The translations under genes and the position numbers were made by a program. From contig JAVCCH010000201.1 in the NCBI GenBank assembly GCA_030765535.1, positions 1 through 41,979 on the forward strand: 41,979 bases of DNA, written 5' to 3'. The stretch's first letter is position 1. Every line of letters starts with the position of its first letter. Of this stretch, positions 1-41,979 are shown in pieces. The stretch comes from Candidatus Tenebribacter davisii (GTDB taxonomy: Bacteria; Cloacimonadota; Cloacimonadia; Cloacimonadales; TCS61). The notes beneath the pieces are model-generated. The model was given only the letters and a program-made list of their open reading frames with translations, was not told the DNA's origin and did no database searches.

Positions 1-552
1 AGTTGCATTACCGGTTTTATTTTTTCGCAGTAATAAATTTGCCATTGGTTTACCCACGATATCGCTTCTTCCCACAATAACAATATGCTTACCACTCGTT
101 TCAATCTCATAGTAAGATAGAAGTTCTAAAACTGCAGCTGGAGTAGCCGGAATAAATCCTTCTTTATCAAGAACCAGGTTTCCCATATTAATAGGATGAA
201 ACGCATCAACGTCTTTTATTGGATTGATCTTCATAACAATTTCGGATTCGTCAAGCTGGGCTGGTAAAGGTTTTTGCAGCATAATACCGTTTACTTCAGG
301 ATTATTATTCAGTTCTTCAATTTTATTCAACAGAGATTTTTGATCAATCAATTCCGGTAAGATCATTGTCTCTACTTTTATTTCGACTTTCAGTCCTTTT
401 TTCTCAAGATTCTGTACATAATATTCTGCAGCCGGATCGTTCCCAATAAGAAGTATCACTAATTTGGGAGTAATTTGTTGTTGTTCAATGTCTTCTTTGA
501 TCCCGGCAAAAATCTCTTTGGCTATTTTTTTTCCTGATAATCTTTTTCCCAT
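1..552 (-). CDS. folD: FolD, methylenetetrahydrofolate dehydrogenase (3' end cut by window edge)
   Basis: The first 184 residues are present; the family is usually about 285-300 aa, so the C-terminal third lies outside the window. FolD oxidises 5,10-methylene-THF to methenyl-THF with NAD(P) and usually also hydrolyses it to 10-formyl-THF in the cytosol. Visible signatures are IMLQKPLPAQ (substrate-site Gln), KDVDAFHP (catalytic-site Asp) and the dinucleotide-site motif GRSDIVGKPMANLLL. In the family motif YVxxK, whose Lys is needed for cyclohydrolase chemistry, this protein reads YVQNL, so the Lys is replaced by Leu. The ATG overlaps the stop of ymdB (TGATG), which implies translational coupling as the last visible gene of the infC-to-folD unit. 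The family call is firm; dehydrogenase-only activity is an inference. Confidence 0.95.
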   Translation of the reverse strand, partial: MGKRLSGKKIAKEIFAGIKEDIEQQQITPKLVILLIGNDPAAEYYVQNLEKKGLKVEIKVETMILPELIDQKSLLNKIEELNNNPEVNGIMLQKPLPAQLDESEIVMKINPIKDVDAFHPINMGNLVLDKEGFIPATPAAVLELLSYYEIETSGKHIVIVGRSDIVGKPMANLLLRKNKTGNAT

Positions 553-1328
553 CAATATTTCCGTCTAATTCTTTGTATGGTCAATGCTTTACCAGTTGTT
601 TCATCAATACTTATCACGACAGCATTTATCTGAAGTCCACCCTCGGCTGGTTGAAATGGTAGATGCATCGAAGTTTTCATTTTTGAAATAACGATCTCTT
701 TTTTAATACCTATACATGAATCATGTGGACCTGTCATTCCCACATCGGTAATATAAGCAGTACCTTCGGGAAGGATCTCTTCATCAGCAGTTTGAATATG
801 CGTATGTGTACCAATAAATGCACTAATCTGTCCGTCAAAATTGAAAGCCAGAGCTCGCTTCTCAGCTGTAGCTTCTGCATGAAAATCAACAAAAATATTG
901 TTAGTTACTTTTTTAATTGATGGTAAGATTCTTTCAAGTGCTAGAAGTGGTGAATCAATCGGGTTCATATAAACTTGTCCTAGAATATTAAGGATAGCTA
1001 ATTTTGATCGACTAACTTCAGCAATATAATAAAATGCACCAACTGCATCCTTGGAATAGTTTAAAGGCCTAAGAATTCGTTTTTCTCTTTTTAGATAATC
1101 AATTGATTCTTTTTTGTCCCAGATGTGATTACCGCTGGTAAAACAATTTATACCACATTCAAATAATCCAGTTGCAGTTTTTTCCGTTATCCCTTTTCCA
1201 TGTGCAGCATTTTCACCATTGGCAATACAGAAATCAATGGCAAATTCCTTCTTAAGTTCAGGAAGATACTTTTTTATCAAGTTTCTTCCGGGAGAACCGA
1301 AAATATCACCAATAAACAGAATATTCAT
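552..1328 (-). CDS. ymdB: YmdB-family metallophosphoesterase
   Basis: This 258-aa protein matches the YmdB (TIGR00282) calcineurin-like phosphoesterase family in length and motifs. It begins with the metal-binding GDIFGSPGR, followed by NGENAAHGKG, TSGNHIWDKK, VDFHAEATAEKRA and GTHTHIQTADE, which together supply the dinuclear metal ligands. The Bacillus homologue hydrolyses 2',3'-cyclic nucleotides and affects biofilm and motility decisions. The ATG overlaps the rny stop codon (TAATG), and the rny-ymdB pairing is widely conserved, so the two are coupled and probably act together in RNA turnover or signalling. Substrate in this organism is not shown by the sequence. Confidence 0.95.
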   Translation of the reverse strand: MNILFIGDIFGSPGRNLIKKYLPELKKEFAIDFCIANGENAAHGKGITEKTATGLFECGINCFTSGNHIWDKKESIDYLKREKRILRPLNYSKDAVGAFYYIAEVSRSKLAILNILGQVYMNPIDSPLLALERILPSIKKVTNNIFVDFHAEATAEKRALAFNFDGQISAFIGTHTHIQTADEEILPEGTAYITDVGMTGPHDSCIGIKKEIVISKMKTSMHLPFQPAEGGLQINAVVISIDETTGKALTIQRIRRKY

Positions 1329-2896
1329 TATTTTGCAATTGCTGTTTGTCTAGTTTCGCGAATTACCATAACTTTTATTTGACCTGGATATTGCATCTCT
1401 TCTTCAATCTTCTCTGCAATATCGGATGCAATAAAAGCTGTATGCGCATCATCAACTGCAACTGGATCCACAATTATTCTTAATTCACGTCCTGCTTGAA
1501 TTGCGAATGATTTGTTAACCCCTTCAATTGAATTAGCAATCTCTTCCATTTTTGTAAGACGCTTCATATATGTTTCCAGCATTTCTCTTCTGGCACCTGG
1601 TCGTGCACCGGAGACAGCATCAGCAACCTGGGTAAGGACAGCATAAACACTTTGATATTCAACCTCTTCATGATGTGCTTCAATTGCATTCACAACTATT
1701 TTGCTTTCTCCATTCTTGCGAGCGACATTTGCCCCAAGGCTGGCATGAGAACCATCATATTCATGATCAATTGCTTTTCCCAGATCATGCAGGAATCCAC
1801 AGCGACGCGCTAATTCCTGATCAAGATTCAATTCAACAGCAAGAATTCCACAGATCCAGGCAGCTTCCATTGAATGTCGAAGAATATTTTGTCCGTAACT
1901 TGTACGATATTTCAATCTACCGATAAGTTTTATAATGTTCGGTGAGATGTTATGGATATTTGTTTCCATACAGGCTTTTTCACCTATCTTCACAAGATTG
2001 CTATCCATTTCTGCTGCAATCTTCTCGATAACCTGTTCAATTCTTCCCGGATGAATTCTGCCATCCTGTATCAATTTTTCCAGTGAAAGTCGAGCGATTT
2101 CACGTCTTACAGGGTCAAAGCCGGAAAGTACAACAGCTTCCGGTGTATCATCGATGATAAGGTCAATACCTGATGCCTGTTCGAAAGCCCTGATATTTCT
2201 TCCTTCTCTACCAATTATTCTGCCTTTCATTTCATCATCAGGAAGAGAAACAACTGATACTGTAGATTCAGAAACATAATCTACCGCTACCCTTTGAATA
2301 GCAGTGGAAAGAATACCTGCTACAAGTTGATCTGCTTCTGCTTTAGTATTCTCAGCAATTCTACGAATCTCTATTGCGGCTTCATTTCTGGCTTTATTTT
2401 TTAAATTATTCTTTAAGATTTGTATTGCTTCATCTCGAGAAAGTCTGGCAATTTCGGATAATTTTACATTCTGTTGTTCAATTAATTCATCAAGTTCGTT
2501 TTTCCTGGTAGTTATCTCAACTTCTTTAGTTTTGACCTCTTTTTCAAATTCTTGAAGTTTGTTCTCTTTTCTATCAAGATTTTCTAATCTGTTATCAAGC
2601 TTTGAAACACGATCGTTGTATTCTTTTTCCAGGGTATAAATTTCACGTTTTCGTGAATTGATCTCTTCTTCATATTCTTTTTGAACTTTATACCACTCAT
2701 CCTTTGCTTCCAGAACAGCTGCTTTTTTCAGATTTTCTGTTTCCTGTTTTGCATCTTGAATTATTTTCTTAGCAAATTCATTTGAAGAAAGTATCTTTTT
2801 GTCAGCTGTAGATTTCTTTACAAAATTTATGATCAGAGAAACAAGAATCCCGATCAAGAATGCACTTCCAATGTAAATGATATTTATATTTCCCAT
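1328..2896 (-). CDS. rny: Ribonuclease Y
   Basis: This 522-aa protein has the full RNase Y architecture. An N-terminal membrane helix (about residues 5-25) is followed by a long charged coiled coil (about 40-190), a KH RNA-binding domain with GRIIGREGRNIRAFE (about 225-270), and an HD domain with RHSMEAAWICG and FLHDLGKAIDHE that holds the metal-binding His-Asp pair. The enzyme is a membrane-tethered endoribonuclease that initiates mRNA decay. Start is ATG at 2896 with AGAGAGG upstream. It lies just downstream of the 6S RNA and is coupled to ymdB, so it may be co-transcribed with a transcript that needs processing to release 6S. Confidence 0.97.
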   Translation of the reverse strand: MGNINIIYIGSAFLIGILVSLIINFVKKSTADKKILSSNEFAKKIIQDAKQETENLKKAAVLEAKDEWYKVQKEYEEEINSRKREIYTLEKEYNDRVSKLDNRLENLDRKENKLQEFEKEVKTKEVEITTRKNELDELIEQQNVKLSEIARLSRDEAIQILKNNLKNKARNEAAIEIRRIAENTKAEADQLVAGILSTAIQRVAVDYVSESTVSVVSLPDDEMKGRIIGREGRNIRAFEQASGIDLIIDDTPEAVVLSGFDPVRREIARLSLEKLIQDGRIHPGRIEQVIEKIAAEMDSNLVKIGEKACMETNIHNISPNIIKLIGRLKYRTSYGQNILRHSMEAAWICGILAVELNLDQELARRCGFLHDLGKAIDHEYDGSHASLGANVARKNGESKIVVNAIEAHHEEVEYQSVYAVLTQVADAVSGARPGARREMLETYMKRLTKMEEIANSIEGVNKSFAIQAGRELRIIVDPVAVDDAHTAFIASDIAEKIEEEMQYPGQIKVMVIRETRQTAIAK

Positions 2897-2923
2897 TGTT
2901 AACCTCTCTTAAATCTATTTTTT

Positions 2924-3092
2924 TACCCGCGATACCGTGTATCACTTTCTTCTGGAACCTTGGAACAAGGTGGACGTCTACCGTTTTTTGCTTTACATAC
3001 CCAGATCATGTCTGGTTCATGCGCCACAAAGGGCCTGACTTCCTATTCATAATTGGTTCTGAATATCAACAATATCACGAATACCGCAGGCT
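2924..3092 (-). ncRNA. ssrS: 6S RNA (SsrS family)
   Basis: The 210-bp gap between zapA and rny reads on the minus strand as a roughly 170-nt rod. The 5' segment CCTGCGGTATTCGTG pairs with the 3' segment CACGGTATCGCGGG through about 13 bp with one bulged U. The apical part folds as nested TTTG/CAAA, CAT/ATG and CCAGA-CATGA-TCTGG helices. CCACCTTGTTCCAAGGTTC and TTGTGGCGC resemble the corresponding parts of E. coli 6S RNA, and position directly downstream of zapA is the classical ssrS location. 6S RNA mimics an open promoter and binds housekeeping RNA polymerase. Ends are approximate to a few bases. No terminator follows, so release from a zapA-rny transcript is likely. Confidence 0.87.
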
Positions 3093-3109
3093 ATTATTCT
3101 TTACCAAAT

Positions 3110-3367
3110 TTATACATTATCTAACAGATCATTGATCTGTTCAAATTTATCTGACAAACTTTTATGATCATCAATCTCAGAAAGATACTTATCTGTCATT
3201 GACAAGGCATAAAGAACTAATAATTTATTTTGATCTACAGTATTGAATCTCTCGTTTAACTTCTCCAGCTGACTCTCTACATAGGCAGCAGTCTCTTTTA
3301 ATTTTTCAGGTTCATCACTTCTAAAATAATATGTTCTACCTAAAATCTTAATTTCAATAGAGTTCAT
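3110..3367 (-). CDS. zapA: ZapA-like cell division protein
   Basis: This 85-aa protein has the ZapA layout: an N-terminal beta-rich head (IEIKILGRTYYFRSDEPEKL) and a helical segment with VESQLEKLNERF and a C-terminal coiled coil. ZapA binds FtsZ and cross-links protofilaments at the division ring. It starts 6 bp after the stop of the upstream coiled-coil gene, with no clear ribosome binding site, so it is probably translated by coupling. Its place after pheT and before 6S RNA matches many bacterial genomes. Confidence 0.88.
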   Translation of the reverse strand: MNSIEIKILGRTYYFRSDEPEKLKETAAYVESQLEKLNERFNTVDQNKLLVLYALSMTDKYLSEIDDHKSLSDKFEQINDLLDNV

Positions 3368-3373
3368 TGATCA

Positions 3374-3697
3374 TTATAAATCATTTAATTGATTAAAAAT
3401 ACTATCGATCTTAGTTGATGCTTCCTTCATTTTGTTGTTATATTGATCCAGTTGTTCACGAAGATTTTTATTCTCGCTTTTCAGGAATTCGATCTCTTCC
3501 CTCTGCTTTTCATCAGATTCGATCAATCTTATTAATTTATCTTCATTTTGGTTTTTGAATTCCTTAAGACCAGTAATCTGTTTTTCCAGTTCTGTATTAG
3601 CAACAACAACATCAGCATATTTACTTTTTATCTCAGTATAACTATTAATTAATTTTTGAATTTTTTCATCTAGATTAAGTACTTGCCTCTCTTCCAT
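3374..3697 (-). CDS. Small coiled-coil protein, possible ZapB-like division partner
   Basis: The 107-aa product is almost entirely predicted coiled coil: heptad-like Leu/Ile spacing runs from about residue 10 to 105 (for example LEKQITGLKEF and IEFLKSENKNLREQLDQ). It has no signal peptide, no membrane segment and no cysteine. Start is ATG at 3697 with GAGG 6 nt upstream, 2 bp after pheT. A short coiled-coil gene directly before zapA suggests a ZapB-like or other divisome role, but that rests on position and structure only; I do not recognise a named family. Confidence 0.8.
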   Translation of the reverse strand: MEERQVLNLDEKIQKLINSYTEIKSKYADVVVANTELEKQITGLKEFKNQNEDKLIRLIESDEKQREEIEFLKSENKNLREQLDQYNNKMKEASTKIDSIFNQLNDL

Positions 3698-3699
3698 AT

Positions 3700-6090
3700 T
3701 TACCTCATCTCAGCATTGTATGAATTTTTTAGTACTTTATTAACTTTTTTTAGAATATTATTAATATATTCATCCGTCAAGGTTTTTGTATCTGAACTTA
3801 ATATGAGACTAAATGTTAAACTATGAAATCCCTCTTTAATGTTTTTTCCCGCGAATTCATCGAAGAGAACAATTTTGGAAATACTGTTTTTTCCAGATTT
3901 TCTAATTGTTTCAACAATATCGGAATAATTAAATTCTTTTGAGATCACAAATGAAATATCTCTCAGAACCGGTGGAAATTTGGGGATATTCGTAAAGATC
4001 GTGTCATGGAATATATCCCTGGTAAAAATTGTATCCAGATCAATATCAAAAGCAAAAACAGGAAGATTAATATCATAATCGGCAACAATTTTTGGATCCA
4101 TCTTACCAAAACTGGCAATAATTTTTCCATCTACTGTTGCTGCTGCTCCCAATCCGGGTTGATAGAATTGCTCATCCGATCCCTGAAATTTATAGTTCTC
4201 AATTTTCAATTCATTAAGGATATCTTCAATGATCCCTTTCACATCATAGAAATCCAGTTGAACAGAATCATTTTTCCAATATACAGGATCAAGTTCTCCA
4301 CAAAGAAGACCGGATAGATGCAGTTTTTCTGTTGCCAGTTTCTCATCTTTTCTTGTAAAAACTTTTTTCAGTTCAAAGATCCTGAAGTTTTTTTGTCCAT
4401 GATTTATATTATATAATGCGTTTTTAAGAAGACTTGGCAAGAGCATTGAACGCATAATTGAGAAGCTCTCTCCTAATGGATTTTTTAATTTCGCAAAATC
4501 TCTACGCTCATCAATTTTGTTAATTTTTAATTTATCAATATCATTCGGATCACCAAAATTCCAATTTATGACTTCAGAGAAGCCATAATTAATAAGTAGA
4601 TCTTCCACTTTCCTGCGTGCATAGAAAACAGGTTTATTCATGATATTCTGTGATCTTGTCAATGTGGGAACATTGTTGTAACCGTTAAGACGAATTATCT
4701 CTTCAATCAGATCAATCTCACGCGTAAGGTCTTTTCTATAATATGGAATTTTAAATTTTAGATCATCTTTAGATCCTTCAATAAAGATCAGTCCTAAGGC
4801 TGTAAGATATTCCTTAATTTTTTCTGAAGGAATATCAATTGAAAGTACTTTTTTTACCCGGGAAGGACGAACTGACACAATTTTCAGATCTTTCTTAGAA
4901 GGGAACGAATCTAATTTACCTTTTAATAACTCACCACCAGCGATCTCCAGGATCAAGTCACAAGCTCTTCTACTGGCAAGTTCAGCAACTTCATCTGTAA
5001 TATCACGTTCAAAACGGTAGGAAGAATCTGTTGATATCTTTAAGCGACCTGAAGTCTTGCGGATTGAAGAATATAAGAAGTTAGCAGCTTCAATGACAAT
5101 ATCTTTAGTTTGAGTTGTTATATGAGAATTCTCACCACCAATTATACCGGCAAGTGCAACTGCCCGTTTATCATCAGCGATCACAATATCATCAACTTCT
5201 AATTTGTATGTTGTTTCATCCAAGGCAGGAAATTCCTCATTTTGTCCAGCCTTACGAATAATGATCTTCTTCCCCTGGATATTAGAGTAATCAAAAGCAT
5301 GTAGAGGATGTCCGAACTCCATCATCACGTAATTCGTTACATCAACAATATTATTTATAGGTCGTAACCCAACAGAGATCAAATGTTTTTTTAGCCACTC
5401 AGGTGACTCTTTAATTACAACATTCTTTATCATTCTGGCTATATATCGTGTACATAATTGAGGTACTTCATTTTTCAGTGAAAGATGATCTTCAATTAGT
5501 TCATTAATTTCAACTATTTTACTATCAGGTAATGTAATTGGTAATTTCATTAAAGCAGACAGATCCCTGGCAACACCGATCATTCCTAACAGATCAGGAC
5601 GATTTGGTGTAATTTCCACATCATAAGAGGTATCTTTAATGCCAAGATATGCAGCAAGATCAGAACCCACTTGAGCATTATCAGGAAGGATCATAATACC
5701 ATCATGGTTATCAGAAATTCCCAGCTCTTTTTCTGAGCAGAGCATTCCAAAAGAGAGTTCACCACGAAGTTTTGCTTTTTTGATCTTGAAATCCTGAATT
5801 TGTGTTCCAATACCTGCAAAAGCAACTTTAATATTATTCTTGCAGTTAGTAGCACCGCAGATCACCTGTATTGTTTCAGTTCCATCATTTACCTGACAAA
5901 GAGAAAGTTTCTCAGCATTCGGATGTCGCTCACATTTCACAACTTGTGCTATCTTGATCTGCTTAAGTTCCTTTCCAAGCTCTTCTACTGCTTCAACTTC
6001 AATGCCGGCAAAGGTCAATCTGTCTTTTAAAACTTCCGGAGAAACTTTAAGGTCTATATAATTTTTTAACCAATTATAACTTATTTTCAT
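3700..6090 (-). CDS. pheT: Phenylalanyl-tRNA synthetase beta chain
   Basis: The 796-aa protein has the standard PheT order. It begins with an EMAPII-type tRNA-binding fold (about residues 40-150, IAQVVKCERHPNAEKL and VICGATN), then a B3/B4 editing domain, a B5 domain, a catalytic-like core (RREIDLIEEIIRLNGYNNVP is the typical B5-core junction pattern), and a C-terminal FDX-ACB anticodon-binding domain (about 700-796, FTNIPKFPPVLRDISFVI). It pairs with PheS as an alpha2beta2 enzyme that charges tRNA-Phe. It follows pheS by 26 bp and is part of the translation gene block. Confidence 0.97.
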   Translation of the reverse strand: MKISYNWLKNYIDLKVSPEVLKDRLTFAGIEVEAVEELGKELKQIKIAQVVKCERHPNAEKLSLCQVNDGTETIQVICGATNCKNNIKVAFAGIGTQIQDFKIKKAKLRGELSFGMLCSEKELGISDNHDGIMILPDNAQVGSDLAAYLGIKDTSYDVEITPNRPDLLGMIGVARDLSALMKLPITLPDSKIVEINELIEDHLSLKNEVPQLCTRYIARMIKNVVIKESPEWLKKHLISVGLRPINNIVDVTNYVMMEFGHPLHAFDYSNIQGKKIIIRKAGQNEEFPALDETTYKLEVDDIVIADDKRAVALAGIIGGENSHITTQTKDIVIEAANFLYSSIRKTSGRLKISTDSSYRFERDITDEVAELASRRACDLILEIAGGELLKGKLDSFPSKKDLKIVSVRPSRVKKVLSIDIPSEKIKEYLTALGLIFIEGSKDDLKFKIPYYRKDLTREIDLIEEIIRLNGYNNVPTLTRSQNIMNKPVFYARRKVEDLLINYGFSEVINWNFGDPNDIDKLKINKIDERRDFAKLKNPLGESFSIMRSMLLPSLLKNALYNINHGQKNFRIFELKKVFTRKDEKLATEKLHLSGLLCGELDPVYWKNDSVQLDFYDVKGIIEDILNELKIENYKFQGSDEQFYQPGLGAAATVDGKIIASFGKMDPKIVADYDINLPVFAFDIDLDTIFTRDIFHDTIFTNIPKFPPVLRDISFVISKEFNYSDIVETIRKSGKNSISKIVLFDEFAGKNIKEGFHSLTFSLILSSDTKTLTDEYINNILKKVNKVLKNSYNAEMR

Positions 6091-6116
6091 TATTATAACC
6101 TAATAATTTATTTGAA

Positions 6117-7136
6117 TTAGCTGAACTGCTTAAGAAAACGAAGATCATTTTCAAAAAGCAATCTCATATCTGGAATTTTATATTTTAACATTGCGATGCG
6201 ATCCATTCCCAGACCGAAAGCATATCCAGTGTATTTTTCCGAATCAATCCCTAATTTTTCTAATACATTTGGATCAACCATACCGGCTCCACCCATTTCC
6301 AGCCAGCCACTACCTTTACAAAGGTTACATCCCTCTCCATAACACTTTACACAAACAATATCAATTTCTGCGCTTGGTTCAGTAAAAGGAAAGAAATGCG
6401 GGCGTATTCTGGATTCGATCTTCTCTCCAAACATCTTTTTAACAAAGATATTCAGTATATCTCTAAGATCAATAAAAGAAACTCCTTTATCTACAAGAAG
6501 TGCTTCTACCTGATGGAACATAGGTGAATGCGATGCATCATTTTCATTCCTGTAACAACTTCCCGGAGAAATAATTTTAATGGGAAGCGGATGATTCTCC
6601 ATGGTTCTAATTTGAACTGTAGAAGTTTGAGTTCTGAGAAGAACATCATTATCTAAATAAAAGGTGTCAGAAAGTTCTCTGGCAGGATGATCCTGGGGAG
6701 TATTCAATGCATCAAAATTATGGTATTCATCTTCAACATCAGGACCTTCAGCTACTTCAAAACCCATAGACATAAAAATATCTTCAATCTCACGCCAGAT
6801 CTTTGTGATCGGATGTAAACTTCCTTTGGCTCTTTTCCGTCCAGGCATTGTAAGATCAATTGATTCTGATCTTAATGTTTTGCTATACTCAAGTTCTTTG
6901 ATATTCTCTTCTTGAGCAGTAATTAATTGAGTAATCTGGATCTTAGCAATATTGACGGTCTGACCAAAGGCAGGTCGTTCATCTTTTGACAAAGAACCAA
7001 TCTTCTGCATGAAGCTATTGAGAATACTTTTTTTCCCGGTGTATTTAGACTTTAACTGCATTAATTCATGCATCGACGTAACATCATTTATCTCTTTTTT
7101 CGCTGATGCAATGACATTATTTAATTCTTCTTTCAC
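6117..7136 (-). CDS. pheS: Phenylalanyl-tRNA synthetase alpha chain
   Basis: The 339-aa catalytic subunit has an N-terminal coiled-coil arm (about residues 1-90) and a class II synthetase core with HPARELSDTFY, SHSPMFHQVEALLVDKG (motif 2 region), FTEPSAEIDI and the motif 3 stretch GLGMDRIAMLKY near the C terminus. A CxxC-x4-CxxC cysteine cluster (CVKCYGEGCNLC) lies before GAGMVDPNVLEKLG, as in other anaerobe PheS proteins. Start is GTG at 7136, with AAGG about 9 nt upstream. It follows rplT by 11 bp. Confidence 0.97.
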   Translation of the reverse strand: MKEELNNVIASAKKEINDVTSMHELMQLKSKYTGKKSILNSFMQKIGSLSKDERPAFGQTVNIAKIQITQLITAQEENIKELEYSKTLRSESIDLTMPGRKRAKGSLHPITKIWREIEDIFMSMGFEVAEGPDVEDEYHNFDALNTPQDHPARELSDTFYLDNDVLLRTQTSTVQIRTMENHPLPIKIISPGSCYRNENDASHSPMFHQVEALLVDKGVSFIDLRDILNIFVKKMFGEKIESRIRPHFFPFTEPSAEIDIVCVKCYGEGCNLCKGSGWLEMGGAGMVDPNVLEKLGIDSEKYTGYAFGLGMDRIAMLKYKIPDMRLLFENDLRFLKQFS

Positions 7137-7147
7137 CTTAAAAAGCC

Positions 7148-7504
7148 TTATTTATTTTGATCTTTGGCAATTTGACACAATTTCGTAAATGCTTCCATAT
7201 CATTAAAAGCAAGATGTGCTAATACTTTTCTGTCAATTTCAACTTCCGCTTTTTTTAATCCACTAATTAATCTGCTATATGTTATTTCGTTGATTCTAGC
7301 TGCTGCATTAATTCTCGTGATCCAAAGTTGTCTAAATACACGTTTTTTAGTTTTTCTATCTCGATAAGCATATTGCCAACCTTTCTCTACAGCCTGACGT
7401 GCAGTTCTGTATAATTTACTGCGACCACCTACATAACCTTTGGCGGCTTTTAAAAACTTCTTTCTTCTATTTTTTGCTGCTACATTATTCGTTGAACGTG
7501 GCAT
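7148..7504 (-). CDS. rplT: 50S ribosomal protein L20
   Basis: The 118-aa protein is the usual length for L20, with the basic N-terminal arm ([19 protein letters not shown]) and the conserved region [21 protein letters not shown]20 is an early assembly protein of the large subunit and, in Firmicutes and enterobacteria, represses its own operon by binding leader RNA. Start is ATG at 7504 with GGAAGGAG upstream. The infC leader at 8363-8490 has features consistent with L20 control. Confidence 0.98.
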
Positions 7505-7522
7505 ATTAATCTCCTTCCCTTA

Positions 7523-7717
7523 TTAGATGCCAAGCATCTTCTTCATTCTTGCTGTATCGTTTGCATTTACAATACTTGACTGTCTTAAATTTCTTTTTTT
7601 TGTAGATGTTTTTTTGGTAAGTTTATGACCTACACAAGCATGTGATCTCTTAAGTTTTCCTTTTCCAGTAACTTTAATTCTTTTTGCTACTGCCCTGCGA
7701 GTTTTGAGTTTAGGCAT
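7523..7717 (-). CDS. rpmI: 50S ribosomal protein L35
   Basis: The 64-aa basic protein matches L35 over its length: MPKLKTRRAVAKRIKVTGKGK, RSHACVGHKLTKKT and KKRNLRQSSIV. Start is ATG at 7717 with a strong GGAGGG 5 nt upstream. It sits between infC and rplT, the near-universal order. Confidence 0.98.
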   Translation of the reverse strand: MPKLKTRRAVAKRIKVTGKGKLKRSHACVGHKLTKKTSTKKRNLRQSSIVNANDTARMKKMLGI

Positions 7718-7731
7718 TATCCCTCCTGAAA

Positions 7732-8334
7732 TTATTCTTCTATATTCTCATTTTCTTCTGAATCTTCTAATAAGCCATCAATATCTTTCTTGGGTGCAAT
7801 TATCGAAAATACTGTTCTTCCTTCATTCTTCGGCTTTACTTCAACATCAACAAGCAGTTTAAGGTCTTCTAGTATCCGTTCCAGTAATTTGAATCCTATA
7901 TCACGATGAGCAAGCTGTCTTCCACGAAAACGAACTGTCAGTTTTACTTTGTTGTGTTGGCTTAAGAATTTTAGAGCATGTACTTTCTTAAAATTATAAT
8001 CATGCTCTTCTGTGTTAGGACCAAATTTCACTTCTTTAGTTTGAACAATATGTTGATTCTTTCTTGCTTCCCGTAATTTTCGTTCCTTTTTGTAGTAGTA
8101 AGTACCAAAATCTAAGATCTTACATACTGGCGGTTTGGCATTTGGTGATACTTCTACCAGATCAAGCCCAGCTCTTTCAGCTTCTTGCAAAGCTCTTGAA
8201 ATTGGGACAACACCAATTTGTTCTCCTTTTTCAGAGATCAATCTCACAGATGGTACTCTGATCTGACCATTAATTCTTTCTTTTGGCGCTGTAGGCTTAG
8301 TTTTAGCCTTTCCTCTTCTAATGCGAATAGAAAT
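7732..8334 (-). CDS. infC: Translation initiation factor IF-3, AUU start
   Basis: The C-terminal domain (VQTKEVKFGPNTEEHDYNFK, KVKLTVRFRGRQLAHRDIG) and N-terminal domain (RINGQIRVPSVRLISEKGEQIGVV) are complete IF-3. The first conventional start in frame is GTG at 8247, but this lies inside the conserved N-terminal domain. Reading back, the frame stays open through RRGKAKTKPTAPKE to an in-frame TAA and contains no ATG, GTG or TTG. AAGGAGG sits 5 nt before an ATT codon at 8334, so AUU initiation giving 200 aa is the best model, as for E. coli infC, where IF-3 discriminates against its own AUU start. Other ATT codons at 8328 and 8322 are possible. Confidence 0.93.
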   Translation of the reverse strand: MSIRIRRGKAKTKPTAPKERINGQIRVPSVRLISEKGEQIGVVPISRALQEAERAGLDLVEVSPNAKPPVCKILDFGTYYYKKERKLREARKNQHIVQTKEVKFGPNTEEHDYNFKKVHALKFLSQHNKVKLTVRFRGRQLAHRDIGFKLLERILEDLKLLVDVEVKPKNEGRTVFSIIAPKKDIDGLLEDSEENENIEE

Positions 8335-8362
8335 ATGAACCTCCTTGTTCTTTAATTAAAAT

Positions 8363-8388
8363 AAAAAAAGGGTGGAATAAATCCACCC
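8363..8388 (-). terminator. Rho-independent attenuator upstream of infC
   Basis: On the minus strand GGGTGGA-TTTAT-TCCACCC (7 bp stem, 5-nt loop) is followed immediately by seven T. It lies 29 nt upstream of the infC AUU codon, inside the leader rather than after a gene, so it is best read as a regulated attenuator. Confidence 0.85.
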
Positions 8389-8490
8389 GCCATTACACTT
8401 TTATATAAAATTTCGCACTTTCTTTCGGACCTTAACAAGTATTCTTAATCTTTAAAGAAACCGTAAGGTAGAAGCGGGTAGCTTCTTTTT
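8363..8490 (-). promoter_or_regulatory. infC operon leader with attenuator (candidate L20-type leader)
   Basis: The minus-strand leader contains an upstream hairpin (8470-8486, AGAAGC-loop-GCTTCT) and a terminator just before infC (8363-8388). The loop-side segment CTACCCGC (8474-8481) can pair over 8 positions, one a G-U, with GCGGGTGG (8383-8390), the left arm of the terminator. The two folds are mutually exclusive, which is the logic of a terminator/antiterminator switch. Firmicute infC-rpmI-rplT leaders (L20 leader, Rfam RF00558) use this arrangement with L20 as ligand. Pairing is seen directly; the L20 role is an inference. Confidence 0.65.
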
Positions 8491-8504
8491 TATTAACAAG
8501 ATAC

Positions 8505-8533
8505 TAAAAATTTTCTATTTGTTAACGAGTCAA
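8505..8533 (-). promoter_or_regulatory. Candidate promoter of the infC operon
   Basis: TTGACT (8533-8528) is followed after 17 nt by TTTTTA (8510-8505) on the minus strand, just upstream of the leader hairpins. The -35 box is good and the -10 box is poor. The same TTGAC-N17-TTTTTAG pattern occurs before hppA. Confidence 0.4.
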
Positions 8534-8925
8534 GTTTTTTATTCTTTTAGCAGAATATAAAGCCAACAAATTTATTTTACTTTTGTTAATATAAATTTTT
8601 CGTAAATAATTTAAAGACATTTTTGTCATATATATGCCATAAATGTCATAATTTGCCATTTTGTCATCTTTTATTATGGTTGGATAGCTAACTCCCACAA
8701 TCATCTAACTCCTTGATTTCATTAATGTTTTGTAACATTTTATTTTGAGCTAATTAATTGTATTTAAATTGGATTATTTATTGCATATATATAATAAATA
8801 TATGTTATACATGAATTGGGAAATATAGGTAAATTGTAATGATATGAAGAAAGTACTTGTCAAATTAATGTCATTTACAACATTTATGTTTTCAAATTTG
8901 GAGAAATAAACAGAAAGGAGGCAAA
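8534..8925. other. Intergenic region between divergent units
   Basis: About 390 bp separate the infC promoter from the first small ORF of the peptide cassette. The region is very AT-rich. A 60-codon minus-strand reading frame (8522-8704) lacks a ribosome binding site and looks like chance. Apart from a candidate plus-strand promoter near 8769-8795, I see no conserved RNA structure; a c-di-GMP riboswitch was looked for because HD-GYP genes follow, and its core motifs were not found. Confidence 0.5.
8769..8798 (+). promoter_or_regulatory. Candidate promoter of the peptide cassette
   Basis: TTGGAT (8769-8774) is followed by TATAAT (8790-8795, 15-nt spacer) or TAATAA (17-nt spacer). It lies about 130 bp upstream of the first small ORF with a strong ribosome binding site. 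In such AT-rich DNA TATAAT-like strings are common, so this is tentative. Confidence 0.3.
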
Positions 8926-8994
8926 ATGAAAAGATTCTGTATTTCTAACTTTTTAGAAATAGCTTTTGTATTTACGTTCTTCAAATGTGTCTGA
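8926..8994 (+). CDS. 22-codon ORF with strong RBS; leader peptide or 5' piece of a frameshifted secreted protein
   Basis: ATG at 8926 has one of the best ribosome binding sites in the window (AGAAAGGAGG, 5 nt away). It encodes MKRFCISNFLEIAFVFTFFK plus Cys-Val and a stop. The basic start and hydrophobic core look like a signal peptide cut short. The downstream ORF 8985-9233 continues in the -1 frame and overlaps its end. It may be the N-terminal half of a frameshifted secreted protein or a short leader peptide; the sequence does not decide between them. Confidence 0.35.
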   Translation: MKRFCISNFLEIAFVFTFFKCV

Positions 8995-9233
8995 GATTAG
9001 ATAAACTAAAAATTGAAAAATATCAAATACAAAATTTATCCAAGCAGAATATTTTTGTTTTAGCTTCAAATAACAAAAGAAAATTAACACAAAATATAAA
9101 TATATCCCACAGTAATCAAACTATCATTAAAATTCCAATTTTTATAACCACAAGTGATAAATTATATTCATCCGGATTTGAATCCTCTAATATAAATAAT
9201 CGAATTTTGAAAAGTAAACTAATAATAAATTAA
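8985..9233 (+). CDS. 82-codon Asn/Ile/Lys-rich ORF, possibly the frameshifted body of a secreted protein
   Basis: The frame stays open for 82 codons in AT-rich DNA where chance stops are frequent, and ends 19 bp before the next gene of the cassette, as an operon member would. Its own ATG has no ribosome binding site and overlaps the end of the 22-codon ORF. Joining the two by one frameshift would give a protein of about 100 aa with a signal peptide. The product is polar and low in complexity (KLKIEKYQIQNLSKQNIF), and it lacks the AQGD motif of the two following genes. I recognise no family; decay, sequencing error or programmed shift are all possible. Confidence 0.35.
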   Translation: MCLRLDKLKIEKYQIQNLSKQNIFVLASNNKRKLTQNINISHSNQTIIKIPIFITTSDKLYSSGFESSNINNRILKSKLIIN

Positions 9234-9252
9234 AGATTTAAGGAGTGTTAAA

Positions 9253-9528
9253 ATGAAAAAGAATTTAAGTTTTTTCGTAGTTGCAGCTTTCATAATTTCA
9301 GTAATTTACGTTTTTGCTATTATCAATAGCAGTAATGATCTTTCAAATAATACTGTTTCAAAAAGTAACATTTGCACTGCTCAAGGTGACTTTATGCCAG
9401 CTCCGTATGAGCAAGTAATTGATGAAGAGATATCTATCGAAAAAAGAGTTCTGATCTGCAGTGCTCAAGGTGATGTAAGACCACCTGCATGGGATGAAGA
9501 AGAAAACGAAACCACAAGTGGAAGTTAA
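9253..9528 (+). CDS. Small secreted protein with two AQGD-P motifs (putative peptide precursor, short paralogue)
   Basis: The 91-aa product has a signal peptide (MKKNLSFFVVAAFIISVIY, likely cleavage after VFA at residue 22), a polar stretch, then two related motifs: CTAQGDFMPAPYEQ from Cys41 and CSAQGDVRPPAWDEE from Cys69. Start is ATG with AAGGAG 8 nt upstream. It aligns without gaps over the first 80 residues with the next gene, including both cysteines, and so is its unexpanded paralogue. It is acidic and has no catalytic domain. I know no described family with this motif. A secreted peptide precursor, a cell-surface ligand or an acidic cation-binding protein are all possible. Confidence 0.85.
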   Translation: MKKNLSFFVVAAFIISVIYVFAIINSSNDLSNNTVSKSNICTAQGDFMPAPYEQVIDEEISIEKRVLICSAQGDVRPPAWDEEENETTSGS

Positions 9529-9557
9529 AAAAAATTAAATAAAAAAGGAGAATCAAA

Positions 9558-10148
9558 ATGAAAAAGAATCTTGGTTTAATCGTATTAGTAGCAGCAGTAG
9601 TATCAGTAATTAATGTTTTTGCTATTGTTAATAGTAGTAATGACACATCAATCAAAGCAGTTGTAAAAAGTAATCTATGTACAGCTCAAGGTGACTTTAT
9701 GCCTGCTCCGTTCGAAGAGATTATAGTTGAAGAAAGCTCAAATGAAATCAATGGTAATATCTGTAGTGCTCAGGGTGATGTAAGACCACCATCATGGGAT
9801 GAAGAAGATAATGAAAAAATCACAGCAAGTGCTCAAGGTGATGTAAGACCACCATCATGGGATGAAGAAGATAATGAAAAAATCACAGCAAGTGCTCAAG
9901 GTGATGTAAGACCACCTTCATGGGATGAAAAAGATAATGAAAAAATCACAGCAAGTGCTCAAGGTGATGTAAGACCACCTTCATGGGATGAAAAAGATAA
10001 TGAAAAAATCACAGCAAGTGCTCAAGGTGATGTAAGACCACCATCATGGGATGAAGAAGATAATGAAAAAATCACAGCAAGTGCTCAAGGTGATGTAAGA
10101 CCACCATCATGGGATGAAGAAGAAGACAAAACAACGAGTGTATGTTAA
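9558..10148 (+). CDS. Secreted tandem-repeat protein, six SAQGDVRPPSWDE units (putative multi-copy peptide precursor)
   Basis: The 196-aa product has a signal peptide (MKKNLGLIVLVAAVVSVIN, likely cleavage after Ala22). A first divergent motif CTAQGDFMPAPFEE starts at Cys41. Six copies of SAQGDVRPPSWDE follow, starting at residues 70, 91, 112, 133, 154 and 175, separated by the linker (E/K)DNEKITA. The last copy ends in EEDKTTSVC. Only the first repeat keeps the preceding Cys69; later units have Ala. ATG has AAGGAG 7 nt upstream. The arrangement of a signal peptide plus identical short modules with a regular linker is typical of precursors cut into several copies of a peptide, but no processing site is proven and no modification enzyme is adjacent. 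Confidence 0.9.
   Translation: MKKNLGLIVLVAAVVSVINVFAIVNSSNDTSIKAVVKSNLCTAQGDFMPAPFEEIIVEESSNEINGNICSAQGDVRPPSWDEEDNEKITASAQGDVRPPSWDEEDNEKITASAQGDVRPPSWDEKDNEKITASAQGDVRPPSWDEKDNEKITASAQGDVRPPSWDEEDNEKITASAQGDVRPPSWDEEEDKTTSVC
9765..10145 (+). repeat. In-frame 63-bp tandem repeat, five full copies plus a variant sixth
   Basis: Each 63-bp unit (21 codons, beginning AGTGCTCAAGGTGATGTAAG) repeats from 9765 to 10079, with a diverged end unit to 10145. Units differ at only a few bases: CAG/CAA in unit 1, CCATCA/CCTTCA, and GAA/AAA in units 3 and 4 (DEE to DEK). Adjacent units 3 and 4 share the same changes, which suggests recent duplication by slippage or unequal exchange. Confidence 0.95.
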
Positions 10149-10167
10149 TTATAAAAGATAAAAATAA

Positions 10168-10836
10168 ATGATAGATTTCATTCAGCAATACGGCACAATA
10201 ATATTGCGCCCAATTACGTTAATTAGTTGGCTTTTTATTTATATAAAAACCAAGAACTCAAAATTTTCGAAATATAATATCACACTATTTATGATATTTC
10301 TTTTGATATTTATTATCTGGAATACTTTTGCACTTATATTCTCAGATTCTGTAATAATTGCTAGATACATTTATCTTTTCTTTTGGTTTACTGTAACGAT
10401 TTTTGAATTTTTCGTCATATTAAAGGCACTCTTTATTTCTCTTAATCTGGGGAAGAGTCAGAATAAAATATTAGTGATAATTTTGCTGATTTTATCAACT
10501 CCGGTCATTTTGGCTGCAATACTTTCACATACAAAAAGAACTTATAACCCAATAAATACAACTGATTTCTATAATATCATTTTGTTATTATGTGGAACTG
10601 TTGTCATACTAAGAAATATTTTGTCTATTGGGAATTTTGTAGAAAATGTTGAATCATTCTTCATTTTTTCAGGATTTGCCCTTTATTTTGGACTACACAT
10701 ATTAGCAACGAATACAGTTTCATTAAATTTTTACCATTATTGGTTTTTTGGACAATATGCAACATTGATCAGTTTAATATATTGGATAGGGAGTGTATTT
10801 TTTATATGGAAAATCAAATCCAAGCCTTTGTTTTAA
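10168..10836 (+). CDS. Seven-helix integral membrane protein, putative receptor module
   Basis: The 222-aa product is strongly hydrophobic, with seven likely membrane helices (about residues 9-27, 36-58, 62-90, 99-118, 134-150, 160-180 and 195-216) and short loops. It has no catalytic motif. Size and layout resemble the seven-helix N-terminal sensory regions found on bacterial histidine kinases and cyclases, but I cannot name a family. It starts 19 bp after the repeat protein with only a weak ribosome binding site, and its last 31 bp overlap the PAS-HD-GYP gene in the -1 frame. Context suggests it is the membrane input for that HD-GYP protein and possibly senses the secreted peptides. Confidence 0.85.
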   Translation: MIDFIQQYGTIILRPITLISWLFIYIKTKNSKFSKYNITLFMIFLLIFIIWNTFALIFSDSVIIARYIYLFFWFTVTIFEFFVILKALFISLNLGKSQNKILVIILLILSTPVILAAILSHTKRTYNPINTTDFYNIILLLCGTVVILRNILSIGNFVENVESFFIFSGFALYFGLHILATNTVSLNFYHYWFFGQYATLISLIYWIGSVFFIWKIKSKPLF

Positions 10837-11984
10837 TATCTTCAATTACATTGGCACTTTTCGTACTTATAAGTGTATATCTTATTATTAGGTTAAAGTT
10901 AAATGATATACTATTGAAGAGATCCGAAGGAAAACTCAAGAATTTTAATGAGACACTTCAATATATGGTTGCTGAAAAAACAGAAGAATTACAAATATCA
11001 GAGAAAAAATTTAAGAATTTATATGAGTTGAATAAAGAGGTACTAGAGAATTCACCTGCTGGAATAATCAAATTGAATAGAAAGCATGAAATAGAATTTT
11101 TGAATCATGAAAGTTTATCAATATTATTACCTGAAAACAAAAATCAGGATGATATGCTTGGACAATTAATTTCACAGATCCCACAGTTCAATAGAGCTGG
11201 ATGGGCAAGTCTATTGATCCAGTTAAAAAAAGGTAAGGAAATTGAAGGTGAAGAGACATTTATTCAACAAAGTAAAAAATCTATTGTTAAGGTTAAAGGA
11301 GTTCCGGTTTACGAAGAGGGAATTTATTCTGGAGCGGTACTTCTTCTCAATGATAATACTGAAAGTATCCTAGCTGAAGATAAATTAAAACAAAGCTTTA
11401 CAATGCTACAAAAAGCTACCGGAGATATTATCCAAGCTATGTCTTATACATCAGAGATAAGAGATCCATATACTGCAGGTCATCAAAAAAAGGTAGCCGA
11501 ACTTGCTGTTGCTATAGGTAAAGAGATGAACATTAATGAGGAACAATTGCAAGGTGTCAAATTTGCGGCAATGATACACGATATTGGCAAGATCTCAGTT
11601 CCGTCTGATATTCTATCAAAACCGGGAAAAATTGGTAAAACAGAATTTGAAGTAGTAAAAGGACATAGTCAAACTGGATACGAGCTTCTTGATAAAATTA
11701 ACTTTCCATGGCCTATATCAATTATTGTTTATCAACATCATGAAAAACTAGATGGAAGTGGATATCCAAATGGTTTAAAAGGAGACGAAATTTTACTTGA
11801 AGCAAAGATCATTGCAGTTGCAGATACGGTAGAGGCAATGACCTCTCATCGTCCATATAGACCAGCGTTAGGTATTGACAAAGCTCTTGATGAGATCATA
11901 ACGAACAAGGGAAGGTTATATGAACCAGCAGTTGTTGATGCTTGCGTTCACTTGTTTAAACAAGGGTTTAAATTTACAAATTAA
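10806..11984 (+). CDS. PAS-HD-GYP protein, putative c-di-GMP phosphodiesterase
   Basis: From ATG at 10806 the protein has 392 aa: one membrane helix (about 8-28), a coiled coil (about 38-80), a PAS domain (about 85-200) and an HD-GYP domain (about 220-385). The HD-GYP signatures are present: RDPYTAGHQKKVAELA, MIHDIGKISVPSDILSKPGK, QHHEKLDGSGYPNGLKGDEI and HRPYRPALGIDKAL. HD-GYP enzymes hydrolyse cyclic dinucleotides, usually c-di-GMP. A frame open back to 10740 gives 22 more residues, but ATG 10806 begins cleanly before the helix. GGGAG lies 12 nt upstream, a long spacing. Overlap with the seven-helix gene suggests coupled translation and a two-protein receptor-effector. Confidence 0.93.
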   Translation: MENQIQAFVLISSITLALFVLISVYLIIRLKLNDILLKRSEGKLKNFNETLQYMVAEKTEELQISEKKFKNLYELNKEVLENSPAGIIKLNRKHEIEFLNHESLSILLPENKNQDDMLGQLISQIPQFNRAGWASLLIQLKKGKEIEGEETFIQQSKKSIVKVKGVPVYEEGIYSGAVLLLNDNTESILAEDKLKQSFTMLQKATGDIIQAMSYTSEIRDPYTAGHQKKVAELAVAIGKEMNINEEQLQGVKFAAMIHDIGKISVPSDILSKPGKIGKTEFEVVKGHSQTGYELLDKINFPWPISIIVYQHHEKLDGSGYPNGLKGDEILLEAKIIAVADTVEAMTSHRPYRPALGIDKALDEIITNKGRLYEPAVVDACVHLFKQGFKFTN

Positions 11985-12001
11985 ATATAAAAGGATGTTT
12001 T

Positions 12002-14062
12002 TTGATTCATAAAATTTATATCGTAATTATTATAATATTTATTGGTATTTTTTTGAATGCTTTGACTATTCCGTATTCTGATAAACCACTTATCTCAGAT
12101 CAAAATCAAATAAATGATTTCCTTTGCAGTATCCCACCCGATTCAACTAAAATTGAACTAGAAACAAAATGCTGGATCTGGCATGATAATAATTATCTAA
12201 ATATTTATTGGGAAGCTGAAACTGATGAAAATTTTATTATTGGTAAATATTCTTCTAATGATGTATCAGCCCAAGCTGATCAACTTTCTGTACAGATAAT
12301 AACTGATCTTACGAATTATTACTCTTATGGATTTATGGCATATCCACTTGAAAATAAAACTGATTTTGTCCGTTCTTTTTCACATGACATAAATTATGAT
12401 TGGAATAGTAATTACGAATACTCATCTACTAATCAGAATTCTAAATGGACTGTAATGATGAAAATCCCATTTAAAGATCTAAGATTTAATGGGAAACCAC
12501 CTTATCATTGGAAAATTATCCTGTCTCGTTATCTAAAAAATGACGATAAACATTACATAGTCCCATATATAACAGCACAAATGGGAAAAGACTATTTTAG
12601 AGATGCAATAGATATCACTATCAATGAAGAAATTCGAAATAATAGTAACTTTTATATTCGACCCTTTTCAATTATAAAAGCTGATCTGCTTGATAAGAAA
12701 ATTCAGTTTGATTCTGAAAGTTTTGGACTTGATTTTTCCCTTAAACCGACTTCTTCTACAAAATTGAAATTAACATACAATCCTGATTTTTCAGATATTC
12801 CAATAGATGATGAAACTAATGATTTTAATTCTAAATATGCTCCATCTTATGCTGAGAATAGATATTTCTTTATTAAAGATTTCAATGTCTTAGGCGTGAA
12901 TTCAACAACCTTCTATTCACGTCAAATTGTACAACCGGATTTTGCGGTTAAATTCACCGGAAAAACAGGTAATTTAACTTATGGAGCATTATCTTCAAAA
13001 GTAAAACAAGTAGCTAATTCATCTGGTTTTATTGTAAACTCCAAAGATATTTATAACATTGTTGCAGTAAAACCAGCGACAGATCATTTCAACCTCCAAT
13101 TTACAATTTTAAACAGAATGAATGAAAATTATCATAATGAAGTACTTCACATAAAACCGAATTGGGAATTTATCAAAGACCAATGTCTTTGGTTTGATAT
13201 AAATCTTTCAACAAAGAAATCAATTGGAGAAAAACATAAAAATGGTTATTATGGAATAGCTGGATATGATTATAAAAATGATGAGTTCAGCTTCACAATG
13301 AGTGCAACACAAATGAGTAAAAATTACTCAGTAGATATGGGAAAGATCTATGAAGATGATTATTATGGTTGGAACTTTTATTCAACACTTAGAAAAGAAT
13401 TTATTAATAAATTTTTCCGTTCGATCACAACTAATATTAATACCAGTGAAGAAATCAACAATACAACTAGTAAACTTTTAGAACGATATGCCCGGTTTGC
13501 TTTAAATCTCAATTCCAATAATAATTTTGATATTGATTTTTATGGCACTTCAGTAAAAGAATTATCTTCTGATAAATATTTTGACAAGTATCATGTTTGC
13601 TTGCAATTAACTTGGGAAAAATCAAACTTGATTAAATCCTTTTTTGGTTTTAGTTATGTAAACGATCTTATTTACAAATTGAATGATGATTATAAAGCTC
13701 GCTATCTCCAATTCGGTATACGTGGAGTTATTGATAAATATTTTTCTTATATAATTACAGCCGATAACATATTTTATTTTAACTTACAAGAAACTGAAAT
13801 TGTCGATGATAATTATTGGTTATCAAATATTGATATTTCCTTTAGCCTATCAAATGATCTAAGTCTTACAAGCGGTATTCGATTTAATAATTATGAGACA
13901 TCTGATCATTCTCAACACATAGGAATATTTTCAAATCTTCGTTGGCAGTTTTTAAAGCAAAGTCATATTTACCTGGGTTATAATTCCGCTAACAATAAAA
14001 TAAATGGAAAAAATGAATTTAATTATCAACAAGCATATTTCAAGATTTCTTATTTATTTTGA
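12002..14062 (+). CDS. CBM9-like / DUF5916 outer-membrane beta-barrel protein
   Basis: The 686-aa protein has an N-terminal signal segment (about 1-21), a CBM9-like beta-sandwich (about 40-210, with IYWEAETDENF and WTVMMKIPFKDLRF), then a long outer-membrane-type barrel of the DUF5916 kind. The junction YNPDFSDI, then ENRYFFIKDF and FYSRQI, is characteristic of that family. The C terminus ends in alternating aromatic residues (AYFKISYLF) like other barrels. Start is TTG at 12002 with AAAGGA 8 nt upstream. It follows the HD-GYP gene by 17 bp, so it is probably in the same transcript. Function of DUF5916 barrels is unknown; transport of a carbohydrate or, here, passage of the peptides are possibilities. 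Confidence 0.85.
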   Translation: MIHKIYIVIIIIFIGIFLNALTIPYSDKPLISDQNQINDFLCSIPPDSTKIELETKCWIWHDNNYLNIYWEAETDENFIIGKYSSNDVSAQADQLSVQIITDLTNYYSYGFMAYPLENKTDFVRSFSHDINYDWNSNYEYSSTNQNSKWTVMMKIPFKDLRFNGKPPYHWKIILSRYLKNDDKHYIVPYITAQMGKDYFRDAIDITINEEIRNNSNFYIRPFSIIKADLLDKKIQFDSESFGLDFSLKPTSSTKLKLTYNPDFSDIPIDDETNDFNSKYAPSYAENRYFFIKDFNVLGVNSTTFYSRQIVQPDFAVKFTGKTGNLTYGALSSKVKQVANSSGFIVNSKDIYNIVAVKPATDHFNLQFTILNRMNENYHNEVLHIKPNWEFIKDQCLWFDINLSTKKSIGEKHKNGYYGIAGYDYKNDEFSFTMSATQMSKNYSVDMGKIYEDDYYGWNFYSTLRKEFINKFFRSITTNINTSEEINNTTSKLLERYARFALNLNSNNNFDIDFYGTSVKELSSDKYFDKYHVCLQLTWEKSNLIKSFFGFSYVNDLIYKLNDDYKARYLQFGIRGVIDKYFSYIITADNIFYFNLQETEIVDDNYWLSNIDISFSLSNDLSLTSGIRFNNYETSDHSQHIGIFSNLRWQFLKQSHIYLGYNSANNKINGKNEFNYQQAYFKISYLF

Positions 14063-14146
14063 TAATATTATTATATTAAATTCAGTATAATTAACTAAAA
14101 GATCATTTTATCCTGTAGAAAATAATTAATTATCCGTAACTATCTA

Positions 14147-14155
14147 TGTTATAAT
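14147..14155 (+). promoter_or_regulatory. Candidate extended -10 promoter for the nuoE cluster
   Basis: TGTTATAAT is a perfect extended -10 element 96 bp before the nuoE ATG; no good -35 precedes it. A TTGACA at 14185-14190 is also present but lacks a matching -10. Transcription from 14147 would include the leader hairpin at 14212-14236. Confidence 0.4.
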
Positions 14156-14211
14156 ATATTAAAGCATATTCACTTAAAAAACATTTGACACTCATTTCCA
14201 TATTAAAAAAA

Positions 14212-14236
14212 CCTTCCCCTAATAGTATCTTTGGGG
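14212..14236 (+). promoter_or_regulatory. Leader hairpin covering the nuoE ribosome binding site
   Basis: CTTCCCC and GGGGGAG can form a 7-bp stem around a 13-nt loop. The right arm contains the only GGAG upstream of the nuoE ATG. It has no T-tract, so it is not a terminator; folding would hide the ribosome binding site and could lower translation. Confidence 0.4.
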
Positions 14237-14250
14237 GAGTAGAATAAATT

Positions 14251-14748
14251 ATGAAATTTAAGACCGAGATCGATATTACAATCAACAAATTTATTGGGAA
14301 AAAAGGTGCCTTAATTCCACTTTTACAAGAAGTGCAGACTCTAGAAGGTTATCTGGAAAAAGACACAATGCGTTATTTATCTGAAAAAACAGGATTTAAA
14401 ATTTCTAAATTATACGGTGTTGCTACATTCTATTCCATGTTCCGCCTCAAACCACAAGGTAAATACACAGTGCGTGTGTGCAAAGGAACAGCCTGTCATG
14501 TAGCTGGTGCAAATATAATCTATGATACAATACTCAATGAATTGGGATTAGCTAACGGAGAAGACACAAGTAGAGACAAACTCTTTACCATTGTTGAGGT
14601 AGCCTGCCTGGGCTGTTGCGGTTTAGCACCAGCCATTATGATCAATGAAGATGTTCACGGTAAATTATCATCTGAAAAAGCCAGGAAGGTTATTCAGGAA
14701 ATCCGTTCTAAGGAAGGAGGAAATAATGAATCTAGAAAACTTACGTAA
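14251..14748 (+). CDS. nuoE: NuoE/HndA-like [2Fe-2S] subunit
   Basis: The 165-aa protein matches the 24-kDa NuoE family: a helical N-terminal part with LLQEVQTLEGYL and YGVATFYSMFRLKPQGKY, then a thioredoxin-like [2Fe-2S] domain with CKGTACHVAGA and VEVACLGCCGLAPAIMIN giving the four cluster cysteines (C-x4-C and CLGC). In bifurcating complexes this subunit relays electrons next to the NuoF-like flavoprotein. Its end overlaps the next gene by 23 bp. Together with the downstream genes it fits the small subunit of an Stn/Hnd-type complex. Confidence 0.93.
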   Translation: MKFKTEIDITINKFIGKKGALIPLLQEVQTLEGYLEKDTMRYLSEKTGFKISKLYGVATFYSMFRLKPQGKYTVRVCKGTACHVAGANIIYDTILNELGLANGEDTSRDKLFTIVEVACLGCCGLAPAIMINEDVHGKLSSEKARKVIQEIRSKEGGNNESRKLT

Positions 14749-15085
14749 TATCAGAGAAAAAGCACAGACCGTAAAAAAACAATCAACTGAAAAAGGTCAA
14801 ATAAAACTGATCGTAAGCATGTCTACCAGTGGTATTGCCGCAGGAGCAAGAGCAGTGATGACCACCATCATGGAAGAAATCAAAGAACGTAATATTGAAA
14901 ATGTAATAATTGCTCAAACCGGAGAAAAAGGTCTGCAAACAAAAGAACCAATTGTTATTGTAGAAGCTAAGGATCAACCACGAATCATTTATGGAAATGT
15001 AACCCCGGAAATAATCAAAATGATTATCGTAGAACATATTTTGAACAACCAACCTGTTCAAAAATATATATTCCATACAGAATAA
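14726..15085 (+). CDS. HndB-like thioredoxin-fold subunit lacking cluster cysteines
   Basis: ATG at 14726 follows GGAAGGAGG closely and gives 119 aa; an upstream in-frame extension to 14645 lies inside nuoE and has no ribosome binding site. IKLIVSMSTSGIAAGARAVM and EPIVIVEAKDQPRIIYGNVTPE match the thioredoxin-like ferredoxin fold seen in HndB and at the N terminus of NuoF-like HydB proteins. The product contains no cysteine at all; positions normally used for a [2Fe-2S] cluster are Ser or other residues. It is therefore probably structural. It overlaps nuoE and precedes nuoF by 12 bp. Confidence 0.85.
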   Translation: MNLENLRNIREKAQTVKKQSTEKGQIKLIVSMSTSGIAAGARAVMTTIMEEIKERNIENVIIAQTGEKGLQTKEPIVIVEAKDQPRIIYGNVTPEIIKMIIVEHILNNQPVQKYIFHTE

Positions 15086-15097
15086 ACTGGAGACTTT

Positions 15098-16882
15098 ATG
15101 GCAAAACGACTTGAATTATTAATTTGTACAGGTACTGGCTGTACATCTAATAAAAGCCTCATAATTGCAGAAGAACTTAAAAAAGAGATTACTAAACAGG
15201 GTTTGCAGGATGAGGTAGAAATATTAACTACCGGCTGTAGAGGGATGTGCGAATTCGGCCCGGTAATAAAAGTTTATCCCGACAATATCCTCTATGCTCA
15301 AGTAAAGATAGAAGATGTTCCCCATATGGTAACAGAACACTTTTTAAAAGGACGTCCGGTTAAAGAACTGATTTGGACAGGTGATAATAAAGATGAAATA
15401 GAAGAGCATAAACATCCCTTCTTTGAAAAACAGATGAAACTGGTTTTATCCAATTGCGGAGAGATAGACCCCGAAAGCATTGACGAATACATCGGTGCTA
15501 GTGGATACTCTGCCCTGGGTAAAGTACTTAGCGATATGACTCCTGAAGATGTGATTAATGAGATCACTGAAGCAGGATTACGAGGTCGTGGTGGTGCAGG
15601 TTTTTCGACAGGATTGAAGTGGAAATTTACTCGCCAGGCACCTGGAGACGAAAAATATGTAATCTGTAATGCTGACGAAGGCGACCCCGGGGCATTCATG
15701 GATCGTAGTGTTATGGAAGGAGACCCTCATGCTATTCTAGAAGGAATGATCATTGCCGGATACGCCATAGGAGCTACCCACGGATTTGTTTACACCCGTG
15801 CAGAATACCCGCTGGCTATACACCGACTTCAGATAGCCATAGATAATGCTACCGAATATGGATTATTGGGTAAAGGAATATTTGAATCTAATTTCAACTT
15901 TAAAATCGAGATCAGAAAAGGGGCCGGTGCTTTTGTCTGTGGCGAAGAGACTGCATTGATAGCCTCAATTGAAGGCAAACGTGGAATGCCACGCATACGT
16001 CCTCCCTTCCCAGCACAATCTGGCTTATGGGGAAAACCCACAAATATAAATAACGTAGAAACGTTTGCCAATGTAAGACACATCATAGCTCACGGTGCAA
16101 AATGGTATAAAAATATTGGAACCGAGACCAGCAGTGGAACTAAGGTTTTTGCTCTGGCCGGTAAAATAAAAAACAGCGGACTTATCGAAGTTCCAATGGG
16201 CATGCCTCTTCGAGAAGTTATCTACAGCATTGGCGGTGGTATGAAAACAGACCGTCCTTTTAAAGCAGTTCAAATGGGTGGACCTTCCGGTGGTTGTATA
16301 CCGGAACATCTTCTGGATACAATAGTAGATTATGATTCCATTAATAAAACCGGTGCTATCATGGGTTCCGGTGGTATGGTAGTTATGGATACCTCCAGTT
16401 GTATGGTTGATATAGCCAAATTTTTCCTGAATTTTACACAAAATGAATCTTGTGGAAAATGCACTTTCTGCCGCGTTGGAACCAAGCGAATGCTGGAAAT
16501 ATTGACCCGGATTACTGAGGGTAAAGGCAAGATGGAAGATCTGGATACCCTGGTCGAATTATCTGACAAGATTAAAAAGACATCTCTGTGTGGGCTAGGT
16601 CAAACCGCTCCGAATCCTGTTCTTACAACCTTAAAATACTTTAAAGATGAATATATTGCTCATATAGTAGATAAGAAATGTCCTGCCGGTGTATGCAAAA
16701 AGCTGGTAACATTTGAAATTGATCCCGAGAAATGTATAGGCTGTACAGCATGTGCACGTAAATGTCCTGTAAAATGTATTTCTGGAACACCTAAAAATCC
16801 TCATGTAATCGATCAGGAAGCTTGTATTAAATGTGGTGCCTGTTATGATGCTTGTAAATTCGATGCAATAACAAAAGGATAA
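15098..16882 (+). CDS. nuoF: NuoF/HydB/StnB-like flavoprotein, NADH-binding, bifurcating type
   Basis: The 594-aa protein has an N-terminal thioredoxin-like [2Fe-2S] domain (CTGTGC at 10-15, CRGMC at 47-51), the NuoF core with the nucleotide/FMN motif GRGGAGFSTGLKW (about 165) and CNADEGDPGAFMDR, an SLBB region, a [4Fe-4S] site ESCGKCTFCRVGTKRMLE, and two C-terminal ferredoxin clusters (CIGCTACARKCP, CIKCGACYDAC). The extra N- and C-terminal clusters distinguish bifurcating HydB/HndC/StnB proteins from plain complex I NuoF. It is expected to be the FMN site where NADH and ferredoxin electrons meet. Confidence 0.95.
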   Translation: MAKRLELLICTGTGCTSNKSLIIAEELKKEITKQGLQDEVEILTTGCRGMCEFGPVIKVYPDNILYAQVKIEDVPHMVTEHFLKGRPVKELIWTGDNKDEIEEHKHPFFEKQMKLVLSNCGEIDPESIDEYIGASGYSALGKVLSDMTPEDVINEITEAGLRGRGGAGFSTGLKWKFTRQAPGDEKYVICNADEGDPGAFMDRSVMEGDPHAILEGMIIAGYAIGATHGFVYTRAEYPLAIHRLQIAIDNATEYGLLGKGIFESNFNFKIEIRKGAGAFVCGEETALIASIEGKRGMPRIRPPFPAQSGLWGKPTNINNVETFANVRHIIAHGAKWYKNIGTETSSGTKVFALAGKIKNSGLIEVPMGMPLREVIYSIGGGMKTDRPFKAVQMGGPSGGCIPEHLLDTIVDYDSINKTGAIMGSGGMVVMDTSSCMVDIAKFFLNFTQNESCGKCTFCRVGTKRMLEILTRITEGKGKMEDLDTLVELSDKIKKTSLCGLGQTAPNPVLTTLKYFKDEYIAHIVDKKCPAGVCKKLVTFEIDPEKCIGCTACARKCPVKCISGTPKNPHVIDQEACIKCGACYDACKFDAITKG

Positions 16883-16887
16883 TTTAA

Positions 16888-19800
16888 ATGATAACTTTGA
16901 AAATAAATGATAAAGAAGTAACAGCAGAAAATGGTAAGACGATCCTGGAAGTTGCAAATGGTATTGGAATTAGAATTCCTACTCTTTGTCATGATAAAGA
17001 GCTATCTCCTTATGGATCATGCTGGGTTTGTGCAGTAAAAGTAAAGGGTAGAAAAGGTTTTGTTACATCCTGCGGAACTGAAGTAGTAGAAGGGATGGAA
17101 ATTGAAACGGATTCGGATGAAGTTCATAAAGCCCGTAAAATGGCTTTAGAACTCTTACTTTCAGATCATTATGCAGATTGTGAAGCACCATGTAAAATTG
17201 CCTGCCCAGATCATGTTGATGTTCAAAGCTATGTTTCATTAATTGCAAATGGACAATATCAAGAAGCCGTGAAAGTTATTAAAGAGACCCTGCCCATGCC
17301 ACTATCTATTGGACGAATATGTCCCGCCTTTTGCGAGAAAGAGTGCCGTAGAGCAATCGTTGATGAACCAATTGCTATACGCCAGTTGAAAAGACATGCT
17401 GCTGATTTTGATATTATCAATAAAACACCCTATGTTCCTAAAAAAGATCCTGATAATGGAAAGAATATCGCCATAGTAGGAGCTGGTCCATCAGGGCTTA
17501 CCTGCGGATATTATCTATCCAATAAAGGCTATAACGTAACTATTTTTGAATCAGCACCAAAAGCTGGCGGCTGGTTAAGATATGGTATTCCAGAATATAG
17601 ACTTCCAAAGAAAATTCTAGATAAAGAAATAAAATTAATGTGCAAGAACGGCATGCAGATCAAATATAAGATTCAATTTGGAAAAGATATCACACTATCT
17701 GAACTAAGTAATAAATATGATGCTGTATTTTTAGCAATCGGTGCTCAAAATGCAGTTCCAATGAAAATTAAGGGCAATAATCTTGAAGGTTGTTATCTTG
17801 GAGTAGATTTTTTGAGAAATCTTGCTTTAGGTAAGAAAATAAAACTTGAAAAGAAAGTAGCTATTGTAGGAGGAGGTAATACTGCAATTGACTGCGCTCG
17901 TACTGTTGTGAGAATGGGAGCAAATGTAACACTTGTTTACCGACGTACAAGAAAAGAAATGCCTGCGGAAGCTTATGAAGTTGATGCTGCAGAAGAAGAA
18001 GGAGTTAAATTCCATTTTCTAACTAATCCGATTGAAAACATCGGTAAAAAGGGAAAACTGAAATCAATTAAAATGGAAAAAATGAAACTTGGTGAACCTG
18101 ACAGTAGTGGCAGAAGAAGACCTGAACCAACTGGAGAATTCATAAAAGAAGATTATGGCACTGTTGTCTTTGCTATCTCTCAAAAAGCAGAAGTTGCTTT
18201 TGTTACAAAAAAAGGAAATAAGATAAAAAATAAGGAATTACAAATTTCAAGAAAAAATACTGTTATTGCTGATGAAGAATCACAACACACTGGTCTTGCA
18301 AATATTTTTGCTGGAGGAGATTTTCGTAGAGGTCCTGCTACTGCGATCGAAGCTATTGCAGATGGCAGAAAAGCTGCAGAATCTATGGACAGATTTCTGA
18401 ATAACCAGCTTATGATAAATCCTATAAAACAATTCAATTCGAAAAAAGAGATAAAACTTGAGGATGTTGATCCTAAAGAATACGAACAATATGAAGAAAT
18501 TCCTCGCTACAGAATGCCTGAATTAAATTCAAAGGTAAGAGCATCCAATTTTAAAGAAGTTGAACTTGGTTTTGATGATGATGACGCACGTGCTGAAGCC
18601 GATAGATGTCTGGAATGTGGCTGTCAAGTAAATGAAACATGTGATCTTCGAAAATATGCCACTGAATATCAAGTTGACACTGACCTGTTCATGGGAGATA
18701 AAAACAAACATCCGATTGATGATAGTCATCCATTTATCCGACGTGATGCAAATAAGTGCATAAATTGTGGAAGGTGTGTCAGAATTTGTGCTGAAGTTCA
18801 AGGACCTGGTGTTCTAGGGTATATCTATCGCGGTTTTACAACATATGTAGCACCTGAATTTGGGGAGAGTCTTTCGAAAACTACCTGCGAGATCTGTGGA
18901 AAGTGTATCGAAGTATGTCCTGTTGGAGCCTTAATTCCTAAAAATACAAATACTAAACTTAATCCTCATTTAAGTAAAAAAATCACACAAAATTGTGGAT
19001 TATGCGGAACCGGCTGCAATATTGATGTAAGTGTTCAAGATAATAGAATTACAGTTATCGAACCTGCTGAAGGAGAGACATTCAATCAAAGAGATCTATG
19101 TTTTGATGGAAAATTCGGCTGGCAAATATTTGAAGATGAAGAGAGGATCAAACATCCATTTAAAAGAGTTCAGGATAATTGGCTTCCATTAAAAAATAAT
19201 GAAAAAGTTGCTGAACTCATAAGCGAGCAGTTGCAGAAAGCTGAAACTAAAATGATATATATCTCCCCTACATCATCTATTGAAGAGACCTTAATGATGA
19301 AGCATATTGCCAAAAAGATCGATGCACAGATTTCTTCTCTTTCAATTTATAATAGCTTTGTGGATAAATTAATAGATACTAATCTCTACAATAAAACATA
19401 TGATGACCTTGAGGGAACTGAGTGTATTGTACTTATTGGTAAAATTAGTAAAGTTAATAAAACAATAGCTCGCAGATTACAGCGAAAAGGTGCAAAATTG
19501 ATAATTATCACTAACGAAACTAACGACTATAATGATTTTGCAGACAAGTTACATAATGATGAACCAGTCGTAAAAATATTAGAAAAAATACTACAATATC
19601 ATATTGAACAGGTAAAAGATGAAATTGATGATCTTGATGAAACGGAACAAATTGTTGATCCATTAAGATTAGACTTACCAGAAAAAACTATATTCATGTA
19701 TAATAGAGATCTAATTTCAGAAGAAGCAATTTGGAATATATGGGCAATATCATCGATGGTATGTAATTTTGAAAAAGGTTCAGGTATATTACCTACTTCT

Positions 19801-20316
19801 AAATTCAATAATTTTAGAGGATTCCAAAAGTTGGGTATTAGTGCCGGAGTTCCTGCAAATTATAATTTTGTACTTTTTTATGGCGAGTTACCTTGCGAAG
19901 AACAAAAGAAGCATATTAAAAACAGTAATTTCATCATTTCAGTAAATACACATATTGATGATGCTGATTCTTCACATTTACTCTTGCCAAAAGCTTCATT
20001 TTTAGAATTAGAATCGACTGCGATAGCTGATGACGGCAGAATTTTAAATTTCAAGAATCCAAAAAAATCTCATATCCATAATAATCTTTTGGAAATATTT
20101 AAAAATGCAGACTTACTAACTGCTAAAGAAGCTAAACCAGCATACTGGAGACAAAAAGCGAAAACTTTCATTAATAAGAAATCAAAAACTCGTTTTTTAT
20201 CAAATCAGGAATTACTAGATTATATCTATACGATTACAAATATACATTTTGATGCTCCCAAACAAGCAAGTATACAGAAAAAAAGAATTACTAGATTAAA
20301 TAAAATGGCTAAGTAA
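16888..20316 (+). CDS. GltD-NuoG fusion, StnA-like NADP-binding large subunit
   Basis: This 1142-aa fusion has, in order: a [2Fe-2S] ferredoxin domain (Cys34, Cys45, Cys48, Cys62); a GltD/NfnB-like part with Fe-S cysteines (about 98-155), FAD motif GAGPSG (198-203) and NADP motif GGGNTAIDCARTV (about 330); two [4Fe-4S] clusters (CINCGRCVRICAE, CEICGKCIEVCP); and a molybdopterin-oxidoreductase-type Fe4S4 start (CGLCGTGC) with a degenerate catalytic part. It lacks the H-cluster motifs of [FeFe] hydrogenase (TSCCP, MPCxxK). This layout fits StnA of the Sporomusa-type Nfn transhydrogenase, which couples NADPH with NADH and ferredoxin. No formate dehydrogenase or hydrogenase gene is adjacent. Confidence 0.88.
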   Translation: MITLKINDKEVTAENGKTILEVANGIGIRIPTLCHDKELSPYGSCWVCAVKVKGRKGFVTSCGTEVVEGMEIETDSDEVHKARKMALELLLSDHYADCEAPCKIACPDHVDVQSYVSLIANGQYQEAVKVIKETLPMPLSIGRICPAFCEKECRRAIVDEPIAIRQLKRHAADFDIINKTPYVPKKDPDNGKNIAIVGAGPSGLTCGYYLSNKGYNVTIFESAPKAGGWLRYGIPEYRLPKKILDKEIKLMCKNGMQIKYKIQFGKDITLSELSNKYDAVFLAIGAQNAVPMKIKGNNLEGCYLGVDFLRNLALGKKIKLEKKVAIVGGGNTAIDCARTVVRMGANVTLVYRRTRKEMPAEAYEVDAAEEEGVKFHFLTNPIENIGKKGKLKSIKMEKMKLGEPDSSGRRRPEPTGEFIKEDYGTVVFAISQKAEVAFVTKKGNKIKNKELQISRKNTVIADEESQHTGLANIFAGGDFRRGPATAIEAIADGRKAAESMDRFLNNQLMINPIKQFNSKKEIKLEDVDPKEYEQYEEIPRYRMPELNSKVRASNFKEVELGFDDDDARAEADRCLECGCQVNETCDLRKYATEYQVDTDLFMGDKNKHPIDDSHPFIRRDANKCINCGRCVRICAEVQGPGVLGYIYRGFTTYVAPEFGESLSKTTCEICGKCIEVCPVGALIPKNTNTKLNPHLSKKITQNCGLCGTGCNIDVSVQDNRITVIEPAEGETFNQRDLCFDGKFGWQIFEDEERIKHPFKRVQDNWLPLKNNEKVAELISEQLQKAETKMIYISPTSSIEETLMMKHIAKKIDAQISSLSIYNSFVDKLIDTNLYNKTYDDLEGTECIVLIGKISKVNKTIARRLQRKGAKLIIITNETNDYNDFADKLHNDEPVVKILEKILQYHIEQVKDEIDDLDETEQIVDPLRLDLPEKTIFMYNRDLISEEAIWNIWAISSMVCNFEKGSGILPTSKFNNFRGFQKLGISAGVPANYNFVLFYGELPCEEQKKHIKNSNFIISVNTHIDDADSSHLLLPKASFLELESTAIADDGRILNFKNPKKSHIHNNLLEIFKNADLLTAKEAKPAYWRQKAKTFINKKSKTRFLSNQELLDYIYTITNIHFDAPKQASIQKKRITRLNKMAK

Positions 20317-20342
20317 ATAATACTATAAAAGTTACTTATGAA

Positions 20343-20365
20343 GGGCGGATCATCCGCCCTTTTTT
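20343..20365 (+). terminator. Rho-independent terminator of the nuoE-stnA-like cluster
   Basis: GGGCGGA-TCA-TCCGCCC followed by six T, 26 bp after the stop codon. The GC-rich 7-bp stem in AT-rich surroundings is unambiguous. Confidence 0.95.
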
Positions 20366-20388
20366 ATTGTTAATTAACAACATAATAT

Positions 20389-20416
20389 TTTACTTGCAAT
20401 AATTTATAATTATAAT
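20389..20416 (+). promoter_or_regulatory. Candidate promoter of the TPR-GAF-HD-GYP gene
   Basis: TTTACT (20389-20394), 16-nt spacer, perfect TATAAT (20411-20416), 34 bp before the ATG and just after the preceding terminator. The AT-rich context lowers certainty. Confidence 0.45.
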
Positions 20417-20450
20417 AATTTAGTTATAATTAGAAAAATTAAGGAAATTT

Positions 20451-23042
20451 ATGCGAAAATATCTAATACTCTTTGTTGTTTCCTGCCTGGCTAGCATGTT
20501 AACAGCTGGAACTAGAATTGATAGCTTAGAAGTTTATTTAAATACAGCCGAACAAAATGAAAAGGTTGCTATTTTAAATGAGCTGTCACAGGCATATCAA
20601 GAAATTTCCGTACGTAAAAGTATCGAGTTTGCCCAAACTGCCCTTCAATTAGCTCAAGAGTCAGAGATTAAGGAAGATATTGCTGAATCATTTGCTACTT
20701 TAGGCTCATCATACTATTTTCTCAGTAATTACAAAAAAGCATTAGAGTATCATTCCAGCGCCCTTGAATTATATCAGCAGCTGGCTATTAAACACGGCAT
20801 GTTAATGACAAACAACTATATTGGTCTAGATCATGAGAAACTTGGGAATTATGATAAAGCTTTAGATTTTTTTCTAATCTCTTTAAAAATAAGCAATGAA
20901 ACGTCAGACCAAAACGGTATTAGTTTGGGTCTCAATAACTTAGGTAATCTTTACCATTCAATAAAAAATTATGATAAGGCACTGGATTATTATCAGCAAG
21001 CCTTTAAAATTGAGAAAACTGCCGGAAATCAAAAAACTATTTCAACCGCGCTGAATAACATTGGAACTGCCTTGATGGATAATGGAGATTATACACAAGC
21101 CTTAGAATATTATAATCAATCATTAAAGATAGAACAACAACTTGGCAATGTCAAAGGAATTTCATCAGTTCTATGTAATCTGGGAATTATTCATGAAAAA
21201 ATAAATGAATATGATAAAGCAATAACATATTTCAATAGATCGCTTGATCTCATACTTGAAACTGGTAATCAATATGGAATTGCTGTTACATTTATCAATA
21301 TTGGTAAATTACAATTGCGTATGAACAACCTGACAGATGCTTATGCCAGTATTAACCAAGGTCTTACATTTGCTACAAATATTGGTGCAAAACAACTAAT
21401 TATGAAAGGTTATCTTGCCTTATCAGATTTCTATAAGATCAAACAAAATAATGATGAGTCATTACATTATTTTAAACTATATTCAAACCTCAAAGACGAG
21501 ATATTTAATGATGAAATGACGCAAAAAGTCACAAATATTCAAAAACAATTTGAAGCTGAAGAACGGGAGCATGACCTTGTAAGTCTGGGAAATAAAAATC
21601 AGATAATGAAGCTCAAAGCTGAAAAAAGAAAATTACATTTATTACTACTATTGACAAGTCTATTTATTACTAGTGGTTTCACAATTTACTTATTCACTCG
21701 ATATAAAAACAAAAACACAAATAATAAATTACTACAGAGAGAGATCCTTGATAGAATATCAGCTGAGAAAAGATTAATTAAAAGACTTAAAATAGAAAAA
21801 GTTGTATCCAAGATCTCATCCAGGTTCATTAATGTTTCAGATTTCGATTCAGCTATAGATGAAACACTTATGAATATCGGAAAAATGTGCGGCGCTAGCA
21901 GATCTTATCTATTCTTACTTGATAACAATAAGAATACCATTGATAATACTCATGAATGGTGTAATGACGAAGTGCAATCTCAAATAAGTAATCTTCAAGA
22001 TATTCCTGTAGATTCATTACCCTGGTGGATGGCAAAATTGGAAAACGATGAAGTTATCCATATTCCTAATGTTTCTAAAATGTCTTCAGAGGCACATAAG
22101 GAAAAAATATTTTTACAGCAACAAAACATCAAATCCATATTAGTATTACCTTTAAGATCTTCAGATCATCTGATAGGATTTATGGGCTTTGATAATGTAT
22201 CAAAAGCTGAAGAATGGAAAGAAGAAGAACTTTCATTGCTAAGAATCTCAACTGAGATCCTCGGGGTATATTTTGATAAGAGAACAATTGATTCAAAATT
22301 AGAAAAAGCATATTTTGGCTTAGAAAAACGTGTGCATGATAGGACACGGGAATTAGCAGAGACAAATCATGAATTACAGGTTGAAGTAACAGAGAGGAAA
22401 AGAGTTGAAATTCAACTTAATGATAGTTTTCTCAGACTAAAAAAAGCAATTGAAGAAACCATAAGTGCCTTTATTTCTGCAGTTGAAATTCGTGATCCAT
22501 ATACTGCTGGTCATCAACTTCGAGTTGCAAAATTAAGTTGTGAAATTGCAAATGGAATGAAATTGAGTAAAATGCAATTAGATGCAATACGAATTGCAGC
22601 TATTCTTCATGATATCGGAAAAATTTATATTCCAAATGAAATACTATCAAAACCATCTAAACTCACTGAAACTGAGTTTAGCGTAATCAAGAACCACCCT
22701 CTGGCTGGTTATGATATACTCAAAACTATAGATTTTCAAATGCCCATTGCTAAAATTGTCTATCAACATCATGAAAAAATCAATGGTTCAGGTTATCCTC
22801 AAGGACTTATTGGAAATGAGATCATGCTGGAAGCAAGGATCGTGAATGTCGCTGATGTTGTTGATGCAATGATCTCACATCGTCCTTATCGTTCTTCACA
22901 TGGCATTGATGAGGCTCTTGACGAGATCAAGACAAATGCTGGAATATTATATGATCCTGAAGTGGTTGATGTTTGCCTGGATCTATTCAATGAAAAAGGT
23001 TTCCAATTCGAAGAGATCAAAATTAGAACTGCACCAAGATAA
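20451..23042 (+). CDS. TPR-GAF-HD-GYP sensor, putative c-di-GMP phosphodiesterase
   Basis: The 863-aa protein has a signal peptide (about 1-19), roughly seven TPR units in the periplasm (about 40-350; repeated YDKALDYY/YNQSLKIE patterns), a short coiled coil, one membrane helix (about 393-415, LLLLTSLFITSGFTIYLF), a cytoplasmic GAF domain (about 450-610), a second coiled coil and a C-terminal HD-GYP domain (about 670-855) with RDPYTAGHQLRVAKLS, ILHDIGKIYIPNEILSKP and QHHEKINGSGYPQGLIGNEI. A ligand or protein sensed by the TPR part would thus control cyclic-dinucleotide hydrolysis. The HD-GYP domain is closely similar to those at 10806 and 23084. Confidence 0.95.
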   Translation: MRKYLILFVVSCLASMLTAGTRIDSLEVYLNTAEQNEKVAILNELSQAYQEISVRKSIEFAQTALQLAQESEIKEDIAESFATLGSSYYFLSNYKKALEYHSSALELYQQLAIKHGMLMTNNYIGLDHEKLGNYDKALDFFLISLKISNETSDQNGISLGLNNLGNLYHSIKNYDKALDYYQQAFKIEKTAGNQKTISTALNNIGTALMDNGDYTQALEYYNQSLKIEQQLGNVKGISSVLCNLGIIHEKINEYDKAITYFNRSLDLILETGNQYGIAVTFINIGKLQLRMNNLTDAYASINQGLTFATNIGAKQLIMKGYLALSDFYKIKQNNDESLHYFKLYSNLKDEIFNDEMTQKVTNIQKQFEAEEREHDLVSLGNKNQIMKLKAEKRKLHLLLLLTSLFITSGFTIYLFTRYKNKNTNNKLLQREILDRISAEKRLIKRLKIEKVVSKISSRFINVSDFDSAIDETLMNIGKMCGASRSYLFLLDNNKNTIDNTHEWCNDEVQSQISNLQDIPVDSLPWWMAKLENDEVIHIPNVSKMSSEAHKEKIFLQQQNIKSILVLPLRSSDHLIGFMGFDNVSKAEEWKEEELSLLRISTEILGVYFDKRTIDSKLEKAYFGLEKRVHDRTRELAETNHELQVEVTERKRVEIQLNDSFLRLKKAIEETISAFISAVEIRDPYTAGHQLRVAKLSCEIANGMKLSKMQLDAIRIAAILHDIGKIYIPNEILSKPSKLTETEFSVIKNHPLAGYDILKTIDFQMPIAKIVYQHHEKINGSGYPQGLIGNEIMLEARIVNVADVVDAMISHRPYRSSHGIDEALDEIKTNAGILYDPEVVDVCLDLFNEKGFQFEEIKIRTAPR

Positions 23043-23083
23043 TTCTTCATGGATTCTCTATTTTCTAAACTATTTGGAGTTTA

Positions 23084-23692
23084 ATGGAAAAGATTGTAAA
23101 TGCTCTTATCGCAGCAATTGAGATATGGGATCCGTATACTGCCGGACATCAAAAAAGAGTTGCAACTTTAAGTCTGGCTATATCAAGAGAAATGGGATTT
23201 AAGCAAAAACGGTTAGATACTATGAGAATAGCTTCCCTTCTACATGATATCGGCAAAATCAATCTTCCTACAGAAATTTTATGTAAACCCGGGAAGTTAG
23301 CTACATGCGAATTTAATCTTATGAAAATTCACTCTGAAGCGGGATACCAAATATTAAAGAAGATCCACTTTCCTGATAAAATCGCTAATATTGTTCTGCA
23401 ACATCATGAATCTTCGGATGGAAGCGGGTATCCTCACGGATTGAAAGGTGATGAAATTTGTATTGAGGCTAAGATTTTACATATTGCCGATGTAGTAGAA
23501 GCTATTTCAGCAAACAGACCGTATCGTCCAGCATATGAAATTAATGAAGCATTAGCGGAAATTGAAAATGATACTGACGGGAAGTATGATCCAGTTGCTC
23601 GTGATATATGCTTGGATCTATTCAGATCAAAAAATTTCCAGATTAAAGAAATCCAAATGAGAGATGTTGAAAGATCGAAAAAAAAAGGGTAA
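23084..23692 (+). CDS. Stand-alone HD-GYP domain protein
   Basis: The 202-aa protein is almost only an HD-GYP domain: WDPYTAGHQKRVATLS, LLHDIGKINLPTEILCKPGK, QHHESSDGSGYPHGLKGDEI and NRPYRPAYEINEAL are intact, so metal binding and cyclic-dinucleotide hydrolysis are expected. It has no sensor, receiver or membrane segment. It starts 41 bp after the TPR-GAF-HD-GYP gene and matches the C-terminal domain of that gene throughout, including the ending (YDPxxxDxCLDLF), so it is probably a partial duplicate of its neighbour. Start is ATG at 23084, preceded by TTTGGAG. Confidence 0.92.
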   Translation: MEKIVNALIAAIEIWDPYTAGHQKRVATLSLAISREMGFKQKRLDTMRIASLLHDIGKINLPTEILCKPGKLATCEFNLMKIHSEAGYQILKKIHFPDKIANIVLQHHESSDGSGYPHGLKGDEICIEAKILHIADVVEAISANRPYRPAYEINEALAEIENDTDGKYDPVARDICLDLFRSKNFQIKEIQMRDVERSKKKG

Positions 23693-23706
23693 TAAAGGAA
23701 AATTAA

Positions 23707-24840
23707 TTGGTACCTATCTATCTTGATTATAATGCTACTACTCCAATAGATCCGATTGTAGTAAATGCGATGATGCCATTCTTAAAACATAATTTTGGTA
23801 ATCCATCAAGCTCTCACTGGTTCGGAATAATTACTAGAAAAGCTGTAGCTCATGCTAGAAAACAAATTGCTGATCTCATAAATTGCGATCCCGAAGAAAT
23901 TGTATTCACAAGCGGTGGAACAGAAGCTAATAATTATGCAATAAGAGGTTATGCTTTTGCCAATCGAAATAAAGGTAACCATATCATTACTTCAGTTATT
24001 GAACATCCTGCAGTAATCGAAGTATGCAAATATCTAGAGAAACATGACTTTAAAGTAACTTACCTTCCGGTTGACAGAACTGGCATGATCTCTGTAAATT
24101 CTTTAAAAAAATCAATTACAAAAGATACCATACTAATTTCCATTATGCATGCTAATAATGAAGTAGGAACTCTACAACCAATCTCAGAAATTGGAGATAT
24201 CGCCTATGAAAGAGGAATATGTTTTCATGCTGACGCTGCTCAATCTCTGGGAAAAATCCCAGTAGATGTTTCAAACATGAATGTAGATCTTCTTTCAATA
24301 GCTGGACATAAAATTTATGCACCAAAGGGAATCGGTGCACTGTATGTTAAGCAGGGAATAAAACTTGGGAAATTGATCTTTGGGGCTAAACAGGAAAGCA
24401 ATTACCGGGCAGGAACAGAAAATGTACTTGAAATTGTTGGTTTAGGAAAAGCTTGTGAAATTGCGAAACAAGATATTACAAAAAATTATAATCATATGAA
24501 AACAATGCGTGATAAATTATGGAATGGATTAACCAGTATAATTCCTGATATTAGATTAAATGGTCATCCGGAGGAAAGACTTCCTAATACATTAAATGTA
24601 AGTTTTCTCAACATGAATGATTTTTTCCAGCTATCACTGTTCCTGGAAGTTGCTGCTTCGGCTGGAGCGGCTTGCCATTCAAATAGAGCTGCTCTTTCGC
24701 ATGTTCTAGAAGCAATGAATGTTCCGGTTGAATATGCTAAAGGTACTATTCGATTTTCAACCGGTAGAATGACAACAAGCAAAGAAATTGATTGTGCTGT
24801 AAAAAAAATAGTCGATATTTATTCTACTCAAGTAAGGTAA
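23707..24840 (+). CDS. Cysteine desulfurase, NifS/IscS family
   Basis: The 377-aa PLP enzyme removes sulfur from cysteine for Fe-S clusters or other thiolation. It shows YLDYNATTPIDP at the N terminus, GNPSSSHWFG, TSGGTEANNYAI, the HANNEVGTLQPI and HADAAQ motifs, the PLP Lys in AGHKIYAPKG (about K202) and the catalytic Cys in AGAACHSNRAALSHVL (about C323). Start is TTG at 23707 with AAAGGA upstream. No IscU/NifU or tRNA-thiolation gene is next to it, so the acceptor is unknown. It runs in the same direction as the HD-GYP genes, 14 bp after the second. Confidence 0.95.
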   Translation: MVPIYLDYNATTPIDPIVVNAMMPFLKHNFGNPSSSHWFGIITRKAVAHARKQIADLINCDPEEIVFTSGGTEANNYAIRGYAFANRNKGNHIITSVIEHPAVIEVCKYLEKHDFKVTYLPVDRTGMISVNSLKKSITKDTILISIMHANNEVGTLQPISEIGDIAYERGICFHADAAQSLGKIPVDVSNMNVDLLSIAGHKIYAPKGIGALYVKQGIKLGKLIFGAKQESNYRAGTENVLEIVGLGKACEIAKQDITKNYNHMKTMRDKLWNGLTSIIPDIRLNGHPEERLPNTLNVSFLNMNDFFQLSLFLEVAASAGAACHSNRAALSHVLEAMNVPVEYAKGTIRFSTGRMTTSKEIDCAVKKIVDIYSTQVR

Positions 24841-24846
24841 AACTTT

Positions 24847-25788
24847 TTGTCAGTTCTAAATATTGAGATTAAGGCAAAATGTAAATATCCAAACAACATT
24901 CGTAAAATACTCATTAATAGAAACGCCATTTTTAAAGGTACCGATAATCAAAAAGACACCTATTTTAATGTCCGAAACGGCCGTCTTAAAATACGTGAAG
25001 GCAACATTGAAAACAGCCTTGTTCATTACGATAGAGAAGATATCTCCGGTCCAAAACGTTCAGATGTCCTATACTATCAACCCAGGAAAGAAGATCTTGT
25101 AAAGCAACAACTTATTAAAGCAATTGGCACTCTGGTCATTGTTAATAAGAAAAGAGAAATCTATTATATCGATAACATTAAATTCCATATTGATGAAGTT
25201 GAAGAATTAGGCAGTTTCGTGGAAATTGAAGCTATTGATAAAACCGGCAATATTGGTAGTGAAAAACTCTATGAACAATGTAAAGAATATTTAGCTCTAT
25301 TTAAAATTCAAGATGAGGACCTGATAAACAACTCTTATAGTGATATGATCCTTAATAAAGATCTGAAGATTACTGAAGGTACCATAAAACAGGCAGTAGC
25401 AATATCGAAACAGATACCTGAATTTATTCATCCTTATGAAAAGGATGAATATGAAAAGAGATTGTTAAATAAAACATATCTCATTCTCATTGCACTTTGG
25501 AAAAACATACCTGCTGGATTTACGGCTGGTTATCAGGTAGATGATCATTTCTATTACTGGATGGGGGGAGTTATCCCGGAATTCAGAGAGAAGAAAATAG
25601 CGACTGAACTAGCTCACTTTCAGCAAAACTGGGCAAAAGAAAAGGGATTTAAACTCATTAAAATGAAAACAAGGAATAAACACATCATTATGCTTAGATT
25701 CGCTTTAGCTGATGGATTTAACATTACTGGTATAAAAACACAGGATGATCTAAAAGAAAATAGAATATTTCTGGACAAAGAACTCTAA
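24847..25788 (+). CDS. CYTH (CyaB-like) and GNAT acetyltransferase fusion protein
   Basis: The 313-aa protein joins two domains. Residues about 1-170 are CYTH, with the CyaB-type start LNIEIKAKC, DTYFNVRNGRLKIREG, YDREDISGPKRSD and late acidic strands (FHIDEVEELGSFVEIEA), a tunnel fold that binds triphosphates or nucleotides. Residues about 175-313 look like a GNAT domain (LIALWKNIPAGFTAGY, WMGGVIPEFREKKIATEL as the acetyl-CoA loop region, then WAKEKGFKLIKMKT). Start is TTG at 24847, 6 bp after the desulfurase stop. Substrate of neither domain can be read from sequence. Confidence 0.85.
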   Translation: MSVLNIEIKAKCKYPNNIRKILINRNAIFKGTDNQKDTYFNVRNGRLKIREGNIENSLVHYDREDISGPKRSDVLYYQPRKEDLVKQQLIKAIGTLVIVNKKREIYYIDNIKFHIDEVEELGSFVEIEAIDKTGNIGSEKLYEQCKEYLALFKIQDEDLINNSYSDMILNKDLKITEGTIKQAVAISKQIPEFIHPYEKDEYEKRLLNKTYLILIALWKNIPAGFTAGYQVDDHFYYWMGGVIPEFREKKIATELAHFQQNWAKEKGFKLIKMKTRNKHIIMLRFALADGFNITGIKTQDDLKENRIFLDKEL

Positions 25789-25831
25789 CATTTTCAGTTC
25801 CTACTTTATAAAGTTAAAAGAGTTATAAAAA

Positions 25832-26443
25832 ATGAATAAACTAAAAATTATAGTTATCTTAATATTGCTATTTGTAAGTATACATTTAGCTGCAAACAAG
25901 ATGAAATACCTTATTGGTATCAATGCGGCTGCCTATTATCCTGAATATACAAAATACAAATTTGACGAACCTGTCTTTGGTGTTCAAGTTCAATGTGATC
26001 TCTTTAATCTTATTGATTTCATGGGTATTGGCGGTTCAACATTTCAAAAAGTTTATACTCTTGATGATAGATTCAGTTTAATGAGATCTTACAACATATA
26101 TTTACATAATTATGCAAATTATTCAACAAAAGACTCATATTTCACTTATGGATTTTATGGTGGAATAAAACGCACTGAACTAGATTACATATATGATAAG
26201 ATATCGGCTGAGAGAAGCATTATCATTAATAAACCACTTTTTGGATTTCATTTTGCTTCTGAAAAATGGGGCTTGAATATAAGCTGGACACAAGCAGAAA
26301 ACAAGAAACCGATCTTAGGTTATGAACTGAAATTTCGTAACACCAAAAATATAATAATGCGTATTGGAAGAATAAATAGAGGAGCGGTCTCCAACATTAA
26401 TTCCGAAATATATATTCTTTTTGGATACGAATTCTTTAAGTAA
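25832..26443 (+). CDS. Small secreted or outer-membrane barrel-like protein, unknown function
   Basis: The 203-aa product has a clear signal peptide (KLKIIVILILLFVSIHLAA) and then alternating hydrophobic/aromatic strands (FTYGFYGGIKRTELDY, WGLNISWTQAE, IYILFGYEFFK), with an aromatic C-terminal strand typical of small outer-membrane barrels. I recognise no family. It ends 3 bp before the DUF3267 gene. Confidence 0.75.
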   Translation: MNKLKIIVILILLFVSIHLAANKMKYLIGINAAAYYPEYTKYKFDEPVFGVQVQCDLFNLIDFMGIGGSTFQKVYTLDDRFSLMRSYNIYLHNYANYSTKDSYFTYGFYGGIKRTELDYIYDKISAERSIIINKPLFGFHFASEKWGLNISWTQAENKKPILGYELKFRNTKNIIMRIGRINRGAVSNINSEIYILFGYEFFK

Positions 26444-26446
26444 TAC

Positions 26447-26980
26447 ATGAAAGATCTAACCGTATCAGCTTTAAAAGCAAATTTATATGCTGTTCCAATT
26501 GTTCTTTTATCAATCATCTTTCTTGTATGTCCATTTGTATTAATATGGAACTGGCAGATTTTCAAACTTGGATTCATGTCTATCTATCTGCATCTTCCCT
26601 ATTTCATCATCATTTTTATCGCTGGCGCATTTCTTCATGAAGGATTTCATGCTCTTGGATTTCTTCTCTTTGGAAAACTGAATATTAACCAGGTTAAAAT
26701 TGGAATGAAATGGAAAATACTGACTCCTTATGCTCATTGCAAAATACCGCTCAAAGCTTCTGTTTATAGAATTGCTTTACTTCTACCTGCTATTTTACTT
26801 GGAATTATTCCGGCAATAATAGCTATTATATTTGGAATTAGCTGGTTACTGTTATATGGAATTCTTTTCACTGTTTTAGCAGGTGGAGATCTGTTGATTT
26901 TCTGGATTATCAGGAAAGTAAAAAGTGATGAATTGGTAGAGGATCATCCTGAACGGTGCGGGTGCTTTATAGTTGATTAA
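26447..26980 (+). CDS. DUF3267 membrane protein, putative zinc metalloprotease
   Basis: The 177-aa protein has about four to five membrane helices, an HEGFHALGFLLFGK motif (HExxH, near residue 64) and a C-terminal DHPERCGCFIVD, both characteristic of the DUF3267 family. The HExxH motif suggests a membrane-embedded zincin, but no substrate is known. It directly follows the small barrel-like gene and is probably co-transcribed. Confidence 0.85.
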   Translation: MKDLTVSALKANLYAVPIVLLSIIFLVCPFVLIWNWQIFKLGFMSIYLHLPYFIIIFIAGAFLHEGFHALGFLLFGKLNINQVKIGMKWKILTPYAHCKIPLKASVYRIALLLPAILLGIIPAIIAIIFGISWLLLYGILFTVLAGGDLLIFWIIRKVKSDELVEDHPERCGCFIVD

Positions 26981-26992
26981 TATTCCCATCGT

Positions 26993-27057
26993 CAGTCTAG
27001 GCGAAGTTGAAGACTCACAATTCTCCAAAGCAATCCTTTGACTCTGCTCAGGATGAA
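26993..27057. repeat. Intergenic imperfect inverted repeat resembling dispersed CATCCTGAGC-type repeats
   Basis: Between two convergent genes lie GCGAAGTTGAAGACT and, in reverse orientation, ATCCTTTGACTCTGCTCAGGAT (27033-27054). The two halves agree as an inverted repeat with mainly transition differences. The second half resembles the short CATCCTGAGC(G)AAGTCGAAGGATG-like repeats scattered between genes in many bacteria. No T-tract follows. It may be a mobile remnant or an RNA-level convergent boundary. Confidence 0.5.
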
Positions 27058-27068
27058 AGATTATCTTG

Positions 27069-27266
27069 CTAGCCTTTCCTATCTTTAAAGCAATCAAAAA
27101 CTCCCAATGACATCAAGACACCAAACGCAGCGAACAGAACTCCCAGTGTTGTTAGAATAATTGCCAGAATACTCATTTTCCCAATCAATAATTGACCAAT
27201 AATGCTTAATGTTAATCCAACTGCAGTAAATTTGAGTGCGTTTAATTTATTAATTTTAATTTTCAT
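27069..27266 (-). CDS. Small two-helix membrane protein
   Basis: The 65-aa product has two hydrophobic helices (about 12-28 and 32-55) and charged ends. ATG at 27266 has AGAGGT 5 nt upstream, which supports a real gene. It lies downstream of the SHOCT-like genes in the same direction and could be a late member of that unit. Function unknown. Confidence 0.7.
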   Translation of the reverse strand: MKIKINKLNALKFTAVGLTLSIIGQLLIGKMSILAIILTTLGVLFAAFGVLMSLGVFDCFKDRKG

Positions 27267-27453
27267 TTTACCTCTTAAAGAAAATTTAAATTGATATATA
27301 TCTAAGGCAAGAAAAATGAAAAACTTATTTATACCATTCTATATGCAAGCGCGTGAACGCCTGCAAAAAAAGTATAAAATAATTTGCAGGAGAGTTGTAA
27401 ATTTCTTATATCGTGAATTATTATCTTGAATAAATTCGGTTTGTTTCACAAGA

Positions 27454-27840
27454 TCACTCCACATAGATTCTAATTGTTGTTGGTGGTTTATCATCTTCTT
27501 CAACTTCCATATTGAAAAGATCTCCCACTTCCCCACTGGACACCATATCCATGATCTCTATCCAGTTAATAGATGAAAAATCAAAATTACTGCTTTCCAG
27601 ATGAGCATCAAAATTGGCATTCTTGGGAATGAATTTCATTCCAATCTGAGCTAGTTTTACCGGAATAGAAAGATTCAGCTTGGGTTTTTCGCTTCCTTCC
27701 TGCGTGATGAGAATATGCAGTTTTCTTCCTATCTTTGATCTTACAGGCTTGGGATTCAAAGCTTCCAGAAGTCTAGCTGCATCTTCAGCTGAGATCTTGC
27801 CATCAGCAACCATATTAATTATTCTTTTTTTCTCTTCCAT
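27454..27840 (-). CDS. SHOCT-like (LiaX/YvlB N-terminal type) domain protein
   Basis: The 128-aa protein starts with a SHOCT-like helical module, IINMVADGKISAEDAARLLEAL, which recurs at the end of the preceding DUF4097 protein (ILQMLSEGKITADEAEKLI). The remaining residues form a beta/alpha region (LHILITQEGSEKPKLNLSIPVKLAQIG) often found as a second domain in such proteins. Its ATG overlaps the stop of the DUF4097 gene (TAATG). The operon with DUF2089 and DUF4097 resembles cell-envelope stress loci of Firmicutes; function here is inferred from that only. Confidence 0.85.
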   Translation of the reverse strand: MEEKKRIINMVADGKISAEDAARLLEALNPKPVRSKIGRKLHILITQEGSEKPKLNLSIPVKLAQIGMKFIPKNANFDAHLESSNFDFSSINWIEIMDMVSSGEVGDLFNMEVEEDDKPPTTIRIYVE

Positions 27841-29174
27841 TATTTACCTTCCATAGCAGTTATCAATTTTTCTGCTTCATCTGCTGTAATTTTACCTTCA
27901 GATAACATTTGCAAAATTTTCAATCTGCTTCTTTCATCTACTTTAATTTGCTCATTTTCTGTCAGATCTCGATCTTTAACTCTCTCATGAACTTCCTGAA
28001 CTACTTTGGATATACCTTCATTTATCTTTTCTTCTGTCTGCTCTTTCAATTCTGAACTTGATACTTTAACGAAGATATCTTTCATTTTGTCCTGAACATT
28101 CTCCATGATCTCATTCACATTCGGGATATCAATATTTTTCATAACCTCTTTTGCTTTTCCCATTCCCTTTCTAACTGTTTCAGAATAATCTTCAGGTACA
28201 TTTTTCATGGAGTTATCAATGATATCACCGACGAAATTGAAATCAAAAGATTTCTTTGATCTTGCCGTATCTACTAAACGAATCGTTCCATACTCATTTT
28301 CAGCAGTTATCTTCACTGTTCCAGCACCTTTAACCATATTTAAATTCTTCTCATTGCCAACATTTAACCCTTTCTCAAGACCATCATAATCACCTTTCAA
28401 GCCAACATAGAATTTACCTAATTTATTTTTTGCAGCAATTTTGTAAGGGATCTCATCCGGAATGACAAGATGTATTCCACCCATTTGATTCTTAAAATTA
28501 AATTTACCCTTTTCCACATCCTGGAATTCATAATAAATACTTCCATTTTCATTACTAATAGCTACTACATCAAATCCGGCCTTTAAAATTTTAATAGAAC
28601 TATTTTCAGTATTCAGGATTAATTCTCCCTGGCAATTTCCAATTTTTATTGGACTATTCTCGCTAATTACCTTAAACTTTCCAGCACTATTTTTTATGGA
28701 TAAAGGTCCGTTTTCAAAAGTAAGGACGATATTACCAATATTTTTAATAATTTTTATTGGACCATTTTCAGATTTTATTTGTATATCTCCTAAATTGTCA
28801 GTAATGAAAATCGGTCCATTTTCATTTTGAACTTGATGCGATCCAATCAATTCTCGCAGTAAAAGATGAGCATTTTCTGTTTTTGCATTAATTAGAGTTT
28901 TCTTCGGTACATGTACTATTATTTTAATATTTTGGATATCATCTTCTTCATTAGTCTTTATAGTCAGCATATTGTGTTTTTTATCAAAATCACATTTTAC
29001 GATCTTTTTCAGATCATCGTTTATCCATGTATCATGTTTTACTTTTGCAGATATTTCAATTAGAGCTTTTGAACTGTCATTTCCAATAATATCTACACCA
29101 TAATTTTCTGAAATATAATCTAATTCCAGTTTTTCTTTTACTTCATACTCATAATTCAATTCTAATGATTTCAT
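27840..29174 (-). CDS. DUF4097 beta-repeat protein with C-terminal SHOCT-like module
   Basis: The 444-aa protein has no signal peptide. Its central part (about 95-300) is a DUF4097 beta-solenoid with a repeat of about 20 residues centred on ENGPI/ENSPI/ENSSI/ENGSI, seen at least six times. A charged helical region (about 320-410) follows, and then a SHOCT-like module (about 413-444). It starts 2 bp after the DUF2089 gene, with AGGAG within the end of that gene. It probably acts with the next SHOCT-like protein, perhaps as an adaptor near the membrane. Confidence 0.88.
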   Translation of the reverse strand: MKSLELNYEYEVKEKLELDYISENYGVDIIGNDSSKALIEISAKVKHDTWINDDLKKIVKCDFDKKHNMLTIKTNEEDDIQNIKIIVHVPKKTLINAKTENAHLLLRELIGSHQVQNENGPIFITDNLGDIQIKSENGPIKIIKNIGNIVLTFENGPLSIKNSAGKFKVISENSPIKIGNCQGELILNTENSSIKILKAGFDVVAISNENGSIYYEFQDVEKGKFNFKNQMGGIHLVIPDEIPYKIAAKNKLGKFYVGLKGDYDGLEKGLNVGNEKNLNMVKGAGTVKITAENEYGTIRLVDTARSKKSFDFNFVGDIIDNSMKNVPEDYSETVRKGMGKAKEVMKNIDIPNVNEIMENVQDKMKDIFVKVSSSELKEQTEEKINEGISKVVQEVHERVKDRDLTENEQIKVDERSRLKILQMLSEGKITADEAEKLITAMEGK

Positions 29175-29176
29175 AA

Positions 29177-29542
29177 TTAACTCCTGTCTCTCAATTTGGA
29201 AAGTGCTTCTTTAACTGATAGATTTCCTTTGTCTATCTCATCTAATATATCATGAGAACTAACATCAGTTACTGGTTTCTCTTTCGAACACAATACGGAA
29301 ATAATTTCTGCCAGTTTATTCTTAACTGTCGGATATGAAATATTCATCGCTTTTTCCACTTCTTTAATATTACCGCTACAGCAAAGAAATGTTTTTGCAA
29401 ATTCCTGCTGTACTGGTGATAAAAGCGATAGATCACCTATCCCAAATTTTCCCTTTATACTTGTATCACAATTTGGACAATGATATTCAACTATTTCCAA
29501 ATTAGAATTACACACAGGACATTGTTTTAATCTTTTATTCAT
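29177..29542 (-). CDS. DUF2089 zinc-ribbon / HTH regulator
   Basis: The 121-aa protein has an N-terminal zinc ribbon (CPVCNSNLEIVEYHCPNC, CxxC-x10-CxxC), then a helix-turn-helix (IKEVEKAMNISYPTVKNKLAEI) and a short C-terminal helix with VKEALSKL. DUF2089 proteins usually sit upstream of DUF4097/SHOCT genes and are thought to control them. GAGGAGG lies 6 nt before the ATG. Confidence 0.9.
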   Translation of the reverse strand: MNKRLKQCPVCNSNLEIVEYHCPNCDTSIKGKFGIGDLSLLSPVQQEFAKTFLCCSGNIKEVEKAMNISYPTVKNKLAEIISVLCSKEKPVTDVSSHDILDEIDKGNLSVKEALSKLRDRS

Positions 29543-29566
29543 TTTTTCCTCCTCGTCTGGAACGAT

Positions 29567-29594
29567 AATTTATTTTTAAACTTAATTATGTCAA
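29567..29594 (-). promoter_or_regulatory. Candidate promoter of the DUF2089 operon
   Basis: On the minus strand TTGACA (29594-29589) is followed after 16 nt by TAAATT, about 25 bp upstream of the ATG. Two TTAATATT copies (29622-29629 and 29634-29641) on the plus strand, 12 bp apart, lie upstream of the -35 and could bind a regulator. Confidence 0.45.
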
Positions 29595-29741
29595 ATAAAA
29601 AATTAATTTTATTAATATTATCCTTAATATTCTTAACATAATACTCAATATATTCAACATTCTCCATAATTTAATCCATTTTATTAATTTTCAGCACTAA
29701 ATTTCAGTTTTCCACTTTTATCCAGCGATTACAATTAATAA

Positions 29742-29770
29742 TTGACTCTATAGATTTAGATTTATAGATT
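29742..29770 (+). promoter_or_regulatory. Candidate promoter of the heparinase-like gene
   Basis: TTGACT, 17-nt spacer, TAGATT, about 47 bp upstream of the ATG at 29817. The spacer and -10 lie within repeated TAGATT/TATAGATT strings. Confidence 0.45.
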
Positions 29771-29816
29771 CGATTTATAAAGTACGTTAAAAATTATAAG
29801 GTAGAATTTAAATTAA

Positions 29817-32800
29817 ATGATTACATTATTCAAAAAATATTTAATGCCAATTATGCTAATCTGCAGTATCAAATCTTCAGTATTGGCTGATGAGAATATC
29901 CTGCTGGAAATTCCGCATAATTTCTTGAAAGGAATATTAGAAGCTAATTATAAAGAGATTCCTTTTGATGAATTCTTTCCATTAAACAGTGTTGCAATTC
30001 CACAACCCGACTACCCAAACAGAAAAGAACATCCCTACCTTTTATTCAAACATGAGAATCTAAATATAATTCATAAAAGATTTCAACGTGAACCCTATCG
30101 CAACTGGGCAGAGCATATGATCGATCTGGCACAATCTTATAACTATAACCTTACCTCTCCTTTATTATACGAGTTCAAAAGGAGTAATGCAGCTAAAGCT
30201 AATGCTTTTGCCTATTTCCTAACTTCCGATAATGATTTTTTGGAAACTGCAAAAGTTGCCCTATTAAATATTGGAGACACATTCCCTCCTACAACTCCCG
30301 AAGGTCAGGAATCGCAAGTTGGTTGGGGAGATTGGTTGAAAGCTGCACAATCACTCAGGAATTTTGCAGTTGCGTATGACCTGATCTATTGGGAATTTAA
30401 TGAAGATGAGCGGGGAAAAATTGAAACACAATTGATCAAACAAGTTGAACAGCATCACCGATATTTCAGAAAATTCCCAAACAACTTCAGCAGAAATGAA
30501 ATTGCTTCAGGTCTTGGTATACCTCAAAATAATCATATTATTGAAATTGCTACAGGAGTAGCAACTGCATGCCTGGTATTGGATGACAGAAAAGCTAAGC
30601 GATATTTTGATGATGCCATCAAAGAACTTCAACATGGACTCGCTATGATCGATGTAGATGGTTCATACCGTGAAGGTGCATATTATGGAAGATATGTTGC
30701 TTCCATACTTTTCCCATTTGCTCATTATTTAAATAACTCCACTGGTACAAATATTTTTAAAGCCCCGCGATTAAACAGATATATTCGCTGGTTGATAGAT
30801 ATCGAAAAACCTGATGGCAGTGTTCCTCTCTTTGATGATGCATTTAATCATTCATTTCTTTTTCAACCTTTAGGTTCTGGTCTAACGGAATACGAAAATG
30901 AACTTTTATACTTATTTGAAAATAATCAAGAAAATTTTTACTCTAATGATCTGAAATATATTGATTTATTTTGTGGTTTTGATGACAAGACTTTTCCCAT
31001 TAAACCTGATTATGATTCAGCTCTATTTTATCCAGATGGAGGAATGTCTATATTCCGGGGTAAAGACAATATCTACGCACTTTTATTAGGTGAACCAGGT
31101 AGAAAAAATGATGTTCATCACGATCATTCCGAACCTGGTGCATTTACCTTATCTTCATCCAATAAGGATTTCTTAATTGATTGCGGATATGGTATAGGTG
31201 GAGTGGATGATGTGAATAGAGATTGGTATACTTCTGCTCAAGCTCATAATATTCCTTTAGTTAATGGACTCGGACCTAATCTCAATCCTGTTTGGGGAGA
31301 TAATCTAACCAGTGAAATGTGTGACTATTTTGGGTCAGAACAATTTTCTGTTTCAACAGTTAAATCAAATTATAGAGGAGCCGATCTTACTCGTTCAATC
31401 TGGTTTACCAATCAGTCATATTTCATTGTACTTGATGAATTTGAATCTAATAAAAAGAAGAGATATTCAATCCCATGGCATGGATTGGGAACACTTGTGA
31501 AGAGAAGTCAAACAAGTGCTAAATGGATTCAGGATGAATCTTGTCTTGATCTCGAATTCATGTCCACAGATGACACAGCACTTCTATTTTCTCAAAAAAC
31601 AGGACTGCATACAAAGCAAGTTTTTGATTTTGAGCATCAGATCCTGGAAGCAAAGCTGCCTGTTGCAAAAGAAAATAAATTAATTTCCATTTTCATTCCG
31701 AATCAAATTGATCAGGATCAAATCCGAGTTGTTGACCTTGAAGTTATTTCAAATGGAAATGTGAATGCCAGGATAGTTAATGATAATAATTGGCAAGATC
31801 ATATAATTTTAGCTGATTCCGTATGGCAATGCAGAAGTGTAAAGAGTGATGCAGAAATTGCTGTCATCCATAAAAATGATTTTGAAGAAATTGAATATTT
31901 TTCTGCAAAGAATGTAACCTTCTTCGAAATTGACAATAATGAGATCTTCAGAGCTGATAAACCAATTGATATTACCTTGAATCTGGTTGATACCGGCTGG
32001 TTTGGTTACCTTGATTCCAAAAGTGAAGCTTCTAATTTCATTGAGCTTTATCCATCCTATAATCAAGGATTCATGATCTTTAATAAAAAAATAGTTGAAT
32101 TTGAAGATTCAACTTGTTTGTTCGTAACATCGGAAAGTGGAGTTTTTGATTTCAATCCTTCTAAAAATGAGATTTACACAACTGAAATATTTAGACCATA
32201 TTATCCCATGCTGAATTCACTAGAATTCTCACATAATCCTCAAACTGAGCTGAGTGATATGAATCACTTCAAAAAAATCCAACTGCGAAACGAGATCACA
32301 GCTCTTACAGGAGAAGCTGCCATTAGTTTAGCTGATTCCATAATGAATTATCCTTTAAAAAATCTTTACGGTATCACGACCGGAATTATCAATAGTGCCT
32401 GGAATGCAGCGGAGAGCTTCATAGTCAACTTGCCGCAATCCTTCAAGTTAGAGCGAGATATTGCCGGGAAAAATATTTCCTATTTCGAAGAAGGTCATAT
32501 CACTGATAAAGGTTTATCAACTAGATTCCATAGATTTGAAATTGAAAACACACTCTATTTACAACAGGAAAATTATTTTAAGGATCATCATTATACTGCT
32601 GTCGAATTAAATTATCAAAAATATCATCTCTATGCTGATCGTGAAAAATATAAGAAAGATATTGATTACCAGATTGCCTTTGATAGATATTTTAATAATG
32701 GAAGTATTGAATTGCAGCATAACAGAGAGAAAGAAAAGGAGAACAGAAACGGGATCTTTTTGCAAGTGAATAATTGGAACAGTAATGCCATCTGGAGCCA

Positions 32801-33602
32801 AACTGGATCAGTATATGATTATAATTTCATGTTATCCAAAAGTGGCAGGAGATTCAGTTTTGACCTGATTAGTGATACTAACTCAACTGATAACCGGCAG
32901 AATTTATCTTTTTCAAATTCCTTCCTGATCTCCAAGAATATTCTACTCAGTTCAGGTTTTAGAAGAGCTGGGACAGAAAAAGATATGACCGAGAGTTATA
33001 ATTCCAGGCTTCATTATTATATTAATAATTTTTCAGGATCATTCTCAACTAACAAACTTCCTAAACAAAATCACAAATTTAATTGGCGAGTAAAGTATAG
33101 TTACAAAAAACTCAGGGTTGAACATCTTGGTGAATATCAAAATATATCGAGTGGAGATTTTAAGCTAAGCTACCGTGGGAAAAGATTTTCCGGGTATGAT
33201 CAGCTTATTAAGGGAAAAACAAACCAATTCAAGCTAGCATATAATCCCAGGAAAAACTGGTCAGCTAATACCGGATTTGAACTTGATCTGATTGATAAGG
33301 ATATCAGCCGGATCTCAGGTGGTTTTCATTTGAATAAATACATCCGCATGGGAATAGACTTTACTCATTCCTTGGATAGAGTAAATGAATGGCTGGGAAT
33401 TTGCTGGATTCTAGATTGCAACATATTCAAGAATGAATCAGTGAATATTTACACGAACACCTACTTAAATGATGAGAAGAAAATCACATATTATGAAGTT
33501 CAAATAAGCCAGAGAGGACACAACTACTCTCCAGGAATTAAGATCAAAAAAGATCAACGCGGGTTCCTCACTGGTGAAGGATATATTTGCTGGGAATTTT
33601 AA
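29817..33602 (+). CDS. Heparinase II/III-like polysaccharide lyase with barrel-like C-terminal region
   Basis: This 1261-aa protein has a signal peptide (about 1-24), an alpha/alpha toroid (about 60-340) and a heparinase II/III-like beta-sandwich (about 385-640). Likely active-site residues are in IPQNNHIIEIATG, SYREGAYYGRY and NDVHHDHSEPGAFTL. A middle part (about 640-920) follows, and then about 300 residues of short amphipathic strands (about 930-1261) ending YICWEF. The strand pattern and terminal Phe look like an outer-membrane barrel, which would anchor the lyase at the surface. Typical family members are far shorter. The polysaccharide substrate is unknown, and no transporter or sulfatase is adjacent. 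Confidence 0.85.
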   Translation: MITLFKKYLMPIMLICSIKSSVLADENILLEIPHNFLKGILEANYKEIPFDEFFPLNSVAIPQPDYPNRKEHPYLLFKHENLNIIHKRFQREPYRNWAEHMIDLAQSYNYNLTSPLLYEFKRSNAAKANAFAYFLTSDNDFLETAKVALLNIGDTFPPTTPEGQESQVGWGDWLKAAQSLRNFAVAYDLIYWEFNEDERGKIETQLIKQVEQHHRYFRKFPNNFSRNEIASGLGIPQNNHIIEIATGVATACLVLDDRKAKRYFDDAIKELQHGLAMIDVDGSYREGAYYGRYVASILFPFAHYLNNSTGTNIFKAPRLNRYIRWLIDIEKPDGSVPLFDDAFNHSFLFQPLGSGLTEYENELLYLFENNQENFYSNDLKYIDLFCGFDDKTFPIKPDYDSALFYPDGGMSIFRGKDNIYALLLGEPGRKNDVHHDHSEPGAFTLSSSNKDFLIDCGYGIGGVDDVNRDWYTSAQAHNIPLVNGLGPNLNPVWGDNLTSEMCDYFGSEQFSVSTVKSNYRGADLTRSIWFTNQSYFIVLDEFESNKKKRYSIPWHGLGTLVKRSQTSAKWIQDESCLDLEFMSTDDTALLFSQKTGLHTKQVFDFEHQILEAKLPVAKENKLISIFIPNQIDQDQIRVVDLEVISNGNVNARIVNDNNWQDHIILADSVWQCRSVKSDAEIAVIHKNDFEEIEYFSAKNVTFFEIDNNEIFRADKPIDITLNLVDTGWFGYLDSKSEASNFIELYPSYNQGFMIFNKKIVEFEDSTCLFVTSESGVFDFNPSKNEIYTTEIFRPYYPMLNSLEFSHNPQTELSDMNHFKKIQLRNEITALTGEAAISLADSIMNYPLKNLYGITTGIINSAWNAAESFIVNLPQSFKLERDIAGKNISYFEEGHITDKGLSTRFHRFEIENTLYLQQENYFKDHHYTAVELNYQKYHLYADREKYKKDIDYQIAFDRYFNNGSIELQHNREKEKENRNGIFLQVNNWNSNAIWSQTGSVYDYNFMLSKSGRRFSFDLISDTNSTDNRQNLSFSNSFLISKNILLSSGFRRAGTEKDMTESYNSRLHYYINNFSGSFSTNKLPKQNHKFNWRVKYSYKKLRVEHLGEYQNISSGDFKLSYRGKRFSGYDQLIKGKTNQFKLAYNPRKNWSANTGFELDLIDKDISRISGGFHLNKYIRMGIDFTHSLDRVNEWLGICWILDCNIFKNESVNIYTNTYLNDEKKITYYEVQISQRGHNYSPGIKIKKDQRGFLTGEGYICWEF

Positions 33603-33694
33603 TTTTTTTCAAGATAATTAGATTAAATAATAAGTATTTTTTAATAAGTTTGTGTGATTAATAAGGAAGTAAAATTCTGGCAATAGGAGAAATT

Positions 33695-34393
33695 ATGATT
33701 AAAATAATTGGACATCGAGGTGCAATGGGTTATGCTCCAGAAAATACTCTAAGATCATTCCGTAAACTGCTTAAATTGAATGTTGATATGGTAGAGTTAG
33801 ATGCTTATCTTTGTAAAAGTGGTGAATTAGTTGTTATTCATGACTTCAAAGTTGATAGAACAACAAACGGCAGCGGATATGTAATGGAGAAAACACTAAC
33901 AGAATTAAAAAAATTAAATGCGGGTAAAATAGAAGAAATCCCAACCTTACGTGAAGTTCTTGATCTTATAGACAGACAAGTGAAAGTGAATATTGAGCTG
34001 AAAGGAACAAACACAGCCAAACCTGTGCATGAACTTATTGAGTATTATGTGAATAATCTGAATTGGGAGTATAATGATTTTCTCATTTCTTCCTTCAATC
34101 ATTATGAATTAAGAGAATTTATTAAATTAAATCCTCATATAAAAATTGGAGCTTTAATCACTGGGATCCCAATTGGATATGCTGAATTTGCTGAAAAGGT
34201 AAATGCTTTTTCCGTTCATCCTTCAATAGAATTTATTAACCAGGATTTTGTTGATGATACCCATAATAGAGGAATGCAGGTATATGTGTGGACTGTAAAC
34301 GATTGGGATGATATAAAAAGAATGAAAGACCTGGGTGTGGATGGTATGATCTCAAATTATCCCGATCGAATTAAAAAAATTAATAAATATTGA
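33695..34393 (+). CDS. Glycerophosphodiester phosphodiesterase (GDPD family)
   Basis: The 232-aa TIM-barrel enzyme has GHRGAMGYAPENT (catalytic His and metal ligands), DAYLCKSGELVVIHD, NIELKG and the C-terminal VYVWTVNDWDDIKRMKDLGVDG, all standard for the family. It has no signal peptide and so is cytosolic. It hydrolyses glycerophosphodiesters to glycerol-3-phosphate and an alcohol. Start is ATG with AGGAG 7 nt upstream. Confidence 0.95.
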   Translation: MIKIIGHRGAMGYAPENTLRSFRKLLKLNVDMVELDAYLCKSGELVVIHDFKVDRTTNGSGYVMEKTLTELKKLNAGKIEEIPTLREVLDLIDRQVKVNIELKGTNTAKPVHELIEYYVNNLNWEYNDFLISSFNHYELREFIKLNPHIKIGALITGIPIGYAEFAEKVNAFSVHPSIEFINQDFVDDTHNRGMQVYVWTVNDWDDIKRMKDLGVDGMISNYPDRIKKINKY

Positions 34394-34419
34394 TACTAAA
34401 GAAAAAATTAGTGATCGGA

Positions 34420-34662
34420 TTACTCTTCTTTATAATTCCAGTTCTGTAATATGTTAATTAATTTAATAAAATCATCCCTGTAATCTGGCGCTACGTCAAC
34501 TTGCAGGAGAGATTCACTTTTATTGGGAGTTGTATAATTACACCACCCTTCAAATGACTCTAAAATGTAACCCAGATAGACAAGCTCTTCCCGTGGAACA
34601 GTTAACATTAATCGTTCTGTCCCATCCAATAGGATCTCTTTATTTACTACAGAAAACTTCAC
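34420..34662 (-). CDS. Small protein, DUF4911-like
   Basis: The 80-aa product (LMLTVPREELVYLGYILESFEGWCNYTTPN and a C-terminal DVAPDYRDDFIKLINIL) is similar in plan to the DUF4911 family of small proteins of unknown function. It follows lon by 20 bp in the same direction and converges with the GDPD gene. The assignment rests on remembered family pattern, so it is moderate. Confidence 0.65.
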   Translation of the reverse strand: MKFSVVNKEILLDGTERLMLTVPREELVYLGYILESFEGWCNYTTPNKSESLLQVDVAPDYRDDFIKLINILQNWNYKEE

Positions 34663-34682
34663 TAGATCCTCATAATAAAATT

Positions 34683-37031
34683 TTAGTTAAGTGCGTATTC
34701 CAGCACTTCTTCAATGGTATCAATTAGAATTATATTCAATCCTTTTTTTATCTCATCATTTACTTCAGTCAATGAAGGTTCATTTTTACCGGGCACCAAT
34801 ACATTCTTGATCTTCGCTCTTTTTGCCGCTATAAGCTTTTCTGCTAATCCTCCAATAGGAAGGACATTTCCAGAAAGAGTTATCTCACCCGTCATGGCAA
34901 GATTATGTTTCACTTTTCTATTGGAAAGAATTGAGATAATTGCAGTAACAAGGGTTACTCCCGCAGAAGGGCCGTCTTTCGGAATTGCACCTTCGGGAAT
35001 ATGAAGATGCAGATCTAATTTCTTATAAAAATCTTCATTAATTCCATATTCTTTTGCATGAAGTCGAGTATAGCTAAACGCAGCTTGAGCAGATTCCTGC
35101 ATAACATCACCCAGTTGTCCTGTAAGTTTCAAATTTCCTTTACCTTTAACTTTTATAACTTCAATTTGAAGTGTTTCCCCGCCAAATCTTGTCCAGGCAA
35201 GCCCAGTTACAAGTCCTACTGCATCCTTTCTGTTTACTTCTGAATAAAGATGTTTTGGAATACCAAGATACTCTTCTAGATCTACAGGTTTTACTGATAC
35301 AAGACCCTTCAATTCTCCTTCAACATGTTTCTTGGCAATTTTACGAAGTATCTTGGCAATCTGTCTTTCCAGACCACGAACACCTGCTTCTCTTGTATAA
35401 AGTTTTATTATTCTTTCTAAGGTAGATTTAAGATATTTAATTTTTACTTTACCTTTTAGATCATGTTCTTTAATAACTTTTGGCACAAGATGTTTAGTTG
35501 CTATGTGAATCTTTTCATAAGCTGTATAGCCTGGTATTTCTATTACTTCCATCCTATCCAAGAGTGGTTGCGGAATTGAATTAAGCGTATTTGCTGTTGT
35601 GATAAATATAACCTGTGACAGGTCATATTCGAAATCGAGATAATGGTCACGGAAAGAATCATTTTGTTCAGGATCAAGAACTTCTAATAAGGCTGAAGCA
35701 GGATCTCCCCGAAAATCACTACTCATTTTATCTATCTCATCCATCATAATTAATGGATTTGTTGTTCCAGCTTTCTTCATACTTTGTATTATTACACCTG
35801 GTAATGCCCCAACATAAGTTCTTCGGTGACCACGAATTTCTGCTTCATCTCGAACACCGCCAAGAGACAGTCTGACAAATTTCCTTTCCATAGCACGAGC
35901 AATTGATTTTCCTAATGATGTTTTACCTACTCCCGGAGGGCCAACAAAACACAAGATCTGCCCTTTAACTTTTTCGGCCAATTTAACAACTGCAAGATAC
36001 TCTAATATTCGCTCTTTTACTTTTACAAGCCCGTAATGATCATCATCTAAGATGTTTTGAGCAATATTAAGATCAAAATCTTTTAATTGGGGTTCATCCC
36101 AAGGAAGATCTAAAATCCAATTTAGATATGTATGAGTAACAGAATATTCCGGTGAGTAAGAATTCATATGAGCAAAACGTTCAAGTTCATTTTTTGCTTT
36201 TTTACGAGCTCGCTCACTTAAATTTGTTTTCTCAATCTTTTTCTTGAATTCAAGTAATTCTGTTTTATCTTCCTTGGTAATTCCGAGTTCCTTATGAATA
36301 GCTTTTAACTGTTCATTCAGATAATATTCACGTTGCAATTTACTTAACTTATTTTTTACAGTTCCATCAATTTTATACTCTAATTTTAATATTTGAATTT
36401 CTTCAATCACAATTTTATACAGTTTTGAAATTGATTCAAACAAATCGTTTAACTCAAACAGATATTGTTTTTTACCAATATCAATTTGAATATTGGAAAG
36501 TGCATAATAGAAGAATTCGTCAGCACTATCTGCTTCATTAAGAGGGATCATTGCCTCTTCAGGAATTGATTTATTAAGATCAACATAACTTTTAAATGCT
36601 TTCCTGAAAGAGCGTAGTAATGCCTCACTTTCTAATTCATTCTCTGTAAATGCTTTATCCTGAACTACATAATTTGCAGTTAGATGGCTCTTTTTCCTGC
36701 GATATTTTTCTATTAAGATGCGCTTTTCCCCTTCCACCAGTAATCTCATATTCCCGTCAGGAAGTTTCATCACCTGCAATATGGTACATATAGTTCCATA
36801 CCGATAAAGATCTCTGGATTTTGGATCTTCATCTGTAACTATTTCATACTTTTGAGTTACACAAATTATTTTCTTATCACTTACGAGAGCTGTTTCCGCA
36901 GCATGTATAGAAAGTTCTCTGCCTACCAATAAAGGTGTTATTGTATTGGGAGCTAAAAGCATATTTCTGAGTGGAATTACAGGTAGCGTTCCCGAATTAT
37001 TCTTATTTAATGTTACGTCCTTTTTAGCCAT
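34683..37031 (-). CDS. lon: ATP-dependent protease Lon
   Basis: The 782-aa protein has the LonA order: an N-terminal substrate-binding domain (about 10-205), a coiled-coil linker, an AAA+ ATPase with Walker A GPPGVGKTSLGKS and Walker B LIMMDEIDKM, then the protease domain with the catalytic Ser in PKDGPSAGVTLV and the catalytic Lys in GLAEKLIAAKRAKIKNV. It degrades misfolded and regulatory proteins in the cytosol. ATG at 37031 has GGAGGG 3 nt upstream. Confidence 0.97.
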   Translation of the reverse strand: MAKKDVTLNKNNSGTLPVIPLRNMLLAPNTITPLLVGRELSIHAAETALVSDKKIICVTQKYEIVTDEDPKSRDLYRYGTICTILQVMKLPDGNMRLLVEGEKRILIEKYRRKKSHLTANYVVQDKAFTENELESEALLRSFRKAFKSYVDLNKSIPEEAMIPLNEADSADEFFYYALSNIQIDIGKKQYLFELNDLFESISKLYKIVIEEIQILKLEYKIDGTVKNKLSKLQREYYLNEQLKAIHKELGITKEDKTELLEFKKKIEKTNLSERARKKAKNELERFAHMNSYSPEYSVTHTYLNWILDLPWDEPQLKDFDLNIAQNILDDDHYGLVKVKERILEYLAVVKLAEKVKGQILCFVGPPGVGKTSLGKSIARAMERKFVRLSLGGVRDEAEIRGHRRTYVGALPGVIIQSMKKAGTTNPLIMMDEIDKMSSDFRGDPASALLEVLDPEQNDSFRDHYLDFEYDLSQVIFITTANTLNSIPQPLLDRMEVIEIPGYTAYEKIHIATKHLVPKVIKEHDLKGKVKIKYLKSTLERIIKLYTREAGVRGLERQIAKILRKIAKKHVEGELKGLVSVKPVDLEEYLGIPKHLYSEVNRKDAVGLVTGLAWTRFGGETLQIEVIKVKGKGNLKLTGQLGDVMQESAQAAFSYTRLHAKEYGINEDFYKKLDLHLHIPEGAIPKDGPSAGVTLVTAIISILSNRKVKHNLAMTGEITLSGNVLPIGGLAEKLIAAKRAKIKNVLVPGKNEPSLTEVNDEIKKGLNIILIDTIEEVLEYALN

Positions 37032-37127
37032 TTACCCTCCAAATCTTGATCAATGAAAAAAAAACAACATTCATATGGTCAATGATTATTTACAAAAGGA
37101 TACTAATGGTTTTTATAATTAATTACT

Positions 37128-39263
37128 TTATCTTCTTGAAAATTCAAAAGGATCAAAGTTAAAACCGAAAGAGAAATAGAAATATTTTTTTTCATCTTCA
37201 TCCATAGCAACACCAATTCTTAATGATCCAAGGATAGTTTTATAGCCAAGCTTCATGCCGACAGCTTTAAAAAAATCATCTTCAGGAGTCCAGTAATCAA
37301 TATCTCCAAGCTGCAGTACATTGAATTGTATATCGCAAAACAAATTATGCAGTGGATTTACCCTAAAACCTATTGTATTTATCTTGTAAATAGCAGCACT
37401 TTTTTCGGCAGGGTAAAGTCCCATAAAGCTATCCATTCCACCAATATAAAATGGGTCAAATTCTTCTTCCTGACTATCAAAATGAGAACCATACTCAAAT
37501 TGATATTTGGCAGAAAAAGCTTTTCCGAATGGTATCAACATCCTCAACCTAGAATAAAACTTTTTATTTCCGATCTGGCTGTAAACACCTTCTCTTGCAG
37601 TAGACAGTTTTGCAATTAGTTGTGTTCCATGCATTGGAAAAATATAGTCATCCAAATTTTCATGATAAAATTTAATACCTAACCCAGAAGAATAAAATTC
37701 ATTATCTTCAAATTCACCAATATGTTTATACAACCTTGTTTTGAAGCTGTAGCTATATAATTCTGCTATTATGGAATTGTATGAAAAAAATCCAATTCCA
37801 GCCGTTGCTCCATATTCTAAAGAATAAACACTGTTATTTTTAGTATGATCTTCATTATATGAATAAAGTTTTTGTTCCTTTACATATGGAAAAGTACGAA
37901 AATATATTCCCCAGTGTTTACCAAAATTCTTAACATAATCTAAATTAAGTTCATTTTCATCTCCAACTTGAGCATTTATAAGTAATTTAGAATTGTGCTG
38001 TAAATAATTGTTCAACTCTAAAGTAACTCCAACTATAATATCCTGATCTGTATTGGATGATACGGCAAAACCTAATCTTTTCCTATTTCTTTCTTTAACT
38101 TGTAGAGTTAATTCGAATTCATTATCAATAAAATTAATAACAGGATAAATATACTTGAATAATTGTGAATTATATGCTTTTATTACTGCTTGTAAAATAT
38201 CATTCTTTGAGTATGTGAGATTCTTCTTAATTCCAACATATTCTTTTATTTTTGCATCACTTAAATGCTCATTACCAGCAACCGATATTTTATTAAAGAT
38301 AATGTTATAAGGTGTTGTATTAATTAATTTGTTCTTTTCCCGTTTGGGAAGTTTTTGTAATTCATTAATATGGTCTCTAGCAGCACTTTCTCCAAGGTCA
38401 ATAATTTTTTGTATATCTTTAAAACTGTAATTAGATCTCCCATGTACATCCGGTTTGATCAATATATCACAGAGTTCAACAGATTGTTTTATATTATCGT
38501 TCATGCTGAAATTAATTGTCTGATCTAATACTTTTATTAAATTATCCAAATTTTCTTTTGATCTCAGCTCAGAATTTAACTGAAAACCAATAATGGTATT
38601 AGCTCCCATATCTTTCACGATCTCAGAGGGCAAGTTTGCTCTGATCCCGCCATCAATATATAGTTCATCATCCAGTTTCATCGGTTCCAGGATAGATGGT
38701 ACTGACATGGAAGCACGCATCGCTTCATGAAGATTACCCTTACTAAAAACTTTCATTTCCCCGGTTATTATATTTGTAGCAACACATTTAAATGGAATTG
38801 GAAGTTCACTAAAGTTATCGATCTTTGCTACTGGATAAGTAAACTCGAATAGTGTATTTATTAATTTTGAGCCTGAGAATAATGCTTCCGGAAGCCTTGG
38901 TTGAAATTTATTATCCAGATCAAAATTATAATTTGTATAAGGCATCCATCTCTTTTCTCCTATATAGAAATCTTCTCTTGAAACAGCTTCATCAAAAATA
39001 GTTTCAAAATCAGTGTTTATGATCATTTCTTCAATTTCATCAGCAGAATAACCCATTGCATACAATCCACCAATTAAAGCACCAATACTCGTTCCTGCTA
39101 TATAATCTACTTCAATGTTTAATTCATCAAAAACTTTTAAAATACCAATATGAGCAAAACCTCGAGTTCCACCCCCACTGAGAGCTAATCCCACCTTCTC
39201 TTCCGCCTGTAGAGAGAACAGACAAAGTACGATCATCAAGACCAATATATTTTTTTTTATCAT
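37128..39263 (-). CDS. Patatin-like phospholipase with POTRA/BamA-type barrel (type Vd-like)
   Basis: The protein has a signal peptide, a patatin domain (about 25-300) with GGGTRGFAHIG (oxyanion hole), the GTSIG nucleophile elbow and DGGIRA (catalytic Asp), then a POTRA-like domain (about 315-390) and a 16-strand-type BamA/surface-antigen barrel to the C terminus. PlpD-like type Vd autotransporters have this order and expose or release a lipase. ATG at 39263 is preferred; an in-frame TTG at 39269 adds two residues and has no ribosome binding site. It has no GC-rich signal of transfer. Confidence 0.92.
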   Translation of the reverse strand: MIKKNILVLMIVLCLFSLQAEEKVGLALSGGGTRGFAHIGILKVFDELNIEVDYIAGTSIGALIGGLYAMGYSADEIEEMIINTDFETIFDEAVSREDFYIGEKRWMPYTNYNFDLDNKFQPRLPEALFSGSKLINTLFEFTYPVAKIDNFSELPIPFKCVATNIITGEMKVFSKGNLHEAMRASMSVPSILEPMKLDDELYIDGGIRANLPSEIVKDMGANTIIGFQLNSELRSKENLDNLIKVLDQTINFSMNDNIKQSVELCDILIKPDVHGRSNYSFKDIQKIIDLGESAARDHINELQKLPKREKNKLINTTPYNIIFNKISVAGNEHLSDAKIKEYVGIKKNLTYSKNDILQAVIKAYNSQLFKYIYPVINFIDNEFELTLQVKERNRKRLGFAVSSNTDQDIIVGVTLELNNYLQHNSKLLINAQVGDENELNLDYVKNFGKHWGIYFRTFPYVKEQKLYSYNEDHTKNNSVYSLEYGATAGIGFFSYNSIIAELYSYSFKTRLYKHIGEFEDNEFYSSGLGIKFYHENLDDYIFPMHGTQLIAKLSTAREGVYSQIGNKKFYSRLRMLIPFGKAFSAKYQFEYGSHFDSQEEEFDPFYIGGMDSFMGLYPAEKSAAIYKINTIGFRVNPLHNLFCDIQFNVLQLGDIDYWTPEDDFFKAVGMKLGYKTILGSLRIGVAMDEDEKKYFYFSFGFNFDPFEFSRR

Positions 39264-39276
39264 ACACAAACCAAAA

Positions 39277-39304
39277 AAAGACGAGGTTTATACCCCGTCT
39301 TTTA
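39277..39304. terminator. Bidirectional-looking terminator between hppA and the patatin gene
   Basis: On the minus strand AAAGACGGGGT-ATAA-ACCTCGTCTTT forms a stem of about 10 bp with one G-U pair, followed by a T-run. It lies 24 bp after the hppA stop. The stem is also flanked by a shorter T-run on the plus strand. Confidence 0.8.
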
Positions 39305-39327
39305 AATTTATACTACATTAATATAAG

Positions 39328-41664
39328 TTATCCTGCAACTTCCAATTCAGTTGCTGATTCTTCAATATCTTCATTAATGACTTTATCATCAATTTTCTTC
39401 TCTATTACCTTATCTTCTTTTTTGCCGCTATAAACTGCCTGGATCATAGGAGAATATGCTACGATAAGACCAGCAAAAACAATACTCACCATACTCATTA
39501 ATTTTATCAAGATATTAATTGATGGACCGGATGTATCCTTGAACGGATCGCCTACTGTATCACCAACAACAGTAGCTTTATGAATATCAGAACCCTTACC
39601 GCCAAGCGCACCAGATTCAACATATTTTTTAGCATTATCCCAGGCACCACCGGCATTGTTCATCATAATTGCCATCACAAATCCTGTGGAAAGACCTCCA
39701 GCTAAAAGACCAAGAACACCAGCAACACCCATCAAGAGCCCAATAACTATAGGAGCTAATATTCCCAATAAAGCAGGAGCAACCATTTCTCTTTGAGCAC
39801 CCTTAGTAGAAATCTCTACACACTTGGCATATTCTGGTTCAGCTTTACCTTCCATTATCCCAGGAATCTCACGGAATTGACGACGAACTTCCGCCACCAT
39901 ATCTCCTGCTACTCTCCCAACTGCTTTCATGGTGAAAGCGGCAAAAACAAAAGTAACCATAGAGCCTATAAATATTCCAACCAGGAATTTTGGATTCATC
40001 AGGTTAACCGAATAGTAATTCATGAAATCCGAAATTGTTGCTTTGGAAGTTTCCACAGCAAAAATCTCACCATTTGCCATCAAAATGTTCATTACCTTTT
40101 GTCCAGCTAAAAGTAATCCAGTTCTCACTTCTTCTAGATAGGCAGCCAAAAGTGCCATAGCTGTAAGAGCGGCGGAACCAATAGCAAAACCTTTTCCTGT
40201 TGCAGCAGTTGTGTTCCCAACGCTATCCAATGCATCAGTTCTTTTTCTTACTTCTTCAGGAAGTTTGCACATTTCTGCATTTCCACCTGCATTATCAGCG
40301 ATCGGGCCAAAAGCATCCATAGCCAAAGTAACACCTAAAGTAGCAAGCATGCCAACTGCACCAAAACCAATTCCATATAATCCAAGTTCAGGAATTGTGA
40401 AACCTTTACACACACTGAAAGCAGCCATAATAGCAATGCCAATAATAATTACGGGAGCAGCTGTTGATTTCATCCCAACTGCAAGACCATCTATGATCAC
40501 TGTGGCAGGTCCAAATTTACCCTGCTTGGCAATTCCCCTCGTTGGTTCATAAGCATCAGAAGTAGAACGTTCAGTAAAGAATCCTATTAAAATACCTGCT
40601 AAAAGACCTATGACACTCGCCAGGAAAATCCCGAAAGAATATTCTGGTGGAAGCATCATTTTTGTTACAAAATAAGCAGCGATAGCGATTAGGATTGAAC
40701 TGCCGTAAACACCTTTATTTAAGGCAAACATTAACTCTTTGGTTCCGGCGCTTTCTTTAGTGGAAACCAAATAAATTCCAATAATTGATAGGAATGCACC
40801 GACTCCAGCCAGAACCATTGGGGCTGTAACGAACTTGATAGCCCACATATCCATCAAAGCTGTCCCATGTCCAAAAATCTGAGCAACAGCAGCCATTCCA
40901 AGAGCGGCAGTTGCCAAAATTGATCCAGCATACGATTCATAAAGATCGGCTCCCATTCCTGCTACATCACCCACATTATCACCAACATTATCAGCAATTG
41001 TTGCCGGATTACGAGGATCATCTTCAGGAATTCCTGCTTCAATCTTACCTACAAGGTCTGCCCCAACGTCAGCAGCCTTAGTATAAATTCCACCACCTAA
41101 ACGAGCAAAAAGTGCCTGTGTAGATGCACCCATTCCAAAACTAAGCATTATAACAGTAATTGTATGTAATGTCATTTCAGGATGTGTTTTACTCCATAGA
41201 TTTAAAGCATAGAACCAAATAGAGATATCAATAAGAGCCAAGCCAACAACTACAAGGCCCATCACTCCACCGGCTCGAAAAGCAACTTTTAGTCCTTTAT
41301 TCAAGCTTATAGATGCACCTTGCGCAGTACGATTTGAAGCCAGGGTAGCTGTATTCATCCCGATCCAACCTGCTAAGCCGCTGAAAAATCCGCCTGTTAA
41401 GAAAGCCCAAGGAATTAGGGGATGAAGAACTTTTAGCCCCCAAGCCATAATATTGAATATAATAAAGGCAATTAAAAAGAAAATTCCCACACCTTTGTAC
41501 TGCTGTTTGAGATAGGCAAAAGCACCTTCCCTAACATATTTCGCAATCTTCTGCATCTGTGTATTACCGGGATCTTCCTTCTTCACTCCAAGATAAAAAA
41601 TAAATGCAAAAAATAATGCGGTAATCGCACCTAATGGTGCTATATACCAAATTCCTGGTACCAT
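39328..41664 (-). CDS. hppA: Membrane-bound ion-pumping pyrophosphatase, K+-dependent type
   Basis: The enzyme hydrolyses PPi and pumps H+ or Na+ out of the cytosol. [22 protein letters not shown] and [22 protein letters not shown] are the signature catalytic loops, with a further catalytic segment [15 protein letters not shown] and about 16 helices. [17 protein letters not shown] has Ala where K+-independent enzymes have Lys, so K+ dependence is expected. The last 40 residues are a charged cytosolic tail not typical of the family. ATG at 41664 has GGAGG 7 nt upstream, giving 778 aa; the frame runs back to 41760 but that part lacks a ribosome binding site. Confidence 0.96.
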
Positions 41665-41741
41665 TAAAGAACCTCCATTTTTTTTATAAATGATTAATAT
41701 CTCTTTGATTAGATAATTTAATTCATTTATTTGTATTAAGC

Positions 41742-41770
41742 TAAAAACCATTATCTCCATGGATTGTCAA
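41742..41770 (-). promoter_or_regulatory. Candidate hppA promoter
   Basis: TTGACA (41770-41765), 17-nt spacer, TTTTTA (41747-41742), the same pattern as at infC. It would give a leader of about 75 nt. Confidence 0.35.
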
Positions 41771-41832
41771 GTTTCTTATCTGTTAATGTTTTATAGTATT
41801 GATTATACCTTTGAATTATTAGAATAATTTAT

Positions 41833-41861
41833 TTGACATAAGAATCATTACATATTCTACT
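41833..41861 (+). promoter_or_regulatory. Candidate mtnA promoter
   Basis: TTGACA (41833-41838), 17-nt spacer, TCTACT (41856-41861), 32 bp before the mtnA ATG. Confidence 0.5.
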
Positions 41862-41893
41862 ACTTTTTGAATATTAGATTAAAAGGAAAGTTT

Positions 41894-41979
41894 ATGAAAA
41901 AAAAGATCCGCTCATTAGAATTCAAAAATGATGAATTGTATTTAATTGATCAGAGAGTTCTTCCGCAAAAATATGAGAA
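41894..41979 (+). CDS. mtnA: MtnA, S-methyl-5-thioribose-1-phosphate isomerase (5' end only)
   Basis: Twenty-eight codons are visible before the window ends. They read IRSLEFKNDELYLIDQRVLP, which matches the MtnA N-terminal pattern (IEW.dg.l.LIDQ..LP). AAAGGAAAG lies 4 nt before the ATG. MtnA acts in methionine salvage and related nucleoside by-product disposal. The call rests on a short stretch. Confidence 0.8.
   Translation, partial: MKKKIRSLEFKNDELYLIDQRVLPQKYE

Follow-up and report, generated by a model that had tools for sequence, protein, structure and literature searches.

A tandem peptide array encoded beside a seven-helix membrane protein and a sensor: a candidate peptide-signalling module in Cloacimonadota

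Why should one small bacterial gene encode the same short peptide several times over? This question is raised by a contig of 41,979 nucleotides (JAVCCH010000201.1, hereafter the window) from a 3.0-Mb metagenome-assembled genome (MAG) of Candidatus Tenebribacter davisii, in which near-identical 63-bp coding repeats at positions 9765-10145 had been proposed to reflect copy-number change of a peptide module. Because the repeat resides in a probably exported precursor, beside the genes of a membrane protein with seven helices and of a signalling enzyme, the locus looks like a peptide-signalling system that has not been described. Peptide pheromones are known mainly from Bacillota, whereas Cloacimonadota is a little-studied phylum for which our literature search found no description of peptide pheromones or peptide signalling among the papers listed. 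A conserved module of this kind would give these uncultured anaerobes a testable signalling system.

The repeat array and its precursor genes

Tandem Repeats Finder reports a forward-strand array at 9765-10123 with a period of 63 bp, 5.7 copies, a 98% match and a score of 683, compared to a score of 66 for the next best array in the window. Unit comparison extends this to six units (9765-10142), each combining the peptide core SAQGDVRPPSW (core 2) with an acidic spacer (DEEDNEKITA). Since 63 bp equal 21 codons, the units stay in frame within the ORF at 9558-10148, termed precursor gene 2, which we recognized from the ORF list and from its homologs in the family. Its 196 amino acids begin with a hydrophobic N-terminal segment (MKKNLGLIVLVAAVVSVINVFAIV), followed by a single Cys-containing core 1 (CTAQGDFMPAPF, 9678-9713) that is related to core 2 and lies ahead of the array. 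The product is probably a small, exported protein that repeats one short peptide up to six times. A tandem paralog with 64% identity, precursor gene 1 (9253-9528, forward strand), precedes it and was found through the ORF list and a family profile match. This 91-amino-acid protein likewise has a hydrophobic N-terminal segment and one core 1 (ICTAQGDFMPAPY, 9373-9408, starting at Cys41), and it carries core 2 as a single copy (CSAQGDVRPPAWDEE, 9457-9501). The region from infC to the first precursor gene (8250-9252) is about 1 kb of AT-rich sequence with no convincing gene. A promoter scan gave sites no more frequent than in shuffled sequences.

The unit-by-unit comparison agrees with the earlier description of five full units and one variant. 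Units 1, 2 and 5 translate as SAQGDVRPPSWDEEDNEKITA, and units 3 and 4 do so with one E-to-K replacement. At the DNA level, units 2 and 5 are identical, and unit 1 departs from unit 2 by a single silent change (CAG/CAA). Units 3 and 4 are also identical to each other, and they differ from units 2 and 5 at two bases, one a silent core change (CCA to CCT) and the other the GAA to AAA linker change that produces the E-to-K replacement common to both. Unit 6 retains the core and has a diverged 3ˊ end (EEDKTTSVC, then stop). Variation among units 1 to 5 thus amounts to two silent changes and one linker replacement, and the view that the motif is constant while the linker carries the changes is correct for the protein and fails for the DNA, where the motif has two silent changes.

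For a short-read MAG, it must be considered whether such an array was created by duplication or collapse of units during assembly. Contigs do end in or next to the precursor genes in 12 of 27 related genomes, whereas contig density would predict 2.6 (simulated P about 1e-5, for a 900-bp region that we chose and with breaks that were counted by hand). However, these breaks suggest that units have been undercounted rather than invented. No exact repeat in the array is longer than 112 bp, a length within reach of 150-base reads, and the units carry variants that distinguish them. Moreover, independent assemblies of other species contain like arrays with different unit sequences. We regard an artefactual array as very unlikely and the units and their variants as real coding sequence, with the reservation that exact counts in short-read MAGs are uncertain. 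Additional identical units may be hidden by collapse in the window, and, given the frequency of breaks at this site, copy numbers from MAGs, including the six units reported here, are probably lower bounds.

Copy number and conservation among relatives

Searches at E≤1 yielded precursor matches in 27 of 40 genomes of the same taxonomic family, one of which (G026, E=0.002) was discarded as an unrelated protein, an 86-amino-acid frame in an ABC-type locus. In a profile search of 125 genomes of the phylum, precursors are present in 30, with 26 in the family of the window (f1) and four in a second family (f13). All named relatives recovered with the precursor profile are Candidatus Cloacimonadota. 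A core-1 pattern scan of one genome per species of GTDB r220, which reaches only members that keep the pattern, likewise found relatives in Cloacimonadota only. Comparison of the precursor with Pfam, NCBIfam and PADLOC peptide families gave chance-level matches. We rejected a PADLOC match to Csf3 (E=2e-4), which lies over the low-complexity repeat. Neither the precursor nor the adjacent seven-helix protein found a match in viral contigs.

Copy-number change of the peptide module, as originally proposed, is supported by these relatives. Within the genus of the window, the number of core-2 units is not fixed, with one unit in four genomes, three in another and six in the window, and other genera have up to five. 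In one pair of genomes (G011 and G013), the genes align closely except for one exact in-frame 105-bp unit. Unit length also differs among lineages (63, 66, 75, 78, 96 or 105 bp), and the spacer between cores ranges widely, from about 10 to 24 amino acids. Units inside one gene are nearly identical and share species-specific silent changes, whereas spacers are acidic and variable. Most cores resemble others in the same gene more than their best match in another genus, with exceptions among close genera (G002, G003 and G004). Near-identity within genes together with lineage-specific unit length is what repeated local duplication and homogenisation would be expected to produce. Whole precursor genes have also been tandemly duplicated in relatives, and no case of an amplified core 1 was present among the precursors seen. 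Most members are about 90 amino acids long and have two cores only. A conserved module would also offer a natural series of peptide copy numbers, from 1 to 6 or more, with which to ask whether the dose of a gene-encoded peptide is selected.

Two individual loci deserve mention. One G039 precursor paralog beside infC (L091, 53-379, minus strand) has lost core 1 and shares an identical core 2 with the second gene; it looks as though core 2 alone were selected or converted. In G035 (L093, 3-353), a core-2 unit at the contig start has TAG in place of the Trp codon, reflecting either an assembly error or a real nonsense change.

Among 20 aligned precursors, the invariant positions are C41, A43, Q44, G45, D46 and P49. 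Some more distant members lose the AQ of AQGD (for example, CGIFGDIKP in G019 and STTGDIKP in G006), yet retain GDxxPxP. In repeated units, Cys can be replaced by Ala and the units persist. In most units, [C/A]-x-A before QGD could be read as a signal-peptidase-like site, but we do not claim this because not every member keeps A and Q. A comparison of motif and linker positions by dN/dS had been proposed at the outset, and between genomes of the genus it was carried out as pN/pS. The ratios are 0.034 for core 1 and 0.116 for core 2, whereas the leader reaches 0.32 and the spacer that separates the cores 0.36; because silent sites approach saturation in some parts, these values compare proportions rather than exact rates. 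The cores are under strong purifying selection, and the leader and spacer are less so.

A linked three-gene module

In f1, the order of genes is infC (divergent), one or more precursors, a gene that we call TM7, a sensor gene, a gene for a 686-amino-acid protein and a NuoE-like gene. TM7 (10168-10836, forward strand) starts 19 bp after precursor gene 2 and encodes a 222-amino-acid membrane protein that is a candidate peptide receptor. It has no match among Pfam, NCBIfam and PDB sequences. An AF2 model of low confidence (mean pLDDT 61.8, pTM 0.45) predicts seven helices, and a Foldseek search with this model placed rhodopsin and GPCR chains on top without a significant structural match (best E=0.57, probability 0.82, rmsd 13.8). 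Lys and Arg residues number eight on the C-terminal side and three on the N-terminal side, which suggests an N-out/C-in topology. The loop after helix 4, predicted to be outside on the periplasmic side, holds the invariant residues of YxPxNxTDF.

The sensor gene (10806-11984, forward strand) overlaps TM7 by 31 bp. Its product has one transmembrane segment, a PAS-like region (Pfam PAS_9, E=0.03, below cut-off) and an HD-GYP domain (HD_5, E=2.4e-37), with intact HD and GYP motifs in the translation (HDIGK...GHS...QHHE...GYP, the last as GSGYP). Most genera have an HD-GYP end, whereas HisKA_2/HATPase takes its place in five genomes (G016, G017, G018, G022 and G023) and the sensors of f13 end in kinase domains. 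The first 90 residues remain alike across this swap. That the output domain is exchanged while these residues and TM7 are retained points to the transmembrane segment of the sensor as a probable interface with TM7. Two further HD-GYP genes are found in the window at 20451-23042, 10 kb away from the module and with TPR and GAF regions, and at 23084-23692.

Linkage of the precursors, TM7 and the TM-PAS sensor, ending in either HD-GYP or HisKA_2, is firmly established. In every case where a precursor and TM7 are on one contig, in f1 and f13 alike, they are adjacent and on the same strand. In f13 (L071-L074), the three genes are still together, and their flanking genes are unrelated to those of f1. 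The 686-amino-acid protein (12002-14062, forward strand), predicted by eye to be of the outer-membrane type, lies outside this minimal module, as it is linked in f1 only and is present without the module in two genomes (G025 and G027).

The same genes also tend to be present or absent together. Precursor and TM7 are both present in 28 of the 125 genomes and both absent from 92, with precursor alone in two and TM7 alone in three (Fisher P=3e-22, without correction for relatedness). The TM-PAS segment occurs in exactly the 31 genomes that have TM7, once in each; in one genome (G014), TM7 is represented by two pieces on separate contigs. Both precursor-only genomes (G024 and G033) have their precursor loci at contig ends. 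Among the TM7-only genomes, G005 has a precursor fragment at a contig start, the contig of G118 is cut off inside TM7, and G124 has TM7 broken into three pieces, with no precursor found. The broken homolog in G124 (L141, 5841-6488, minus strand) has the appearance of joint decay of the pair. Five complete-looking genomes (G008, G020, G021, G025 and G027) have other genes after infC and lack all three module genes. For two others counted as lacking the module (G032 and G012), the contig ends just after infC, and thus the absence may be an assembly gap.

A candidate signalling mechanism and its alternatives

We propose, with a probability of roughly 0.55, that the module is a peptide-pheromone system with a multi-copy precursor that feeds c-di-GMP or two-component signalling. 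The N-terminal hydrophobic segment would insert the precursors in the inner membrane or direct their export across it. Periplasmic or extracellular proteolysis would then yield short proline-rich peptides built on [A/C]xAQGD-hydrophobic-[M/K/R]-P-x-P-[F/Y/W], each precursor giving a single core-1 peptide and at least one, in some cases several, core-2 peptides. These peptides might bind the adjacent TM7 protein from outside. TM7 would in turn act through the start of the third protein, with its transmembrane segment and coiled coil, and so switch the output domain, which in this lineage is an HD-GYP c-di-GMP phosphodiesterase and in other lineages a HisKA_2 histidine kinase. Expansion and contraction of the array, along with duplication of whole precursors, would change the peptide dose and leave its identity constant. 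Export, processing, binding, the direction of the signal and a social role are what we infer from the sequences. The near-identical, conserved cores between variable acidic spacers favour this reading, as do the adjacency and co-occurrence of the precursor, TM7 and the TM-PAS segment, the exchange of output domains behind a constant TM7, the invariant periplasmic-side loop of TM7 and the precedent of multi-copy propeptides in Bacillota. Counting against it, all members do not share any one processing site, no exporter or maturation protease is linked to the module, and the model of TM7 is of low confidence and gave no significant structural match. Multi-copy release would also not be universal, given that most members have two cores only.

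The strongest rival, which we nonetheless consider unlikely, is that the precursor is never cut. Its N-terminal segment could be a signal anchor, and the PxP cores would bind TM7 in the same membrane as a multivalent ligand that clusters or inhibits it, with more units giving more avidity. The protein would then be a co-sensor and not a pheromone. The linkage and conservation data fit this explanation too, two cores are enough for bivalency in most members, and neither a conserved protease site nor an exporter gene is present. However, near-identical repeats with fast-changing acidic spacers resemble multi-copy propeptides, and the wide variation in spacer length also counts against a tethered ligand. 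Precursor and TM7 distances remain correlated after removal of infC distance (partial r=0.51, P=6e-4, 13 loci); this fits the pheromone and the uncut-ligand explanations alike, and its cause may be a shared position on the chromosome and not binding.

There is little to recommend a precursor of a RiPP-like modified peptide or bacteriocin, with the seven-helix protein serving in immunity, export or processing and the sensor regulating production. The leader and repeated core layout and the conserved Cys would suit such a role, but repeated units that exchange Cys for Ala persist, the peptide families of NCBIfam, Pfam and PADLOC gave no match, no modification enzyme is encoded in the window, no ABC peptidase-transporter adjoins the genes there, and neither is present among the family matches in the conserved cassettes. 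It is about as hard to believe that the repeat belongs to a structural or surface protein whose gene lies before the sensor operon by chance, with copy number drifting by slippage. In-frame tandem repeats do drift easily, and the contig breaks indicate instability or multiple copies. Nevertheless, linkage to TM7 survives a complete change of flanks in f13, the two genes are present or absent jointly across the 125 genomes, and members of about 90 amino acids with two cores are too small to form a fibre.

Returning to the pheromone reading, several known systems invite comparison. In Agr, ComXPA and ComCDE, a peptide gene lies beside a polytopic membrane receptor with a signalling output; a single protein serves there as receptor and kinase, the precursor is single-copy, and the system usually has its own processing enzyme or exporter. 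In the present module, the 222-amino-acid seven-helix protein is separate from the sensor rather than fused to a histidine kinase, HD-GYP is a frequent output and the one found in the window, and no AgrB- or ComQ-type processing or modifying enzyme is encoded among the ORFs at 8500-14062 or in the conserved cassettes. The NVEALA and GG-leader peptides of Bacteroidota are short precursors with a hydrophobic N-terminus about 20 amino acids before a conserved A-x-G-[DE]. Their leader layout is similar, whereas the partners and repeated cores found here are different. NVEALA profiles of Pfam and NCBIfam were not among the matches at E≤10 for 20 precursor members, and our literature search found no paper on NVEALA.

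Bacillota are known to encode multi-copy pheromone propeptides (PMC9765709, PMC11343458). Those of RRNPPA systems contain up to six copies of one mature peptide (PMC9765709), and some are processed to active pheromones outside the cell (PMC11343458). The Phr propeptides of these systems (NprR, Rap, PlcR and AimR; PMC9765709, PMC11343458) share with the present locus a small, multi-copy precursor adjacent to the receptor, a hydrophobic N-terminus predicted to be an export signal ahead of repeated cores, and, in some cases, dissimilar copies or neighbouring propeptide genes. However, the RRNPPA receptor is a cytosolic TPR protein of Bacillota, and Pfam searches of this operon reveal no adjacent TPR receptor; the next genes encode the integral seven-helix protein and the TM-PAS-HD-GYP sensor of a diderm phylum. 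Because the type of receptor differs, the resemblance is one of layout and not of membership. LytS-type BtsS and 7TMR-DISM proteins (PMC10653868 and general knowledge) also use seven helices to control a kinase or c-di-GMP enzyme, whereas TM7 is a stand-alone protein of 222 amino acids, matches no Pfam family and has a peptide gene as its partner. We tentatively suggest, at somewhat less than even odds, that Cloacimonadota have a system of their own kind, with multi-copy proline-rich peptides, a stand-alone seven-helix receptor, interchangeable c-di-GMP and histidine-kinase outputs, and a dose tuned by array length.

Elsewhere in the window, a 1261-amino-acid protein (29817-33602) has a heparinase II/III-like C-terminal domain, after which comes a long stretch that matches no Pfam family. 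A single ORF at 24847-25788 joins a CYTH domain to a GNAT acetyltransferase domain. On the minus strand, a 6S RNA is located at 2920-3095 (RF00013, 67.3 bits).
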